Shown here piece by piece: positions 1 through 64,000 of a DNA stretch of 64,000 nt. This stretch comes from an uncultured Dehalococcoidia bacterium (GTDB taxonomy: Bacteria > Chloroflexota > Dehalococcoidia > Lucifugimonadales > GCA-2712585): assembly GCA_951812825.1 (NCBI GenBank), contig OX638324.1, forward strand, positions 1,735,141-1,799,140, in the 5' to 3' direction. The notes beneath the pieces were generated by a model, which was not told where the DNA came from, ran no database searches, and was given only the letters and a program-made list of their open reading frames with translations. A program made the translations under genes and the position numbers. Each line of letters starts with the position of its first letter. Positions within the stretch are counted from its first letter, which is position 1.

Positions 1-819
1 ACCGATTTTGAACATCCCGAATTCCTAACCAGCACCGAATGGCTGGCTGAGCATCTGGGAGAACCCGGCATTCGCGTCGTTGATTGCGATGTGCCCGATC
101 AGTACCAGCGCGCCCACATCCCCGGCGCGGTCTTTCAGCAGGACCACTACCAGAAGGACCCGGACACCAACCGGCTCCACATCTTCGGCCCCGAGGGATT
201 CAAGCAGCTGGCAGAGTCCCTCGGCATCGGCGACGACACCCTCGTCGTGGCCTACGACAACTCCCGTGGCCTCTACGCCGCCCGCCTCTGGTGGGCATTG
301 CATCACTACGGCCACACCAACGTCAAGGTCATGGACGGCGGCTGGCGCAAGTGGCTCTCGGAAGGACGTCAAATATCCGATTTCCCAGCCGGAGATCCCC
401 CCGCGGTAACCTTCACCCCCCGCCTGGACGACTCCATGATGGTGACCGCAGACCAGCTGATGGAGGACATGAACAAGTCTGATGCCGTCGTCTGGGACGT
501 CAGAAGCCGAGGCGAATACGAGGGCACAACCACCCGCGGCAACCGCAGGCCGGGCCGCATCGCCGGCGCCGTTCATCTCGAGTGGCTGGAGCTAGTCGAC
601 GGCAAGACCCACCTGCTCAAGCCCGCCTCCGAAATCCGCCGCGTTCTCGAGGACAACGGCATAACCCCCGACAAGCGCATCGACGCTCATTGACAGGCGG
701 GAATCCGTGCGGCGCACGGCACCTTCGTCCTCAAGCTCCTCGGCTACCCCGACGCCCGCAACTACGACGGCTCATGGGCCGAATGGGGCAACCGCGACGA
801 CACCCCCATAGAGGTTTAA
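1..819 (+). CDS. Two-domain sulfurtransferase (rhodanese/3-mercaptopyruvate type), 5' partial, probable selenoprotein
   Basis: The reading frame enters from the left window edge, so the N-terminus is missing. Codons 1-120 form an N-terminal rhodanese domain (motifs [25 protein letters not shown]) and codons 130-272 the catalytic domain ([23 protein letters not shown]). The frame carries TGA at 691-693 (codon 231) and then continues in register, with clear homology ([18 protein letters not shown]), to a TAA at 817-819. In this family the residue at that position is the persulfide-carrying cysteine of the CxxGxR loop, so the protein would read U-Q-A-G-I-R. A SECIS-like hairpin follows at 705-719. 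The family moves sulfane sulfur from thiosulfate or 3-mercaptopyruvate to acceptors. Selenocysteine is inferred; a nonsense mutation is the alternative. Confidence 0.8.
705..719 (+). promoter_or_regulatory. Candidate bacterial SECIS element of the sulfurtransferase
   Basis: CCGTGC (705-710) pairs perfectly with GCACGG (714-719) around the loop GGC. The loop begins 17 bases after the in-frame TGA. GAA at 701-703 can pair with TTC at 724-726 as a lower helix. Bacterial SECIS rules as I know them ask for a short apical loop with G in its first two positions, about 16-37 bases after UGA; this fits. GC-rich DNA forms hairpins easily, so the element alone is weak evidence. Confidence 0.6.
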
Positions 820-845
820 GACCCTTCTTGTCCCCACCAATTAAC

Positions 846-886
846 CCCTTCCCCCATGATGGGGGAAGGCTGGGATGGGGGTAAAA
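846..886. repeat. Dispersed intergenic repeat, family 1 (CTTCCCCC hairpin)
   Basis: An inverted repeat CCTTCCCCC/GGGGGAAGG is followed by a G-rich tail (GGATGGGGGT). Similar units lie at 2134-2170, 11425-11455, 45163-45200 and 60873-60899, always between genes. The converging genes on both sides make a role as hairpin terminator or REP-like element possible. Confidence 0.6.
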
Positions 887-895
887 TATACCCTC

Positions 896-1237
896 TCACC
901 CCCGCTGAAACTGCGCCTCCTCCAGCATCCGCGCCAGAATCGGATGCGTCGCAGCCTTCCTCAAGTCCAGCGACGATATCGAAATTGCCCGAAACAACAC
1001 CCCGGTGCTCACCGCCGCCTCCACCGACTCCCCCATCCGCGGCAGTTCCACCCCAAGGGCCTCGGCCACGTAGCGAGCCGCCACCCTGCCCACCCGCGAG
1101 TTGTAGCACCGCGTCATCACCCGACCCTGGTGCAACACAACCATCCCGCTCTTCCCGTGCCGCAGCGTCACCGGCACACGCCGTTTGGGAATGTCCAGAA
1201 TCCCCTCCGCGTACTCCCACGCCTTGGTCCGGCTCAC
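896..1237 (-). CDS. Hypothetical protein downstream of the HEPN/MNT pair
   Basis: About 113 residues with no family I recognise. It is basic in the first half (PKRRVPVTLRHGKSG) and ends in an amphipathic helix (ATHPILARMLEEAQF). I chose the GTG at 1237, 17 bases after the HEPN stop; the frame stays open to an ATG at 1282, which would overlap the HEPN gene by 29 bases. Same-strand position directly behind HEPN and MNT genes suggests one transcript. Base composition is as biased as its neighbours, so reality of the gene rests mainly on context. Confidence 0.45.
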   Translation of the reverse strand: MSRTKAWEYAEGILDIPKRRVPVTLRHGKSGMVVLHQGRVMTRCYNSRVGRVAARYVAEALGVELPRMGESVEAAVSTGVLFRAISISSLDLRKAATHPILARMLEEAQFQRG

Positions 1238-1253
1238 CCCCACGGCTGCGCCT

Positions 1254-1664
1254 CTACTCCTCCGCCAGCCTATCCCGGACAAATCCCAGCACCTCTTCCG
1301 CCAGCTCCAACGCTCGCTCCGCCTCCAGATGGTCGAACACGTCGGCGGGAATTCCTCCCGGCAGATAGTTCGGATATCTCGTAAGGTTGTAGTACTTGTC
1401 CAGGTAGATTGCCCGCGCCTTCAGCACGTCGAACAGCATCTCGAACATCTTCGCGTCCTCGCAAAGGTCCGCCAGCGAGTGCCCCCAAACATCCTCCGCG
1501 CCCCGGGCGTACAGAAATCCCTTCATCGCCTTCTCGCCGCACTGTTGCGCCATGAAGCATGCCAGGTTGAACCGCTCGTGTTGCTGCGCCAGACGGGCGT
1601 CCGATAGGTCCCGCTCCGCCTGGGCCAGCCACCGGTCCCCTTCCGACCTCCGGTTAGGCATCAT
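1254..1664 (-). CDS. HEPN domain protein (putative toxin of an HEPN/MNT pair)
   Basis: A small all-helical protein of about 136 residues matching the HEPN family: an N-terminal WLAQAERDLSDARL helix, CFMAQQCGEKAMKGFL in the middle, and YYNLTRYPNYLPGG with IPADVFDH near the end. HEPN proteins of this type are commonly RNases, neutralised or modified by a partner nucleotidyltransferase. The start ATG at 1664 overlaps the end of the upstream MNT gene by 11 bases, so the two are translationally coupled. A second ATG at 1661 is equally possible. Toxin activity is inferred. Confidence 0.8.
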   Translation of the reverse strand: MMPNRRSEGDRWLAQAERDLSDARLAQQHERFNLACFMAQQCGEKAMKGFLYARGAEDVWGHSLADLCEDAKMFEMLFDVLKARAIYLDKYYNLTRYPNYLPGGIPADVFDHLEAERALELAEEVLGFVRDRLAEE

Positions 1665-1995
1665 AGACCACCTCCCCCATCTTAAGGGCCCTCCATAAAT
1701 TCGAGTCCGTAGCGCCCAACTCGTCAAACTCCTCCGGCGTGTAAGGGTAAAAGTCCACGGCCACCGAGGGCGATAGATGGCTGTAGAAGAAGTCGGGCCT
1801 ACGCACGAAAGGCCGGTCGTCCTCCATAATCATCACCAGCTTGAGCGGCGTGTCCGGCTCCACCGTCCCCGGGTAGAGCGGATTCAGCAGAATCGCCCGC
1901 CTCACCCCCAACTGCGGCAGCATGGCGATTATCTTCTCCAACTCCTCCTGCAGCAGCTTCATCCGGTACTGCACGAACCCAACCCTCATCGGCAT
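1654..1995 (-). CDS. MNT-like nucleotidyltransferase-fold protein, apparently without catalytic residues
   Basis: The 113-residue protein has the order expected of a minimal nucleotidyltransferase: a helix (QEELEKIIAMLPQLG), the strand RAILL, a later strand LKLVMIM, and a C-terminal VAVDFYPYTPEEFDEL typical of MNT proteins. The signature GS-x-x-x-G and D-x-D positions read NPLYPG and DTPLKLV, so the metal-binding pair is lost. It lies immediately upstream of and overlaps the HEPN gene. It may act as a non-enzymatic antitoxin; this is inference. Confidence 0.65.
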   Translation of the reverse strand: MPMRVGFVQYRMKLLQEELEKIIAMLPQLGVRRAILLNPLYPGTVEPDTPLKLVMIMEDDRPFVRRPDFFYSHLSPSVAVDFYPYTPEEFDELGATDSNLWRALKMGEVVYDA

Positions 1996-2097
1996 AAGCT
2001 ACCCACTCTCCCGTGTCCTCGCGTATGCGGGGATCCATCTTCGCCTTGTGTTGGCATTCCCCATTTCGCTGTCCTCGCGGACGTAGACCCTCGCATA

Positions 2098-2125
2098 ACC
2101 GCCATTCCGGCAAATGCCGGAATCC
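2098..2125. repeat. Dispersed intergenic repeat, family 4 (ATTCCGGnnnnGCCGGAAT type)
   Basis: A near-palindromic ATTCCGGCAAATGCCGGAAT core in the 194-base gap upstream of the MNT gene. Related sequences ('ATTCCCGCGGAGG..GGAATCC') occur at 43171-43196 and 49732-49755. Confidence 0.5.
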
Positions 2126-2133
2126 AGCTTCTC

Positions 2134-2170
2134 CCTTCCCCCTTGATGGGGGAAGGTTAGGATGGGGGTG
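2134..2170. repeat. Dispersed intergenic repeat, family 1
   Basis: CTTCCCCC-TTGAT-GGGGGAAGG followed by TTAGGATGGGGGTGA, the same layout as at 45163-45200. It sits directly beyond the stop codon of lutC. Confidence 0.6.
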
Positions 2171-2189
2171 ATTCCCATGTCCGCCCCCA

Positions 2190-2933
2190 CTACAACCCCC
2201 AGTCCAGAATCACCATGTGCGTTTCCCTTGGCCCGTGGGCGCCGATGACCAGCGTTTGCTCGATGTCCGCCGTCCGGCTGGGACCGGTGATGAAGTTCAT
2301 GTAGCTGCCCGCATCCACGCCGTCCCGCAGGTACGCCAGCCTCCTCAACAAATACAGGTCGTCCAGACCCTCCAACGTTTGCGAAGGCTTCACCAGCGCC
2401 ACGTGCACCGGCGGCAGCAGAGACGTAACCCGGCTCACGCCCCGCCGAGGCAGAATGACGGCGGTCCCCGTTTCCGCAATCGCGTAATCAACCCCCGTGA
2501 CGCCAAGATCGGCGTCTGCGGGGTCGAAGCTTCCCGCGCTTTCATCCCCTCGCGCCATCACATGCACCGTCGCGCCCAACGACGTAAGCGCGTCGTCCAG
2601 CGGCACATCGCCAAACACATCCTCCACCGACCGCACCACCCGCCGCGTCTCCAACTTCTGCGCCAGCTGGTACACGTACCCGACGGCGTCCTCCACCCCC
2701 TCCGCCCGGTGCACCACCCACCCCCGCAGCGACGCCACTCGCGCCAATTCGTCCACGTTTGCCCGTCGATTTGCAGACAGCCGCTCCATCGTCGCCTCTG
2801 CCCGCTCCTCTACCGACGCTCGTTCCTCCACCATCCGGGCATAGGGACGCTCCGGCGGCCCCGCCTTCCGCCCCAACGCCTCCCTCACCGACGCTATAAA
2901 CTGCTCCGACGGCGTCCCCACACCCTCAATCAT
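2190..2933 (-). CDS. lutC: LutC-like lactate utilization protein (LUD domain)
   Basis: About 247 residues of the LUD/YkgG family. Visible landmarks are LGVTGVDYAIAETGTAVI in the centre, the basic RGVSRVTSLLPPVHVAL stretch, and GPSRTADIEQTLVIGAHGP at the C-terminus. LutC works with the iron-sulfur proteins LutA and LutB in cytoplasmic L-lactate oxidation to pyruvate. I chose the ATG at 2933 (MIEGVGTPSEQF) because it overlaps the lutB stop by four bases (ATGA); the frame is open further upstream, but only inside lutB. Last gene of a lutABC operon on the minus strand. Confidence 0.85.
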   Translation of the reverse strand: MIEGVGTPSEQFIASVREALGRKAGPPERPYARMVEERASVEERAEATMERLSANRRANVDELARVASLRGWVVHRAEGVEDAVGYVYQLAQKLETRRVVRSVEDVFGDVPLDDALTSLGATVHVMARGDESAGSFDPADADLGVTGVDYAIAETGTAVILPRRGVSRVTSLLPPVHVALVKPSQTLEGLDDLYLLRRLAYLRDGVDAGSYMNFITGPSRTADIEQTLVIGAHGPRETHMVILDWGL

Positions 2934-4375
2934 CGCCCCTCTTCCTCCAGCCGTTCCTTCCACACCTGGCGGAAGCTCTTGGGCGCCAGCGCCGGCATGT
3001 CCCGCGTCCGAGTCCAGCGAGAGAATGGCGGAATCGGCATCCGCCGGATGAACGACCCTCTGGAAAAAGGCCACTGCGCCAGAAGCCCCAGCGTCCGAGC
3101 CATCCCCAGCAGCCGAGGACTGCTCATCAGCCGACGGTAACCCTTAGACGTAATCCGATCGACGAAAGAAGCCTTCGTTGAACTAGTCGGAGAACCCTCT
3201 GAAATCTGGGAACGCAGCTTCAACAGCATGTGCGGAATGTTAATCTTTATCGGGCATACATCCTTACAGGCGCCGCAAAGGCTCGATGCGTTCGGCAGGT
3301 CCTTGCTACGTTCCAGCCCCACCAGCACCGGCGACACCACCGCCCCGATTGGCCCGGGATACACCCAGCCGTAGGAGTGTCCCCCCACCTTCCGGTACAC
3401 CGGGCAAGTGTTCAGGCACGCCCCGCAGCGGATGCAGTACAGCGCCTCCCTCAGGTCCGGGTCCGCCAGCAGCTTCGACCTTCCGTTGTCGACGATTATC
3501 AGGTGATACTCCTCAGGCCCGTCCTCGTCCTCGGGACGCTTCGGCCCGTAGACGTGCGTCACGTAGCTGCTGATGCGCTGGCCCGTGGCCGCCCGCGGCA
3601 GCAGCCTGATAAAAGTGGCCAGGTCCTCCATCGATGGGACGACTTTTTCCATCCCCGTTATCGACACCAGCACCCGCGGCACCGACGTGCAGAACCGTCC
3701 GTTGCCCTCGTTGGTTATCAGCGTCACCGTGCCCGTCTCCGCCACCAGGAAGTTCGCCCCAGTAATCCCCATGTCCGCGCTCACCAGCTTCTCCCGCAGC
3801 ACCTCCCGCGCCGCGCCCGCCATGGCCTCAATGTCTTGCAAATTGGGACGTCCAATCTTCTCCCCGAATAGCTCGGAAACTTCCTCCTTGGACTTGTGCA
3901 TCGCCGGCGCAATGATGTGGAAGGGCGTCTCCTCCGCAAGCTGGATGATGTACTCTCCCAGGTCCGTCTCCACTGGCTCCGTCCCGATGCTCTCTAGAAA
4001 CGGGTTTAACCCCATCTCCTCCGACACCATAGACTTGCTTTTGATGGCCAGCTTCAGCCCCCGCGTCTGGGCGATTTGGCCCACAATAGCCCGCGCTTCT
4101 GCCGCGTCCTTGGCGAAGTGCACGTGCCCGCCGTTCGCCGTAACTCGCTCCTGCAGCATCTCCAGGTAGTAGTCCAGGTTGTCCAGCGTATGCCGCTTGA
4201 TTTCCCGCCCCTGCTGCCGGAGCTCCTCCCACCGCTCGGGCGAAATCTCCTCGATAGCCTCAGCCCTCGCCCCGTCGAAGGTCCCCATGGAGCGGCCCAG
4301 GTACGACTGTAGCTTTGCGTTAGCCAATACCTTCGCGGAGGCCCGACGGAATTCCTGTGTCTTTACCTCAGACAT
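2930..4375 (-). CDS. lutB: LutB-like iron-sulfur lactate utilization protein
   Basis: A 481-residue protein. The N-terminal two thirds is a LUD domain (MGITGANFLVAETGTVTL); the C-terminal part is a ferredoxin-like segment with CIRCGACLNTCPVY and later CGACKDVCPI, eight cysteines for two 4Fe-4S clusters. Length and order match LutB/YkgF. It should pass electrons from lactate oxidation within the LutABC complex. It lies between lutA and lutC on the same strand; a 70-base gap separates it from lutA. Confidence 0.9.
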   Translation of the reverse strand: MSEVKTQEFRRASAKVLANAKLQSYLGRSMGTFDGARAEAIEEISPERWEELRQQGREIKRHTLDNLDYYLEMLQERVTANGGHVHFAKDAAEARAIVGQIAQTRGLKLAIKSKSMVSEEMGLNPFLESIGTEPVETDLGEYIIQLAEETPFHIIAPAMHKSKEEVSELFGEKIGRPNLQDIEAMAGAAREVLREKLVSADMGITGANFLVAETGTVTLITNEGNGRFCTSVPRVLVSITGMEKVVPSMEDLATFIRLLPRAATGQRISSYVTHVYGPKRPEDEDGPEEYHLIIVDNGRSKLLADPDLREALYCIRCGACLNTCPVYRKVGGHSYGWVYPGPIGAVVSPVLVGLERSKDLPNASSLCGACKDVCPIKINIPHMLLKLRSQISEGSPTSSTKASFVDRITSKGYRRLMSSPRLLGMARTLGLLAQWPFSRGSFIRRMPIPPFSRWTRTRDMPALAPKSFRQVWKERLEEEGR

Positions 4376-4445
4376 TTTTCTTCCCCCTCAAGAGGACAAA
4401 ACCCCCTATCGGGGCCGATTCATAACGCTGCATTCGTCCTGACAT

Positions 4446-5186
4446 CTACTTGCCGTCCCATAGAATCTCGGCTAGGTGACGCGCCTCCACCCCCACCCCA
4501 CGACGCCTCAGCCCGCCCCGAATCTGCATCAGGCAGCTTGCGTCGCAGGCCGTCACCGTCGACGCCCCGCTCTTCACCACGTTGTCCACCTTGTCGTCCA
4601 GCATCGCCTGCGAAATTCCGGGGTATTTCACCGAAAACGTCCCACCGAAGCCGCAGCATGTATCCGCGTCCTCCAACGGAACGTGCTCCAGCCCCTCAAC
4701 TCCCTCCAACAGCGTCACCGGCTCTTCCTTCGCCTCCAACTCCCTCAGCAAATGACACGATGGATGGTAGGCAACCTTGCCTTCGTGGCTTGCCCCCACG
4801 TCCTCAACACCCATCACCTTCACCAGAAACTGGGAGAACTCGTACACCTTCTCGCTCAACGCCTTCGCCTTCGGTCCATACACAGGGTCGTCGCGGAAAA
4901 TCTCCGGGTAGAACACCTTCATCATCGAAGCGCAGGACCCCGAAGGCACAACCACGTAGGCGCTCTGCTCAAACTCGTCGAGCACCCGACGGCCCAATTC
5001 GGCCGCGTCTTTGCGAAAACCGGAGTTGAAAAGTGGCTGTCCGCAGCAGGTCTGACCCGGCGGAAAGTCCACCCGCACCCCCTGACCCCGCAGCACGCCC
5101 ACCACCGCCTCGCCAACTTCCGGAAAAAGCTGGTCCACCAGGCAAGTCACAAATAGAGAAGCGCGAATTTGGGAGGAATCCGCCAT
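4446..5186 (-). CDS. lutA: LutA-like Fe-S oxidoreductase subunit (CCG domains)
   Basis: A 246-residue protein with two cysteine-rich CCG units: TCCGQPLFNSG followed by VPSGSCASM, and DTCCGFGGTFSVKYP followed by TACDASCLMQIRGG. These bind an unusual iron-sulfur cluster in LutA, GlcF and HdrB-type proteins. As the first gene of the minus-strand lutABC operon it is the likely catalytic partner in lactate oxidation. All expected cysteines are present, so selenocysteine is not used here. Confidence 0.88.
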   Translation of the reverse strand: MADSSQIRASLFVTCLVDQLFPEVGEAVVGVLRGQGVRVDFPPGQTCCGQPLFNSGFRKDAAELGRRVLDEFEQSAYVVVPSGSCASMMKVFYPEIFRDDPVYGPKAKALSEKVYEFSQFLVKVMGVEDVGASHEGKVAYHPSCHLLRELEAKEEPVTLLEGVEGLEHVPLEDADTCCGFGGTFSVKYPGISQAMLDDKVDNVVKSGASTVTACDASCLMQIRGGLRRRGVGVEARHLAEILWDGK

Positions 5187-5684
5187 CAGCCCCCCGGCTC
5201 AAAGATTGAAGCTCAGAGTATCAGAGCAGCCAAACCACGGCAAGCAACGAAACCCCACTCCTTCTTGTTTCATCCCCCAACTCCTCTTCCCGCGGAGGCG
5301 TGACCCCATCCTTTCCCTAGCCCTGTCTCGATACAAGCACGGTAATTGCTGCAATCAACACCGTCGGGGACAAGGACGAGCAAAAATCCTTGTGCTCCCA
5401 CGCCCAGGGACAGCCAAGGCGAGCACTTCTCCACCGGCTTGAACCGGATACCCTTGCCAACCCGGCGTGACCCCAATGAATGCTCTTAGTACCCTTTTTT
5501 GGTCATTCTGCGCGACGACGTAGCAAACTATCAGTCGATGACTCTTGGCAAGAGAATTGCCAGAACAAGACTTCGCCTATTGCCGCCATCCGATTATGCT
5601 ATTATATTCCCCAACATCGTAAGTAATCGTGAAACAACGTGGGCGAACAGTACAGAATCCATTGTTGCTTTCCGGGGGATAATC
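5187..5684. other. Intergenic region between lutA and the LRR gene
   Basis: No convincing gene. The left part is GC-rich filler with a stretch around 5300-5400 (TTGCTGCAATCAACACCG) that resembles nothing I can name. A short sequence, ACGGCAAGCAAC, at about 5237 recurs at about 7790 on the other side of the LRR gene. AT content rises from about 5490 towards the LRR promoter. Confidence 0.5.
5580..5608 (+). promoter_or_regulatory. Possible promoter of the LRR lipoprotein gene
   Basis: TTGCCG (5580-5585) and TATATT (5603-5608) are spaced by 17 bases, in an AT-rich stretch about 77 bases upstream of the chosen start codon. It is the only good sigma-70-like pair seen in the gap. Confidence 0.4.
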
Positions 5685-7664
5685 ATGAAAAGGTCAGCAA
5701 TTGGTCTGCTGTTCGCAGCTCCCGTGCTCCTCGCCATCCTACTTGTCGGCTGCTCTCATGATCCGACTCTTGCCCCTACATCTACCTCTGCACCCACGCC
5801 TCCTCCACCAGACCAGGCGGTTGAAACCCTAACCGACCGAGACGTCCTGAAAATACTCTACACTGCCATCGACGGCGATAACTGGAGGAACAACACCAAC
5901 TGGTTAGACGACGAAGTCCCACTCGGCCAATGGTATGGTGTAGAGACGGACAGCGAAGGACGCGTGGTTAGCCTGGATCTAGCCGAGAACCAAATGAGCG
6001 GCGAGATACCGTCCGAACTAGGCAATCTTTCCAACCTGATTTACCTTGCTCTCGGCAACAACCAACTGAAGGGTGAGATACCGCCAGAACTGGGCAGCCT
6101 TTCCAACCTGACTGAGCTTCATCTCGGCTACAACCAACTGAGTGGTGAGATACCGCCTGAGCTGGGCAGCCTTTCCAACCTGACTGAACTGAGTCTCCGC
6201 GACAACCAACTGAGTGGTGAGATACCGTCCGAGCTGGGGAGCCTTTCCAACCTGACTTATCTGAGTCTCCACGACAACCAACTGAGTGGTGAGATACCGC
6301 CTGAGCTGGGCAGCCTTTCCAACCTGTATACGCTGTGGCTCGACGACAACGAACTGAGTGGTGAGATACCGTCTGAGCTGGGCAGCCTTTCCAACCTGAC
6401 TAGGCTGTGGCTCGACGGCAACCAACTGAGTGGTGAGATACCGTCTGAGCTGGGCAGCCTTTCCAACCTGACTAGGCTGTATCTCAACATCAACGAACTG
6501 AGCGGTGTGATTCCGCCCGAACTAGGCAACCTTTCCAGCCTGACTTATCTTGATCTCGGCTACAACCAACTGAGTAGTGAGATACCGCCTGAGCTGGGCA
6601 GCCTTTCCAACCTGACTGAACTGAGTCTCCGCGACAACCAACTGAGTGGTGAGATACCGTCTGAGCTGGGCAGCCTTTCCAACCTGTATACGCTGTGGCT
6701 CGACGACAACGAACTGAGTGGTGAGATACCGTCTGAGCTGGGCAGCCTTTTCAACCTGTATACGCTGTGGCTCGCCGACAACGAACTGAGTGGTGAGATA
6801 CCGTCTGAGCTGGGCAGCCTTTCCAACCTGACTGAGCTGGATCTCGACGACAACGAACTGAGCGGTGAGATACCGCGCGAGCTGGGCAGCCTTTCCAACC
6901 TGACTAAGCTGGATCTCCGCGACAACCACCTGAGCGGTGAGATACCGTCTGAACTGGCCAGCCTTTCCAGGCTGACTTATCTGTGGCTCGACGGCAACCA
7001 ACTGAGTGGTGAGATACCGTCTGAACTGGCCAGTCTTTCCAGGCTGACTTGGCTGTATCTCGATGGCAACCAACTTAGCGGCAAGATACCGCCGGAGCTG
7101 GGCAGCCTTTCCAACCTGAATAAGCTGAATCTCTCCGGCAACCAACTCACCGGCTGCCTGCCACTAGCCTTGACGACTGTGCGCCATAACGACATCGACG
7201 CGTTGGGCTTGCCGCTCTGTGGGGAGTTCTCCCCCACGCCTCCTCCACCAGACCAGGTGGTTGAAACCCTAACCGACCGAGACGTCCTGGAAATCCTCTA
7301 CACCGTCACCGACGGCGACAACTGGAGGAACAACACCAACTGGTTTGACGACGAAGTCCCACTCGGCCAATGGTATGGCGTAGAGACGGATGGCGAGGGA
7401 CGCGTGGTTAGCCTGGATCTGTCCGAGAACCAAATGAGCGGTGTGATTCCGCCCGAACTAGGCAACCTTTCCAGCCTGACTTATCTTGATCTCGGCTACA
7501 ACCAACTGAGTGGTGAGATACCGCCCGAGCTGGGCACCCTTCCCAACTTGGGACTGCTGTGGCTCTCCGGCAACCAGCTGAGGGGCTGTGTGCCGCAAGC
7601 CTTGACAACTGTGGAGAGAAACGACATTGACGCGTTGGGCTTGTCTGTCTGTAGTGACTCCTGA
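5685..7664 (+). CDS. Leucine-rich-repeat lipoprotein with 20 plant-type LRRs
   Basis: About 659 residues. The ATG at 5685 follows a GGGGG Shine-Dalgarno and gives a lipoprotein signal peptide (MKRSAIGLLFAAPVLLAILL, then V-G-C lipobox), so it should be anchored outside the membrane. After a Pro/Thr linker comes an N-cap (DRDVLKILYTAIDGDNWRNN) and 17 LRRs of 24 residues (consensus L-x-x-L-x-L-x-x-N-x-L-S-G-E-I-P-x-E-L-G-S-L-S-N), closed by LTGCLP. The linker and N-cap then recur almost unchanged at 7225-7440, with three more LRRs. The SGEIP pattern is the plant-type LRR class. Likely a surface binding or adhesion protein; ligand unknown. The 72-base units are nearly identical, indicating recent expansion. 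Confidence 0.85.
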   Translation: MKRSAIGLLFAAPVLLAILLVGCSHDPTLAPTSTSAPTPPPPDQAVETLTDRDVLKILYTAIDGDNWRNNTNWLDDEVPLGQWYGVETDSEGRVVSLDLAENQMSGEIPSELGNLSNLIYLALGNNQLKGEIPPELGSLSNLTELHLGYNQLSGEIPPELGSLSNLTELSLRDNQLSGEIPSELGSLSNLTYLSLHDNQLSGEIPPELGSLSNLYTLWLDDNELSGEIPSELGSLSNLTRLWLDGNQLSGEIPSELGSLSNLTRLYLNINELSGVIPPELGNLSSLTYLDLGYNQLSSEIPPELGSLSNLTELSLRDNQLSGEIPSELGSLSNLYTLWLDDNELSGEIPSELGSLFNLYTLWLADNELSGEIPSELGSLSNLTELDLDDNELSGEIPRELGSLSNLTKLDLRDNHLSGEIPSELASLSRLTYLWLDGNQLSGEIPSELASLSRLTWLYLDGNQLSGKIPPELGSLSNLNKLNLSGNQLTGCLPLALTTVRHNDIDALGLPLCGEFSPTPPPPDQVVETLTDRDVLEILYTVTDGDNWRNNTNWFDDEVPLGQWYGVETDGEGRVVSLDLSENQMSGVIPPELGNLSSLTYLDLGYNQLSGEIPPELGTLPNLGLLWLSGNQLRGCVPQALTTVERNDIDALGLSVCSDS

Positions 7665-7832
7665 CCCGGCAGCGCACTAATCAGGCGATCCCCTGGATTG
7701 ACCTATGGTGACGCTGTAGAGTAAGAAGGGAATTCAGGGCCGTCCACTCTGGGAGGACCCAACATTGTTTAAACCGAGGAAAACCCACGGCAAGCAACCC
7801 AATCTTACCGCCGCCTCCTTGCCCTCCCCTCT

Positions 7833-7862
7833 GGTAGGAGCGGTTCGCGAACCGCTCCTACC
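7833..7862. repeat. Perfect 30-base palindrome, dispersed repeat family 3
   Basis: The sequence is fully palindromic around TTCGCGAA (core CGGTTCGCGAACCG, arms GGTAGGAG and CTCCTACC). Less perfect relatives are at 16263-16288, 29452-29482, 51201-51231 and 60967-60990. It lies between the end of the LRR gene and the 3' end of selC, where it could act as a transcript-end hairpin for both. Confidence 0.7.
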
Positions 7863-7917
7863 CGTACCCACTTCCCCCATGCCATCATATCCGCTGTGTG
7901 ACTATGGATAACCCTCT

Positions 7918-8014
7918 TGGCGGGAGTGGGAGGGAGTCGAACCCTCCCATCCCGGTTGTGACGGGATACAACGGATTTGAAGTCCGCAGGAGCCACCGGG
8001 CCCCATCCACTCCC
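7918..8014 (-). tRNA. selC: tRNA-Sec (anticodon UCA)
   Basis: On the minus strand the gene starts GGGAGTGG and ends CCACTCCC-G-CCA, an 8-bp acceptor stem with encoded CCA (7918-7920). The T arm is GAGGG-TTCGACT-CCCTC (5 bp), giving the 8+5 architecture of bacterial tRNA-Sec. The anticodon arm reads GCGGA-CTTCAAA-TCCGT with UCA in the loop, as in E. coli selC, and there is a long variable arm (ATCCCGTCACAACCGGGAT). It would be charged with serine, converted to selenocysteine by SelA and delivered by SelB; neither gene is in this window. It follows trxA on the same strand after 90 bases. Confidence 0.93.
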
Positions 8015-8104
8015 GAAAATCGTCAATTGCCGCCCCATCTTCACCGACGGGACGCTATGTCATCCCCCGCGCCGAATCCACAACCCGGCGCGGAGCGAAG
8101 TTAG

Positions 8105-8434
8105 CTAACCGGCCAGCGCCGCCTCAATCTTCTTCCTCAGCTGCCCCTTCGGCACCGCGCCCACAATTTGTTCCACCGGCTTGCCGCCCTTGAAGATCAG
8201 CAGCGCCGGAATGCTGCGAATCCCGTACGTCACCGCCGTAATCGGGCTGGAATCCACGTCCACCTTTGCGAAGTCCATCACCCCGTCCATCTCCTCCGCC
8301 AGCTCGTCCACAATTGGGGAAATCATCTTGCAGGGCACGCACCACTCCGCCCAGAAATCCACCAGTACGGGGAGCTCAGCCTCCACTACCTTCTCATTGA
8401 ATTCAGCATCGTTCACCGCAAAGGGTTTCGCCAT
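8105..8434 (-). CDS. trxA: Thioredoxin
   Basis: About 109 residues with the thioredoxin fold and the active site VDFWAEWCVPCKM (W-C-x-P-C; V replaces the usual G), the cis-proline region IRSIPALLIFKGG and a C-terminal helix KGQLRKKIEAALAG. A general cytoplasmic dithiol reductant. The ATG at 8434 (MAKPFAVND) follows a GGAGG-like site; the frame is open 11 codons further. It directly precedes selC and uses cysteine, not selenocysteine. Confidence 0.93.
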   Translation of the reverse strand: MAKPFAVNDAEFNEKVVEAELPVLVDFWAEWCVPCKMISPIVDELAEEMDGVMDFAKVDVDSSPITAVTYGIRSIPALLIFKGGKPVEQIVGAVPKGQLRKKIEAALAG

Positions 8435-8593
8435 CGGTTCCTCCAGTGTAAGGTTTAATGTATACATCTTCAGCGGGGTATGCGTCCCCTCTGATATTTC
8501 AGTTTATACCCACGCTAGCCATCGGTCAACGAGACGGCGAATGTGAAGCCAAGTGAGCGAGAGTAGAATCACACATTGTTGAAAAGCTCTAGA

Positions 8594-10420
8594 ATGACGG
8601 GAAGAACGGGCCTCCTTGGCCGGAAACTCCGCCTGCGCCCCGACTCCTGGGGACGGCTTGGCGAAGCGACCTGTGTCGTCGAAGGCCACCGCGTCTTCGT
8701 CTTCGGCGCCATCCCCGGCGAGGAAGTCATCGCCGAAGTCTTCCGCGAAAGAAGACACTACGTCGCCGCCCGCGTCCTGGAAGTCGTCGAACCCTCTCCC
8801 CACCGCGTCGACCCTCCCTGCCCGTACTTCGGCCCCTGCACCGGCTGCCAGTGGCAGCACGTGGACTACGACGCACAGCTCCGGTACAAGTCCGACGCCG
8901 TAATCGACGCCCTCCAACGCGTCGGCGGCTTCGCCAATCCTCCTGTCGAGTCGATAGTCCCCTCCCCCGACCAACTTGGCTATCGCAACCACGCCCGCTT
9001 CACCGTCGGCGAGCACGGCTCCCTGGGCTTCGTTAACCGCGAGACCCGCCAACACGTAACCGTCGAAGAGTGCATGTTAATGGACCCAGGCGTCAACCAG
9101 GTCCTGCAGCAGCTCCAGGGCCGCTGCGACGAGACCACCCAGCTCTCCGTACGTTGGGGCGTCAATACCGACGACTACCTCGTCCAACCCACTCTTAAGG
9201 AGGCCGACGTTCCCGTAGCCACCGGCCAGAAAACCTACGCGGAGTCCCTACGCGGTCGCACCTTCCGCATCGCCTCACCCTCCTTCTTCCAGGTCAACAT
9301 CAGGCAATTGGAACGACTGGTGGACCTTGTGAAGGAAGGGTTGAAGCTCTCCGGCAACGAAACCCTCGTCGACGCCTATGCCGGCGTGGGCACCTTCGCC
9401 CTGCTGCTCGCCCCCTACGCCAAGCGAATTATCGCCATCGAAGATTCCCCCGCTGCCGTCGAAGACGCCAAAGCCAACGCCGACGGACTCCCCAACGTCG
9501 AGTTCCTCCTCGGCCGCACCGAAGAAGCCCTCCCCCAACTTCAAGCGTCGCCCGACGGCGTCATCCTCGATCCCTCCCGCAAGGGCTGCCACCCCTCGGC
9601 TCTCAAGTCCCTCGCCGGCCTCAAGCCTCGACGTGTGGTCTACGTATCCTGCGACCCCGCAACCCTCGCCCGCGACCTGAAAATCCTCTGCAGGGACGTT
9701 TTCTTCCTGGAGAGCGTCACCCCCCTCGACATGTTCCCCCAGACCCACCACGTCGAATGCGTCGCCGTCCTGACCCTTCGCCGCCCTCTGGACGACCTGC
9801 TTCTGGCCTCTTCTTCCCCCCGTCGCCGACACCTGATTACATACCTCGAAGTACCCTTCGAAGCCATAACGCCCGACGTCGAAGAGGGCGCGGAGCCGGG
9901 AGAATCTCCCGAAGACACCGTCCTCCGCCTGGCTCTCGCTAAGGCCCGGGCCGCCGCAGACCGTCACCCCAACGGCCCCGTCGTCGGAGCCGATACCCTC
10001 GTCGTCCTGGAGGGTCGCGCCCTCGGCAAACCCGCCGACCCCTCCCAGGCTCGTCAAATGCTCATGAGCCTCCGCGGAAGCGCCCACCGCGTCTTGACGG
10101 GCGTTGCCGTCGTTGACGGCGATTCAGGTAACTTCCGCATCTCTCTATGCGAAAGCCGCGTCCTGATGAGAAACTACTCCGCGTCCGAAATCGACCAGTA
10201 TATCGCCTCAGGCAGCCCCTTCGACAAAGCGGGCGGCTACGGAGTCCAGGACCAGACCCTCAATCCCGTCGCCCGCGTCGATGGATGCCGCGCAAACGTC
10301 ATCGGACTTCCCCTATGCACCATGGCCCGCCTGCTCAGGGACTTGCGGTTCAACGTGGAGTCCCTCTCCCTCCCCGCCGAATGCCGGCGGCACCTTCGCA
10401 AACAAGGGAAAAAGGAATGA
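8594..10420 (+). CDS. Fused 23S rRNA uracil methyltransferase (RlmD/RumA type) and Maf-type nucleotide pyrophosphatase
   Basis: One 608-residue frame joins two normally separate enzymes. Residues 1-400 are a TrmA/RlmD-type RNA (uracil-5) methyltransferase: a TRAM-like start, Fe-S cysteines CPYFGPCTGC (about 75-84), SAM motif DAYAGVGTFALLLA and nucleophile VSCDPATLARDL. From about 405 a full Maf domain follows: LLLASSSPRRRHLI, VVGADTLVVLEGRALGKP, GGYGVQD. Maf proteins hydrolyse non-canonical or pyrimidine NTPs. No stop or frameshift is visible at the junction. An upstream TTG at 8576 is an alternative start. The tatA start overlaps its stop. Confidence 0.88.
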   Translation: MTGRTGLLGRKLRLRPDSWGRLGEATCVVEGHRVFVFGAIPGEEVIAEVFRERRHYVAARVLEVVEPSPHRVDPPCPYFGPCTGCQWQHVDYDAQLRYKSDAVIDALQRVGGFANPPVESIVPSPDQLGYRNHARFTVGEHGSLGFVNRETRQHVTVEECMLMDPGVNQVLQQLQGRCDETTQLSVRWGVNTDDYLVQPTLKEADVPVATGQKTYAESLRGRTFRIASPSFFQVNIRQLERLVDLVKEGLKLSGNETLVDAYAGVGTFALLLAPYAKRIIAIEDSPAAVEDAKANADGLPNVEFLLGRTEEALPQLQASPDGVILDPSRKGCHPSALKSLAGLKPRRVVYVSCDPATLARDLKILCRDVFFLESVTPLDMFPQTHHVECVAVLTLRRPLDDLLLASSSPRRRHLITYLEVPFEAITPDVEEGAEPGESPEDTVLRLALAKARAAADRHPNGPVVGADTLVVLEGRALGKPADPSQARQMLMSLRGSAHRVLTGVAVVDGDSGNFRISLCESRVLMRNYSASEIDQYIASGSPFDKAGGYGVQDQTLNPVARVDGCRANVIGLPLCTMARLLRDLRFNVESLSLPAECRRHLRKQGKKE

Positions 10421-10629
10421 ATTTCTTTGGTATTGGCGGCATGGAGCTTATCGTCATCTTGCTCCTCGCCTTCATCATTCTCGGCCCGCGGCAGCTTATC
10501 AGCGTGGCCAAGGGTCTGGGCAAGACGATTTCGGAACTGCGGAACGCCATGAACCAGTTCACCCGCCTGCTGGATGACGATGACGACGACCGGAAGGGTG
10601 CACCTCCTCAGGCGAAGGACCGCCCGTGA
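10417..10629 (+). CDS. tatA: TatA/TatB-type twin-arginine translocase subunit
   Basis: 70 residues: a short N-terminal hydrophobic helix (MELIVILLLAFIILGPRQL), an amphipathic helix (ISVAKGLGKTISELRNAMNQF) and an acidic tail with five aspartates in a row (DDDDD). This is the one-TM plan of TatA/TatB, which forms the export pore or receptor with TatC. The ATG overlaps the upstream stop (ATGA) and its own end overlaps the tatC start, so three genes are coupled. The conserved GPRQL resembles the TatB GP element; I cannot decide between A and B. Confidence 0.88.
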   Translation: MNFFGIGGMELIVILLLAFIILGPRQLISVAKGLGKTISELRNAMNQFTRLLDDDDDDRKGAPPQAKDRP

Positions 10630-11363
10630 GCCAGGCCCCCTTCCAGAGCCACCTGCTCGAACTCCGCAAAAGGCTGATGATTTCGGCCCTTGCGATCATA
10701 GTCACCACCATCGCAGCCTTCGTCTTCCATCGCTGGATAATTGACTTCCTCCTCCTCCCCGCCGATACCCTCACCGAGGAGCCTGGCCGCCTGGTATTCA
10801 TCGACGTTTTGGAACCCTTCGGCGTTGCCATGAAGGTCTCCATCGTCACGGGGATTGTGCTGGCCCTTCCCATAGTCCTGTCACAGATAATCCTCTTCGT
10901 TTCTCCCGGCCTGACCTCCCGCGAAAAACGCTACCTCTACGCCTTCCTCCCCGCCGTGCTCCTCGCCTTCGCCGCCGGCGCCGCCTTCGGATACCTGGTC
11001 CTCATCCCCCCCGCCATCAACTTCCTCATCAACTTCGGCGGCAATATCGCCGAGCCTACCGTTCGAATCAGCAGCTACGTCAACCTCATGACCATGCTCC
11101 TCTTCTGGATGGGCGTGGTCTTTGAAACCCCCCTTGTCATGCTGATCCTCGCCCGCTTTGGCGTCGTCTCAGCCGCTGGCTTCGCCCGGTGGCGACGCCA
11201 TTGGATAGTCGTGGCCTTCGTCCTGGGCGCCCTCATCACACCCACCTTCGACCCCATAAACCAGTCCCTCGTCGCCATACCCCTCATAGTCCTCTACGAA
11301 CTTGGCATCCTCCTCTCCAAACTCGTTGGCCGCAAGCCCGCCACTTCCCCCGAACAAGAATAG
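10626..11363 (+). CDS. tatC: Sec-independent protein translocase TatC
   Basis: 245 residues with six hydrophobic segments and the TatC N-terminus (SHLLELRKRLMISALAI), followed by LIFVSPGLTSREKRYLYAF-like cytoplasmic loop (seen as SPGLTSREKRYLYAF) and the P-rich VLIPPAINFLINFG. TatC recognises twin-arginine signal peptides in the membrane. GTG start overlapping the tatA stop (GTGA). It ends an operon beginning with the RlmD-Maf gene. Confidence 0.93.
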   Translation: MSQAPFQSHLLELRKRLMISALAIIVTTIAAFVFHRWIIDFLLLPADTLTEEPGRLVFIDVLEPFGVAMKVSIVTGIVLALPIVLSQIILFVSPGLTSREKRYLYAFLPAVLLAFAAGAAFGYLVLIPPAINFLINFGGNIAEPTVRISSYVNLMTMLLFWMGVVFETPLVMLILARFGVVSAAGFARWRRHWIVVAFVLGALITPTFDPINQSLVAIPLIVLYELGILLSKLVGRKPATSPEQE

Positions 11364-11424
11364 ATCTGGTAGACAATTCCTTCCCCTGGCCGGGAAGGTG
11401 GCATGGCAATTGATCCCTTACGTA

Positions 11425-11455
11425 TCGATGGGGGAAGGTTAGTATGGAGGGTGAT
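11425..11455. repeat. Dispersed repeat family 1, partial unit
   Basis: GATGGGGGAAGGTTAG followed by TATGGAGGGTGAT matches the right half of the units at 2134 and 45163. The left arm is replaced by a separate small hairpin, CTTCCCCTGGCCGGGAAGG, at 11381-11399. Confidence 0.5.
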
Positions 11456-11490
11456 TCTCGTTGAGTTCGTGAACCCATACTCCCCAAACC

Positions 11491-11514
11491 AAAAAGCCCC
11501 CCGAAACGGGGGGC
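11491..11514 (-). terminator. Rho-independent terminator of the minus-strand tatA
   Basis: A perfect 8-bp stem GCCCCCCG/CGGGGGGC with an AAA loop is followed, in the minus-strand direction, by TTTTT. It lies 25 bases beyond the stop of the converging tatA gene at 11539 and may also block readthrough from tatC. Confidence 0.8.
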
Positions 11515-11538
11515 CCGACCAACGTAGACGAATGACGC

Positions 11539-11745
11539 CTACTTCTTTGTTTCCGCTTCCTCCGAGACCTCCACCGAAGCCTCCTCAACCTTCTCTTCAG
11601 GCTTGCTCTCGCCCGTCACTCCCCGCTTGAACGCCGAAATCCCCTTCCCCAGGGCAGAGCCTATCTCCGGTACACGTCCGGCCCCGAATATCACCAGCAC
11701 AATGGCCAGGATGATTCCCAATTCCAACGGTCCTAGCTTTGGCAT
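11539..11745 (-). CDS. tatA: TatA-type twin-arginine translocase subunit (second copy)
   Basis: 68 residues with the TatA plan: hydrophobic helix ([20 protein letters not shown]), the conserved [10 protein letters not shown] hinge, amphipathic helix ([15 protein letters not shown]) and a Glu/Lys-rich tail. The F-G-x-x-(K/R)-(L/V)-P-E motif is closer to canonical TatA than the copy at 10417. It is transcribed towards tatC and ends in its own terminator, so it is regulated separately. Confidence 0.9.
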
Positions 11746-12044
11746 GGGGCCTCCCTATCAGTGAAATGATTACTCCAAAGAATACCACGCCCCGTCCAAC
11801 CCGTTCAATGCACCTCGACATCCAAATCCCCACCTCCTTCCCGTTCCCCAATAACCACATCCGGCCCACCCGATTCACAGCCGACCCTCTATAATTCCGC
11901 CTCAATTCCAGCCGCACGCACCACTATTTCCAGATTCTCCCATCTTAATAGTATCAGGGGGCCTTCTAACCGCCCCAGACACCTATCCGCCAATCTCCTC
12001 CCCTATGCTACACTTATCAATAACACTTACCCGGTCGGAGAAAA
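11746..12044. other. Divergent intergenic region between tatA and nadE
   Basis: No gene is seen. The stretch holds the start regions of both flanking genes and is richer in AT than its surroundings near 11760 and 12010. No clear repeat or palindrome was noticed. Confidence 0.4.
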
Positions 12045-13757
12045 ATGCGCACCCTTCGCGTCGCCCTCGCCCAGATGAACTCTGTTGTCGGAGACTTGAA
12101 CGGCAACGTTCAGCGTATCCTGCAATTCATTGACCAGGCCCGTGCCGTGGGCGCCGACGTTGTCGCCTTCCCGGAGATGGCCGTAACCGGCTACCCCGCC
12201 GAAGACCTTCTCTTCCGCACCGCCTTCCTCCACGACAATGTGGAAGCTGTCTATCAGGCCGTTGATGAGACCCATGGCCTTGCAGCAGTAATCGGCTACG
12301 CTCACCCCCTTGGCGGCCGCGTCTACAACGCCGCAGCCATCGGCGCCCAGGGCCGCCTGGCCGGCCTGTACCGCAAGCACCGCCTGCCCACCTACGGCGT
12401 CTTCGACGAAGACAGGTACTTCCATTCCGGCGGCAGCTTCCCCGTCTTCAGAATCGGCGGAGTCCGCGTGGGCGTGAACATCTGCGAAGACATCTGGTTC
12501 GCCGATGGCCCCACTGCTCGCCAGTGCAGCGCCGGCGCCGAGGTCATCATCAACATCAGCGCATCCCCCTACCACATGGACAAACAGCGGGAGCGGGAAG
12601 ACATTGTCAGAAGCGCCGCAATAGACAACGGCGTCCACGTGGCCTACGTCAACGCCGTCGGCGGACAGGATGAACTTGTCTTCGACGGCGCCAGTCTGGT
12701 CTTCGACCCTTGCGGCAATCTCATCGCCCGCGCAAGAGAGTTCGAGGAAGACCTCCTAGTCGTGGACCTGCACCTCCCCAATGAGCGGCCCCTTCCACCC
12801 ATCGACTTCCAGGATTCGACGGCCAGCTCAGTCATTCACGTGTCCGGCGCCTATAACGGGGACCGCCCTCCTCTGGATGAGACGACAATCGCTCCCGTCT
12901 TGAAAGGCTCTTCCGAAGTCTACAGCGCTCTCGTCGTCGGCACCCGCGACTACGTCAGGAAGAACGGCTTCTCCAAAGTCCTCGTGGGACTCTCCGGCGG
13001 CATCGACTCCGCCCTCACAGCCTGCGTCGGCGCCGACGCCCTCGGCCCGGAGAACGTCAAGGTCGTCGCCATGCCCTCCCGTTTCTCCAGCGAAGGCAGT
13101 CTGCTGGACGCCGCCGCCCTCGCCGACAACCTCGGCCTTGAGATGCTGACTATCCCCATTGAAGACGGACATCAGGCCATGCTCAACATGCTGTCGCCGG
13201 CTTTCCGCGGCACCCAGGACGGCGTTGCCGAGGAAAACCTCCAGGCCAGACTGCGCGGTAATTTACTGATGGCCCTCTCCAACAAGTTCGGCTGGCTCGT
13301 CCTCATCACCGGCAACAAGAGCGAGATGGCCATGGGCTACGCCACTCTGTACGGCGACATGGCGGGCGGATTTGCCGTCCTCAAGGACGTGCCGAAGACC
13401 CTCGTCTACGAACTGTGCCGGTGGCGCAACGAGAACGGCTCGCCCACTAACGTCATCCCCCGGGAAATCATCGAAAAGCCTCCCAGCGCCGAGCTGCGCC
13501 CCGACCAGAAGGACGAAGATTCCCTCCCCCCTTACGACGTCCTGGACGGCGTCCTCCAAGCCTACGTCGAGGAAGACAAGAGCTATGCGGACATTGTGTC
13601 CCTCGGCTACGACCCCGAAACCGTCCGACAGGTCATGTCCGCCGTCGACCGGAACGAATACAAGCGGCGCCAGTCCCCGCCCGGCGTGAAAATCACCGGC
13701 AAGGCCTTCGGCAAAGACCGCCGCCTCCCCATCGTCAACGGCTACCGCCAGTTCTAA
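12045..13757 (+). CDS. nadE: Glutamine-dependent NAD+ synthetase
   Basis: 570 residues. The first half is a carbon-nitrogen hydrolase (glutaminase) with the Glu-Lys-Cys triad in FPEMAVTGYPAEDLLF, LYRKHRLPTYGVFDE and VGVNICEDIWF. The second half is the synthetase with the P-loop VGLSGGIDSALT (about residue 320) and ITGNKSEMAMGYATLYGDM. It amidates nicotinate adenine dinucleotide using ammonia channelled from glutamine. The ATG follows a GGAG site. Length and motifs are complete. It stands alone between tatA and the three-Cys gene. Confidence 0.95.
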   Translation: MRTLRVALAQMNSVVGDLNGNVQRILQFIDQARAVGADVVAFPEMAVTGYPAEDLLFRTAFLHDNVEAVYQAVDETHGLAAVIGYAHPLGGRVYNAAAIGAQGRLAGLYRKHRLPTYGVFDEDRYFHSGGSFPVFRIGGVRVGVNICEDIWFADGPTARQCSAGAEVIINISASPYHMDKQREREDIVRSAAIDNGVHVAYVNAVGGQDELVFDGASLVFDPCGNLIARAREFEEDLLVVDLHLPNERPLPPIDFQDSTASSVIHVSGAYNGDRPPLDETTIAPVLKGSSEVYSALVVGTRDYVRKNGFSKVLVGLSGGIDSALTACVGADALGPENVKVVAMPSRFSSEGSLLDAAALADNLGLEMLTIPIEDGHQAMLNMLSPAFRGTQDGVAEENLQARLRGNLLMALSNKFGWLVLITGNKSEMAMGYATLYGDMAGGFAVLKDVPKTLVYELCRWRNENGSPTNVIPREIIEKPPSAELRPDQKDEDSLPPYDVLDGVLQAYVEEDKSYADIVSLGYDPETVRQVMSAVDRNEYKRRQSPPGVKITGKAFGKDRRLPIVNGYRQF

Positions 13758-13907
13758 CTCCCCCTTCCTCTGGTCGAGCCGCCGTTCTTGATACTCCAGG
13801 GCAACACACCCTGACCGTCCCAAACCTCTCTCATCCCATAAATACAGGTGTTGACAGCGCACGACCATCCATGCAAACATCAGTTTCTGCAAGAGAGGTT
13901 ATGTTGT

Positions 13908-14663
13908 ATGTCATCGACAATCGAGTGGACGGATGAGACTTGGAACCCAGTAACGGGCTGCACTCGCGTGTCCCCGGGCTGTGACAACTGCTACATGTTT
14001 GCGCTCTACCCCCGCTTACGTGCAATGGGTGTTCACGGCTACGAAGCTGCCCCGGACGAAATTCAACTCCTTCACGAACGTTTGGATGCTCCCCTCCACT
14101 GGGCAAAGCCCCGCCACGTCTTCGTCAACAGCATGTCCGATGTCTTCCACCCCGAAGTCCCTTTCGAATTCGTCACCGGCATTTTCGATGTCATGGAACA
14201 AGCGACTCGTCGCGGCCACATTTTTCAGGTTCTCACCAAGCGTCCAGGCAGAGCTGTAGCCTGGTGGGACCAAAACCGGACTCGCTATGACAACGAATGG
14301 CCTGCGGGCGTATGGATTGGCACCTCCGTGGAAAGCCAGAAATACGCCCCCCGGATTACCGTGCTCGCTCGAATCCCCGCACCCACCCGCTTCGTCTCCG
14401 CCGAACCCCTCCTCGAAGCGGTCGACCTAAGCCCGTGGCTCAATAACGGTGATCTTCATTGGGTAATAGTCGGCGGCGAAAGCGGTCGCTCCGCCCGTCC
14501 CATGCACCTGGACTGGGCAAGAACCATACGAGACCAGACTTTAGAAGCAAATGCAGCCTTCTTCCTCAAACAACTCGGCGGCAAACGAGGCAAACGCTCC
14601 GGCACTCAAGCCCTCCTAGACGGCCAAACCTGGACTCAAATGCCCGCCGCGGCGGCAAATTAA
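13908..14663 (+). CDS. Three-Cys-motif protein of the phage Gp37/Gp68 (DUF5131) family
   Basis: About 251 residues. The start at 13908 follows an AGAGAGG site and gives the family's N-terminus: IEWTDETWNPVTGC-x6-C-x2-C, with Cys18, Cys25 and Cys28, then YMFALYPRLR. Downstream VFVNSMSDVFHPEV, QVLTKRPGRA, GTSVESQKYAPRI and WVIVGGESGRSARPM are typical of the family, which has a radical-SAM-like look but unproven chemistry. The frame extends 20 codons upstream to a TTG. The stop is separated by one base from the next gene, its usual partner TcmP. Found in phages and bacteria; function unknown. Confidence 0.85.
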   Translation: MSSTIEWTDETWNPVTGCTRVSPGCDNCYMFALYPRLRAMGVHGYEAAPDEIQLLHERLDAPLHWAKPRHVFVNSMSDVFHPEVPFEFVTGIFDVMEQATRRGHIFQVLTKRPGRAVAWWDQNRTRYDNEWPAGVWIGTSVESQKYAPRITVLARIPAPTRFVSAEPLLEAVDLSPWLNNGDLHWVIVGGESGRSARPMHLDWARTIRDQTLEANAAFFLKQLGGKRGKRSGTQALLDGQTWTQMPAAAAN

Positions 14664-14664
14664 G

Positions 14665-15501
14665 TTGTCCACTCATCGATTCGGCGGTCCCTGGACCGAG
14701 GAGAAGCTGGCGATTCTTCGCGCCTATCTTGATGCATACACTACTGCCCTGAAGAACCAACGATTCACTTTGATTTACGTTGATGCATTCGCCGGCCCTG
14801 GTTCATATGCTGAATTTGTGGACGAATACGCCGAGTTCCACGAATTCCGCCGCGGCTCCCCGATGATTGCCTTAGAGATTGTAGACAGACCCTTTGATAG
14901 GTTGGTTTTCATCGAGAAAGATGCGAAGGCAGCAGGGGATTTGATGACGCTTTCAAACACGTATCGAGGACGCAATATCACAGTCCTTCATGGAGATGCC
15001 AACGACGAAATCCCTAAGTTTTGCAACGAGATTGAAGCATTCGATCGGGCCGTTGTTTTCCTAGATCCGTATGCAACTGAAGTCTATTGGCCGACCGTAG
15101 AGGCAATCGCAAAGACCAATAAGATTGACTGCTGGATTCTCTTTCCGCGTATGGCCGTCACTCGATTGATGCCAACAGATAGGGAACCCAGAGAAGCGTG
15201 GAAAGAGCAGCTAAATCGCATCTTTGGTGGACTCGAATATTGGATGGAGGGATATCAGGACTCTTACCAGATTTCCTTATTCAGCACTGAACCCGGGCAA
15301 GAACGAACATGGAGCAGCGAGCAAATTGCGGCAAGATATAAGGAGAGGTTGGGCACTGTATTCCACAAAGTCGCCCAATCTTCACGAACCCTAAGAAACT
15401 CAAGAAACGTCCCATTATTTGAACTCTTCTTTGCCGCAGGTAACCCAAGGGGTGCGCCAATAGAGGTGCAAATTGCAGACCATATTTTGAAGAACCTGTA
15501 A
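14665..15501 (+). CDS. tcmP: Three-Cys-motif partner protein TcmP
   Basis: 278 residues matching the TcmP family: FGGPWTEEKLAILRAYLDAY at the N-terminus, LIYVDAFAGPGSY (a nucleotide- or SAM-binding type loop), LVFIEKD, VLHGDANDEI and AVVFLDPYATEVYW. The DAFAGPGSY and DPY elements suggest an N6-adenine or related methyltransferase fold, which is inference. Start TTG at 14665, one base after the partner's stop. Codon use is visibly more AT-rich than in neighbours (for example GATTTGATGACGCTTTC), in contrast to the partner gene, hinting at transfer. Confidence 0.85.
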   Translation: MSTHRFGGPWTEEKLAILRAYLDAYTTALKNQRFTLIYVDAFAGPGSYAEFVDEYAEFHEFRRGSPMIALEIVDRPFDRLVFIEKDAKAAGDLMTLSNTYRGRNITVLHGDANDEIPKFCNEIEAFDRAVVFLDPYATEVYWPTVEAIAKTNKIDCWILFPRMAVTRLMPTDREPREAWKEQLNRIFGGLEYWMEGYQDSYQISLFSTEPGQERTWSSEQIAARYKERLGTVFHKVAQSSRTLRNSRNVPLFELFFAAGNPRGAPIEVQIADHILKNL

Positions 15502-15575
15502 TGTAACTACACCCCCTTCCCCCTCCCCTCACCCCGTGTTAACATCCACCTAACCCTATCCCCCGGAGGTGCCCT

Positions 15576-16160
15576 ATGGCCGCCGTCAAGTATTCCCTCG
15601 AAGAATTCATCCAGGACATGGACGCCCTTCTCGCCAAAACCACCGACCAGCAGCGTATCTTCAACGAAGGCTCAACCTATCTGGATCGCCTAATCCGCAA
15701 CCCGGAGGCCATCCCGGAGGAGTACCGCCGCCCCCTCGGCCGCGGCCCCCGCGCCCGCCACGGCAGCTACAAGCTCCACCAGGGCGAAAACGGCCTCGCA
15801 ATCTCCTCCGTCATCTGGGGCCCCGGCGACCACATCGGCCCCCACGACCACCGCACCTGGGGCATGATCGGCGTCATGGAAAACGTCCTCGCCGAGACCC
15901 GCTTCCGTCGCCTCGACGACCGTTCCAACGAGGAATACGCCGTCCTGGAAAAGGACCGCGTCGCCCTCTCCAAGCCCGGCGAAATCTCCCTCCTCATTCC
16001 TGAAGTGGACGAAATTCACCAGATCGACAACGAGACCCACCTGCCCACCGTCGAGATCCACGTCTACGGCAGGTCCCTGGAAGGTCTCCAGAGGTCCAAG
16101 TTCGACCTCAAAACCGGCCGCGTTCACTCCTACGTCTCCGGCAAGGCCAACAACGAATAA
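15576..16160 (+). CDS. Cysteine dioxygenase-type cupin (thiol dioxygenase family)
   Basis: 194 residues of the CDO_I/predicted metal-dependent cupin group. The metal ligands are visible in GPGDHIGPHDHRTWGMIG (His-x-His) and a later His in VEIHVYGRSLEG. These enzymes oxidise small thiols such as cysteine or 3-mercaptopropionate to sulfinates with Fe(II) and O2; substrate here is unknown. Good GGAGG site 10 bases before the ATG. A four-domain rhodanese gene follows on the same strand after 166 bases, which supports a role in organosulfur breakdown. Confidence 0.8.
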   Translation: MAAVKYSLEEFIQDMDALLAKTTDQQRIFNEGSTYLDRLIRNPEAIPEEYRRPLGRGPRARHGSYKLHQGENGLAISSVIWGPGDHIGPHDHRTWGMIGVMENVLAETRFRRLDDRSNEEYAVLEKDRVALSKPGEISLLIPEVDEIHQIDNETHLPTVEIHVYGRSLEGLQRSKFDLKTGRVHSYVSGKANNE

Positions 16161-16189
16161 CCCCCCTCTTCTCCCTTCCCCCTCCATCC

Positions 16190-16229
16190 ACATGTCATTC
16201 TGAGGAGGCCTCGCGACGAAGAATCTCGC
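16190..16229. repeat. Dispersed intergenic repeat, family 2 (GTCATTCTGAGGAGGC...GAAGAATCTCG)
   Basis: The unit reads ATGTCATTCTGAGGAGGCC then CGCGACGAAGAATCTCG. A near-identical unit is at 53767-53805 and a diverged one (TTTCATCCTGAGCGCAGTCG) at 17926-17960, all between genes. Confidence 0.65.
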
Positions 16230-16262
16230 CCCCGAATCCGACCCGCTCCCCCCATCAACCCT

Positions 16263-16288
16263 GAGGGCCGCTTCGCGAACCGCCGCTC
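16263..16288. repeat. Dispersed repeat family 3, diverged unit
   Basis: GGCCGCTTCGCGAACCGCC shares the TTCGCGAACCGC core with the perfect palindrome at 7833-7862, but its arms no longer match. Confidence 0.45.
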
Positions 16289-16326
16289 CTCGCCGCGCCA
16301 TCCCTGTACCTTTCTAAGGAGAAAAA

Positions 16327-17910
16327 ATGCCCACCTTTACCACCGCCCACGAACTCCGCTCCCTCCTCTCCTCCCAGAAGGAATTCGCCCTCCTCGACGT
16401 CCGTGACGCTGGCAGCTACAACAGCGCCCACATCCCCGGCGCCAGCCTCCTTCCCCGTCACCGCGTCGAATACGACCTCCCCGCCCTCGTCCCCTTCCGC
16501 GGCGCGTCCCTGATCTTCTGCGACGACGCCGGCCAGCAGGCCTCCCTCGCCACCACCACCGCCCGGCGCATGGGCTACACTCGCGTCTCAGTCCTGGAAG
16601 GTGGCATCAACCGCTGGACCTCCCTTGACTTCCCCACCGAGTGGGGCACGAACGTCCCCAGCAAGGACTTCGGCGAGCGCATGGAGGTGGAGCACCGCGT
16701 TCCCGAAATCGACTCCATCGAACTCAAGCGCCGTATCGACTCCGGCGAAAAGCTCGTAATCATGGACACTCGCACCCCGGAGGAGTTCCAGAATTTCAGC
16801 ATCCCCGGCGGACGTAGCGTCCCCAACGGGGAGCTTGCTCTTCACGTCACCGACATCCTCGACGAGCACGGCCCCGATACCACCGTCATCCTCAACTGCG
16901 CCGGTCGCACCCGCAGCATCATCGGCGCCCGCGCCCTCCAGCGCATGGGCGTCCCCAACGTCTTCGGCCTCAAGAACGGCACCGCCGGCTGGGCCCTCGC
17001 CGGCCTCGAGTTGGAGACCGGCGCCGACAGTCTCTCCCTACCCCCCGTTTCCGAAGAAGGAGAAGCCCGCGCCGCCACCTATGCTGGACAGGCGGCGATG
17101 GAAGACGGCGTCCAGTTCATGGACATTCACGAACTCAGGCAGGTCATGGCCCGCACCCACCGCGAAACCGTCTATCTCGTCGACGTCCGCCGCGAGGAGG
17201 AATACCGAAGCGGTCACATCCCCGGCTTCCGCTGGTTCCCCGGCGGCCAGGCCGTCCAGAGGGCCGACGATGTTGCCCCCGTCCGCAACGGCCTCATCGT
17301 ATTCACCTGCGACGGACGCGTCCGCTCAACCCTCGTCGCCTCCTGGTTCCGCCAGATGGGCTTTCCCAACGTCTACGCCCTCCAGAACGGCGTCATCCAG
17401 TGGGCGGACCAGAACTGGAATCTGGAAGCTGGAATGCCCACATCCCACCCCTTTGGCCTTCAAGATGCCAAGTCGAAGACAAAGCTGGTTTCTCCTCAGA
17501 CCGCCGCAACCACGGAGTTCGCAGCCACGATTTTCGTAGGAATGAGCCCCGAATTCGCCGACGGCCACCTCCCCCGCGCCCGCTGGACTCCCCGCGGCTG
17601 GCTCGAGCACACCATCTCCGGCGTCGCCCCTGACAAAAACCAACCCATCCTCGTCACCTGCGCCAACGGCCTCGACTCCCTCCTCGCGGGCGCGACCCTG
17701 TCAGAACTGGGCTACTCCCACGTATCCGTACTGGACGGAGGCATGAAAGCCTGGCGAAGTGTTGGCTTGGATATCGAAACCGGCCTCTCCGGCGTCATGA
17801 CCCCGCCCACCGACGTCGTGGTCATGGGTCCCCACCGCTCCTACGCAGATACCATCCACTACCTCCGCTGGGAAACCGAACTCGGCCAAAAATACACCCC
17901 CAAACCCTAA
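16327..17910 (+). CDS. Protein with four tandem rhodanese domains
   Basis: 527 residues built from four rhodanese homology domains of about 100-130 residues. Each has a D-x-R-type entry (LLDVRDAGSYNSAHIPGA; VIMDTRTPEEFQNFSIPGG; LVDVRREEEYRSGHIPGF; FVGMSPEFADGHLPRA) and a potential catalytic cysteine: IFCDDAGQQAS, NCAGRTRS, TCDGRVRS and TCANGLDS. Domains 2 and 3 have the best CxGRxRS loops and are the likely persulfide carriers. GGAG site directly before the ATG. With the upstream thiol dioxygenase it suggests a sulfur-transfer or oxidation module. No TGA interrupts the frame. Confidence 0.88.
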   Translation: MPTFTTAHELRSLLSSQKEFALLDVRDAGSYNSAHIPGASLLPRHRVEYDLPALVPFRGASLIFCDDAGQQASLATTTARRMGYTRVSVLEGGINRWTSLDFPTEWGTNVPSKDFGERMEVEHRVPEIDSIELKRRIDSGEKLVIMDTRTPEEFQNFSIPGGRSVPNGELALHVTDILDEHGPDTTVILNCAGRTRSIIGARALQRMGVPNVFGLKNGTAGWALAGLELETGADSLSLPPVSEEGEARAATYAGQAAMEDGVQFMDIHELRQVMARTHRETVYLVDVRREEEYRSGHIPGFRWFPGGQAVQRADDVAPVRNGLIVFTCDGRVRSTLVASWFRQMGFPNVYALQNGVIQWADQNWNLEAGMPTSHPFGLQDAKSKTKLVSPQTAATTEFAATIFVGMSPEFADGHLPRARWTPRGWLEHTISGVAPDKNQPILVTCANGLDSLLAGATLSELGYSHVSVLDGGMKAWRSVGLDIETGLSGVMTPPTDVVVMGPHRSYADTIHYLRWETELGQKYTPKP

Positions 17911-17925
17911 CCCAACCACCCCTCC

Positions 17926-17960
17926 ACATTTCATCCTGAGCGCAGTCGAAGGATCTCGCC
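17926..17960. repeat. Dispersed repeat family 2, diverged unit
   Basis: CACATTTCATCCTGAG followed by CGCAGTCGAAGGATCTCG matches the family at 16190 and 53767 with several substitutions. It lies in the gap upstream of recA. Confidence 0.5.
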
Positions 17961-18169
17961 GCCAAACACCCACCTCCCAAAAGTGACAACTTTCCTTGCC
18001 ACAAATCCCCCTCTCCCGCTCCCGCGCTTTCGCACCCCTCCTTCCCCTCAAACCCCCCTGGTCGATTTCCTAAACGATCGCCTCCAAGCCCCCTTTGTCC
18101 CCGCGGCGACGGGAATCCGCCTCCTACTGCGCTCAACCAATGTAGACCGTTCGCTGACCGCCTTATTTT

Positions 18170-18198
18170 CTGCCAAACAAAATTGCTGTTCTTATAAT
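18170..18198 (+). promoter_or_regulatory. Probable recA promoter
   Basis: CTGCCA (18170-18175) and a perfect TATAAT (18193-18198) are 17 bases apart in an unusually AT-rich stretch 32 bases upstream of the recA ATG. I see no GAAC-N4-GTTC LexA box overlapping it, so SOS control is not evident. Confidence 0.6.
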
Positions 18199-18229
18199 TA
18201 TGTGTTAATATATCGCCATTGGAGGCGAA

Positions 18230-19246
18230 ATGGCAAAGAAGCAACAAAATGCCCTGGAAATAGCCCTTACTCAAATTGAAAGACACTACGGTCGTGGAGC
18301 CGTCATGCGGCTCGGTGAGTCCGACACGGTCCACGCCACGGAAGTAATCCCCACCGGCTCCCTCGCCCTTGACCTCGCCCTCGGCGTCGGCGGTATCCCC
18401 AAGGGCCGCGTCACCGAAATCTACGGCGCTGAATCCGCCGGCAAGTCCACCCTGGCCATCCACGTCATGGCCGAGAGCCAGAAGCAGGGCGGCATCGCCG
18501 CCTACATCGACGTCGAACACGCCCTCGACCCCATCTACGCCGGCAACTGCGGCGTCGACGTGGATTCCCTTCTGGTGTCCCAGCCCGACGACGCCGAGCA
18601 GGCCTTGGAGATTACCGAGTACCTCGTCCGCAGCGGTGCCGTCCAGGTGGTAGTCGTCGACAGTGTTGCCGCCCTGGTCCCCCGCTCCGAAATCGAAGGC
18701 GACATGGGCGACACCCACGTTGGCTTGCAGGCCCGCCTCATGTCTCAGGCCCTCCGCAAGCTCACCTCCGCCATCAACCGCTCCCACACCGCCGTCGTCT
18801 TCATTAACCAGCTCCGCGAAAAGGTCGGCGTCATGTTCGGCAGCCCGGAGGTTACCCCCGGCGGCCGTGCGCTGAAGTTTTACAGCTCCGTCCGCATCGA
18901 CCTGCGCCGGGTGGAGGCCCTCAAGAGGGGCTCCGAAATGGTTGGCAGCCGCGTCCGCGCCCGCGTCGTCAAGAATAAGGTCGCGCCCCCCTTCCGTGTC
19001 GCCGAGTTCGACATCATGTACAGCAAGGGCATCAGCTGGACCGGCGACCTCCTCGAGTTGGGCACCGATCGTGGCCTCATCCAGAAGCGAGGCTCCTTCT
19101 ACTCCTACGGCGAGACACGCCTCGGTCAGGGACGGGAAAACGCCAAGCAGTTCCTCCAGGAAAATGACGCCATGGCCTTGGAGATTGAAGCCCTTATCCG
19201 GGGTGAGAAGTCTGAACCCGTGCCCGCCGCCGCGCCCGCCGACTGA
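18230..19246 (+). CDS. recA: Recombinase A
   Basis: 338 residues with all RecA landmarks: Walker [17 protein letters not shown] (GAESAGKST replaces the common GPESSGKTT), Walker [28 protein letters not shown], loop L2 [16 protein letters not shown] and [13 protein letters not shown]. It forms the strand-exchange filament on single-stranded DNA and activates SOS proteolysis. GGAGG precedes the ATG. The short C-terminal tail is Pro/Ala-rich. It is followed by recX, and its TGA stop shows that TGA is a normal terminator in this genome. Confidence 0.97.
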
Positions 19247-19769
19247 TACCATTACCCCCTCTCAGAGAGGCCACAGGACGCCTTCCAGGCGGCGCAAGAC
19301 TCCCAGGAGTCCCCTTGATGTTGCCCTGCGCTTCCTCTCCTACCGCGGGCGCAGTGAAGCGGAAATCCGCCGCCGCCTGAGCAAAGACTTCTCCCCTCAG
19401 CAGGTGGAAGAAACTGTCGCGCGCCTCAAAGAGTCCCGACTGCTGGACGATGCCGCCTTCGCAAAAGCCTGGCGCAACAGCCGCGAACGTCACGCCCCCC
19501 GCTCCAGGTTCATGATCCGTCAGGAATTGGCCCAGCGCGGCGTAAGAGGCGAGGTTGCGGAAAACGCCCTAGAGGGCCTCGACGAAGAAGAAATGGCCCA
19601 GCGCGTCGCCGCCAAATTCCTCAGACGACTCTCCGGCCTGGACCGCCGCACCTTCCATACCAGGATGATGGGCTATCTGCGCCGACGCGGTTTCAACTAC
19701 CGCACCTCCGCCGACACCACCCAACGCCTCTGGACGGAGCTATCTAAGGCACCGGAAGTCTCTGACTAA
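19203..19769 (+). CDS. recX: Regulatory protein RecX
   Basis: The conserved part begins [20 protein letters not shown] and continues [29 protein letters not shown] and an arginine-rich third helix bundle, the RecX triple-repeat plan. RecX binds and inhibits the RecA filament. No ATG, GTG or TTG exists between the recA stop and the conserved start. I therefore suggest the GTG at 19203, overlapping recA by 44 bases; an ATT at 19251 is an alternative. Gene identity is firm, the start is not. Confidence 0.85.
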
Positions 19770-19792
19770 ACTATCTGACAGCAAGCCCCGAT

Positions 19793-20314
19793 CTACCGCA
19801 CCCGGCTCACTGCAAAATACACCGCCAGCCCCAGAAACAGCAGCGCGAACCCAATGTCCAGGAAGTCGTATCTATACGTTATGGGCCGCAATTGAACAAC
19901 CGCCATTGCTACGGCAAATGCGACGGCTACCCCGGCCCCTGCGATGAGAGAAAGACCCAGCCCCCGCTTCCGATTCGTCACTCGACTCACGGCCTCTCCC
20001 AGCAGATACCCAATCCCGGCTGCCAAAATCCCCGTCACAAACGGGAAATGGCCGAATTCCAGGCGCAGAATAGCTCCAACTACCCCAAGAATGCCCCCCA
20101 GCCCCACCGCCGATGCAGACGCCAACAAATACTGCATTGAGCTCACGTCGAACACCGGCGGCTTACGCACCCGCGCACAGTCGTTGCACCGGCTCCCCAC
20201 CGGCGTCTGAATCATGCACCGCGGGCAGATGAACCGTTCGCACCTGCCGCAGGCCAGCCTCGTCTCCACGTTTGGGTGCGTAGCGCAGTAGTTTACGGTC
20301 TCCTGGTACTCCAT
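19793..20314 (-). CDS. B-box-type zinc-finger membrane protein
   Basis: About 173 residues. The N-terminus carries a zinc-binding pattern (YCATHPNVETRLACGRCERF, then CPRCM and CNDCAR), similar to the B-box found on many bacterial membrane proteins. Four hydrophobic segments follow (for example YLLASASAVGLGGILGVVGA and LSLIAGAGVAVAFAVAMAVV). Function unknown; such heads are thought to mediate protein contacts. Start ATG at 20314 chosen at MEYQETVNYC; it lies 8 bases after the plsY stop, so the genes are probably co-transcribed. Confidence 0.75.
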   Translation of the reverse strand: MEYQETVNYCATHPNVETRLACGRCERFICPRCMIQTPVGSRCNDCARVRKPPVFDVSSMQYLLASASAVGLGGILGVVGAILRLEFGHFPFVTGILAAGIGYLLGEAVSRVTNRKRGLGLSLIAGAGVAVAFAVAMAVVQLRPITYRYDFLDIGFALLFLGLAVYFAVSRVR

Positions 20315-20321
20315 ATCCCCT

Positions 20322-21056
20322 TCAGCCTTCGGAATCCTTGGTGAAAGTGGGCGCACGGCTTACCCACTCGTCCCGGTCGTCCACGTCCCGGTCCCTGATC
20401 AGCCGGTTCAACAGCACCCTGGTCGTTGAGTAGCCGGGCACATAGGGCTTCCCATTTGCCGTCAATCGCCTCAGGACTATTATCCCAATCATACCAAAGC
20501 AGTACCAGATAACCACCGCGGATTGGCCCAGCAGGAACGACCACAAAGGCAGCAGCAATAGGGACACCAGCACCATCAACGCGGACCGGCGTATGAAATA
20601 CCCCGGCAGCCCCACGGCGATGAAAAACCAGAGCTGGTAGAACGCCATGCCCAGAAGTCCTCCCGCCGCCGTCCCAATGCCGCGCCCCCCCTGAAACTTC
20701 AGGAATATGGGCCAGTTATGACCTACGATGGACAGAAGGCTGGCGATGGCCAGCGCGGGCGTGCTCCGGTCGAACCCCATCAGAAAGTTCGCGGTCCAGA
20801 CCCCCGTCGGCCCCTCCACCTGCACGTCCAGCAATACAATTCCAACCCATACCGGGGAAGCCCCTTTGATGAATATCTCAAAAAAACCCAGCGGTATGAG
20901 CCATCGCTTCCCCACGTGCTCGTACACGTTGGAGCCGCCCACGTTGCCGCTTCCGTACTTCCGAATGTCGATGCCGCGGACCAACCGGCCGATGATATAG
21001 GCTGTGGGTATGGAACCCACCAGGTAGGAATAGACGAATAGCAGAGCCAGTTCCAC
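20322..21056 (-). CDS. plsY: Glycerol-3-phosphate acyltransferase PlsY-like
   Basis: 244 residues, a polytopic membrane protein with the three PlsY motifs: GSIPTAYIIGR, KYGSGNVGGSNVYEHVGKR and GHNWPIFLKFQGGRGIGTAAG. PlsY transfers an acyl group from acyl-phosphate to glycerol-3-phosphate, the first step of phospholipid synthesis. The consensus G-S-G-N-x-G-x-x-N is intact. The C-terminal 40 residues, charged (RDRDVDDRDEW), are longer than usual. It is the fourth gene of an rny-ymdB-PHP-plsY run on the minus strand. Confidence 0.88.
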   Translation of the reverse strand: MELALLFVYSYLVGSIPTAYIIGRLVRGIDIRKYGSGNVGGSNVYEHVGKRWLIPLGFFEIFIKGASPVWVGIVLLDVQVEGPTGVWTANFLMGFDRSTPALAIASLLSIVGHNWPIFLKFQGGRGIGTAAGGLLGMAFYQLWFFIAVGLPGYFIRRSALMVLVSLLLLPLWSFLLGQSAVVIWYCFGMIGIIVLRRLTANGKPYVPGYSTTRVLLNRLIRDRDVDDRDEWVSRAPTFTKDSEG

Positions 21057-21077
21057 GACGCGGGGCCTTTCCCTACC

Positions 21078-21938
21078 CTAGTCCTCCGTCGGGCTGGCGG
21101 CCCCGCGGGCGCACCTGGCGCGCAGCGCCTCCACCACCTCTTCCGGCGGCCCGATGTGCCCTGGCAGCCTCTCGTCGTCCTGTCCGAGGGCGTGATAGTC
21201 GCTGCCTCCACACGGTAACAGGTCGAACCGCTTGGCGATCTCCCGCAGCTTCCTGACAGTCTTTGGCGGGTAGTGGCTGTAATACACCTCCATACCCGCC
21301 AGCCCCGCATCCTTCATCCGCACCAGGTGCGCATCCAGGTTCTTCACGTAAGATGGATGTGCCAAAACCGCCGCGCCCCCCACTCCCCGAATGATGCCGA
21401 CGGCGTCCACCGGGCTGAGCTTTTGCCGGTCAACGTAGGCAGGGCCATCTCGTCCCAGGTACAGATCGAACGCATCCTTCACCCCGGGCACGTATCCTTT
21501 TTCCACCATCGCCAGCGCAATGTGAGGTCGTCCGACGGCTCCGTCGCCGGCAAAGTGCAGCACCCGCTCCCACTCTAGGGGAAGACCCAATTCTTCCAGC
21601 CTGTTGACCATGGCCCGCCCCCGCCCAACCCGTCCCTCCCGGAACCCAGACAGAACCCGCTGAAACTCTCTGTCCTTCCAGTCCAGAAAATACCCGAGCA
21701 CGTGTATCTCCGAGTCCCCCGCCTCCGTGCTCAACTCAATACCCGGTATCAGCCTCAGGTCGGGAAACTGCTCCTTCGCCACGTAGGCCTCCGACAGCCC
21801 CTCCGTCGAATCGTGGTCGGTGATGGAGGCAATCCGAAGTCCTCGTTCCCCCAGCAGCTTCACCAACTCTGTAGGCGACAATCGCCCGTCGGAAGCAGTT
21901 GTGTGCAAATGCAGGTCTACAGTCGCCAAAGCGTTCAC
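21078..21938 (-). CDS. PHP-domain phosphoesterase (RNase AM/TrpH type)
   Basis: 286 residues of the PHP family with its metal-binding blocks: VDLHLHTTASDG, ITDHDSTEG, IPGIELSTE, VLAHPS and LPCGGSDYHALG. Members hydrolyse 3'-5' nucleotide phosphates or act as 5'-3' exoribonucleases. The ATG overlaps the stop of the upstream ymdB-like gene by four bases, and neighbours include RNase Y, so a part in RNA turnover is plausible but inferred. Confidence 0.87.
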   Translation of the reverse strand: MNALATVDLHLHTTASDGRLSPTELVKLLGERGLRIASITDHDSTEGLSEAYVAKEQFPDLRLIPGIELSTEAGDSEIHVLGYFLDWKDREFQRVLSGFREGRVGRGRAMVNRLEELGLPLEWERVLHFAGDGAVGRPHIALAMVEKGYVPGVKDAFDLYLGRDGPAYVDRQKLSPVDAVGIIRGVGGAAVLAHPSYVKNLDAHLVRMKDAGLAGMEVYYSHYPPKTVRKLREIAKRFDLLPCGGSDYHALGQDDERLPGHIGPPEEVVEALRARCARGAASPTED

Positions 21939-22705
21939 TCCACCAGCCGGTCTATCCGCTCCACGCGGGAAGCCCGGCCTGTCTCATCGTCTATCTCTAC
22001 AAGCACGGAGTTGAAGGTCACCGGCCCCTTCGCCACGGAGAACCGCTGCGGTGTCTGCGTTAGAAACTTCTCCAAGACCGCGTTGGGGTCCGTCCCGATT
22101 ACCGAATTGATCGGGCCCACCATCCCCAGGTCGGAAACAAAGGCCGTACCCTCCGGCATTATCCGGTGGTCTGCCGTTGGCACATGGGTATGCGTACCCA
22201 CCACGGCGCTCACCCGCCCGTCCAGAAACCAGCCCAACGCCTGCTTCTCCGAGGTCGCTTCCGCGTGGAAGTCCACCAGCACAATCGTCTCCGGTGGCCC
22301 TCCCACCTCCGCAAGCACCCGGTCCGCCTCCCGAAAGGGACAGTCAAGCGGCTCCATGAACACCCGCCCCATCAGGTTCAGCGTCACCACGTTCCCCACC
22401 CTGAGATGCCCTCTTCCGGGCACCCCCGGTGGAAAGTTGGAAGGCCTCACAATGGGCAGGTCCTCCTGCATGTGCGGAATTATCTCCTTCTTCTTCCAGA
22501 TATGATTGCCTGTCGTAAGCACGTCCACGCCGGCCTCCAATAGCTGCTGCGCCGTCTTGTAAGTGATTCCCAGGCCTCCCGCGGTGTTCTCTCCGTTGCA
22601 CACCACCAGATCAAGGCCATACTCCTGTCTCAGAGAAGGCAGCAGACTCTGGACCGCCTTGCGGCCCGGACTGCCCATCACGTCGCCAATCATCAACACA
22701 CGCAA
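21935..22705 (-). CDS. ymdB: YmdB/TIGR00282-family metallophosphoesterase
   Basis: 256 residues with the complete family pattern: MIGDVMGSPGRKAV at the N-terminus, GNHIWKKKEI, VLVDFHAEATSEKQALG, VVGTHTHVPTAD and SDLGMVGP. YmdB-type enzymes are dinuclear-metal phosphodiesterases acting on 2',3'-cyclic nucleotides. It follows rny on the same strand, the same pairing seen in Bacillus, with a 147-base gap. Confidence 0.92.
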   Translation of the reverse strand: MRVLMIGDVMGSPGRKAVQSLLPSLRQEYGLDLVVCNGENTAGGLGITYKTAQQLLEAGVDVLTTGNHIWKKKEIIPHMQEDLPIVRPSNFPPGVPGRGHLRVGNVVTLNLMGRVFMEPLDCPFREADRVLAEVGGPPETIVLVDFHAEATSEKQALGWFLDGRVSAVVGTHTHVPTADHRIMPEGTAFVSDLGMVGPINSVIGTDPNAVLEKFLTQTPQRFSVAKGPVTFNSVLVEIDDETGRASRVERIDRLVE

Positions 22706-22852
22706 GGGAAACTAACCCTCTCTTCCGTTGGGTTTGTGGGTCCAAAAGCCCCGAATGAGTGCGGACTCGCTACCCGTGAAGACAGCATTCCTCCTATTGA
22801 CGCTGAAGGATGCGCTTGGCATGGCGAATAATCATCCAGCGTCTGGAGGCAG

Positions 22853-24340
22853 CTAATGGGCTATCTCAATATTGCGGGTTTCCCGCACCACGGTCACCTT
22901 TATCTGACCGGGGTAGATCAGCTCCTCTTCCACCTTCTTGGCAACGTCCCGCGCAAGCACGGCGGCCTCGAAGTCGTCTATATGCTCCGGCCTGACAATA
23001 ATCCTCACCTCGCGGCCTGCCTGTATGGCGTAAGCCTTCTGCACTCCGTCGAAGCTGGTAGCCACACCCTCCAGCGCTTCCAGCCGCTGAATGTACTGCT
23101 CCAGGCTCTCCTTGCGGGCCCCCGGACGCGCCGCGCTGATGGCGTCGGCGGCGGCCACGATGAGCGCCTCCACGGATCCCCGGTCGTCCTCGTGGTGCTC
23201 CACGATGGCCCTGCGCACCTCGGAGTCGATGCCGTACTTCTCAGCAATGTCGTCGCCGATGTCTACGTGGCTGCCCTGCACTTCGTGGGTCATGGCTTTG
23301 CCAATGTCGTGAAGCAGTCCGCCGGCCTTGGCGACTTCAACATCTGCGCCCATTTCAGAGGCAATCATGCCAGACAGTAGGGATACTTCAACCGAATGCT
23401 GGAGAATGTTTTCCCCGTAACTGTAGCGGTACTTCAACCTGCCAAGAAGCTTCTTCAGTTCAGGACTGAGCCCCTTCACGTTGGCGTCGAAGGTGGCTTC
23501 CTCGCCTGACTTGTGGATGACCTCCTCCACCTCAACCTGGGCCTTGCGAACAATGTCCTCAATCCGGCTTGGGTGGATGCGACCGTCCTGGATCAGCTTC
23601 TCCAGCGCAATCCGCGCGATCTCCCGGCGAATGGGGTCAAAGCAGGAGATGGTAATCATCTCCGGCGTGTCGTCTATCAGAATGTCCACGCCCATGGCGG
23701 CTTCCATGGCGCGGATGTTGCGGCCCTCTCGGCCTATCAGGCGTCCCTTCATACCATCGCTGGGCAGGGCCACGCGGGATGTGCTCCTCTCGGACACCAC
23801 GTCCGAGGCCAGCCGTTGAATTGCCAGCGTTATCACCTTCCGGGCCTCGTCGTCCACCCGGTCTTTCATCTGCCGTTCTAACTCGTAGTAGCGCTTGGCC
23901 AAATCGTGGTTCATCTCCTGTTCTGCTCGGGTCAGAACCACTCCGCGGGCCTCCTCGGATGAGAGGCCGGCAATCCTTTCTAGCTGTTCAACCTGCTCCT
24001 TCTTGAGTTCTTCCAGGCGGGCTTTTTCCTCTTCTACGCCCGCCTCCTTGGTTGCAATGGCGGTTTCCCGCTTGTCCAGGGTCTGACCCCGGCTCTCTAA
24101 GTTCTCTTCTCTGTGTCGATGGCGCTTCTCCTGCGTGCGCAGGTCGCGGCGTCTCTCCTTGATTTCCTCTTCAGCGCCCGACCGGAGCTTCAAGGCAGCT
24201 TCTCGCCCTTCTAGTATGAGTTTGCGCTTCTGCTCTTCGGCCTCCTCGATTATTTGCTGAGCTTCTAGCCTGGCGGCCTTGATGCCTTTGCCTGTCAGTG
24301 CTGAGAGGAAGGCGGCAATAAAGTTCGGCAAGATTGTCAC
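22853..24340 (-). CDS. rny: Ribonuclease Y
   Basis: 495 residues: a long charged coiled coil (about 30-170), a KH domain with MKGRLIGREGRNIRAME, and an HD domain with GGLLHDIGKAMTHE and VEHHEDD. RNase Y starts mRNA decay at the membrane in many bacteria. The N-terminal hydrophobic segment is short (NFIAAFLSALTGKGI), weaker than the TM helix of Bacillus RNase Y, so membrane anchoring is uncertain. First gene of the run ymdB-PHP-plsY. Confidence 0.95.
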   Translation of the reverse strand: MTILPNFIAAFLSALTGKGIKAARLEAQQIIEEAEEQKRKLILEGREAALKLRSGAEEEIKERRRDLRTQEKRHRHREENLESRGQTLDKRETAIATKEAGVEEEKARLEELKKEQVEQLERIAGLSSEEARGVVLTRAEQEMNHDLAKRYYELERQMKDRVDDEARKVITLAIQRLASDVVSERSTSRVALPSDGMKGRLIGREGRNIRAMEAAMGVDILIDDTPEMITISCFDPIRREIARIALEKLIQDGRIHPSRIEDIVRKAQVEVEEVIHKSGEEATFDANVKGLSPELKKLLGRLKYRYSYGENILQHSVEVSLLSGMIASEMGADVEVAKAGGLLHDIGKAMTHEVQGSHVDIGDDIAEKYGIDSEVRRAIVEHHEDDRGSVEALIVAAADAISAARPGARKESLEQYIQRLEALEGVATSFDGVQKAYAIQAGREVRIIVRPEHIDDFEAAVLARDVAKKVEEELIYPGQIKVTVVRETRNIEIAH

Positions 24341-24460
24341 CGTCCTTCCGAAAAACTAGACCCTACTATTCAGTTTTTGTAATTGATATGCAGGAATCCG
24401 AATTGCGTAATGATAGCCCTTGCGGAAACTGGGTGTCAAGAATTCGTTGTTTCCCAATGG

Positions 24461-24878
24461 CTATTCTTCGCCTAGGCGTCGTCCGGCAGCAACTCCCGAC
24501 GGGCCTGGAAAAGTGTGATTGCCAATCACGAAATAGCACGCCAGCCCCATAGTGAGCGAGCTGCTTGAGATAAGCAGCAAAAGCACACCCACCAGCACCA
24601 GCCCGTACGTGGCCGCTTTCAACACGCTCATCTCCCCGAAACTGGAAGCGATACCGAGTCCCATCAAAATGGACGCAACCCATGAGATTGACAGGAATCC
24701 AATGTGCAGTGCGTCACCAACGCTGTAAACCGCTAGCGCCAGGTCCTGCACATAGCTTGTTGCCCGGCCCCTGTTCCTGAACCACCATGTGATTCGAGGC
24801 CGTCTGCATGATGAAGACTCCCCACGCGATGATCATCCCAATCAGCCCTGTCCACAGCGTCAGCCGAAAGAGGGGCAT
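24461..24878 (-). pseudogene. Small polytopic membrane protein, probably split by a frameshift
   Basis: Two overlapping minus-strand frames together look like one protein. Frame A (24878 to 24714, 54 residues) begins MPLFRLTLWTGLIGMIIAWG, one TM helix. Frame B (24751 to 24461, GTG start) adds GDALHIGFLSISWVASILMG and YGLVLVGVLLLLISSSS. A +1 shift in the G-rich stretch near 24765 would join them. Equally, they could be two coupled small genes. No homology recognised. The rest of 24341-25006 holds nothing I can identify. Confidence 0.4.
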
Positions 24879-25006
24879 AACGCCAAGTGCCACAATTGGT
24901 CATAATCAAACTACCCATAATACAAACCTGATCCCCCTTTCAGATTTGATATCGGATGCCATCAGCCATTTTGCCCCGGCGCAAGAAGACCAATCCGTCA
25001 AGCGTT

Positions 25007-26101
25007 CTAACCGGTCCACTCCAATTTCGTCTTCAAATGATTGAGGGCGCTCCAGGGAATCTTGTCTTCGTACTGTAAGCGTCCCACGATAATGCCCGGT
25101 GCTACGCCCTGTTTGTCAGCGAATGCGCAAACATCCCCGGCGCCGAAGTCGCGGGCGTCTGAGAACCGCCTCCAGTCTCCTCGAGGGATTAGAAAATCAG
25201 CGGCCCAACGATTTGCTGCTCGCTCCTCCTCTTGAGTCTGATTGTCATTTGTCTTCACGTATATCCGCCGTTTGCCGTGGAGCAAAACGTGGGCAGCCTC
25301 GTGAAAGAAGCTGAACCAGAGCTGGTCATCCCGCAAATGACGCGCCGTCAACTGGATTAGTGCCTTCCTGGGAGAAATCCAACGCGTCGCTGCGTGCAGG
25401 GATGTCCTGCGGAATGGCTTGATTATGGTCAGAGCCACTCCTGTCTCTCTACAAAGACGCCGAGCCTCTATTATGGATTCCGTATTCCTCCCCGCCGTTA
25501 GGGCCCGAATTCTATGGAGGGCATTAATGAACGACGACTTGTCGTATCCCTCCGTGGTTAGCTCTCCTGCCGCTAGTTCCCCCAGCCGAAGCCAGGATGC
25601 CAGGCCATACTTGTCGCTGGTAAAGGATGGGGAGTGTCTGAAAGCAACGTTGGAAAGCAGCTTATCCCCATAATTCGCCTCCCACACGTCAACGTTGTCA
25701 ACGCCGAAGAATCGCAAAATTGCCCCTACCCTGTCCTCTCCCTTGGCCGGTTTTGCAATCGCTCCCCTCTTTACCAACTCGTTGATCGGAAAGTTCTTTG
25801 CCCAGGCCTTCTGTCTCTCCGCCTCCAACTTCTCAGCCTCACGCTCCAGGAAGAGGCGGTAATCCGCCTCTATTCCAAGCCAGATCCGGGCGTCCAACCC
25901 CAACGCCTTCTCAAGCTGGACCGCCGTCACAGGTTCGACAGACGCTCTCCCGGAAACTATCTCGCTGATCAGCTTGGGAGATCGATTGCACCGTCTCGCC
26001 AACTCGGCTTGAGACATCTGCAATGCTTCCAAATGCTCACCAAGAATTTCGCCCGGAGGCACGGCATAGTCCGGCTGATATGTGTACGTCTCTCTGGCCA
26101 T
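25007..26101 (-). CDS. HigA-type antitoxin fused to an ImmA/IrrE metallopeptidase domain
   Basis: 364 residues. The N-terminus is a HigA-like XRE helix-turn-helix (PGEILGEHLEALQMSQAELA, then RCNRSPKLISEIVSGR). The C-terminal half is a zinc peptidase domain with FFHEAAHVLLHGKR (HExxH-type) and EEERAANRWAADFLIP. Such proteins are antitoxins or stress regulators; the peptidase may cleave repressors or the protein itself. It lies 11 bases downstream of a HigB-like gene on the same strand, forming a toxin-antitoxin pair with toxin first. Confidence 0.85.
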   Translation of the reverse strand: MARETYTYQPDYAVPPGEILGEHLEALQMSQAELARRCNRSPKLISEIVSGRASVEPVTAVQLEKALGLDARIWLGIEADYRLFLEREAEKLEAERQKAWAKNFPINELVKRGAIAKPAKGEDRVGAILRFFGVDNVDVWEANYGDKLLSNVAFRHSPSFTSDKYGLASWLRLGELAAGELTTEGYDKSSFINALHRIRALTAGRNTESIIEARRLCRETGVALTIIKPFRRTSLHAATRWISPRKALIQLTARHLRDDQLWFSFFHEAAHVLLHGKRRIYVKTNDNQTQEEERAANRWAADFLIPRGDWRRFSDARDFGAGDVCAFADKQGVAPGIIVGRLQYEDKIPWSALNHLKTKLEWTG

Positions 26102-26112
26102 AGTTTCCCTCC

Positions 26113-26448
26113 CTAGTGGTAGTCGACAACCTCCAGAATCACAATTGCGGTTTCTCTGCTCCTGTCCAAACTCCCGTCATCTCTCATCGGCAGAGGCTCG
26201 TGGTTCGGCTCAAATACAAGCCGGTGCGGATGTGCTAGGTCAACGGCAAACTGCCCTGTCCTGTCGCCCGTCAACTGGTGGAGCCGCATCGGACGGGTCG
26301 ACGGAACGTGGGATAAACTGGGAGCATTGTTCAATACTCCCATTCTTCTCTGAATTACCCTCCCCATTTCAACCCCATACCTCCTCTGCAGGTTCCGACG
26401 AGAGTTGAAGATCCTTTGGAGCCTACGCGTCTTGAAACTGATCTCCAC
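26113..26448 (-). CDS. HigB/RelE-type toxin
   Basis: 111 residues: EISFKTRRLQRIFNSRRNL at the start, a helix of RRMGVLNNAPSL, and the beta-sheet end with MRLHQLTGDRTGQFAVDLAH and RLVFEPNHEPLP, typical of HigB-like plasmid-maintenance killer proteins that cut mRNA at the ribosome. It starts the toxin-antitoxin operon with the HigA-ImmA gene. No promoter was identified in the 230-base gap upstream, which holds no other gene up to the tRNA cluster. Confidence 0.75.
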   Translation of the reverse strand: MEISFKTRRLQRIFNSRRNLQRRYGVEMGRVIQRRMGVLNNAPSLSHVPSTRPMRLHQLTGDRTGQFAVDLAHPHRLVFEPNHEPLPMRDDGSLDRSRETAIVILEVVDYH

Positions 26449-26681
26449 TTTCTCGTGCTAATGGCATTTCGACTTTCCCCCAAGCCCTCAAAAGAATTTC
26501 CAATTGGGTAACAATTATCCAACAATGTTGATTGAATATCAACGGAGCCTTGTCCAAGTCCCCCTCCATCCCCCGTACCCCCTCTCCCTTGACACCCCCT
26601 TTCGCCGTGAGATAGCATTTTCCTTTAATCCCACGCACTGGAGGGGAACAATTTCGGCCCTCACAAAGGGCCGCGACCCGC

Positions 26682-26757
26682 GGGGATATAGCTCAATTGG
26701 GAGAGCGCGGCGTTCGCAATGCCGAGGTTGGGGGTTCGATTCCCCCTATCTCCACCA
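26682..26757 (+). tRNA. tRNA-Ala (anticodon CGC)
   Basis: Acceptor GGGGATA/TATCTCC, D arm GCTCAATTGGGAGAGC, anticodon stem CGGCG/TGCCG around TTCGCAA with CGC in the centre, T arm GGGGGTTCGATTCCCCC, encoded CCA. First of six clustered tRNAs. Confidence 0.92.
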
Positions 26758-26760
26758 TTA

Positions 26761-26836
26761 GCCCCTGTAGCTCAGAGGATAGAGCGGTGGCTTCCTAAGC
26801 CGCGCGTCGGGGGTTCGAATCCCTCCAGGGGTGCCA
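26761..26836 (+). tRNA. tRNA-Arg (anticodon CCU)
   Basis: Acceptor GCCCCTG/CAGGGGT, anticodon arm GTGGC-TTCCTAA-GCCGC with CCU, T loop GGGTTCGAATCCC and encoded CCA. It starts three bases after the tRNA-Ala gene. Confidence 0.92.
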
Positions 26837-26837
26837 C

Positions 26838-26915
26838 AGGAGCGTAGCTCAGTCTGGCCAGAGCGCTGGTCTCCAAAACCAGTGGTCGGGGGTTCGAATC
26901 CTCCCGCTCCTGCCA
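26838..26915 (+). tRNA. tRNA-Trp (anticodon CCA)
   Basis: Acceptor AGGAGCG/CGCTCCT, anticodon arm CTGGT-CTCCAAA-ACCAG with CCA, T arm with GGTTCGAATCC and encoded CCA end. It reads UGG; no tRNA for reading UGA as Trp is seen. Confidence 0.92.
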
Positions 26916-27076
26916 TAAAATTCAACCACCCATCCACGGGAGGGCATGCCCACATCCGTCTCTCGCCCTGCAACCTCCACAAAAAGGAGTTTCTACACCG
27001 TCCCATATTTTTGGATAATACTGCGTACCCTTTCGGTGCCGCCACCCTTTCTGATATAGTATTTCCTGTCTGCCGT

Positions 27077-27163
27077 GCCGAGGTGGTGGAATTGGTAGAC
27101 ACGCAGTCTTGAGGGGGCTGTGGGCGAAAGCTCGTGTGGGTTCAAGTCCCGCCCTCGGCACCA
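27077..27163 (+). tRNA. tRNA-Leu (anticodon GAG)
   Basis: Acceptor GCCGAGG/CCTCGGC, anticodon arm GCAGT-CTTGAGG-GGCTG with GAG, the long variable arm of class II tRNAs (TGTGGGCGAAAGCTCGT), T loop GGGTTCAAGTCCC and encoded CCA. Confidence 0.92.
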
Positions 27164-27179
27164 AGGAGCTAGGCAAGAG

Positions 27180-27255
27180 GGCGACGTAGCCAAGTGGTTA
27201 AGGCGGGGGTCTGCAAAACCCCTATTCGGCGGTTCGATTCCGCCCGTCGCCTCCA
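27180..27255 (+). tRNA. tRNA-Cys (anticodon GCA)
   Basis: Acceptor GGCGACG/CGTCGCC, anticodon arm GGGGT-CTGCAAA-ACCCC with GCA, T arm GGCGGTTCGATTCCGCC and encoded CCA. Confidence 0.92.
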
Positions 27256-27357
27256 ATTCCTTCCCCCTCTCGGATTGCCAAACCCAAGCGTTGGCGGTGT
27301 CCACTCCCCGGTGTTGGCAGGCCAACGAATCTTTACGGCATCTACCAGGGCAAAAAG

Positions 27358-27443
27358 GCCGGGGTGGCGGAATGGCAGACGCGGCGGACTTAAAATCCGC
27401 TACTTTGATCGGTGTGCGGGTTCGAATCCCGCCCCCGGCACCA
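27358..27443 (+). tRNA. tRNA-Leu (anticodon UAA)
   Basis: Acceptor GCCGGGG/CCCCGGC, anticodon arm GCGGA-CTTAAAA-TCCGC with UAA, long variable arm, T loop GGGTTCGAATCCC and encoded CCA. Last tRNA of the cluster. Confidence 0.92.
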
Positions 27444-27500
27444 AGGCCCGCTCCATAGCGGCGCCGACAGACAAAAGCGACGAATCTTCGGAGGGAGTCC

Positions 27501-27680
27501 ATGGATAACGTCAACATGACCACGTTGAAGCGGTGGCTTCTCTGGATTGTGCTTCCCGTAGCCCTTCTCTCCATAGTTATCGACCTCTCCCCCTGGCCCG
27601 GCGGCATCGAAACCCTGATCTTCATCTGCTTGGTCGTCATCTGGGGCTTCTTCATCGCCCGCCCCAGGCTCGACAGATAG
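27501..27680 (+). CDS. Small two-helix membrane protein
   Basis: 59 residues. GGAGGGA lies 8 bases before the ATG. Two hydrophobic stretches (WLLWIVLPVALLSIVIDL and TLIFICLVVIWGFFIA) are separated by SPWPGGIE and followed by a basic end (RPRLDR). No family recognised. It lies between the tRNA cluster and the DUF2203 gene. Confidence 0.65.
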   Translation: MDNVNMTTLKRWLLWIVLPVALLSIVIDLSPWPGGIETLIFICLVVIWGFFIARPRLDR

Positions 27681-27775
27681 AAGTGTGGCCGCGGATTTCC
27701 CCGTTCACACCCACACCGGCAGCCTAATCCGCCAGTCCGCAGATCACCCCCCGCCCGTGCTATAGTATTTCCTCA

Positions 27776-28174
27776 ATGGCTAACCGTTACTTCACCCTCC
27801 AGGAAGCCCGCAGCATGCTCCCCTGGCTCGCCGAGCAATTCGACAAAATCGACGTCGCCAGGGAAGAGGAAAGCCGCCTCCAGCAGGACACCGTCGACAT
27901 CTACAGAAAGAGCCACAGCAACGGCAAGGGCGGCATGGAAAAGGAGATTTCCGCCTCCCAGGAGGCAGTGGAAGAGGCCATGACCAGGACCACCGCTCTG
28001 GCTCGAGAGATTACGGACCGGGGCATCATCGTACGACATATTCAATCCGGCCTCGTGGATTTTCTCTCCCATCGCGATGGCCAGGAAATCTTCCTCTGCT
28101 GGATCCGTGGAGAAGAGGATATCGCCTTCTGGCACGGCGTCCACGAAGGCTACGCCTCCCGCAAGCCCCTGTAG
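27776..28174 (+). CDS. DUF2203 family protein
   Basis: 132 residues. The N-terminus YFTLQEARSMLPWLAEQFD and C-terminal IFLCWIRGEEDIAFWHGVHEG are the signatures of DUF2203. The middle is a charged helix. The family is widespread in Chloroflexota, Actinobacteria and Firmicutes with no known role. It precedes queG on the same strand by 61 bases. Confidence 0.85.
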   Translation: MANRYFTLQEARSMLPWLAEQFDKIDVAREEESRLQQDTVDIYRKSHSNGKGGMEKEISASQEAVEEAMTRTTALAREITDRGIIVRHIQSGLVDFLSHRDGQEIFLCWIRGEEDIAFWHGVHEGYASRKPL

Positions 28175-28235
28175 CCTGCGCCGCGAGACTCCCTTGCCCC
28201 TCCCACTTTCAACCAACGGAAGCCCACATCCTCCA

Positions 28236-29456
28236 ATGGAGTTGAATGACGCCGCCTCCCTCGAAGACTTTGTCAAGGACTACGCCCTCGAAATCGGCTT
28301 CGACCTCGTCGGCATCTCCTCCGCCGATACCTTCGAAGACCACAAGCGCGTAACCCTCCAGCGACTGCGGGAAGGTCTCATGGACGGCCTCCCCTGGTTC
28401 AACCAGGCGCGCGTGGAGCGCGGCACAGACCCCCAACGCCTTCTCCCCGGCGCCCGCAGCATCATCTCCGTGGCGCTGAGCTACCACCTCCCCGCCAACG
28501 GCCCGCCCCAAACCCTCCAAGGCCGCGTCGCCCGCTACGCCTGGGGCGACGACTATCACAAGGTGATGAAGAAACGCCTCAAGCTCTACGTTCGCGGTCT
28601 CTCCGAGCGTCTCGGCCGGGACGTACAAGCCCGCTGGTACGTCGACGACGGGCCCATGCTCGACAGGGCGGCGGCTCAGCGTGCCGGCGTCGGCTGGTTC
28701 GGCAAGAACACCAACATCCTAACCTCCAGCCACGGCTCCTGGGTCTTCCTTGGCCAAATAGTCACGGACCTCGAGCTCAAGCCTGACGCTCCCCTGAAGA
28801 AAAACTGCGGCTCCTGTACCCTTTGTCTGCGAGCCTGCCCCACCGACGCCCTGCCTGCCCCCTACGTCATCGACAACGAGCGGTGCATCTCTCACCAGAC
28901 CATCGAAAACCGCGGAGACATCCCCCTTGAAATCCGTCCCCTCATGTCCGATTGGGTCTTCGGCTGCGACATCTGCCAGGACGTCTGCCCCGTCAACGTC
29001 AAAGCCCTCTACACCCGCGAGCAGGCCTTCAAGAAAAAGCGCTTCACAACCCTACAGCTACTTGAGATGCTCGAAATGACCGAGGACGAATTCCGCCAAC
29101 GCTTCTCGAACAGCCCCCTCAAACGCGCCAAGCTGGCCGGACTCAAACGCAACGCCTGCGTAGCTCTCGGTAACTCCTCCGACCCCTCCGCAGTCCCAAC
29201 CCTCATCCGCGCCCTCTCCGAAGAACTACCCCTCGTCCGCCGCCACGCCGCTTGGGCCTTGGGCAGACTCGGCGGCACAGACGCTCGGGCGGCCCTCCAA
29301 CGCGCCCTTCGGACGGAAACCGACCCACCAACCCGCCGCGAAATCCAGGAAGCTCTCGCCAGCCTGAATGGGTCGATATCAATAACCCACGCCACGCACC
29401 CGGTATGGGCTGGTTTCAAACCAACCTTCCCGACCCACCACAACATTCCCTCGTAG
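28236..29456 (+). CDS. queG: Epoxyqueuosine reductase QueG
   Basis: About 406 residues. After the cobalamin-binding N-terminal half (DDGPMLDRAAAQRAGVGWFG) come two 4Fe-4S motifs, CGSCTLCLRACP and CDICQDVCP, then a C-terminal HEAT-like tail (ALSEELPLVRRHAAWALGRLG). QueG makes queuosine from epoxyqueuosine in tRNA. I chose the ATG at 28236 (MELNDAASLED); the frame stays open upstream inside the previous gene. The stop TAG is supplied by a family 3 repeat that begins at the end of the gene, so the last residues may be acquired. Confidence 0.92.
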   Translation: MELNDAASLEDFVKDYALEIGFDLVGISSADTFEDHKRVTLQRLREGLMDGLPWFNQARVERGTDPQRLLPGARSIISVALSYHLPANGPPQTLQGRVARYAWGDDYHKVMKKRLKLYVRGLSERLGRDVQARWYVDDGPMLDRAAAQRAGVGWFGKNTNILTSSHGSWVFLGQIVTDLELKPDAPLKKNCGSCTLCLRACPTDALPAPYVIDNERCISHQTIENRGDIPLEIRPLMSDWVFGCDICQDVCPVNVKALYTREQAFKKKRFTTLQLLEMLEMTEDEFRQRFSNSPLKRAKLAGLKRNACVALGNSSDPSAVPTLIRALSEELPLVRRHAAWALGRLGGTDARAALQRALRTETDPPTRREIQEALASLNGSISITHATHPVWAGFKPTFPTHHNIPS

Positions 29457-29482
29457 GGGCGGTTCGCGAAACGCCCTCCCCC
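29452..29482. repeat. Dispersed repeat family 3, overlapping the queG stop
   Basis: TCGTAGGGGCGGTTCGCGAA followed by ACGCCCTCCCC matches the palindrome family at 7833 and 51201. Its first bases contain the queG TAG at 29454-29456. Confidence 0.6.
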
Positions 29483-29602
29483 TCAACCCAAACCTGACGC
29501 CAACGCAACGCCGATCCCCTAGCATCTCGTCCCTTTCCCCATCTTGCCGAAATTGATCCCTCACTAGCCATTATGCAAGGTTCTCCAACGGCAGGACGGC
29601 CC

Positions 29603-30040
29603 TCACCCCAGCGGTATCCGCTTTCCATCCTTACTCCGGCGGAAGGAACCGATGCAAAACTCGTTGCCTTCCGGGTCGGCCATCGTGACTCCTCCACCCG
29701 GTCGAGGCTCGCTTATTCTCCTGCCTCCGAGCGCCTCTATCCGAAGCATGGCGTCATCAACATCTGGCACAACAAAGCACATGTGACATCGATTCTTCAC
29801 AACCTTGGGTTCGGGCACCTTCTGCAGCACGAGCAATGTCGTAGAGTCGAGGGAACCTACCGTCAACCACCCACCCCCGCTACGCACCGGCCCCGGTTCT
29901 TCCCCAAGCATAGCTCCCCAGAAAGCACCTTCCCGCTCAATGTCTTCCACATCCAGTGTTACCGCCCCGATTTCCAATACAATTCCCCCACTGGGAGCGG
30001 TCTGCATCGGTCCCTTTGAATCAGTTACAGTTTCGCGCAT
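29603..30040 (-). CDS. VOC (glyoxalase-fold) protein
   Basis: 145 residues with a repeated beta-alpha-beta-beta-beta layout: LEIGAVTLDVEDIEREGAFW at the start and CHMCFVVPDVDDAMLRIEAL in the second half, ending in VTMADPEGNEFCIGSF. The family includes dioxygenases, glyoxalases and resistance proteins; no substrate can be assigned. It stands upstream of two HAD hydrolase genes' 3' side on the same strand but 45 bases beyond them, so co-transcription is possible. Confidence 0.75.
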   Translation of the reverse strand: MRETVTDSKGPMQTAPSGGIVLEIGAVTLDVEDIEREGAFWGAMLGEEPGPVRSGGGWLTVGSLDSTTLLVLQKVPEPKVVKNRCHMCFVVPDVDDAMLRIEALGGRRISEPRPGGGVTMADPEGNEFCIGSFRRSKDGKRIPLG

Positions 30041-30049
30041 TCTCCATCA

Positions 30050-31511
30050 CCGGCTGCAATCGCATGAAATTCGCCCCCACTCCCCTCACACCAGCCCCAA
30101 AACCTCCGCAATGCTGGAAATCCTCCTCCCCTCCCAACTCTCCCGACTCCCGTCCGCCTCGTCATACGGCGCCCGCATCAACACCGCCGTCATCCCCGCT
30201 TGTTCTGCCCCGCTCAACTCGACGTCGCTCCCATCCCCCACGTACAGACAGTCCTTGGCCTCCACTCCCAGCCTCTCCGACGCCAGCGCGTAAATCCGAG
30301 GGTCCGGCTTGGCCAGTCCAACATCAAACGACAGAATCGCCACGTCAAACATGGGCGCAAAGGGCGTCGATTCCCACACCAGGGAAACTTCTTCCATGCA
30401 ATTGCTGATCAAGCCGACCCTGTACCCCCTGCTATTCAAGGCAGCATAAGTCTCGACCACTCCCGGACGTGGAATGATCGAGTCCCGCGAGAATTCCAGC
30501 CGTAGCCTCGCGCTGGCCCTTATTCTATCTTCGCCGGGATTCACTCCTAGCCTTCCACATATGTGTATCAGAGCCGCTTCGATGGAAGAAAATCCGCCGG
30601 TCATAAGCTCATGCATAGCGTCCGCCCATTCCCTGGCAAATTCATCCCCATCAACCCCGAGAACATCTGCCATTTCGTCCCTGTTCTCGGGATAGTCCGG
30701 CAAGTCAATCAGCGTGCCAAAAAGGTCGAAAATCACCGCCTCGTACTTCTTCACACCTGGCCGCTTTCCCCCTGTCCATTCTCTTCCCGCCGCATGTCGA
30801 GCCAACTCCCTATCCCCGGCTGCAATCGCATGAAATTCGCCCCCACTCCCCTCACACCAACCCCAACACCTCCGCAATGCTGGAAATCCTCCTCCCCTCC
30901 CAACTCTCCCGACCCCCGTCCGCCTCGTCATACGGTGCCCGCATCAACACCGCCGTCATCCCCGCTTGTTCTGCCCCGCTCAATTCGCCGTCGCTCCCAT
31001 CCCCCACGTACAGGCAGTCCTCGGCGACCACTCCCAGCCTCTCCGCCGCCAGCGCGTAAATCCGAGGGTCCGGCTTCGCCAGCCCAACATCAAACGAGAG
31101 AATCGCCGCGTCAAACATGGACGCAAATGGCGTCGATTCCCACACCAGGGAAACTTCTTCCATGCAATTGCTGATCAAGCCGACCCTGTACCCCCTGCTA
31201 TTCAAGGCAGCATAAGTCTCGACCACTCCCGGACGTGGAATGATAGAGTCCCGCGAGAATTCCAGCCGTAGCCTCGCGCTGGCCCTTATTCTATCTTCGC
31301 CGGGATTCACTCCTAGCCTTCCACATATGTGTATCAGAGCCGCTTCGATGGAAGAAAATCCGCCGGTCATAAGCTCATGCATAGCGTCCGCCCATTCCCT
31401 GGCAAATTCATCCCCATCAACCCCGAGAACATCTGCCATTTCGTCCCTGTTCTCGGGATAGTCCGGCAAGTCAATCAGCGTGCCAAAAAGGTCGAAAATC
31501 ACCGCCTCGTA
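30050..31511. repeat. Tandem duplication, two units of about 700 bases at 766-base spacing
   Basis: Sequence 30050-30745 recurs at 30816-31511 with few changes. Each unit holds one HAD hydrolase gene plus about 35 bases beyond its stop (CAATCGCATGAAATTCGCCC). The 5' part of the gene is essentially identical in both; substitutions cluster in the 3' part. Confidence 0.9.
30086..30754 (-). CDS. HAD-superfamily hydrolase, copy A
   Basis: 222 residues of the HAD phosphatase family. Motif I is AVIFDLFGTLIDLP (D-x-F-G-T), motif II LISNCMEEV, motif III in GLAKPDPRIY and motif IV CLYVGDGSDVELSGA. Substrates are usually small phosphates or haloacids; unknown here. GTG start at 30754 chosen by alignment with copy B, which begins with ATG. 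Against copy B it carries A/S, V/A and E/V-type substitutions only in the second half. Confidence 0.85.
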   Translation of the reverse strand: MKKYEAVIFDLFGTLIDLPDYPENRDEMADVLGVDGDEFAREWADAMHELMTGGFSSIEAALIHICGRLGVNPGEDRIRASARLRLEFSRDSIIPRPGVVETYAALNSRGYRVGLISNCMEEVSLVWESTPFAPMFDVAILSFDVGLAKPDPRIYALASERLGVEAKDCLYVGDGSDVELSGAEQAGMTAVLMRAPYDEADGSRESWEGRRISSIAEVLGLV

Positions 31512-31520
31512 CGCCTTCAC
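30852..31520 (-). CDS. HAD-superfamily hydrolase, copy B
   Basis: 222 residues, the upstream twin of copy A. The catalytic set is intact (AVIFDLFGTLIDLP, LISNCMEEV, GLAKPDPRIYALAAE, CLYVGDGSDGELSGA). The ATG (MKAYEAVIF) lies 2 bases after the stop of a small membrane protein gene, so this copy probably keeps the original promoter and copy A arose behind it. Confidence 0.85.
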   Translation of the reverse strand: MKAYEAVIFDLFGTLIDLPDYPENRDEMADVLGVDGDEFAREWADAMHELMTGGFSSIEAALIHICGRLGVNPGEDRIRASARLRLEFSRDSIIPRPGVVETYAALNSRGYRVGLISNCMEEVSLVWESTPFASMFDAAILSFDVGLAKPDPRIYALAAERLGVVAEDCLYVGDGSDGELSGAEQAGMTAVLMRAPYDEADGGRESWEGRRISSIAEVLGLV

Positions 31521-31522
31521 CT

Positions 31523-31717
31523 CTACCCGCTCTCCCCTCCCCCCTGCTCTTTCGCCTCCCTGCGCTTATTGAGTGCCTTGTTCAGGTCGTACTTCAGGTC
31601 GCGAATCAGAAAGCCCAGCCCCGTGAGGAAACTGGCAAGCAACACCACAATGGCTGGTATGAATGTCGTCACGAAAATGTAAAGCAGTATCCAGCCTATA
31701 TTTTCTAGGACTTCCAT
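31523..31717 (-). CDS. Small membrane protein
   Basis: 64 residues: a long hydrophobic stretch (NIGWILLYIFVTTFIPAIVV and LLASFLTGLGFLI) and a charged C-terminal helix (RDLKYDLNKALNKRREAKEQ). No family recognised. It directly precedes the HAD copy B gene with a two-base gap, so they are likely one transcript. Confidence 0.6.
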   Translation of the reverse strand: MEVLENIGWILLYIFVTTFIPAIVVLLASFLTGLGFLIRDLKYDLNKALNKRREAKEQGGGESG

Positions 31718-31769
31718 TTGGGCATTCTACTCCCATTGCCAATGAGGGTAAAGGACGACTCCATTACCT

Positions 31770-31805
31770 TCTCACCCTTGGTGAGAGAGGATTGAGGTGA
31801 GGGGT
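31770..31805. repeat. Possible dispersed element (TTCTCACCCTTGGTGAGAGAGG type)
   Basis: CTCACCCTTGGTGAG forms a short hairpin followed by AGGATTGAGGTGAGGGGT. The layout (hairpin plus purine-rich tail) resembles family 1 units, but I see no second copy in the window. Confidence 0.35.
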
Positions 31806-31917
31806 GCCCGGGGTGTCCCGCTCCGGTTTCCCGCCTTGCGACGCTCCTTACCCCAACTTATAATGGCCCTGATTAAAGGGTTCTTACCCTTATCTACGTA
31901 ACGAGGGGTGTTCTTGG

Positions 31918-32688
31918 ATGGGCGATAGACTAGCTGGCAAAGTTGCAATCCTGGCCGGAGGCGCCACGGGCATGGGCCGCTCCACAGCCATCCGGTTCGC
32001 CGAAGAGGGCGCAAAGGTCATGATCGCCGACCGCAACGTGTACGGCGCTCAGGAGACTCTCGCCATGGTCAAGAAGATTACCCCCGATGCGGACATCGTT
32101 TCCGTCGATGTTTCCAAGTGGGACCAGGTCCAGAACATGGTCGACGCCACCGTCGAACGATTCGGCCGGGTAGACGTGCTCGTCAACCTGGCCGCCATCC
32201 TCATGCTCACCCCGCCCCTGGTGGACATCGAGGAGCGCCAGTGGGACCTCATCATGGACACCAACCTCAAGGGCACCTTCTTCACCTGCAAGGCCGCCAT
32301 CCCCGTCATGCTCAAGAACGGCGGCGGAGCAATCGTCAACATCTCCTCCTCCGCAGGCCTCGACGCTTGGACCCGCTCCCTCCCCTACAACATCAGCAAG
32401 GTCGGTGTTATCCACCTCACCTCCGTCATCTCCGGCCAGTACACCTCCCAGGGCATCCGCGTCAACTGCGTCGTCCCCGGCCCGGTGGACACCCCCCAGG
32501 CCCGCGGTAGCACCCAGAGCTCCCAGACTCTCGAGGAAGCGGCTCTGGAGCACCCCATGGGCCGCATCGGTCGCCCCGAGGAGATAGCCAACGCCATCCT
32601 CTTCCTCGCCTCCGACGAAGCCTCCTTCGTCAGCGGCGCCACCTACGTCGTCGATGGCGGCGCCCGCACCGCCGGACGCCGCCTCTGA
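31918..32688 (+). CDS. Short-chain dehydrogenase/reductase
   Basis: 256 residues of the classical SDR type. NAD(P)-binding glycines are in ILAGGATGMGRSTAIRF, the NNAG-equivalent is VNLAAIL, and the catalytic Ser/Tyr/Lys lie in VNISSSAGLDAW and YNISK; the C-terminus has FLASDEASFVSGATYVVDGG. Substrate unknown. A paralogue of the SDR at 32969, with a 78-residue protein between them; all three appear to be one operon. Confidence 0.9.
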   Translation: MGDRLAGKVAILAGGATGMGRSTAIRFAEEGAKVMIADRNVYGAQETLAMVKKITPDADIVSVDVSKWDQVQNMVDATVERFGRVDVLVNLAAILMLTPPLVDIEERQWDLIMDTNLKGTFFTCKAAIPVMLKNGGGAIVNISSSAGLDAWTRSLPYNISKVGVIHLTSVISGQYTSQGIRVNCVVPGPVDTPQARGSTQSSQTLEEAALEHPMGRIGRPEEIANAILFLASDEASFVSGATYVVDGGARTAGRRL

Positions 32689-32723
32689 TCGCTCAACCCC
32701 CACAACACTCAGAAGGAATTGTC

Positions 32724-32960
32724 ATGGACAAGCTCAAGGAAATAGCCAAGCGTGCCGTCGAAGACTACGGCTTCCGCCAGATCGCCCAGTGGAGCCCCGA
32801 CGACCTTGTCGACCAGTGGGACCTCACTGACTCGGAAGCCAATGTGCTGAAAGGCCCCCTGAAGGACGAAATAGACCAGCTCCCCGTCCCCGTTGAGCCC
32901 GTCGACTACGAGGCGGTAGAAGGCCGACTCAACGACCTCATAGAAGAATCCCTCAGCTAG
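32724..32960 (+). CDS. Small acidic hypothetical protein
   Basis: 78 residues, acidic and probably helical: LKEIAKRAVEDYGFRQIAQW, SPDDLVDQWDLTDSEANVLK, then a Pro/Val linker (LPVPVEPVDY) and EGRLNDLIEESLS. No family recognised. It is flanked by two SDR genes at 35 and 8 bases, so it may belong to their pathway. Confidence 0.65.
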   Translation: MDKLKEIAKRAVEDYGFRQIAQWSPDDLVDQWDLTDSEANVLKGPLKDEIDQLPVPVEPVDYEAVEGRLNDLIEESLS

Positions 32961-32968
32961 GTATTCGC

Positions 32969-33739
32969 GTGACCGGTAGATTGAAAAACAAAGTCGCCCT
33001 CATAACCGGCGGAGCCTCCGGCATCGGACGCGCCGCCGCCCTCCGATTCGCCCACGAGGGCGCGAAGGTCATGATCGCCGACCGCAACTCCGCCCTCTCC
33101 GCCCAGACCCTCGCCGAACTCCACCAGATCACCCCCCACGCCGCCTCCGTGTCCGTCGACGTATCCAAGACCGACCAGGTCCAGCAAATGGTCGACGATA
33201 CGGTCTCCCGCTTCGGCGCCCTCAACATCCTCGTCAACGCCGCCGGCGTCCTCCTCCTATCGCCACCCTTGGCCGAAATCGATGAGCGCGACTGGGACCT
33301 GATGATGAACACCAACCTCCGCGGCCTCTTCCTCTGCTGCAAGGCCGCCATCCCCGTCATAGAGCAAAGCGGCGGCGGGGCAATCGTCAACATCTCCTCC
33401 ATGGCCGGCATCTCCGCCTACGCCCGCTCCCTCCCCTACGCCGTCAGCAAGGCCGGCGTCATCCACTTCACCCTCGGCGCCGCGAGCCAGTACACCTCGC
33501 GCGGCATCCGCATCAACTGCATCGCCCCCGGCACCGTCGATACCCCCCAGGCCCGCGGCAGCAGCGGCAGCGCCGATGCCCTGCGGAAGATTGCCGAAAC
33601 CCACCCCATGGGCCGCATCGGCCGTCCCGAAGACATCGCCGACACCATCCTCTTCCTCTCCTCCGACGAAGCCGCCTACATCAGCGGCGAAACAATCATC
33701 GTCGACGGCGGCTCCCGGACCCTCCCCCCCAACATCTAA
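32969..33739 (+). CDS. Short-chain dehydrogenase/reductase (paralogue)
   Basis: 256 residues, classical SDR: LITGGASGIGRAAALRF for cofactor binding, VNAAGVL, Ser in VNISSMAGISAY, Tyr/Lys in YAVSK, and the C-terminal SGETIIVDGGSRTLPPNI. It begins with GTG 8 bases after the small protein. Both SDRs share the string KVMIADRN and the end-motif HPMGRIGRPE, showing origin by duplication. Confidence 0.9.
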   Translation: MTGRLKNKVALITGGASGIGRAAALRFAHEGAKVMIADRNSALSAQTLAELHQITPHAASVSVDVSKTDQVQQMVDDTVSRFGALNILVNAAGVLLLSPPLAEIDERDWDLMMNTNLRGLFLCCKAAIPVIEQSGGGAIVNISSMAGISAYARSLPYAVSKAGVIHFTLGAASQYTSRGIRINCIAPGTVDTPQARGSSGSADALRKIAETHPMGRIGRPEDIADTILFLSSDEAAYISGETIIVDGGSRTLPPNI

Positions 33740-33763
33740 CCCCCGCTTCAGACATTACGCATT

Positions 33764-34678
33764 TCAGCCTCTCATGTAGGCAACCGTCTTCTCCAGCCCT
33801 TCGAGTAGCCCAACCCTGGGCTCCCATCCTAGAGTCCGTTTTGCCTTCGAAGAATCAAGGGTAATGTGCCGCACGTCGCCGGGTCGTGCGTCTCCATAGA
33901 CTGGGGATTCACCGTACCGGGTCAGGGACTTTAGCTGCTGAAATACCTCGTTTACCGACGTTCCTTCGCCGGTCCCGAAGTTGAGCGTCAGCGATCTAGC
34001 GTGTCTCATCGCCATGTCGTGGGCCCGGACAAAGTCGCCGACGTAAACGTAATCTCGCGTATGTTCGCCGTCCCCGAAAATCTGGACGACGTCGCCGTCC
34101 AACATCTTTCTCGCGAAGATAGATATCACCCCCGACTCCCCGTGCGGGCTCTGCCTTGGTCCAAAAACGTTGGCTAATCGCAACACCTTTAGTGGAATCG
34201 AGTCCGGCAGCATCATGCGGAAGTAGCATTCCGATGTCCACTTGCTGAGGGCGTACCCGCTAATGGGGCGGATGGGGTGATCCTCGTCACACGGCATATA
34301 TTCGGGTTCTCCGTACAGCGCTCCTCCGGTGTTGACGTAGAGCACCTGCTCGCACCCTGCTTCTTTTGCAGCCCGGCAAACACTTAGCCCGCCCAATATG
34401 TTCACTCGTGCGTCCAGACATGGATTGCTCATGGAAACTGAAACAGACGACTGCGCTGCCATGTGCGAGATTACGTTGGGATTGAAGGCCTTCGCCACAC
34501 TCACAAATCCATCGTCGGCTATGTCGATATCGACAATCTCGACGTTATCAGGCAGGTTTGAAGGCATCCCGGTAGAGAGATTGTCCACGACCAGTACATC
34601 ATGCCCTTTGGCCAGTAAACCGCCGACTACGTGCGACCCCATGAATCCAGCACCGCCTGTAACAAGTACCCTAGCCAT
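33764..34678 (-). CDS. NAD-dependent sugar-nucleotide epimerase/dehydratase
   Basis: 304 residues of the extended SDR family. Rossmann motif VTGGAGFMGSHVVGGLLAKG, AAQSSVSVSM after the third strand, catalytic YALSK, NVFGPRQSPHGESGVISIF and RDYVYVGDFVRAHDMA. The best match is UDP-glucose/GlcNAc 4-epimerase-like enzymes, but the nucleotide sugar cannot be told. Codon use is slightly less GC-biased than in neighbours. It stands alone, facing the SDR operon. Confidence 0.88.
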   Translation of the reverse strand: MARVLVTGGAGFMGSHVVGGLLAKGHDVLVVDNLSTGMPSNLPDNVEIVDIDIADDGFVSVAKAFNPNVISHMAAQSSVSVSMSNPCLDARVNILGGLSVCRAAKEAGCEQVLYVNTGGALYGEPEYMPCDEDHPIRPISGYALSKWTSECYFRMMLPDSIPLKVLRLANVFGPRQSPHGESGVISIFARKMLDGDVVQIFGDGEHTRDYVYVGDFVRAHDMAMRHARSLTLNFGTGEGTSVNEVFQQLKSLTRYGESPVYGDARPGDVRHITLDSSKAKRTLGWEPRVGLLEGLEKTVAYMRG

Positions 34679-34706
34679 GCTTCCCTACCCCCAACCCCTC
34701 ATCAAT

Positions 34707-35819
34707 CTACGAATAAACACACGCGTCCCGCACCGCCTCCGAAAGCGCCCTCAGCCGTTCCTCGTTCGACTCCTCCCCCCGGACCCCGTTGGTGATAATC
34801 GCCACCGCCAGCCGCTCCGCCAGGTCCACCCAGCCGACGCTGCTGCCGAATCCGCTGTGCCCGATGCTGTGGTTGTACCTGCCCGAAGACCTCTGACTCC
34901 CCATCCGCGGGTCGTCCACCGCAAACCCCAAGCCCAACTTCACCTCGTTGTCTGAAAGCACGTCCTTCCCCTCCTCCTGAACGGCGGCAACGTACCGAAT
35001 TACCCCGGACCGAATCACCTCCACCCCGTCCAACTCTCCCGACATCCCCAACATCGCGTAGAAGCGCGCCAGGTCCCGCGCCGTGCTGATCCCGTTGGCC
35101 GCGGGAATCACCGCCTGGTGTATCGCTGGCTGGTTGAAAACAGCCACCACCTCCGGCGTCTCGATCTCCTCCGACACGTACAGCTTCGCCACCCGCCCCT
35201 CCTCCGACGCCGGCAGCCCCAGGTAAAAGTCATTCATCCCCAAAGGCTCCGTCACCTCTTCCTGCAGAAACTGGCTGATGGGCCTCCCGTCCACCCGACG
35301 CAGCACTTCTCCCACCACCCATCCGAAGTTCAGCGAATGATAAGCAATAGCCTCACCCGGACGGAATCGCGGCGGGGCCTTCGCTACTGCAGCCACGCAC
35401 GCATCCCAGTCGACCATCTTGTCCGGCGTCAACTCCGCCGGGGTGTCGGGAAAGCCCCCCGTGTGGGTCAGAACATGCTTCACCGTCACGTCCTCTTTCC
35501 CCCCCTCGCGAAATTCAGGCCACCGGTCGCCGATCCAGTCCCCCATCTCCAGCAGTCCCCGCTCCCACAGAAGGTGCCAACAGAAGGCCGCCAGCGGCTT
35601 CGTTGAGGAAAAGATGACGAAGAGAGTGTCCTCATTCACCGGTTTCCCCGCCTCCTCGTCTGCCATACCCCCGTGGATGTCCAACACCAACTTCCCGTGC
35701 CGGTACACGGCCATCGCCGCGCCGGGATGCAACCCCTGCTCTATCTGCTCGTTAAACAGCGCCTTGACTCGTTCCAGCCCTTTGGAGGTCATGCCGACGG
35801 ATTCCGGTGCTACAACCAT
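34707..35819 (-). CDS. Serine hydrolase of the beta-lactamase/esterase (class C-like) family
   Basis: About 370 residues. The active-site S-x-x-K is FSSTKPLAAF (Ser71-Lys74), the Tyr motif is in YHSLNFGWV, and HSGFGSSVGW provides the third box. Members are cytoplasmic esterases or peptidases (EstB/LACTB type). No signal peptide is visible with the ATG at 35819 (MVVAPESVG); a longer in-frame start at 35912 would run into the promoter region of the divergent oxidase gene. Confidence 0.85.
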   Translation of the reverse strand: MVVAPESVGMTSKGLERVKALFNEQIEQGLHPGAAMAVYRHGKLVLDIHGGMADEEAGKPVNEDTLFVIFSSTKPLAAFCWHLLWERGLLEMGDWIGDRWPEFREGGKEDVTVKHVLTHTGGFPDTPAELTPDKMVDWDACVAAVAKAPPRFRPGEAIAYHSLNFGWVVGEVLRRVDGRPISQFLQEEVTEPLGMNDFYLGLPASEEGRVAKLYVSEEIETPEVVAVFNQPAIHQAVIPAANGISTARDLARFYAMLGMSGELDGVEVIRSGVIRYVAAVQEEGKDVLSDNEVKLGLGFAVDDPRMGSQRSSGRYNHSIGHSGFGSSVGWVDLAERLAVAIITNGVRGEESNEERLRALSEAVRDACVYS

Positions 35820-35953
35820 TGCGTTCACCCGCCCTTGCGAAATTGTGCTGTGCCCTAAATCTTCAATCTTCCTTCGGCCAAAGTCAAACAGTGACCTCCG
35901 CCCCGCAGACAAATATAATAACCACAGAAACTTCCTGATAGATGGAGGCCCTC

Positions 35954-37120
35954 ATGAACAACACGGCGGAAGTCGTAATCATCGGCGGCGGCGTCATGGG
36001 ATGCAGCATCCTCTACCACCTGACCCAAATGGGTGTTCGCGACGTCCTGCTTCTGGAGCAGGGCGTTCTCGCCTCCGGCTCCACGGGCCGCTCCCAGGCC
36101 ATCCTGCGCATGCACTACTCCAACCCCATTACCTCCGCCATGGCCTGGCAGAGCCTCAAACGATATCGCGACTTTCAGGACGAAACGGGCCACCCCTCCG
36201 GTTTCACCAACACCGGATACGCCGTCATCGTCGGCCCCGAAGACCGCGACGCAATGGAAGACAACGTCGCCATGCAGCGCAGCTTGGGCATCGACACCTC
36301 CGTCGTCTCCCCCGAAGACCTGCTGGAAATCGCCCCCATGCTCAATGTTCCCGACGCCGGCGGCATCGCCTTCGAGCCCCAGTCCGGCTACGCCGACCCC
36401 TACCTCGTGACCGTAGGCTACGCCGAAGCCGCCCGGGAAAACGGCGCTCAGGTGCGTCAGCGTTCCCCAGCGTCTTCTGTGGATGTCGAAGACGGAAAAA
36501 TCCGCTCCGTCACCCTCCAGGACGGCTCCGTCATCCACACCGAAACGGCCCTCGTCGCCGCCGGTCCCTGGTCCCCTCGCCTCCTCGAACCCCACGGCTT
36601 CCACATCCCCCTCGAACCCATCCGGCATCAGGTCATCATGGTCCGCAGGCCGGAGCGGACCCTCCCCTCCCACCCCATCGTTGGCGACATTCTCCAGGAG
36701 CTCAGTTTCCGCCCCCACTCCACCGACCTTACCGTCATCGGCGTCGGCGAAGACTCCGTGACCGTCGACGACTACAGCCAGGGCGTCGACCCTGAGACCG
36801 TAAAAGACTCCATGGCCAAGCTGGTCCACCGGATGCCCGCCATCGCCGACGGTTACTTCCGCGGCGGCTGGTCCGGCCTCTTCACCATCACCCCCGACTG
36901 GCACCCCATCCTCGACCGCGTCCCGGGCGTGGATGGACTCTTCTGCGCCGTCGGCTTCAGCGGTCATGGCTTCAAGCTCGGCGCGATGGTCGGTCAGCTA
37001 ATGGCCGAAATGGTCACCCAGGGCAGCGCTTCAACTTTGGATATCACACCCCTCCGCGCCAGCCGCTTCGAAGAAGGCAGGCTCCTCACCTCCCGCTACC
37101 GCTACAACGTCCTCGCATGA
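35954..37120 (+). CDS. FAD-dependent amine/amino-acid oxidoreductase (DAO family)
   Basis: About 388 residues. The dinucleotide motif is VVIIGGGVMGCSILYHL; RSQAILRMHYSNP and the C-terminal CAVGFSGHGFKLGAMVG are typical of sarcosine-oxidase/DadA-like proteins, which oxidise secondary or D-amino acids. GGAGG lies 7 bases before the ATG at 35954; an in-frame ATG at 35942 is less well placed. The DUF167 gene overlaps its stop. Substrate unknown. Confidence 0.88.
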   Translation: MNNTAEVVIIGGGVMGCSILYHLTQMGVRDVLLLEQGVLASGSTGRSQAILRMHYSNPITSAMAWQSLKRYRDFQDETGHPSGFTNTGYAVIVGPEDRDAMEDNVAMQRSLGIDTSVVSPEDLLEIAPMLNVPDAGGIAFEPQSGYADPYLVTVGYAEAARENGAQVRQRSPASSVDVEDGKIRSVTLQDGSVIHTETALVAAGPWSPRLLEPHGFHIPLEPIRHQVIMVRRPERTLPSHPIVGDILQELSFRPHSTDLTVIGVGEDSVTVDDYSQGVDPETVKDSMAKLVHRMPAIADGYFRGGWSGLFTITPDWHPILDRVPGVDGLFCAVGFSGHGFKLGAMVGQLMAEMVTQGSASTLDITPLRASRFEEGRLLTSRYRYNVLA

Positions 37121-37401
37121 CCAAGCGTCAAACTGCCCGCATCGCCATTTCCGTCCAGTCCGGCGCTTCTAACGATGGCGTAGTTGGGTTCTGGAAAGCC
37201 GGTGTCCTGCGAGTCCGTGTCAAAGCGCCCCCCACCGGCGGCCGTGCCAACACTGCCATGCTGAAACTGCTGGCCAAGCGGCTTGGCGTTCCCTCTTCCA
37301 GCCTCACTATCCTGCGCGGGGCCCGCTCCCGCCGAAAACTCTTGGCAATTGACGGCCTCTCGCAAGACCAAATTGAACATCGTCTAGCCGACTTTGGCTA
37401 A
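37117..37401 (+). CDS. DUF167 (YggU) family protein
   Basis: 94 residues with the family core: VRVKAPPTGGRANTAMLKLL, AKRLGVPSSSLTILRGARSR and KLLAIDGLSQDQI. A small conserved protein of unknown role. The ATG overlaps the oxidase stop by four bases, so the two are translationally coupled. Confidence 0.88.
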   Translation: MTKRQTARIAISVQSGASNDGVVGFWKAGVLRVRVKAPPTGGRANTAMLKLLAKRLGVPSSSLTILRGARSRRKLLAIDGLSQDQIEHRLADFG

Positions 37402-37509
37402 AGTCTCAGTTGCTTGCGCCTTGACAGCCCACACTCCCAAAACTATCTTGGTTCCATCGGCCCGTCGCATATAACGGGACTCCCCAAGAACTCCCGCGAG
37501 AGGTGAGAA

Positions 37510-37698
37510 ATGTTCACTAAAAAAGAAATAGATGCCCTCTTTAGCGATCTACGCAAGGAATTCTACAGGACCCCCGACTGGGAATACCTCAACCGCCAGG
37601 CCCACCTCGGCCTCGCCTCCCTCGACAGCGGCCGCAGCATCGATGACATCGACTCCCGCGTCGTGGAGTTGATCCGCAAACACCAACCCTCCGACTGA
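37510..37698 (+). CDS. Small hypothetical protein
   Basis: 62 residues, charged and helical (KKEIDALFSDLRKEFYRTPD, DDIDSRVVELIRKH). AGAGGTGAG precedes the ATG by a few bases. No family recognised; it could be a soluble partner protein. It is followed by a zinc-ribbon gene on the same strand. Confidence 0.55.
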   Translation: MFTKKEIDALFSDLRKEFYRTPDWEYLNRQAHLGLASLDSGRSIDDIDSRVVELIRKHQPSD

Positions 37699-37782
37699 CC
37701 AGCTATCTCTCTACTCTACCCGACTCAGGCTGGGCTAATTCGAAAGGGAATGATATTCCTGAGCATCACAGGAGAAGAAGAC

Positions 37783-37995
37783 ATGGCAAATAGGATTAAA
37801 CAGCCCTGTAGGAATTGTGGTCGCATGGCGCGTGAGTCGTTTTCCGAACGCGTCCTAAATGGCGGGGAAGTTACCAAGCTATGGTGCCGGCGATGTGGCT
37901 GGATTTCATACGGCCGATCGAAACCTGAACGAGACATGACTCAAACAATTGGAGGGAAAATCACGATCATCTTACCAAAGGAATCCGACACGTAA
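37783..37995 (+). CDS. Small zinc-ribbon protein
   Basis: 70 residues with two CxxC knuckles, KQPCRNCGRMARES and KLWCRRCGWISYG, a treble-clef-like zinc ribbon. The ATG at 37783 follows AGGAGAAGAAG. The rest is basic and beta-rich (GGKITIILPKESDT). It could bind nucleic acid; this is inference. Confidence 0.6.
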   Translation: MANRIKQPCRNCGRMARESFSERVLNGGEVTKLWCRRCGWISYGRSKPERDMTQTIGGKITIILPKESDT

Positions 37996-38148
37996 TCCAA
38001 CGGCTAACACCGCTATGACTCTAGCAAAATGCCCCCGCATTTCGCCAACCGTACCTTGTGAACCGGCAAGCACTATCACCTAAGCTGTGTTACACAAATA
38101 TAATTCCCTATTCGAATGAGCGTAATCTTCCCCCAAGGGCAAGAAAAT

Positions 38149-39363
38149 CTACCGCGCCCGGAACTCCTTGATGTCCGACGGCCTCTCCCCCTCAACCGCG
38201 AATCGCGCCAGCCTCTCCCCCAAAACCGGCCCGAACTTGAACGCCCGCCCGCTCATCCCGCACCCGTAGATTATCCGCGCCTCCCCGTCCAGCGCGTCCA
38301 ATAGGAAACGGCCATCCTTGGACCTGTCATAGAAGCAGGTGTGCGTCCTTTCGACGACCGCCCCCGCCACCGAGGGCAAGAACTTCCCCACCGTCGACAC
38401 TACCCTCTCCAGGTGCTCCCTCGGCGGGTCCTGCCGTTCGTCGGGATGACCAATGGTGCGAAAGGCATTGTCGTCGGCAATCTTCAACTCCCCGCCCACA
38501 ATCGGAAACCCGTAGCAGTCCGACGTCAAAGATATATACATGGGCAGATTCCCCGGCATCAGTATCGACGAATCTTCCGGCGGCCGAAGGTATATCAGCG
38601 GCTGCTCCGTCAGCGTCAACGCCCCCTTCAGCTGCGGCAGCAGCCCCTCCGTCCACCCGTTCACCGCCACCACCACCGCGTCCGCCCGCATCTCCCGCCC
38701 ATCCGCCGCCAACAATCGACACCCGTCCCCAACCGACTCCACCGAGGTTATCTCAACGCCCGGATGGTACTCTACCCCCGCCTTCAGCCCCAAATCCAGC
38801 GTTGCCGCCACTGCCCTCGACGCCTCAACGTACCCCGCCTGTGGATCTATCACCGCCTCATTCAGCGCCGCCCCTCGAAATTGTGGATAGCGTTCAACCA
38901 ACTCCGCCGGGCTCACCCTTTGGTACGGGGCCCCGTGCTCGTCCATGCACCGGAGCGCATCCTCAAGCCACGACGCTGCGCTATCGTACGGGTACACGTG
39001 TCCCCCCGTCGTCTCAACTCCGTCCCCCCGCTCCACCAGCAGCGCCAACCCCGTTTGATGAAATACGGGACTCCCCCACTCCCGACCCAACGCCACCCAC
39101 AAATCCCGCGCCTCGCCCGACCAGACCGTCAGCGTTGGGTCCGGCCCGCTCAGAAAGCGAAACACTCTGTTCAAATCGGCGGATGCAGCCCCCGTATGTC
39201 CCACCTCCGAAGCCTCGTACAACGAGACCCGCACCTTCCCCTCTCCCCTCACCGCCGCCGCATAAGCCGCCGAAACCCCAACAATGCCACCCCCCACCAC
39301 CGCAACCTCCCGCCGCTCAACCCTCTTATACGGCGCATCCAGAATATTCCCTTTTTCACGCAT
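38149..39363 (-). CDS. FAD-dependent oxidoreductase (DAO family)
   Basis: 404 residues. The FAD motif is VAVVGGGIVGVSAAYAAAVR, with RYPQFRGAALNEAV and the C-terminal IIYGCGMSGRAFKFGPVLG typical of sarcosine oxidase/N-methyl amino-acid oxidases. It is the third gene of a minus-strand run with a small protein and an aldehyde dehydrogenase, which could together oxidise an amine to an acid via the aldehyde. Distinct from the oxidase at 35954. Confidence 0.88.
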   Translation of the reverse strand: MREKGNILDAPYKRVERREVAVVGGGIVGVSAAYAAAVRGEGKVRVSLYEASEVGHTGAASADLNRVFRFLSGPDPTLTVWSGEARDLWVALGREWGSPVFHQTGLALLVERGDGVETTGGHVYPYDSAASWLEDALRCMDEHGAPYQRVSPAELVERYPQFRGAALNEAVIDPQAGYVEASRAVAATLDLGLKAGVEYHPGVEITSVESVGDGCRLLAADGREMRADAVVVAVNGWTEGLLPQLKGALTLTEQPLIYLRPPEDSSILMPGNLPMYISLTSDCYGFPIVGGELKIADDNAFRTIGHPDERQDPPREHLERVVSTVGKFLPSVAGAVVERTHTCFYDRSKDGRFLLDALDGEARIIYGCGMSGRAFKFGPVLGERLARFAVEGERPSDIKEFRAR

Positions 39364-39385
39364 CTATAAACTCCTGATAGATCCC

Positions 39386-39682
39386 CTACCGCATATACAA
39401 ACTCACCCGCGCATGCGGAAACTCCACTCGCAGCGTCGCCCCCATGTCCCGCGAAACCATCTCCTCGTAGTCAACGTACCTGGCATCATCCACAGACAGC
39501 CGGTGCGGACACTCCTCCCGCCGCTGCTCCTGCGGACACAGGTGCATGTCTGCATGGCTGTCCCAGAACCCCACCACCTTGAACGGATAGTACAACGCCT
39601 CCGCCGCCGCCCGCAGGTCTGCGATAATCTCGCTCGGACGAAACACCTCGTGCTCCTCGATGTTCACCTGTACCGACCACAC
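39386..39682 (-). CDS. Hypothetical protein between ALDH and FAD oxidase genes
   Basis: 98 residues, no family recognised. It holds VNIEEHEVFRPSEIIADLRA, then VVGFWDSHADMHLCPQEQRR and a C-terminal ATLRVEFPHARVSLYMR. Two Cys and several His residues could bind metal. Gaps of 28 and 22 bases to its same-strand neighbours make a three-gene operon likely. Confidence 0.6.
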   Translation of the reverse strand: MWSVQVNIEEHEVFRPSEIIADLRAAAEALYYPFKVVGFWDSHADMHLCPQEQRREECPHRLSVDDARYVDYEEMVSRDMGATLRVEFPHARVSLYMR

Positions 39683-39710
39683 GGCTGTACCTCGCCCCTA
39701 CCCGGCCCGC

Positions 39711-41189
39711 CTATGTTCCCCCACTATAGTCCACGTACGCCGTCACCACCTCGCTGAAGAAGTTCACCGCCTCCGTCCCCTGCTCCCGCGGCCCCACCCC
39801 CGACGCCTTCGACCCGCCGAAGGGCAGATGCACCTCGCCCCCCAGCGTCGGCGCATTCACGTGCACCATCCCTGCGTCCACCCCCTCGATGTACCGGAAC
39901 GCCTTCCTCACGTCGCTGGTGTAAATGGACGACGACAACCCGAACTGTACGTCGTTGGAAATCTCTATGGCATCAGACAAGTCCCGGCACGAGAACACCG
40001 TCAGCACCGGCCCGAAAATCTCCTCCTGGGCGATCCGCATCCCCGGGTCCACCTCCGTGAATATCGTCGGCTCAATGTACAATCCCTCGCTGAATTCCGG
40101 CTCCGTCAATGCCCTCCCGCCGTGCAGCAGGTTCGCCCCCTCCGCCTGCCCGATCCCAATGTACTCCATAATCTTCTCGAACTGCCCCTCGCTCGCCACC
40201 GGCCCCACGTCGCAAGAGTCCAACCCGTCCCCCACCGTCATACCCCTCGTCCGCTCCACCAGCCCTTCCAGGAAACTGTCCAACGCCGACTCTTCCACAA
40301 TCACCCGGCTCGTCGCCGTGCACCGCTGCCCCGTAGACCCGAAGGCCGCCAGCGCCACAGACCCGATGGCCTGCTCCATGTCCGCGTCCGAAAGCACAAT
40401 CACCGCATTCTTGCCCCCCATCTCGCACTGCACCTTCTTCAGCGTCGCTGCCGCCTGCGAATACAGCTTCGCCCCGATCTCCGTCGACCCCGTGAAAGAT
40501 ATCCCCGCAATGTCCGGGTGGTTCACCATGTAGTCCCCCACGGACCTCCCGGGTCCCGTCACCAGGTTCAACACCCCCGGCGGCAGTCCCGCCTCCACAA
40601 ACGTCTCCGTCAACTTTATCGCGCTCAGCGGCGTCGAAGATGCCGGCTTGAAAACGATGGCGTTGCCGCATATCAGCGCGGGCGCCATCTTCCAAGCCGG
40701 TATAGCCAGCGGGAAATTCCACGGCGTGATGACCGCCACCACTCCCAGCGGTCGACGAAGCGTATACGCTACTGTGTCCCGAGACTCCGACGGCGTCGTG
40801 TACCCGAACATCCGCCTCCCCTCTCCCGCGGCGTATTGAATGATGTTCAACGAACGCTGCACCTCCCCCCGCGCGTCCGGCAGCGACTTCCCCTCCTCCA
40901 GCGTGATCAGCCGCGCGAACTCCTCGAACCGCTCCCGCATCAATTCGTGCACCCGGTACAGCACGTCCGCCCTCTGCGGCGCCGGCGTGGATGCCCACCC
41001 CGCAGCCGCCTCCTTCGCCGCAGCGATGGCGCTCTCCGCGTCCTCAATCCCCGCGGACTGAACCTCCGCCAGCACCTGGTGACGGTGCGCCGGATTCCTC
41101 ACCTCGTAGCTGTCCCCGCCCGTCGAATCCACCCACTCCCCGCCGATGTACAGGTTGTTATTCTCTATGCCCAGGTTCTTAGCTGGCAT
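39711..41189 (-). CDS. Aldehyde dehydrogenase
   Basis: 492 residues, full-length ALDH. Visible are the cofactor region VITPWNFPLAIPAWKMAPAL and FTGSTEIGAKLY, the catalytic Glu in QCEMGGKNAVIVL (about 253) and catalytic Cys in FGSTGQRCTATSRVIV (about 289), and EEIFGPVLTVF. It oxidises an aldehyde to a carboxylate with NAD(P)+. Nothing identifies the substrate; succinate-semialdehyde or ketoglutarate-semialdehyde type is closest by appearance. First gene of a likely operon with the small protein and FAD oxidase. Confidence 0.92.
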   Translation of the reverse strand: MPAKNLGIENNNLYIGGEWVDSTGGDSYEVRNPAHRHQVLAEVQSAGIEDAESAIAAAKEAAAGWASTPAPQRADVLYRVHELMRERFEEFARLITLEEGKSLPDARGEVQRSLNIIQYAAGEGRRMFGYTTPSESRDTVAYTLRRPLGVVAVITPWNFPLAIPAWKMAPALICGNAIVFKPASSTPLSAIKLTETFVEAGLPPGVLNLVTGPGRSVGDYMVNHPDIAGISFTGSTEIGAKLYSQAAATLKKVQCEMGGKNAVIVLSDADMEQAIGSVALAAFGSTGQRCTATSRVIVEESALDSFLEGLVERTRGMTVGDGLDSCDVGPVASEGQFEKIMEYIGIGQAEGANLLHGGRALTEPEFSEGLYIEPTIFTEVDPGMRIAQEEIFGPVLTVFSCRDLSDAIEISNDVQFGLSSSIYTSDVRKAFRYIEGVDAGMVHVNAPTLGGEVHLPFGGSKASGVGPREQGTEAVNFFSEVVTAYVDYSGGT

Positions 41190-41336
41190 CCTTCACCCCT
41201 TCAGCCATTATTCACCTTCCGCCTTCGTTTGCGTGGAAGTCCCAAGTATAATGCACCCAAAATCACCCGGCAAAACCCAAACAACGCTCCACTCACATTT
41301 GGCTCGCCCATTAACCAAGTGAAGTAGAATGGCGCA

Positions 41337-42242
41337 ATGCGAAGCTGTGCAAACCAGGAAAACACCCAATACGCCCTCGGCATCGACGTCGGCTACTCAA
41401 AGACCCGACGCTCCACCGGCCTCTGCCTGCTGACAATTACCCCTTCCACCATCCGCTGGCAATGTCTCAACACCGGCGCCGCCGAACCCCAGCGCCTCCA
41501 TGATCTCCGCTGCCTCGTCCCTCGTGGCGCCCACCTCCTCGGCGTCGGCATCGACGGCCCCCTCACCCCCGGCCTCCGCGTCGTCCCCCACCACCGCAGC
41601 TCCGATGCCCTGCTGACCCGCGGCGTCTTCTCTAAGCGAGGCAAGCCCGGCGCCACCAGCGCCCCCTCAGGCCAGCAGCTCCACCTCCACGCGACCTACT
41701 TGGCCAAACTCGTCCTTAAACTTCAGGAGGAAGTACACTTCACCCTCGCCCCTTCCACCCATCCCAACCCGGTCCACCCCTCCCGCATTCTGGAAGTCTT
41801 CCCCAACGCCTTCCTCTCCGTCCTCCTCCCCGGCGCCGCCTTTCACAGTCTGAGCCTGAACCGAAACGCTTCTGATGTCTTCTGGATGGTGGCGGTTGAC
41901 CTGGAGACGTATCTCCACAAACTCATCGAATCCCTAGCCCCCGACCGCACCCTGGAGACCCCCCTGGAATCCGTCGTCGACCACGACCATCGCGCCGCCC
42001 TCCTCTGCGCCCTCGCCGTCCTCTGCGCCCACCAGAACCGCTACGTCCTCTCCGGCGACCCCGTCGACGGCGACATCATCCTCCCGCCCCACGAATTCTG
42101 GGGCGACGGCCCCAACGGTGCATCAGAACCCTGGGCAGAAACCGCCCTCAGGAAAAGCGTCGCAGCCGTGCGATGGAACAAGGGTAAATTCCCCAACCAC
42201 GATAAAGCCCGAGTCCTCCGTAACGGCCGCCACTGGCTCTAG
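41337..42242 (+). CDS. DUF429-like predicted nuclease-fold protein
   Basis: 301 residues. YALGIDVGYSKTRRSTGLCL at the start and GVGIDGPLTPG suggest the RNase H-like DUF429 family, which opens G-x-D-x-G and has a second acidic strand. RILEVFPNAFLSVLLPGAAF and HDHRAALLCALAVLC resemble its later blocks. Function unknown. It converges on the ion-channel gene. Confidence 0.6.
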   Translation: MRSCANQENTQYALGIDVGYSKTRRSTGLCLLTITPSTIRWQCLNTGAAEPQRLHDLRCLVPRGAHLLGVGIDGPLTPGLRVVPHHRSSDALLTRGVFSKRGKPGATSAPSGQQLHLHATYLAKLVLKLQEEVHFTLAPSTHPNPVHPSRILEVFPNAFLSVLLPGAAFHSLSLNRNASDVFWMVAVDLETYLHKLIESLAPDRTLETPLESVVDHDHRAALLCALAVLCAHQNRYVLSGDPVDGDIILPPHEFWGDGPNGASEPWAETALRKSVAAVRWNKGKFPNHDKARVLRNGRHWL

Positions 42243-42257
42243 CCCCCAACCCCGTTC

Positions 42258-43091
42258 CTACTCCCGCCGGCGTTCCCTCAAGCCATCCATCTTCCCTAGC
42301 CTCGCCTCCAGCCGCGATAGCGACTCCCGCGTCGTCCGAATCTCTCGCATCAGCTCGTCGACGGTCACCGGCGCCTCCAAGTCCCGCAGCCTCTCCAGCT
42401 TCGCCTCGTCCAGGTTGTTGATGATGATGGCAATGAGCAGGTTGATGACCACAAACGTCCCCACCACCACAAAGCTCACAAAGTATATCCATGCGTACCC
42501 GTTCAGCTCCATCGCCACCGCCATCACCTCTATCCACCCCTCCAGCGTGATGATGTTGAACAGTGTAAGCAGCGACAACCCCAAGCTGCCCCAGTTCTCC
42601 GGGTCGTGGGCGTGGAAGAAGTGGTACCCCATGATCGCGTAGATGTAGACGATAATCCCCATCAGCACCATCACGTGCCCCACACTGGGAATCGAACGTA
42701 CCAGCGCCGAAATGATCAGCCGCAGCTCCCTCACCGCCGATATCAACCGCAGCGCCCGCAGCAGGCGCGCCAGGCGGGCAATAACGGCGAACTGCCCCGT
42801 CGCCGGAATCAGTGCCGCCACGATGACGATGAAGTCGAAGACGTTCCACCCATCTTGGAAGTATCGGTACGAGCCCGGCGCAAGGGCTACCATCTTGAAG
42901 ATGGCCTCCACGATGAAGATGACCAGCGCCACCTGGTTCCCCATGCGCATCTGATCGCCGAACCGCTCTTCCAGGGTCTTCGATGTCTCCAACCCCAATA
43001 GGACGCTGTTCAAAACGATGATGGTGATGATGATGGGTTCGAAATACTTCGACTCCACCACCCGTTGACATTGAACTACCACGAATTTCAT
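42258..43091 (-). CDS. Voltage-gated cation channel, single six-TM domain
   Basis: 277 residues of the bacterial NaChBac/Cav-type family. S1 is IIITIIVLNSVLLGLE; S4 is a string of arginines at every third position (IARLARLLRALRLISAVREL); the pore loop is FNIITLEGWIEVMAVAM; S6 is VVVGTFVVINLLIAIIINNL. A C-terminal coiled coil (LMREIRTTRESLSRLEARLG) would hold a tetramer. The filter has E-G-W-x-E, closer to eukaryotic Cav repeats (EGW) than the ESW of NaChBac. Selectivity is inference. Confidence 0.88.
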   Translation of the reverse strand: MKFVVVQCQRVVESKYFEPIIITIIVLNSVLLGLETSKTLEERFGDQMRMGNQVALVIFIVEAIFKMVALAPGSYRYFQDGWNVFDFIVIVAALIPATGQFAVIARLARLLRALRLISAVRELRLIISALVRSIPSVGHVMVLMGIIVYIYAIMGYHFFHAHDPENWGSLGLSLLTLFNIITLEGWIEVMAVAMELNGYAWIYFVSFVVVGTFVVINLLIAIIINNLDEAKLERLRDLEAPVTVDELMREIRTTRESLSRLEARLGKMDGLRERRRE

Positions 43092-43121
43092 GAACGTAAT
43101 TTGCCAAAAAGCAAGTGCGCC

Positions 43122-43826
43122 TCAGCATAGCACAAAACCCCCGCGCCCTGTCACATCCCCACCCCCTCCGTCATTCCCGCGGAGGCGGAATCCATCCCCC
43201 TCCCCCCTCCTCGCCGTCACCAGATACACCGGGTCCGTAAACCCCTTCGGCTCAGAACTCCGGTCCTCCCCACGGATTCCCTCAAACCCTCCCGCCCTCT
43301 GGAGATACATCTTCACCAGCGTCATCCTCTGCTCGTCGCTGCACGCCTGCCAGATCCGCACCGCCTTCGTCGGAAACATCCGGTTGGAGAACGTAACCAC
43401 CAGCGGCGTCCCCGGCCTCAACACCCGACCCACCTCCCGGAACACCTCCACCGGCCGCGTCAGGTACTGCACCGACACCGTCAGAATCACCCCGTCGAAG
43501 CTCGCATCCTCAAAGGGCAGTTGCGGCTCCCGGTTCACGTCGTGCACCACGTAATCGTCCAGCTGCGGGTTATCCCGCATCTCCACCGCGTTCAGCCCCA
43601 ACCCCACCATCCGCTCCTTCAAGAAGCCCTCTGGCAGGTGCGATCGCCAGCTGCTCATCAGGTCCAGAATCACCCCGTTGGCAGGCAGCAACCCCTCAAA
43701 TATCCGGCCAACCTCCCGAATCGCCCCATCATCTATGTGCACGACCAGCCGCGGTTCCCCATAGAAGAGCGCGTCGTCTCCCTCATCCATCCGCTCGAAG
43801 AAGTAGTCCTGAAATCCCGATTCCAT
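43122..43826 (-). CDS. SAM-dependent methyltransferase (type 11-like)
   Basis: 234 residues. GVILDLMSSWRSHLPEG is a motif I variant, LPFEDASFDGVILTVSVQYL motif IV, and VFREVGRVLRPGTPLVVTFS motif post-I, the class I fold. The enzyme's substrate is unknown. The last 30 residues (from RRGEGDGFRLRGND) are simply the translation of a family 4 intergenic repeat at 43171-43196, so the ancestral protein probably ended earlier. Confidence 0.8.
   Translation of the reverse strand: MESGFQDYFFERMDEGDDALFYGEPRLVVHIDDGAIREVGRIFEGLLPANGVILDLMSSWRSHLPEGFLKERMVGLGLNAVEMRDNPQLDDYVVHDVNREPQLPFEDASFDGVILTVSVQYLTRPVEVFREVGRVLRPGTPLVVTFSNRMFPTKAVRIWQACSDEQRMTLVKMYLQRAGGFEGIRGEDRSSEPKGFTDPVYLVTARRGEGDGFRLRGNDGGGGDVTGRGGFVLC
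43171..43196. repeat. Dispersed repeat family 4, inside the 3' end of a methyltransferase gene
   Basis: GTCATTCCCGCGGAGGCGGA followed by ATCC. The same sequence appears at 49732-49755. Here it lies within the annotated reading frame. Confidence 0.6.
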
Positions 43827-43969
43827 AATCCCAATACTACACGAAACTCACAGTCACGCTCCGCCCGTCTCCCGCCCTGCGTTGACCCCAAGCGTTCAAA
43901 ATTGCTATAATCCACCTATCCCACGGCGGCGTCCCGGATGGGCGCCTGCCCGCCTTGCGGGGGTGTTCC

Positions 43970-44305
43970 TTGGCTAACTATCTTCTCATCGAATCCCGCG
44001 ATCCCTTCGAATACGGCGACACCCGCTACATGTACGACATGGCGGCGGACCTCGCTCGAAAGGGCAACAACGTCACCCTCTTCCTCATCCAGAACGGCGT
44101 CCTCGTGACCCGCCCCGGCGTCCGCAGCAACCCCCTCAACCACCTCTTCCAGCAGGGACAGGACATCCGGGTCTTCGCCGACGAATTCTCCCTCCGCGAG
44201 CGCGGCATCCCCCCCACCCCTCTGGTTGGCGGCGTGGAGGTGGCCGACGTAGATTTCCTGGTAGACCTGCTGGCCGAGGAAGACACCAAGGCCCTCTGGC
44301 ACTGA
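43970..44305 (+). CDS. DsrE-fold protein, first of three
   Basis: 111 residues. ANYLLIESRDPFEYGDTRYM at the start, a helix DMAADLARKGNNVTLFLIQN and VEVADVDFLVDLLAEEDTKA match the DsrE/TusD-like fold. It has no cysteine at all, so it cannot itself carry a persulfide. TTG start at 43970, placed after a GGGGG site; a TTG 15 bases upstream is also in frame. It begins a three-gene same-strand set. Confidence 0.75.
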   Translation: MANYLLIESRDPFEYGDTRYMYDMAADLARKGNNVTLFLIQNGVLVTRPGVRSNPLNHLFQQGQDIRVFADEFSLRERGIPPTPLVGGVEVADVDFLVDLLAEEDTKALWH

Positions 44306-44356
44306 GGACACTCTCAACAGCCCCCAATCGCAGCTATCTGACACCAAGGAGCAGCT

Positions 44357-44746
44357 ATGGCAACCATCACCATCGCCCTTATGGACCCGCCCTACGAGGC
44401 TGAGACCACCACCACGGCCATGCGCATCATGGACGCCGCCGTCCGAAAGGGCCACCAGGTCAACATCTTCGCCTACGAAGGCGCCGTCAACCTCACCATG
44501 AAAGACCAGGAAGCCCATCCCAATCCCGTCAAGGGCACCACAGCCGAAGAAGAAGACCACCCCTCCAGCTCCCGCTTCATCGCCGGCCTCCTCGCCACCG
44601 AGCAGGTCGACTGGATCAACTGCGGTCTCTGCGTCGACGAACGCGGCGCCGGCAACTGGATAGACGGTGCTCGCCGTGGCGCCCCGGCCGACTTCTTCGC
44701 CTGGACTCAGGAAAGCACCAACACCCTGGTAATCGGCACCAAGTAG
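44357..44746 (+). CDS. DsrE-fold protein, second of three, with cysteine pair
   Basis: 129 residues. MATITIALMDPPYEAETTTT, then AMRIMDAAVRKGHQVNIFAY and DWINCGLCVDERGAGNW. The C-G-L-C pair is at the position where DsrE and TusD carry their persulfide cysteine, so this is the likely sulfur carrier of the triad. Good GGAGC site before the ATG. The third gene begins 9 bases after its stop. Confidence 0.8.
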   Translation: MATITIALMDPPYEAETTTTAMRIMDAAVRKGHQVNIFAYEGAVNLTMKDQEAHPNPVKGTTAEEEDHPSSSRFIAGLLATEQVDWINCGLCVDERGAGNWIDGARRGAPADFFAWTQESTNTLVIGTK

Positions 44747-44755
44747 GAGGGCCCC

Positions 44756-45139
44756 ATGTCCAAAATCCTTTCCATCGTCGAACGCGCCTACCACGGCACC
44801 CTGGAGGAACAGGACGATACCATCCTCTGGATGTCCCACATCCTTAAGAACGCCGGGGCAGACATCTCCGTCCTCCTCCGCTCAAACGCCGTCAACTACG
44901 CCGTCCGCGGCCAGGACGCCAGCGGCATAACCATCGGCGGCGTCCCCCTCTCCAACCCGCCCAAGCTGGATGAAGACGTGCAGAGTCTCGTTGGCGCCGG
45001 TGTCGATACCTACGTCGTCAGGGAAGACGTCGAAGACCGCGGCATCAACGAGTCGGAACTGGTGGAAGGCATCACGCTGGTTGGCCGGGACGGCTTAGCA
45101 GACCTCTTCGATGCCCACGACGCCATCTGGCACTGGTAA
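44756..45139 (+). CDS. DsrE-fold protein, third of three
   Basis: 127 residues. SKILSIVERAYHGTLEEQDD, WMSHILKNAGADISVLLRSN and a C-terminal VGRDGLADLFDAHDAIWHW give the fold of DsrE/DsrF/DsrH proteins. No cysteine is present. AGGAGGGCCCC precedes the ATG. With the two upstream genes it could form a hetero-multimer like TusBCD or DsrEFH, but with only one cysteine-bearing subunit. Confidence 0.75.
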   Translation: MSKILSIVERAYHGTLEEQDDTILWMSHILKNAGADISVLLRSNAVNYAVRGQDASGITIGGVPLSNPPKLDEDVQSLVGAGVDTYVVREDVEDRGINESELVEGITLVGRDGLADLFDAHDAIWHW

Positions 45140-45162
45140 CCCCCACCCCTCCTCCCCTCTTT

Positions 45163-45200
45163 TCCCTTCCCCCTTGGGGGGGAAGGTTAGGATGGGGGTG
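45163..45200. repeat. Dispersed intergenic repeat, family 1
   Basis: CCCTTCCCCCTTGGGGGGGAAGG is followed by TTAGGATGGGGGTGA, almost the same as at 2134-2170. It lies between the third DsrE gene and the converging XRE-NYN gene. Confidence 0.65.
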
Positions 45201-45308
45201 AATCCCTCCAACATTGTTCTGAGTGCTATTAGAGTTTCGGCAGGTGATGGATCAGTCGCCGATATGAGACGGCACCGATTGTTGCTATTGGTATACCCAG
45301 CGACGTGG

Positions 45309-46025
45309 CTAAAAGCCGAATGGCGAGTCTAGCCTGAACACTACGGGCAACCCCGGGAGTCCGTCAAGGTTGATCCAGCGTTTTTTGCCTACTGCACTGA
45401 TGAGCACTTCATCGGCGGTGGATGGTGCCATTAGGTAGACGAGCACTCCGTCGTCTCTCAACCATCCAATTAGCTCAGCATGGGAAGCGTTTGCGGTGAT
45501 GAGAAACACTGCCGAATCATCCGTCTCCTGCCCAGATTCACTCAGCGCGTGATGTACCATGTCGGAGTCACCGCCCCAGATGCTCCAATTTAAATCTTGT
45601 AACTTGCCCAAGACCTGATTGTTGCTGACTTCAGCGAACACCTTGAACTGTTCGTGAGACGGCTCCGGCATTCTTTTGTATACCTCAGTTTCAATGAAGT
45701 TATCCCACTCCCTTAGATCTACATTCCATCCATAAGGGTTTACGCTGTCAAAGTCCCAATACACAAGCGCCCTATCTCGAATTCGGACTTTAGGTTTCTC
45801 CGGGGCGAAGAACTTTGGCATAATTCCTCCTTCCCTTGCTACTGAATAGATTTTGGCCAAGGCATCTGCGTTCGGCGTAGTGGCTCCCGTTTCCCATCGA
45901 GAAACAGTATTCTTGGGAACTCCTAGCTCTGTAGCAAACTGCGCTTGTGACAGCCGTAGCCGTCTACGAATGTCAACGAGGCTTTCTTTGCGGAACCGAT
46001 ACGTGCCGGGCGAAACAGGAGTCAT
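45309..46025 (-). CDS. XRE helix-turn-helix protein fused to an NYN (PIN-like) nuclease domain
   Basis: About 238 residues. Residues 15-70 are an XRE DNA-binding domain (LRLSQAQFATELGVPKNTVS, RWETGATTPNADALAKI). From about 95 the NYN domain begins with ALVYWDFDSVNPYGW and continues with WSIWGGDSDMVHHALSE and SAVFLITANASHAELIGWLR; acidic residues in the first and GGDSD strands fit a metal-dependent RNase. The ATG at 46025 coincides with the predicted transcription start. The gene is more AT-rich than its neighbours. Possible defence or RNA-decay role is inference. Confidence 0.8.
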   Translation of the reverse strand: MTPVSPGTYRFRKESLVDIRRRLRLSQAQFATELGVPKNTVSRWETGATTPNADALAKIYSVAREGGIMPKFFAPEKPKVRIRDRALVYWDFDSVNPYGWNVDLREWDNFIETEVYKRMPEPSHEQFKVFAEVSNNQVLGKLQDLNWSIWGGDSDMVHHALSESGQETDDSAVFLITANASHAELIGWLRDDGVLVYLMAPSTADEVLISAVGKKRWINLDGLPGLPVVFRLDSPFGF

Positions 46026-46031
46026 GCAACT

Positions 46032-46060
46032 ATAATACACCATAATAGGTGTATAGTCAA
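46032..46060 (-). promoter_or_regulatory. Promoter and palindromic operator of the XRE-NYN gene
   Basis: On the minus strand TTGACT (46060-46055), a 17-base spacer and TATTAT (46037-46032) form a strong sigma-70-like promoter. A perfect inverted repeat ATACACC-N6-GGTGTAT (46035-46054) fills the spacer and overlaps the -10, an ideal place for autorepression by the XRE domain. The -10 ends 7 bases before the ATG and there is no Shine-Dalgarno, so the mRNA should be leaderless. Confidence 0.8.
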
Positions 46061-46093
46061 CATATGTGGTGATAAAAGGGCTGGCGCCGCCCC

Positions 46094-47533
46094 CTAACCT
46101 ATCGCGTGTATCCGCCCGTCCTCCGTCCTCACAAATAGCTTCCCCTCCGCCAGCGCCAGCGACAGCATCACCGGCGATCCCAACGATAGACTCCATTCCT
46201 CCTGCCGCGTCACCCGGTTCACCGCGTACACCATCCCCTCCAACGTGGCGAAATACACCATGTCGCCGGCCACCACCGGCGACCCGCGAATCGCGCCCTC
46301 CGCCTGGAAGGCCCATAACTCCTCGGGCGTTGTTGGCTCCATCGCCCGGAGTACCCCCTCGGAGTCCCCCACGTAGAGGGTATCCTCCGTTATCGCCGGC
46401 GACGATGTTATGAAGGCCCCGTCCTGCGGCGACCATCGCCAGTTGGTTCCCTGCTGGGGCGGTGGCGTCGGAATGGGCGATCCCCACCGCACCCACAGGA
46501 TTCTCCATATCCTCTCTCGAGACCACCGGCCCGGCGTTTCACGTATTCCCGCCTTCGCCGTAAGAATGTCGTTGGAGGAGGACATGTATGCCAGCCCGTG
46601 GGATATCACCGGCGGCTCGAAGGACGCCGTTCCACGGGTGCGAAACTGCATTCGTCCCTCTCCCGTCCGGTAGTTCACGGAATACAGGCTGTCATCCTGG
46701 GACGTGAAATACAGTACCCCGTTGTGCAGCGAAGGAGGCGTGGTTATCAGCTCCCCTGTCCGGTACTCCCAGAACTTCCTGCCCGTGGCCGCGTCAAGCG
46801 CGTACATCCTCTGGTCGCCTGACCCGATGAACAGGAATCCGTTGGCGACCAGCGGGGCGCTGCTGATGTAGTTCCCCGTTGGGAACGTCCATCTCGTGTC
46901 CCCCGTATTCTTGTCGAAGGCCCATACCTCGGTGTCCGTGGACCCCACGTACACGTAGTCCCCCGCCACGGCCGGCGACGAGTTGATTAGACCCCGCATC
47001 TCCCGTAGCCATCTCTGCTCCCCCGTGCTGGCGTCCAGGGCCATGAACTCGAAGCGGCTGCCCACGTATATCGTATTGTCCACAATCGCGGGCAGCGATT
47101 GACTGTCGATTAACCCTTCCTCCGATGACCAGAGCAGATTCCCCTGCGGCAGCGAAGGCGGGTTCGGAACATAGCTGGTACGCTCGTAATTCGCCGACGC
47201 CATGGCCCACTGGCCCGGCTCGGATTGGGATGTAAGGTCCGTGGTCGGCCTGTTTTTAACCAGAGAGACCGGGTTGGGCACAATGTGGTAGTTATGCCAT
47301 ACTAGCGCCCCGGCCGTTATCACGATCAGCACAATGAGCAACCACTTGTTCTGGGTCATGAAAATCAGGCCCTGCCGCCCGAAAAGTCCTCGCCGCGGCA
47401 TCCGCTGTGCATAATCGGGTATGCCCTCCGCAAACAGGCGGCCGCACCCCTCGCACACTGCTCCCATCTCCTGGTCCATCGCCCCGCAATGGGGACACGT
47501 GGACGCTGGGAGGCTGTTTTCTTCTTGGCTCAT
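46094..47533 (-). CDS. Membrane-anchored PQQ-type beta-propeller with N-terminal zinc ribbon
   Basis: 479 residues. A cytoplasmic zinc ribbon (CPHCGAMDQEMGAVCEGCG) is followed by a TM helix (WLLIVLIVITAGALVW) and an extracytoplasmic propeller with PQQ-like blades (IYVGSRFEFMALDASTGEQRW; VYVGSTDTEVWAFDKNTGD; FIGSGDQRMYALDAATGRKF; YVGDSEGVLRAMEPTT). This is the BamB-like class, usually scaffolding rather than catalytic. Function unknown. It lies 69 bases upstream of the XRE-NYN gene on the same strand. Confidence 0.82.
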   Translation of the reverse strand: MSQEENSLPASTCPHCGAMDQEMGAVCEGCGRLFAEGIPDYAQRMPRRGLFGRQGLIFMTQNKWLLIVLIVITAGALVWHNYHIVPNPVSLVKNRPTTDLTSQSEPGQWAMASANYERTSYVPNPPSLPQGNLLWSSEEGLIDSQSLPAIVDNTIYVGSRFEFMALDASTGEQRWLREMRGLINSSPAVAGDYVYVGSTDTEVWAFDKNTGDTRWTFPTGNYISSAPLVANGFLFIGSGDQRMYALDAATGRKFWEYRTGELITTPPSLHNGVLYFTSQDDSLYSVNYRTGEGRMQFRTRGTASFEPPVISHGLAYMSSSNDILTAKAGIRETPGRWSRERIWRILWVRWGSPIPTPPPQQGTNWRWSPQDGAFITSSPAITEDTLYVGDSEGVLRAMEPTTPEELWAFQAEGAIRGSPVVAGDMVYFATLEGMVYAVNRVTRQEEWSLSLGSPVMLSLALAEGKLFVRTEDGRIHAIG

Positions 47534-47803
47534 CCTCGGGTTCTCCTGCCCATATTATGACGTTGCTGCGCGGCCTGGTTCCCCAAAGGACGGCTCTGCA
47601 TTTAATCAACCTGTCTATTTTGAAGCAAGACCGCCCGTAACGCAACTCTCCACCCCTCCACACACCCTCCCCTCCCGTGCCCCCGCGCAGGCGGGTATGG
47701 GGGTGCTCCTTCCTCTTGTTCTCGCGAAGGCAGGAACCCGCCTTCCCCCATCCCCCGTCCCAAGTGCTATCATTGAGCCACCAATCTGATTAGGAGTTGT
47801 CAA

Positions 47804-48967
47804 GTGGACGTCCAGTCGATTAGAAAACAGGTTCCCGCCACCCGGAAAATGGTCTACCTCAACACCGGTTGGGACGGCCCCTCTCCCAAGTCCGTCGTCC
47901 AGGCAGTCAAGGACCGCGTGGAGTACGAAAGCTTCAACGGCCCCACAAGCCCTCCCGTCTACCAGAGCGGACGCGAAATTCAGCAAAACGCCCGGAAAGC
48001 TGCCGCATCCCTCCTCAACGTCTCGTCGGACGAAATCCTCCTCACCCAGTGCACCACCGACGGCCTGAACCTAGTCCTCAACGGCCTCGACTGGAAGGAG
48101 GGCGACGAAGTCATAACTTTCGGTCTCGAGCACAGCTCCGTCCTCATCCCCGCCTACCTCCTGCCCCGACGCCACGGCGTCCGCCTCAAGGTCCTCGACC
48201 TCAACCCCACCGATACCCACGAGGAAATCATCAGCCGCGTCGCCGAGGCCATCTCCCCTCGTACGCGCCTCCTCTTCTTCAGCCACATCCAGTACACCTG
48301 CGGCCTCCGTATGCCCGCGGAAGGTCTGAGAAAGCTCACCAAGGATGCGGGGGTGCAGATGCTTATCGACGGTGCCCAGACTGCGGGCCACATCGCCCTC
48401 GACCTGCGAGAGATGGACTGCGACTACTACTCCATCCCCGGCCAGAAGTGGCTCCTCGGCCCCGACGGCACCGGCGCCCTGTTCATCCGACAGGACCTGA
48501 TCCCCTCCGTCTCCCCCACCCGCGTATCAGGACGCGCCGTCGCCTCCTACGACGAACATGGCGGCTTCCAGCCCAGCACCGATACCATGGACAAGTTCCT
48601 CCTCACCACCTCCAGCGCCCCCTTGGCTGCGGGCTTTGTCGAGGCCGTCGCCTTCCATCATCAGATGGGCTCCCACGCTGTGGAAGCCCGGACCCGCTCC
48701 CTCGCAGGCCTACTCAAGCAGGCCCTGTCGGAAGTCCCCGGTGTCGAAATTCTATCCCCCACCGACGACGCACGTTCCTGCGGCCTCACCTCCTTCCGTA
48801 TAGAAGGAATTGCGTCCACCGACGCCGTCAACCAGCTTTGGAACGAATACGGCATAGTCGTCCGCCCGGTTTCCGAACTCTCCTGCATCCGGGCCGCCAC
48901 CCACGCCTTCAACAACGAAGAAGACATCCAAAAGCTCGTCTCAGCCGTCACCCAACTAACCCCCTAA
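47804..48967 (+). CDS. Class V aminotransferase (cysteine desulfurase-like fold)
   Basis: 387 residues, PLP-dependent. The start is GTG at 47804, with TTAGGAG 8 bases upstream. The N-terminal VYLNTGWDGPSPKSVVQAVK, the TQCTTDGLNLVLNGL loop, LIDGAQTAGHIALDL (PLP-stacking Asp and Gln) and the lysine in IPGQKWLLGPDGTGAL (about 215) fit class V. Members include isopenicillin-N epimerases, cysteine desulfurases and selenocysteine lyases. The family's active-site Cys loop is not clearly seen, so desulfurase activity is unproven. Confidence 0.88.
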   Translation: MDVQSIRKQVPATRKMVYLNTGWDGPSPKSVVQAVKDRVEYESFNGPTSPPVYQSGREIQQNARKAAASLLNVSSDEILLTQCTTDGLNLVLNGLDWKEGDEVITFGLEHSSVLIPAYLLPRRHGVRLKVLDLNPTDTHEEIISRVAEAISPRTRLLFFSHIQYTCGLRMPAEGLRKLTKDAGVQMLIDGAQTAGHIALDLREMDCDYYSIPGQKWLLGPDGTGALFIRQDLIPSVSPTRVSGRAVASYDEHGGFQPSTDTMDKFLLTTSSAPLAAGFVEAVAFHHQMGSHAVEARTRSLAGLLKQALSEVPGVEILSPTDDARSCGLTSFRIEGIASTDAVNQLWNEYGIVVRPVSELSCIRAATHAFNNEEDIQKLVSAVTQLTP

Positions 48968-48987
48968 CCCCCCCAACGCCCAACCCC

Positions 48988-49680
48988 CTATCCCCACCCC
49001 TGACCGCCCGCCGGCAGCGTCTCCCTGACCCAATCCGAAAGGTCCTCAATCACCCCTTCCGTAATCTGGTGCGCCATCGGGTACTCCCGATAGACCGGAT
49101 CATACCCCGCCTCCACCAAGAACTCCCTGGACTCCCGTCCCGCATCCACCGAAATCAGAGGATCGTGCACCCCGTGCGCTATGAATATCGCCTGATCCCT
49201 CTTCTCAGGCAGACGCCCGAACAGTTCCCCCCGTTCGTCAATGCGGGCGCTCAGGGCCGCCAGCCCGGCAAACACCTCCGGCCTCGGCAACCCCACCTGG
49301 TACGTCATCATGCCCCCCTGCGAAAATCCCCCCAGCAGCGCCTGTCCCGGCTCCACCCCATGGACCCCCATCATCTCCGTAACGAACCCCATCACCGCTT
49401 CCTCCGCCCAATGCACGTCCTGCACAGCCTTCTCCCCCAACAACGGCGTCCACGCGTAACCCGTAAACCCCGGCCCCAGGTCTACCTGCAAAGGCCCGTT
49501 CGGACACAGATACACATAGCTGCGCGAGTCGATGTACGGAGCCAGCCCCGCCAGATCGTGCATATTCGCCCCGAAACCATGCAGCAGCACAATTAGCGGA
49601 TACTTGCCCTCAGGCTGATAGTCCACCGGATAGACCCCCACGTATTCCAGGCCCCCTGCGCTGCCCTGCACCATCTTCAT
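48988..49680 (-). CDS. Alpha/beta hydrolase, phospholipase/carboxylesterase type
   Basis: 230 residues. LIVLLHGFGANMHDLAGLAP (oxyanion hole), nucleophile elbow LLGGFSQGGMMTYQVGL, Asp in FIAHGVHDPLISVDAGRE and His in MAHQITEGVIEDL. This matches the YpfH/carboxylesterase family of small serine esterases. No signal peptide, hence cytoplasmic. It converges on the aminotransferase gene. Confidence 0.85.
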   Translation of the reverse strand: MKMVQGSAGGLEYVGVYPVDYQPEGKYPLIVLLHGFGANMHDLAGLAPYIDSRSYVYLCPNGPLQVDLGPGFTGYAWTPLLGEKAVQDVHWAEEAVMGFVTEMMGVHGVEPGQALLGGFSQGGMMTYQVGLPRPEVFAGLAALSARIDERGELFGRLPEKRDQAIFIAHGVHDPLISVDAGRESREFLVEAGYDPVYREYPMAHQITEGVIEDLSDWVRETLPAGGQGWG

Positions 49681-49731
49681 TCCGCCATCCTACCACCGCC
49701 CTCCCCATACACCAACCACCCCTCCGTCATT

Positions 49732-49755
49732 CCCGCGGAGGCCGGAATCCTCCCC
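49732..49755. repeat. Dispersed repeat family 4
   Basis: TCATTCCCGCGGAGGCCGGA followed by ATCC, nearly identical to the unit at 43171-43196. It lies in the gap upstream of the esterase gene. Confidence 0.6.
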
Positions 49756-49818
49756 CTCCTACCGTTGTGACATTTTGCCCATTGCCACCAACCTCCACCC
49801 CCTGCTACCCTCCTTCCC

Positions 49819-50223
49819 ATGAAACATATAGAACGGATGTGGCAGCAAATGGACAAGATTGACAAAATATTGGATACTCTCGGCATCCCCAAAGAACCCC
49901 CAAAGGGATCCTTCTACGACTTCAGCAGCGACCCAGATCCCGCCTCCGACGAGGGCCAGGGCGAAAAGCGCAAGCGCGGCGGCCAGCCCGGCAACCAGAA
50001 CGCCCGCAAGCACGGCTTCTACTCAAAGCACTTCACCCCCGATCAGGTGAAGCAGCTCGAAGACGCCGACGACCTCAGAGACCTCGGCCCGGAAATCGCC
50101 CTCCTCCGCGTCAGGCTCAACTCCCTCCTAGACGACCCGGAAGTTTCTACCGAACTCCTCCTACGCTCCGTCAATGCCCTCGCCAGGCTCATGTCCATCC
50201 AGCGTAGATACATCTACGGTTAG
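49819..50223 (+). CDS. Hypothetical protein with GGQPGNQNARKHGFYS motif
   Basis: 134 residues. A central basic motif RGGQPGNQNARKHGFYSKHF is widespread in small proteins next to phage terminases and in mobile regions; I cannot say more about its function. The C-terminal half is a helix (LRVRLNSLLDDPEVSTELLL) ending SIQRRYIYG. No phage genes lie next to it, so it may be a relic of a mobile element. Confidence 0.6.
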   Translation: MKHIERMWQQMDKIDKILDTLGIPKEPPKGSFYDFSSDPDPASDEGQGEKRKRGGQPGNQNARKHGFYSKHFTPDQVKQLEDADDLRDLGPEIALLRVRLNSLLDDPEVSTELLLRSVNALARLMSIQRRYIYG

Positions 50224-50227
50224 TGCC

Positions 50228-50330
50228 ACATTCGTTTTCACCACAGCAAATTTCGAATCCCCGTTTACGAAGGAAAATAGCATCCGTTTCCACCACAGAA
50301 AATAACGAATGCCCGGGAAACGAATAATCC
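50228..50330. repeat. Imperfect direct repeat downstream of the GGQPGNQN gene
   Basis: CGTTTTCACCACAGCAAATT at about 50232 recurs as CGTTTCCACCACAGAAAATA at about 50285, each followed by CGAAT and a second CGAA. The unit is about 40-50 bases. The region is more AT-rich than its surroundings. Purpose unknown; a mobile-element end is one guess. Confidence 0.4.
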
Positions 50331-50401
50331 CTACAACAACAAGCGCCCCAATCAGCTAACATAAAAGGTGCAATCATCGTTGATGCCCCAGGGAAAGAAA
50401 A

Positions 50402-51175
50402 ATGAAAATACGCGTCCTCGGCGCCCACAACCTGGAGACCCTTCACACCCGCCACACCTGCTTCCTCGTCGACGACTCCCTCGCCATCGACGCTGGCAGT
50501 CTGATGACCGGCCTCACCGATCCTGAAAAGAATTCCCTCAAAGCCATCCTCCTCACCCATCGCCACTTCGACCACGTGAGAGATATCCCCAGTCTCGGCC
50601 TGCATACCATGGACAACGGCGCAACCGTCGACCTCTACGGCCTCTCCGACACCCTCGACGCCCTGACAACCCACCTCCTCGATGGCCTCCTCTACCCCAA
50701 CTTCACCCTCCGTCCCACCCCGGAACGCCCCAAATATCGGCTCCACCCCATCGCCCCCGAGCGCCCCTTCAACCTCCTCGGCCTCCAAATTCTTCCCCTC
50801 CCCGTGCCCCACGGCGCTCCCGCCGTCGGCTACCTGGTCCGAAAAGGCTCCGCCACCGCCGCCTTCACCGGCGACACCGGCGGCGGCCTTCTCCCTTTCC
50901 TATCCGCCACCCCGCCGCCCCAATACCTCTTCGTAGAGGTCACCTTCTCCAACGACGGTATCGACCGCGCCCGCGCCAGCCAACACCTCACCCCCTCCCT
51001 CCTCGCAGATGAACTCCTCTCCGCCCAGCAAAAAGGCCTCCCCCTCCCCCAAATCGTCGCCGTCCACCGTGACCCCCGCCACGAAAAAGCCATCACCCAC
51101 CAACTCGCCGAACTCTCCAAAACCCTCAACATCCCCATCACCCCCGCCTCCGCCAACCACCAATTCCCCCTCTAA
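50402..51175 (+). CDS. Metallo-beta-lactamase-fold hydrolase
   Basis: 257 residues. The metal site is ILLTHRHFDHVRDIP (H-x-H-F-D-H) with AAFTGDTGGG providing the Asp and VAVHRDPRH a later His. N-terminal MKIRVLGAHNLETLHTRHTC and FVEVTFSN resemble class II cAMP phosphodiesterases and their bacterial relatives. Substrate unknown. AGGGAAAGAAAA precedes the ATG. Confidence 0.85.
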   Translation: MKIRVLGAHNLETLHTRHTCFLVDDSLAIDAGSLMTGLTDPEKNSLKAILLTHRHFDHVRDIPSLGLHTMDNGATVDLYGLSDTLDALTTHLLDGLLYPNFTLRPTPERPKYRLHPIAPERPFNLLGLQILPLPVPHGAPAVGYLVRKGSATAAFTGDTGGGLLPFLSATPPPQYLFVEVTFSNDGIDRARASQHLTPSLLADELLSAQQKGLPLPQIVAVHRDPRHEKAITHQLAELSKTLNIPITPASANHQFPL

Positions 51176-51200
51176 CTACTCCACGCCATCACACCTCCTG

Positions 51201-51231
51201 GTAGGGGCGGTTCGCGAACCGCTCTCCCCCA
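51201..51231. repeat. Dispersed repeat family 3
   Basis: GGTAGGGGCGGTTCGCGAAC followed by CGCTCTCCCCC, a close relative of the perfect palindrome at 7833-7862, here with one arm decayed. Confidence 0.6.
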
Positions 51232-51382
51232 CCCCCGTTCTCAACATCCTTTCCCGTCACGCAATGCCCCCCAAGCCCAACTCCCCAAACCTGCCGTCAT
51301 GCAATGACTGCCGTCACGCAGCGACCCCCTTCCTCCTCCAACCTCTTTAGGGGTATAATCCCCCTTTCCGGGAGGTGGCTCC

Positions 51383-52009
51383 GTGGCCGCTTGGCTTCAC
51401 AGTTGGGGCGTTCGCAACCATCAGCAGAAGCGAAGCGACTTCTGCAACCACCTCAACGCCATAGGAATCTCGGCCCACGAGGCCCAGAAAGGCCGCCCCG
51501 AGGAGCTCTTTCGCGAAAATCACGAAATCTCCATCGGCCTCATTCATCTCCAGGACCCCCACATCGATTGGGCCAACGTCGTCCAGGGCAACTACAGGGG
51601 CAGATTGCCCGGTGACCTCCTCTTCATGCGCACCCTCGGCCAGCCCTTCTACTACCGCGTCTGGTACGGCGTGTACGACCCCAACCTTAAACTCGCCACC
51701 CCTTCCCTGGTCTTCCGCTCCAAGCGCCTCCGCTCCTTGAAGCTCATCGGTCGCGCCTTCGATGTCTCCTGGTACAACGAACTGCAACCCGTCGTCCTCG
51801 AACCCATGACCAGCGACCCCGAAGTAAAGGCCCATCTGATACAATCTGGGGTGGACGTGGAGATCATGGCCTTCCCCGACGGTTACTGGATAATCTCCAA
51901 CCGGGAGGCCGCCCGCCCACCGTCCAAGCAAATCTGGGAGTGCTATCAGGCCGTGGCCCAGGGACTCAAGCGCTCCAGCAGAGGAATGGACCCCGACAAC
52001 TTCATCTAA
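51383..52009 (+). CDS. Hypothetical protein upstream of the D-glutamate cyclase pair
   Basis: 208 residues, GTG start after GGGAGGTGG. No family recognised. It has a mixed alpha/beta look with QQKRSDFCNHLNAIGISAHE, GQPFYYRVWYGVYDPNL and VEIMAFPDGYWIISNREAAR. It is followed after 28 bases by the DUF1445 gene on the same strand, so it may be part of that operon. Confidence 0.65.
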   Translation: MAAWLHSWGVRNHQQKRSDFCNHLNAIGISAHEAQKGRPEELFRENHEISIGLIHLQDPHIDWANVVQGNYRGRLPGDLLFMRTLGQPFYYRVWYGVYDPNLKLATPSLVFRSKRLRSLKLIGRAFDVSWYNELQPVVLEPMTSDPEVKAHLIQSGVDVEIMAFPDGYWIISNREAARPPSKQIWECYQAVAQGLKRSSRGMDPDNFI

Positions 52010-52037
52010 GCAACATCATCAGTTAAGGGAGAAAAAG

Positions 52038-52832
52038 ATGATAACCCAAGCTCTTCCCAAATCTCCGCCCGACATCTGGCAGCTCATCCGACACGGCGAA
52101 TACGACGGCGTCACCGGCAGCCTCGCCCCCGGCTACGTTCAGGCCAACCTGGTGGTCCTGCCCAAGGCCCAGGCCTTCGACTTCCTCCTCTTCTGCCAGC
52201 GCAACCCCAGGCCCTGCCCCCTGATCGAAGTCATGGACCCCGGCCAGTTCGAGCCCAAGCTCACCAGCGCCGGCTCCGACATCCGCACCGACGTCCCACG
52301 CTACCGGATCTTCCGCCACGGCGAACTCGTCGATGAGGTGACCGACATACAAAGCCTCTGGAATGACGACCTCGTCTCCTTCCTCCTCGGTTGCAGCTTC
52401 ACCTTCGAGTCCGCCCTCGTAGAAGCCGGCATCCCCCTCTGGCACTGGGAAACGGGCAAGAACGTCACCATGTTCAAGACCAACATCAGCACCGTCCCCG
52501 CCGGCGGCTTCTCCGGCCCCATGGTCGTCAGCATGCGCCCCATCCACCACACCAAAATAGTCCGCGCCGTTCAGGTCACCTCCCGGTTCCCCGGCGCCCA
52601 CGGCGCCCCCATCCACGTTGGCGACCCCCAGGACATCGGCATCGCCGACATCCATCAGCCCGACTACGGCGACGCCTCGGAGTTCAAGGAAGGCCAGCAA
52701 CCAGTCTTCTGGGCCTGTGGCGTCACCCCCCAAGCCGTCGCCCTGGAGTCCAAGCCCCCCTTCATGATCACCCACGCTCCCGGCTACATGTACATAACCA
52801 ATATGCGAGACACCGACCTCGCCGCCCTCTAG
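52038..52832 (+). CDS. DUF1445 family putative hydro-lyase (N-terminal half of D-glutamate cyclase)
   Basis: 264 residues. GYVQANLVVLPKAQAFDFLL, the block DDLVSFLLGCSFTFESALVE, GPMVVSMRPI and FMITHAPGYMYITNMRD are DUF1445 signatures. In animal mitochondria a DUF1445 domain fused to DUF4392 forms D-glutamate cyclase; here the DUF4392 partner is the next gene, 29 bases away. Good AGGGAG site. Confidence 0.85.
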   Translation: MITQALPKSPPDIWQLIRHGEYDGVTGSLAPGYVQANLVVLPKAQAFDFLLFCQRNPRPCPLIEVMDPGQFEPKLTSAGSDIRTDVPRYRIFRHGELVDEVTDIQSLWNDDLVSFLLGCSFTFESALVEAGIPLWHWETGKNVTMFKTNISTVPAGGFSGPMVVSMRPIHHTKIVRAVQVTSRFPGAHGAPIHVGDPQDIGIADIHQPDYGDASEFKEGQQPVFWACGVTPQAVALESKPPFMITHAPGYMYITNMRDTDLAAL

Positions 52833-52861
52833 AACCCCATTCGTCCAGCAAGAGGAGAACA

Positions 52862-53728
52862 ATGTCTGACCTCACCATCGAAGACATCATCCTGCAGAAG
52901 GACCAGAGGGGCATCGCCGCCCTCCGTCCCTACCTGCCCGAAGACTTCTGCACCCAGGCCGCCCAATACGTCCTCGACCGGCCCGGCACTACCCTCATCA
53001 CCACCGGCTTCTACATCCTCTACGGCGAAGCCGTTGAGACCGACGGTCCTCCCGGCGCCCTCGCCATCGGCGACGCCCTCGAATCCCTCGGCCGCGACGT
53101 GGTCTACGTCACCGACAAATATTGCGGCGAAGTCATGCAGACCCTCGCAGGCCCCGAAGCCGCCGTCGTTGAATTTCCCATCGCAGGCCCCGATGCAAGC
53201 CGCGAATTCGCCCAGGGCCTCCTCGACAGGATAGACCCCTCCCTACTGATCTCCATCGAGCGCTGCAGCCCCTCCCGGGACGGCATCTACCGAAATATGC
53301 GCTCCGTCGACATCACCCAGCACACCGCCCGCGTCGACGCCCTCTTCGACCTCCACGAGCACACCGTCGGCATCGGCGACGGTGGCAACGAAATCGGCAT
53401 GGGCCTCCTCCGGGACACCATCCCCACCCTCCCCCGTCTCCCCCAGGAACCCGCCTGGACTGCCTGCAACGAGCTGATCATTACCAGCGTCTCCAACTGG
53501 GGCGGATGGGGACTTACAGCCGCCCTCTCCAGGCTCACCGGAAAAAACCTGCTGCCCACCCTGGAGGAGGAGTCCGAGCGGATCAATAAATGCGTGGAAA
53601 TGGGCGTCGTCGACGGCTTTACCGGCGAACTCAAAGCCTCCGTCGACGGCTTCCCCCTCGACGAATACAACCAGACCCTCGCCCAGCTCCACGAACTCCT
53701 CTCCCGCGAAGGCATCCCCACCCCCTAA
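52862..53728 (+). CDS. DUF4392 family protein (D-glutamate cyclase C-terminal half)
   Basis: About 288 residues. TTLITTGFYILYGEAVETDG, GPPGALAIGDALESLG, ISIERCSPSRDGIYRNMRS, VGIGDGGNEIGMGLL and ITSVSNWGGWGLTAAL are DUF4392 hallmarks. This family converts D-glutamate to 5-oxo-D-proline in the animal enzyme. Start ATG at 52862 after AGAGGAG. Likely acts together with the DUF1445 protein. Confidence 0.85.
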   Translation: MSDLTIEDIILQKDQRGIAALRPYLPEDFCTQAAQYVLDRPGTTLITTGFYILYGEAVETDGPPGALAIGDALESLGRDVVYVTDKYCGEVMQTLAGPEAAVVEFPIAGPDASREFAQGLLDRIDPSLLISIERCSPSRDGIYRNMRSVDITQHTARVDALFDLHEHTVGIGDGGNEIGMGLLRDTIPTLPRLPQEPAWTACNELIITSVSNWGGWGLTAALSRLTGKNLLPTLEEESERINKCVEMGVVDGFTGELKASVDGFPLDEYNQTLAQLHELLSREGIPTP

Positions 53729-53766
53729 CTGCCCGTCCCCTCCCTCTTCACCCTTCCCCCCAAGCC

Positions 53767-53805
53767 ACATGTCATTCTGAGGAGGCTCCGCGACGAAGAA
53801 TCTCG
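53767..53805. repeat. Dispersed intergenic repeat, family 2
   Basis: ATGTCATTCTGAGGAGGC then TCCGCGACGAAGAATCTCG, nearly identical to the unit at 16190-16229. It lies between converging genes. Confidence 0.65.
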
Positions 53806-53834
53806 TTGCCGTAACCGCCCCTCATCCCCTCCCC

Positions 53835-55319
53835 CTACAACCCCGTTATCTCCAGCGTCCTCACCTCCCCAGAGGCAATGTCCGCCACCCGTACGGCGTG
53901 GTTATTCGTATCCGCAATGTACAGCTTCCCGTGAGCAGCCGTAATACCCCCCGGCTCGAAGAACGTGGCTGACGAGCCAACCCCGTCGTCGAACCCCGCC
54001 TCCCCCGATCCAAGGAAGCTGTAGGAAGCCCTGTTCTCAGGATATATCTTCTTTATCTTGTGGTTGTACGCGTCCGTCACGTACAACACCCCGTCGTGCA
54101 GACACAACCCCAGCGGGTGTTGCAGCCGCACCTCCGTCCCCATCCCGTCCACGTCGCCAAACTCAAACAACCCCCGCCCTACAATCGTCGTCACTCGCCC
54201 GCTTAGGGATATATCCGCCATCCTCACCGAACTCGTCTCGCTGTCGACAAAATACAGCCTGCTGCTGTCGTTCGTTATCCCGCTCGGTTGGGCCAGCGTC
54301 GCCGACTTCATCGGCCCGTCGTGGATGTCCTCCCTGCCGCTCCCCGCGTGCGGCGTGGCCCGGAGCGTCAACTCGTCCAATGCCCACAGCTGATGATATC
54401 CCGCCATCGCCGCATAGACCGTGCCACGATGCACCGTCAGGTCCCACGGAGAGTTCAGCCCTGCCTCGTTCAGCGATCCTCCCTGGTTCCCAAAAGGCCC
54501 CTGGCTCCCGTTCCCCGCCATCGTATCCACGTAACCGTCGTTCAGGTACACCCGGCGAATGGCGTGATTCTCCGTGTCCGCCACGTACAGAATGTTGCTC
54601 CTCAGCGCCATCCCCTGGGGATGGTCGAAGGCGGCCACCACAAAGTCCCCGTCCTGGAAGCCGGGGGTAAGCCCGCCGATGACCTGCGTCACTTCCCCCT
54701 CCAGCGTCGTCTGTAAAATCCGGTTGTGGTTGGAGTCGGAAATAAACAGCCGGTCCCGCTGCTCGTCCGCCAGCACCTTCCCAGGGAAGGAAAGCGCCCC
54801 CTCCGGCGGCTGCTCCAGCCGGTAGTCCAGCGGCGTCCGGTCAAGAATGTCCGCCCCTTCGTAATTCAGCACCATCGCCGAAAGCAGCTTGTCGAAGGCG
54901 TCGTAGGGAATCTCCCCCTCGTGCTTGCCGATTATCTTCCCCTCGGGATCTATGAACACCAACGTCGGCCACGCCCTGCAACCAAAGGACTGCCACACCC
55001 GGAACTCGCTGTCGTTGATTACGGGATGCCCTATCTCGTACCTCAGAATCGCCATCCGCACGTTCTCCGTCTCCCGCTCCGCCGGGAACTTGGCGGAGTG
55101 AACCCCTACCACGGCCAGCTCCTTCTCGTACTTCTTCTCCAGTTTCCGCAACTGCGGAAAAACGTGCATGCAGTTAATTCAACAGTACGTCCAGAAGTCC
55201 AGAATTACTATCTTCCCCTTCAATTCTTCCATCCTTATGGGACGCTGGGTGTTGAGCCATGCAAGGCCCTCGGGGAAGTCCGGCGCCGCTGTTGTTCCGA
55301 AGTATGACGATCGGGACAT
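53835..55319 (-). CDS. Thioredoxin-like/NHL-repeat protein (NHLRC2 type), probable selenoprotein
   Basis: About 494 residues with an in-frame TGA at 55181-55179 as codon 47. The thioredoxin domain reads [34 protein letters not shown], then [18 protein letters not shown] and [19 protein letters not shown]. Homologues have Cys in the TGA position (C-C-I-N-C), so the redox pair becomes U-x-x-C. About 300 residues of NHL beta-propeller follow ([52 protein letters not shown]). A SECIS-like hairpin lies just beyond the TGA. An alternative start is at 55376. Without readthrough only the first 46 residues would be made. Confidence 0.82.
55143..55160 (-). promoter_or_regulatory. Candidate bacterial SECIS element of the thioredoxin/NHL gene
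   Basis: On the minus strand TTTCCGC and GCGGAAA form a perfect 7-bp stem around the loop AGTT. The loop begins 25 bases after the TGA, and G is its second base, within the range accepted for bacterial SECIS elements. Together with selC and the cysteine-to-TGA position it supports readthrough. Confidence 0.65.
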
Positions 55320-55483
55320 TGAGTTCTCTCTTTCAGGTAGAAGTGCTGTACCCATTGTGCACCACAAACAAGACATAATCCACCCTCAGTTTGTGACAAT
55401 TCACCCGTGACGCGCTGCGCCCCAGTGGGGTAATATCTTAGGGCCAGCCTGGGAATGAGACCCAAAATACACCGAGGTTCAAA

Positions 55484-56206
55484 TTGCGAAACAAGGTCTA
55501 CAATTCTTTCGACGAAGCCGTCGCAGACGTGCCCAACGGCTCCACCATCATGGTGCCCGGGTTCGCCGGGCCCGGCACGCCCCGAAATCTCATCGCAGCC
55601 CTCCTCCGACAGGGCGCAACGGGCCTGACCGCCATCTCCAACCATCCAGGCGCGGGCCCCTTCGATCACCGCGTCGACCTCGGCGCCCTCATCGAGGCCG
55701 GACGTGTCCGGAAAGTCGTCTGCTCCTTTACCGCAGCGCCCCACCCCTCGCAGGCCACCCACTTTGAAAAACTCTACAACAGCGGTCAGGCTGAAGGTGA
55801 GCTTGTCCCCCAGGGAACTCTGGCGGAACGAATCCGCGCCGCGGGCGCTGGCATCGGCGCCTTCTACACCCCCACAGGCGTCGGCACCGAGCTCGCCGAA
55901 GGCAAGGAACACCGAGTCATCGACGGCAAAGAATACATCCTCGAATACCCCCTCCACGCCGACTACGCCCTCATCCGGGCCTACCGCAGCGACACCTTCG
56001 GCAATCTCCAGTACCGCCTCTCCCAGAGAAACTTCAACCCCATCATGGCCATGGCCGCCCGCGTAACCCTGGTCGAGGTGGAGCAGCAGATTATCGCCCT
56101 CGGCGCCATGGACCCAGACCACGTCCACACCCCGGGCATCTGCGTAGACCGCGTCGTTCACATCCCCCCAGACGGCATCCACGAAGAAGCCATTTACCGC
56201 GATTGA
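55484..56206 (+). CDS. scoA: 3-oxoacid CoA-transferase, alpha subunit
   Basis: 240 residues. VYNSFDEAVADVPNGSTIMV and PGFAGPGTPRNLIAALLRQG correspond to the G-F-G-x-x-G-x-P-x-x-L-I motif of the A subunit; FYTPTGVGTELAEGKEHRVI and DYALIRAYRSDTFGNLQYR also match. It transfers CoA between succinate and acetoacetate-type acids together with the B subunit. TTG start at 55484 following a GAGG. The beta gene normally follows directly but here lies 634 bases away beyond a toxin-antitoxin-like cassette. Confidence 0.9.
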   Translation: MRNKVYNSFDEAVADVPNGSTIMVPGFAGPGTPRNLIAALLRQGATGLTAISNHPGAGPFDHRVDLGALIEAGRVRKVVCSFTAAPHPSQATHFEKLYNSGQAEGELVPQGTLAERIRAAGAGIGAFYTPTGVGTELAEGKEHRVIDGKEYILEYPLHADYALIRAYRSDTFGNLQYRLSQRNFNPIMAMAARVTLVEVEQQIIALGAMDPDHVHTPGICVDRVVHIPPDGIHEEAIYRD

Positions 56207-56267
56207 GAATATGTGCTATCGTTTGATGGCGGACTCCACGGATACATAAGATCAGGAGCCAAAGAAA

Positions 56268-56450
56268 ATGGTACGAGCAGTTGATCCAAAGAAGAACAAG
56301 AAGCCAATAGCGACGAACGAAAACCGCGCCACTGAGAACAACGCGTCAAAGACCGAATACGTCCCGATACCCGATGACGTATTCGAGGCTCTCATGAAGG
56401 AGGGAATCGAGAAGTACGACGCGATATGGAAGAGCTTAGCCGACAAATAA
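56268..56450 (+). CDS. Small antitoxin-like protein partner of Doc
   Basis: 60 residues. It is basic at the start (VRAVDPKKNKKPIATNENRA) and helical at the end (IPDDVFEALMKEGIEKYDAI, WKSLADK), a layout like the Phd C-terminal segment that blocks Doc. No DNA-binding domain is evident. GGAGCC site before the ATG. It overlaps the Doc gene by 25 bases. It is more AT-rich than the flanking CoA-transferase genes. Confidence 0.6.
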   Translation: MVRAVDPKKNKKPIATNENRATENNASKTEYVPIPDDVFEALMKEGIEKYDAIWKSLADK

Positions 56451-56830
56451 GGATTCCAAGCGTCTCCCGCATTGTCAGAATCAATCAAGACGTGATCAGG
56501 TTATACGGCGGTCAATATGTCGGCACTGATAATCTCCGAAGTCGCGAGAGTCTCGAAAACACCCTCTTTCTCATCGGCAATGAAGTCTTTGGAGTAGACC
56601 AATTCCCCACCCTCATGGAAAAGGCGGCGGCCTTAGGGGAGTGCATCATCGCCCGCCACGTCTTCTGGGACGGTAACAAGAGGACGGGCATATACAGCAC
56701 TTGGATGTTTCTTAAAGCCAACGGAGTAATGTTGAATCTGGACGCTTCCGTGGAAGACCTCGCCGTTGACGTCGCCAGCGGCAAAGCAGGCTTCGACGAA
56801 TTCCTGGACTGGCTCCACCAACACCAATAG
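56426..56830 (+). CDS. doc: Doc/Fic-family toxin
   Basis: 134 residues. The catalytic Fic loop is HVFWDGNKRTGIYSTW (H-x-F-x-D-G-N-K-R-T), preceded by FLIGNEVFGVDQFPTLMEKA and followed by ANGVMLNLDASVEDLAVDVA, the layout of Doc, which phosphorylates EF-Tu. All catalytic residues are present. It starts within the antitoxin-like gene and ends 10 bases before the CoA-transferase beta gene. Confidence 0.85.
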   Translation: MEELSRQIRIPSVSRIVRINQDVIRLYGGQYVGTDNLRSRESLENTLFLIGNEVFGVDQFPTLMEKAAALGECIIARHVFWDGNKRTGIYSTWMFLKANGVMLNLDASVEDLAVDVASGKAGFDEFLDWLHQHQ

Positions 56831-56840
56831 GCAACGAAAA

Positions 56841-57509
56841 ATGCCCCAAAAGCAACGCCTAACCCGCCAGCAGATGGCCAACCGCCTCGCCCAGGAATTT
56901 CAGGACGGCTGGCTCGTTAACCTCGGCATCGGCATCCCCACCCTCTGCTCCAACTACAAGCAGGCCGACAAGCAGATAATCTACCACTCGGAAAACGGCG
57001 TCATCGGCTATGGATCCATCTGCCCAAGGGGCCAGGAAGACCATCACCTCGTAAACGCCGGCGGCCAGTACGTCAGCCTCGTCGAAGGTGCCTCCATCAT
57101 CCACCACGCCGACTCCTTCGCCATCATCCGCAGCGGCATGCTCGACCTCACGGTAATGGGCGCCTACGAGGTGGCGGAAAACGGCGACTTCGCCAACTGG
57201 AAGACCCAGGGCCGCCGCGGCGGCGGCATCGGCGGAGCCATGGACCTCGCCGTGGGCGCGAAGCGAGTCTTCATCGCCATGCAGCACACCCTCCGCGACG
57301 GCACCCCCCGGGTCCTGGAGCGTTGCACTCTTCCCGTAACCGCTAGGGGCGTCGTCAAGCTCTTGGCCACGGATCTCGGCCTCTTCGAAGTTTCCGAAGC
57401 AGGACTCCTCATGCGGGAAATCGCCCCTGGCTACACCCCGGAGGAGGTACAGGCAGTAACTGCGGCCCGCCTAACCGTTGCCGATGATCTCAAAGAGATG
57501 ACGGTCTAG
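56841..57509 (+). CDS. scoB: 3-oxoacid CoA-transferase, beta subunit
   Basis: 222 residues. WLVNLGIGIPTLCSNY and the active-site glutamate in IYHSENGVIGYGSICPRGQE define subunit B; GAYEVAENGDFANWKTQGRR, MDLAVGAKRVFIAMQHT and VTARGVVKLLATDLGLFEV complete it. It forms the thioester intermediate and pairs with the alpha subunit upstream of the Doc cassette. Ten bases after the doc stop, so it is probably still co-transcribed. Confidence 0.92.
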   Translation: MPQKQRLTRQQMANRLAQEFQDGWLVNLGIGIPTLCSNYKQADKQIIYHSENGVIGYGSICPRGQEDHHLVNAGGQYVSLVEGASIIHHADSFAIIRSGMLDLTVMGAYEVAENGDFANWKTQGRRGGGIGGAMDLAVGAKRVFIAMQHTLRDGTPRVLERCTLPVTARGVVKLLATDLGLFEVSEAGLLMREIAPGYTPEEVQAVTAARLTVADDLKEMTV

Positions 57510-57540
57510 GCCCATGCCCAACGTCGCCTCTTCAATGATG

Positions 57541-57729
57541 CTAGCCCGTGGCCGACCCGGCCAGTATCTTCACCTCTTCGGGCGTGGGCTCTTCCCTGCG
57601 GGAATTCTGGAAATCCCTCGCGTAGCCGCATTGGATGCAGCTCAGGAAGAAGCCGTCGAAGTCGTTTCTCAAAAGAAGGTCGCCTTTGCACTTGGGGCAG
57701 GACTTGAGTAGTAGCATCTTGCCCTCCAA
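57541..57729 (-). CDS. Small zinc-ribbon protein
   Basis: 62 residues. Two knuckles CPKCKGDLLL and CIQCGYARDF form a zinc ribbon, with a short charged tail (EEPTPEEVKILAGSATG). It resembles the many small C4 ribbon proteins of Chloroflexota. It is divergent from hspR, so both may share the intervening control region. An in-frame ATG at 57717 is an alternative start. Confidence 0.6.
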   Translation of the reverse strand: MEGKMLLLKSCPKCKGDLLLRNDFDGFFLSCIQCGYARDFQNSRREEPTPEEVKILAGSATG

Positions 57730-57777
57730 TCCGGGACCCGACGTATCAGTATCCCTGCATTCATTGACATTATTATA

Positions 57778-57807
57778 CTTGACACATATTGTATCAAATA
57801 TTAAGAT
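57778..57807 (+). promoter_or_regulatory. hspR-grpE-dnaK promoter with HAIR-like inverted repeat
   Basis: TTGACA (57779-57784) and TAAGAT (57802-57807) are 17 bases apart. The -35 lies inside CTTGACA-N7-TATCAAA (57778-57798), which partly matches the HspR operator HAIR (CTTGAGT-N7-ACTCAAG): the two arms agree with each other at five of seven positions. A second TTGACA is at 57764. This suggests repression by the HspR encoded immediately downstream. Confidence 0.55.
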
Positions 57808-57848
57808 ATGAATACACTAATTACGGCACCGGCTCCCAATCGGATTCA

Positions 57849-58370
57849 ATGAGAGAAAGACAAACCAGACTTCAATCGGAAACCCGGCAGGAGGAGGGAA
57901 CAGACACCCTCCCCCGCTCCGTCCCCATCAGACAACGCCCGGACCACCTTTCCATAAAGCCATCCCCAAACCATACTAGCCGCGCCAACCGCAGGCAGAC
58001 TCCCAATCGCCGCGAAGTGCAGGGCGTATACATCATCAGTGTTGCCGCCCGGCTCCTCCAGATGCACCCCCAAACCCTTCGCAAATACGAAAGGTTGGGT
58101 TTGGTCCATCCGGGCCGTACCGTCGGTATGCTCCGTCTCTACTCCGAGAGCGACCTGAAAAAGCTTCGACTCATCCGCTATCTGGAGACCGACATGGGCA
58201 TGAACCTCGCCGGCGTCCGCTTCATCCTCAGCCTCCTCGACCAGCTGATGAAGATGCGCGAAAGACTGACGGCCAACGAGGGCCATCAAGCTATGAACGT
58301 CCGTGTGGACCGGGAAATTGAGCGGCTCTTCCGTGAGCTGGACCTGCCCTTGAGCCTGTGGCGCTCATGA
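57849..58370 (+). CDS. hspR: HspR-like MerR-family repressor
   Basis: About 173 residues from the ATG at 57849. The conserved part starts GVYIISVAARLLQMHPQTLR-KYERLGLVHP with GMLRLYSESDLKKLRLIRYL, the HspR/MerR winged helix, then a coiled-coil (LLDQLMKMRERLTANEG). The first 55 residues are a basic, low-complexity extension not seen in typical HspR; a GTG at 58017 would give a protein of normal length. Its stop overlaps the grpE start, so it autoregulates the operon with grpE and dnaK. Confidence 0.85.
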   Translation: MRERQTRLQSETRQEEGTDTLPRSVPIRQRPDHLSIKPSPNHTSRANRRQTPNRREVQGVYIISVAARLLQMHPQTLRKYERLGLVHPGRTVGMLRLYSESDLKKLRLIRYLETDMGMNLAGVRFILSLLDQLMKMRERLTANEGHQAMNVRVDREIERLFRELDLPLSLWRS

Positions 58371-58930
58371 GCGAAAGACGAGATATGGAAAACAGCCAGG
58401 ATTCCTGCGAGGCTCAGGAAAATCTCGCCCCGACAGAAGATACCGAGTCCCTCCGCATGGAGCAAGATCGCCTTGAGAACGCGCTCCTTCGCGCTCAGGC
58501 CGACCTCGTCAACTACCGTAACCGCATGGAGACGGAACGGGCGGACCTCCTCAAGTACGGAAACCAGCGTCTCCTGGTTCGTCTCCTGCCCATCCTGGAC
58601 GAGCTGACTCTCGCTCTCCAGCAGTCCTCCGACGGCCCATCGTCGGACTCCTGGCTGGAGGGATTCCGCCTCATCAACCGCAAGCTCCATACCCTGCTGG
58701 AATCGGAAGGCGTGGAGTTCATAGATGCTTTGGGCAAACCCTTCGACCCTGCAGAGCACGAAGCCCTGGCCCAGCAGCGCTCCGCGGACCAAAAGGACGG
58801 CGACGTGCTCATGGTGGTCCGCAACGGATATAAACTTCACAACCGGGTGCTCCGGCCTGCCCAGGTGGTGGTGGCCGTTAACGACGGTGCCGCCCCAGCG
58901 CCGGAATCCGACCCGGCTTCAGACAGCTAA
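58367..58930 (+). CDS. grpE: Nucleotide exchange factor GrpE
   Basis: 187 residues. An N-terminal coiled coil ([26 protein letters not shown]) and the C-terminal beta domain ([20 protein letters not shown] and [20 protein letters not shown]) are typical. It releases ADP from DnaK. ATG overlaps the hspR stop (ATGA), and dnaK begins 13 bases after its stop. Confidence 0.93.
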
Positions 58931-58943
58931 GGAGGAACAAAAA

Positions 58944-60851
<1,908 letters not shown>

Positions 60852-60872
60852 CCTCCGGCCACCCCTTCTCCT

Positions 60873-60899
60873 GCCTTCCCCCTCAATGGGGGAAGGCAG
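60873..60899. repeat. Dispersed repeat family 1
   Basis: TGCCTTCCCCCTCAATGGGG followed by GAAGGCA forms a perfect hairpin just after the dnaK stop, where it could act as a terminator. The tail differs from the family (CAGGAGCCTGCC) and is followed by a second small hairpin. Confidence 0.55.
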
Positions 60900-60966
60900 G
60901 AGCCTGCCCCGTACTTGATACGGGGATGGGCGTCAGAATCCCGTGCCCGAAAACACTCTCCCCAGT

Positions 60967-60990
60967 GGAGGCAGTTCGCGATCCGCCCCT
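60967..60990. repeat. Dispersed repeat family 3, diverged unit
   Basis: AGGCAGTTCGCGATCCGCCC keeps the GTTCGCGA core of the palindrome at 7833, with mismatches on both sides. It lies directly beyond the acuC stop. Confidence 0.4.
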
Positions 60991-60998
60991 GGTCCCTC

Positions 60999-62117
60999 CT
61001 AAACCCCGTGAACCGGAAACACCAGCCCCTTCACCGTCTCCACCGACGCTTCCACGTATCCCTCCACCTGCGCCGATAGCTCCCCCTCCAACGACGCCGG
61101 AACGTCGTCACGCAGTCCATACAGGCTGTGCTCCTCCGCGTAGTCCGCCGGTATATCCTGACCCCATTCCTTGGACGACATTACTCCATAGGCTAGCGTC
61201 CAGCATCGGGCCACCGCACCCAAGTCGTACCCACCTCCCCCCGTCGCCAGCCACGGCAGCCCCAGGTCGGCAAAGGCCTGAACTGCCCCCGTAAACGCCT
61301 TGGAAGTCAGCCTCAAGTGGGTGATCGGGTCCCGTAGGTGAGTATCAATGCCAAGCTGCGTCACCAGCACGTCCGGCTTGAAGGCGCGAATAAGGGGAAT
61401 CACCACCTCGTTGAAGGCCCACAGATACGCATCGTCCCCTGTATAAGGAAACAGTGGCACATTCACCGCGTATCCCCTTCCCGCCCCCGTCCCAATCTCC
61501 TCCGCAAAACCCGTCCCTGGAAACAGAAACTGCCCCGACTCGTGGGTGGATATCGTCAGCACGGAGTCCGTATCGTAGAAAGCGTCCTGCACCCCGTCCC
61601 CATGATGCGCGTCGATGTCCACGTAGGCCACCTTCATCCCCCGCCCCAGAAAGTATTTGATCGCCACCACCGGGTCGTTGAACACGCAGAACCCTGAAGC
61701 GTGACCGGCAGCGGCGTGATGCAGCCCGCCGGATATGTTGAACGCTGCCCTCACCTTCCCCTCCGCGATCATCTCTGCCGCCACCATCGTTGCCCCCGTG
61801 CTCAGCGCCGCCGCTTCATAGATCCCGGGATAAATGGGATTATCCCCCATCAGGCTGAAGTTGAACCGGGCCATCTCATGCAGCCCCTCATTCCTGCTGA
61901 ACCGCTGCACGGCCTCAATGTACTCGCGAGTATGGAAAGTCGCCAACTCCGCAACCGTCGCCGCTCTTGGAGCGATAACGCCGGCATCCCGAAAGGCCCC
62001 ATAGGCGTCGAGCAGGTTGTAAGTGTGCTGCAACCGTACCGGACGCATCGGATGGTCCTGCCTCAGCACGTGCTGGCTCAGCGAAGGATGATAAACAAAA
62101 GCCGCTGACTCACTCAC
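60999..62117 (-). CDS. acuC: Histone-deacetylase-family (AcuC-like) deacetylase
   Basis: About 372 residues. Zinc and catalytic motifs are present: NISGGLHHAAAGHASGFCVF, YVDIDAHHGDGVQDAFYDTD, ISTHESGQFLFPGTG, TQLGIDTHLRDPITHL and WLATGGGGYDLGAVARCW. Members deacetylate protein lysines such as acetyl-CoA synthetase. I chose the GTG at 62117 (VSESAAFVYHPSL), 6 bases after AGGAGG; an in-frame ATG at 62192 lacks such a site. Divergent from tetR. Confidence 0.9.
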   Translation of the reverse strand: MSESAAFVYHPSLSQHVLRQDHPMRPVRLQHTYNLLDAYGAFRDAGVIAPRAATVAELATFHTREYIEAVQRFSRNEGLHEMARFNFSLMGDNPIYPGIYEAAALSTGATMVAAEMIAEGKVRAAFNISGGLHHAAAGHASGFCVFNDPVVAIKYFLGRGMKVAYVDIDAHHGDGVQDAFYDTDSVLTISTHESGQFLFPGTGFAEEIGTGAGRGYAVNVPLFPYTGDDAYLWAFNEVVIPLIRAFKPDVLVTQLGIDTHLRDPITHLRLTSKAFTGAVQAFADLGLPWLATGGGGYDLGAVARCWTLAYGVMSSKEWGQDIPADYAEEHSLYGLRDDVPASLEGELSAQVEGYVEASVETVKGLVFPVHGV

Positions 62118-62185
62118 TTGCTGCCTCCTGACACAGAATTGGCTTCCTGCGATACTATCCCAGCGTCTCCAAACAGGCAAACACG

Positions 62186-62232
62186 TTGACACAATCCCTC
62201 CTCTCCCCTAAAATACCGACCAGTCGGTCGGT
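62186..62232 (+). promoter_or_regulatory. tetR-mqnE promoter with TetR-type palindromic operator
   Basis: TTGACA (62186-62191), a 17-base spacer and TAAAAT (62209-62214) form a near-consensus promoter. Immediately after the -10 is a perfect palindrome ACCGACC-AGTC-GGTCGGT (62215-62232), typical of TetR-family operators (the ACCGACnnGTCGGT type). It would cover the transcription start and block the operon when the repressor is bound. Confidence 0.85.
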
Positions 62233-62253
62233 TAGCGAAAGGAACGCCGAAAC

Positions 62254-62865
62254 GTGCCTCCCAAACCCAAAACCAGAGACCGTATCATGGAAGCCGCCGA
62301 GGCCGTCTTCGCCGAAAAGGGCTACCACGATGCCGCCATGGACGAAATTGTCCGTCGCACCAGCGTCTCTAAGGGCGGACTCTACTTCCACTTCCCCAGC
62401 AAGGAACGCCTCTTCTTTGCCGTCATGGACCACCTGGGTCGACGACTCGTCCGCCGCATTGAAGAAAGAATAGCCCGGCAGGAACGGGCCATCGACCGGC
62501 TGGAAGTAGCCTTGACCACTGCCCTCGAGCTATTGGGCAGGCGTCGTCGGCTGGCCAAACTCCTTCTGGTCCAGGGATACAGCATGGGCAACGCCTTTGA
62601 GCAGAAGCGAACGGAGATATACTCCGGTTTCGCATCCCTCATTGAAGAGAATCTGGACAGGGCCGTTGCCGAAAACTCCATCCGGCCCGTCAATACCCGG
62701 ATCGCTTCATATCTTTGGGTTGGAGCCATCAACGAAGTCCTCATTCGCTGGCTCTACACCGGCAGCCCCGACCCCGTCCGTGAGGCCCTGCCGGAACTGA
62801 AGAAGATACTCCTCGAATCGCAACGCGTCCCACAGGACTCTCTAGTTGGAGGTGAACAATCATGA
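62254..62865 (+). CDS. TetR-family repressor
   Basis: 203 residues. The N-terminal HTH reads RDRIMEAAEAVFAEKGYHDA and MDEIVRRTSVSKGGLYFHFP-SKERL, with the effector-binding helical part following. GTG start at 62254. It overlaps the mqnE start by four bases (ATGA), so repressor and menaquinone gene are co-translated. The palindrome at 62215 is its likely operator. Effector unknown. Confidence 0.9.
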   Translation: MPPKPKTRDRIMEAAEAVFAEKGYHDAAMDEIVRRTSVSKGGLYFHFPSKERLFFAVMDHLGRRLVRRIEERIARQERAIDRLEVALTTALELLGRRRRLAKLLLVQGYSMGNAFEQKRTEIYSGFASLIEENLDRAVAENSIRPVNTRIASYLWVGAINEVLIRWLYTGSPDPVREALPELKKILLESQRVPQDSLVGGEQS

Positions 62866-63968
62866 GTTACTCAGAGGTCTACCAGGGCATCGGCTTCCGC
62901 GATAGGTCCCTCATTCCCCTTTGGGAGAAGGTCCAGGCTGGCGAGCGTCTCTCTTTCGAGGACGGCCTTCGCATCTTTCAGACCGAAGACTTCGCCGCCG
63001 TAGGCCGCATGGCCGACTACGTGAAGACTAAGATGTGGGGCGACCGCGCCTACTTCGTCCTCAACCGCCACATCAACCCCACCAACGTCTGCGTCCTCTC
63101 TTGCAGCTTCTGCGACTTCGCCAAAAAGAAGGGCGATGATGGCGCCTACGAGATGTCCATGCAGCAGATCCTGGGCCTCCTCGACGACGAAATCCGCGAG
63201 GCCCACATGGTCGGCGGCCATCACCCCGACTGGTCCTTCGAGCACTACGAAAACATCGTCAAGACCATGCATGAGCGGTACCCCAACTGCCAGATCAAGG
63301 CCTTCACCGCCTCGGAAATCGACTACTTCTGGCGCCGCTGGAAGATTCCCCCGGAGGAGGCCCTCACCCGTTTGAAAGCCGCCGGTCTCCAGTCCATGCC
63401 CGGCGGCGGCGCGGAAGTCTTCTCCAGCCGCATGCACAAGATGCTCTATCCCGGCAAGGCCACCCCCCAGCGCTGGCTGGAGATTCATCGCATCGCCCAC
63501 GGCCTCGGCATCCCCTCCAACGCCACCCTCCTCTACGGCCACGTCGAAACCCTTGAAGAGCGCGTGCACCACCTGGAATTGCTCCGCGAGCTTCAGGACG
63601 ATACCGGCGGCTTCCTCGCCTTCATCCCCATCGAGTACCAGACCGGCGACACCCAGCTTGTGGCCCGCCAGGCCTCCCCCTTCGACGACCTCAAGACCAT
63701 CGCCGCCGCCCGGCTGATGTTGGACAACTTCCCTCACATCAAGGCCTACTGGATTACTATCTACGAGGCAACCGCCTCCATCGCCCTCAACTTTGGGGCC
63801 GACGACACCGACGGCACCATCGGCCGGGAGCGCATCTCCCACGCCGCAAAGGCCAAGAGCCCCATCGGCCTCACCCGTGACCGCATGATCAACCTCATCT
63901 CCGACGCCGGCAAGGTCCCCGTGGAACGCGACGCCCTCTACAACGTGATTCACGTCTATGACAACTAG
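62862..63968 (+). CDS. mqnE: Aminofutalosine synthase MqnE
   Basis: 368 residues, radical-SAM enzyme. The 4Fe-4S motif is NPTNVCVLSCSFCDFAKK (C-x3-C-x2-C), and VGGHHPDWSFEHYENIVK, SMPGGGAEVFSSRMHKMLYP and HAKAKSPIGLTRD-like ends (AAKAKSPIGLTRDRMINLI) match MqnE. It joins S-adenosylmethionine with 3-(1-carboxyvinyloxy)benzoate in the futalosine pathway of menaquinone. The stop overlaps the mqnA start by 11 bases. Confidence 0.95.
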   Translation: MSYSEVYQGIGFRDRSLIPLWEKVQAGERLSFEDGLRIFQTEDFAAVGRMADYVKTKMWGDRAYFVLNRHINPTNVCVLSCSFCDFAKKKGDDGAYEMSMQQILGLLDDEIREAHMVGGHHPDWSFEHYENIVKTMHERYPNCQIKAFTASEIDYFWRRWKIPPEEALTRLKAAGLQSMPGGGAEVFSSRMHKMLYPGKATPQRWLEIHRIAHGLGIPSNATLLYGHVETLEERVHHLELLRELQDDTGGFLAFIPIEYQTGDTQLVARQASPFDDLKTIAAARLMLDNFPHIKAYWITIYEATASIALNFGADDTDGTIGRERISHAAKAKSPIGLTRDRMINLISDAGKVPVERDALYNVIHVYDN

Positions 63969-64000
63969 AATCGGCCGCATCCCCTACCTGAACTCGGAGG
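63958..64000 (+). CDS. mqnA: Chorismate dehydratase MqnA, 5' end only
   Basis: Only 14 codons are inside the window (MTTRIGRIPYLNSE). The motif R-I-G-x-I-x-Y-L-N-S-x-P is the conserved start of MqnA, the first enzyme of the futalosine pathway. Following mqnE directly fits a menaquinone operon. Too short for more. Confidence 0.8.
   Translation, partial: MTTRIGRIPYLNSE

Follow-up and report, generated by a model that had tools for sequence, protein, structure and literature searches.

Within the window (the whole 64-kb stretch of DNA analyzed here), ARAGORN finds a single tRNA-Sec gene, selC, located at exactly positions 7918–8014 of the minus strand and carrying the anticodon TCA. The gene matches the Rfam model RF01852 over its full length and scores 75.7 bits, where the gathering score is 47 (E-value 9.8e-14). 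The tRNA has an acceptor stem of 8 bp (GGGAGUGG/CCACUCCC) and a T stem of 5 bp (GAGGG/CCCUC), which together form a fully paired 8+5 helix (13 bp), a D stem of 6 bp with a 4-nt loop, the anticodon loop CUUCAAA, a long variable arm of 6–7 bp, and G73; its CCA is encoded in the gene (positions 7918–7920, minus strand). The minimum free energy (MFE) of the selC strand is −48.4 kcal/mol (z = −2.78), and none of 200 shuffled sequences reaches so low a value.

In a covariation alignment of selC from 35 relatives, one per family, the structure is paired in 94.4 per cent of alignment cells (versus 79.1 per cent in shuffles), and 20 of the 31 stem pairs have two-sided changes (versus 12.4 in shuffles). 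No shuffle reaches either of the observed values, and slid-partner controls give 47–59 per cent. ARAGORN, RF01852, the fold, and covariation agree with each other and with the sequence-only reading of this DNA, which had described a complete tRNA-Sec with a UCA anticodon, 8+5 stems, and a long variable arm, and had named the covariance-model score as a check. Judged by its sequence, 7918–8014 is confirmed as a genuine and complete bacterial tRNA-Sec gene, an ordinary member of RF01852. Other matches to RF01852 in the genome score 46–49 bits and, because these scores are far below that of selC, were taken for cross-matches to ordinary tRNAs. Among the 35 relatives, the second T-stem pair (column 72/86) is non-standard in 26, mostly as U–U, and acceptor pair 8 (column 8/88) is so in 15; the window's selC has standard pairs at both positions.

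The immediate 5′ neighbour of selC is trxA, likewise on the minus strand (8105–8434), which encodes a thioredoxin of 109 amino acids with the active site WCVPC (TIGR01068, 121.2 bits; cut-off 96.8) and has an ATG preceded by GGAGG. At E ≤ 1e-25, the genome has no other TrxA. The two genes are separated by a spacer of 90 nt (8015–8104, minus strand), in which a consensus scan found neither a promoter-like nor a terminator-like site. The same scan identified a single promoter-like site on the minus strand at this locus, TTGACC-17-TAAACT (8501–8529), which is located upstream of trxA and is recognized from its consensus matches only. On the other side of selC, an open reading frame (ORF) resembling a leucine-rich repeat (LRR) lipoprotein (5499–7664, plus strand) faces the tRNA gene with its 3′ end, so that both flanks are as originally described. 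A linkage of trxB to this pair in the window's order was considered and rejected, as trxB is located at C1:603311 in G000 and the trxB coordinates of the relatives searched are not beside trxA–selC.

The source genome is a single contig of 2.47 Mb and is 96 per cent complete. Besides selC (C1:1743062), it carries selB (C1:1942814; 349.7 bits, cut-off 242.25), selA (C1:2188473; 550 bits, cut-off 267.9), and selD (C1:1058509; 375.2 bits, cut-off 125), the last with an in-frame TGA that makes SelD itself a selenoprotein. The sequence-only reading had asserted that the organism makes selenocysteine (Sec) and had pointed to selA, selB, and selD as the genes to look for; the assertion is upheld by the presence of all three in this single-contig genome, with selD in its Sec-containing form. 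The genes are scattered (selD at 1.06 Mb, selC at 1.74 Mb, selB at 1.94 Mb, and selA at 2.19 Mb), and neither selA nor selB adjoins selC in this genome. Clustering of selA and selB, sometimes with selC, is the usual arrangement. Because selA, selB, selD, and selC all occur in the genome, the organism is, by its gene content, predicted to have the full bacterial Sec pathway without this usual clustering.

The window also contains two genes with an in-frame TGA. The first encodes a selenoprotein resembling rhodanese/3-mercaptopyruvate sulfurtransferase (1–819, plus strand; its start lies upstream of the window), in which the TGA (691–693, plus strand) occupies the position of the catalytic Cys (DAH-U-QAGIRA). 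It is followed by a SECIS-like hairpin, CCGUGC-GGC-GCACGG (705–719, plus strand), that is conserved in Sec orthologues. Among 60 relatives, the TGA is kept in many close orthologues; one of these sequences (L278) has the compensated hairpin variant CCGUUC-GUC-GAACGG, and the hairpin is absent from a Cys orthologue (L285). A 2026 review (PMC13188914) counts rhodanese form 2 and form 4 (UxxG) among the selenoprotein families already known.

The second gene encodes an NHLRC2-like selenoprotein, in which a thioredoxin fold is combined with NHL repeats (53835–55322, minus strand). Its TGA (55181–55179, minus strand; motif WTYC-U-INC) is present in 19 of the 21 full-length orthologues found among the 60 relatives, and the SECIS-like hairpin 3′ of it (UUUCCGCAGUUGCGGAAA; 55143–55160, minus strand) is conserved in Sec orthologues. 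This hairpin, TTTCCGCAGTTGCGGAAA, is near-identical in 18 Sec orthologues, synonymous third positions included, with a third-position identity of 0.91 inside the hairpin and 0.71 outside it. In both Cys orthologues the hairpin is destroyed, and the genomes that encode them (G031 and G042) have neither selB nor selC. Taken by themselves, the SECIS stretches have weak MFE z-scores, and the case for SECIS elements is made by the wobble-position conservation, the compensated variant, and the loss of the hairpin in Cys orthologues. The tRNA gene had originally been offered as support for readthrough of both TGAs; that support is now direct, because in both genes the TGA and the wobble-conserved SECIS-like hairpin after it are conserved in relatives. 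A text search for NHL in the 2026 review (PMC13188914), which covers the selenoprotein families of prokaryotes, returned no mention, and the NHLRC2-like protein may thus represent an undescribed selenoprotein family.

With RF01852 (threshold E ≤ 1e-12), we screened 147 genomes of the order to which the window belongs and recovered selC in 106 of them. The surroundings of 89 of these selC genes were read, and trxA is located directly 5′ on the same strand in 79; by the coordinates of selC and trxA, the remaining 17 genomes have the same arrangement. With two genomes left out because their genes are at contig edges (G036 and G107), trxA and selC are linked in 96 of the 104 assessable genomes. 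Among 19 selC-negative genomes in which trxA was read, seven carry selC behind trxA after all, with scores of 60–62 bits. In total, trxA is directly 5′ of selC in 103 of the 111 assessable genomes of the order, an arrangement that spans at least 30 families. The gap between the trxA stop codon and selC ranges from 4 to 350 nt (median 54.5) and is 4–26 nt in many genomes, which leaves no room for a promoter at those loci; at L079 the gap is about 15 nt, and apparent values of −3 and −129 are artefacts.

The linkage has exceptions. It is missing from three families (f15, f22, and f29) and from one genus (g33) of family f30, all of which keep selC, and in G106 an antisense ORF lies between trxA and selC. 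Since the linkage has been lost in several lineages that retain selC, it is not essential. Six genomes without selB and selC (G016, G028, G031, G042, G054, and G058) have kept trxA and show no trace of selC behind it. A search with TrxA met selC only at L144 and L146, both of the trxA–selC type, and its other matches are mostly distant thioredoxins. One TrxA gene (L267, G035:C90:315-638) was examined as a candidate Sec thioredoxin and rejected, as its TGA replaces a conserved Trp; although this genome has selB, the TGA looks like a point change or a sequencing error.

Around the linked genes, the neighbourhood varies. Upstream of trxA, the commonest gene encodes a cysteine desulfurase and is found at 24 of 86 linked loci; downstream of selC, the commonest gene is found at 8 of 86. 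What surrounds trxA and selC changes, and the pair itself persists. The upstream desulfurases are NifS/IscS-like and come from 13 families (for example, L043, L059, L103, L105, and L111). Between desulfurase and trxA there is often a lipoprotein-like protein of about 190 amino acids with a weak DUF4352 match below the Pfam cut-off. Desulfurases are known mobilizers of selenium, and for this reason the loci that combine a desulfurase with trxA–selC may constitute a larger selenium/sulfur operon.

Outside the order and within the class, we read 70 selC loci from 44 sampled families. The tRNA gene is preceded by trxA or trxA–trxB in 21 of the 44 families and by tatC, on the same strand, in four (f66, f84, f113, and f115; loci L125, L129, L133, L137, L242, L315, L332, and L343). 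In several of the remaining families selC adjoins selD or selB; one of these families we take to be that of Dehalococcoides/Dehalogenimonas. Across the phylum, selC is present in 276 of 400 genomes, and trxA is upstream of it at only 2 of 27 further loci, nearly all of which belong to other classes. The trxA–selC arrangement is therefore order-wide, in part class-wide, and almost never found in other classes of the phylum. The position of selC behind trxA had at first been called suggestive of a redox context, and its conservation across the order and in part of the class gives this suggestion a firmer footing.

We consider it probable that a functional selC forms the 3′ member of a thioredoxin unit, is cotranscribed with trxA, and is held there by selection, most likely for selenium supply. 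Cotranscription would be the simplest reading of the short gaps and of a spacer that lacks a terminator-like site. RNA polymerase would start before trxA and read through into selC, and RNase P and 3′ processing enzymes would then release the tRNA from the trxA mRNA. SerRS would charge the tRNA with serine, SelA would convert the product to Sec-tRNA using selenophosphate made by SelD, and SelB would bring it to UGA codons that have a SECIS hairpin behind them, the two of the window among them. Thioredoxin, for its part, would help to provide SelD with selenium by reducing selenite to selenide, tying thioredoxin to the supply of tRNA-Sec, and selection would keep the two genes together. Sequence data establish the tRNA gene, the complete set of sel genes, the conserved UGA/SECIS genes, and the conserved linkage; cotranscription, release of the tRNA from the trxA mRNA, and selenium supply as the step that the linkage serves are what we infer from them. 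The genome has no other close TrxA, and the linked protein must surely have functions beyond selenium; this point weighs against the explanation, as do the loss of linkage in several lineages and the presence of tatC before selC in four families of the class.

Work on Escherichia coli and Pseudomonas stutzeri speaks for such a role of thioredoxin. According to that study (PMC8538045), a selenoenzyme is less active in E. coli once trxA has been deleted, the loss of thioredoxin reductase has the same effect, and thioredoxin forms an adduct with selenium. Its authors regard the thioredoxin system as the main path by which selenium is delivered from selenite, and they treat its hand-over to SelD as unsolved (PMC8538045). 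If this mode of delivery also holds in the organisms studied here, linkage of trxA, with or without trxB, to selC is what would be expected. A more far-reaching version of the explanation is that thioredoxin, together with TrxB in several families, and tRNA-Sec make up a dedicated and co-regulated selenium-delivery operon, in which the thioredoxin system is the genuine donor path to SelD and excision of the tRNA sets both the fate of the trxA mRNA and the supply of tRNA-Sec; we regard this version as rather doubtful.

The strongest competing explanation is that a genuine selC merely rides on a strong constitutive trxA promoter, with no coupling to selenium and with the arrangement preserved by inherited inertia. 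It is a serious possibility, if not one that we favour. The genomes that lost selC and selB have kept trxA in place, and tatC holds the same position before selC in certain families of the class, as this explanation would have it. Moreover, tRNA genes commonly share operons with protein-coding genes. Against it, the other neighbours turn over while trxA and selC stay together, and where the partner has changed within the class it has mostly become trxA or trxA–trxB, both of which are implicated in selenium delivery in E. coli. Alternatively, selC may have its own promoter, located within the spacer or the 3′-terminal part of trxA, and be adjacent to trxA without being cotranscribed. The gaps of 90–350 nt in some genomes would accommodate such a promoter, and the 90-nt gap of the window, which counts against a trxA–selC unit, could hold a weak one below the reach of our scan; with the many gaps of 4–26 nt and with no promoter-like site found in the window's spacer, we judge this arrangement unlikely. 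That selC is a decayed, non-functional, or non-Sec tRNA, such as a suppressor or a relic of a Ser-tRNA, can be dismissed almost completely, as nothing was found in its favour and given an RF01852 score well above threshold, the covariation, the intact selA, selB, and selD, and the conserved UGA/SECIS genes.

The thioredoxin unit that we prefer can be compared with several known systems. In its UCA anticodon, 8+5 acceptor/T-arm, long variable arm, and encoded CCA, the tRNA is like that of E. coli selC; however, the annotated neighbours of selC in E. coli K-12 are the pseudogene yicT and setC, whereas here a conserved trxA is directly upstream. With the selABC operons of unusual tRNA-Sec genes (PMC5330540) it would share the inclusion of selC in a multi-gene unit that serves Sec, but the partners there are selA and selB, whereas here the partner is thioredoxin and selA, selB, and selD are far apart. 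In Alphaproteobacteria and Gammaproteobacteria, selC can be nested in or overlap selB (PMC8124441), which likewise puts tRNA-Sec into a protein-coding transcript, as it probably is here, and processing of the tRNA may be coupled to the fate of the mRNA in both cases. The loci described here differ in that there is no overlap with selB and the tRNA follows trxA or trxA–trxB. Finally, the TrxA and TrxB implicated in feeding SelD during thioredoxin-dependent reduction of selenite in P. stutzeri and E. coli are the same proteins as here; that work is biochemical and genetic, and in the part drawn on here it describes no genomic linkage of trx genes to selC (PMC8538045). We found no earlier report of trxA–selC in open-access full texts, a body of literature that leaves out most subscription journals and all preprints. 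The tRNA itself is ordinary, and the part that looks new is its genomic place behind trxA, a setting that is apparently undescribed.

How bacteria pass the selenium of selenite on to selenophosphate synthetase is regarded as an open question, for which thioredoxin has been proposed on the basis of work in E. coli and Pseudomonas (PMC8538045). The joining of trxA to selC over at least 30 families provides independent evolutionary support for this proposal from a distant phylum. The linkage also yields a practical rule for finding selC, namely, to look behind trxA, which recovered the seven selC genes below our search threshold. In addition, the order offers matched relatives with and without Sec, in which the selenium dependence of genes can be tested.

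Elsewhere in the window, three adjacent ORFs at 2190–5186 (minus strand) resemble a lactate-utilization (LUD/Fe-S) operon, and homologues of these ORFs lie just downstream of selC at L031. The ORFs at 29956–30408 and 30563–31174 have near-identical C-terminal ends, which suggests a tandem duplication, and the same stretch contains overlapping reverse-strand ORFs at 30086–30931 and 30852–31520.
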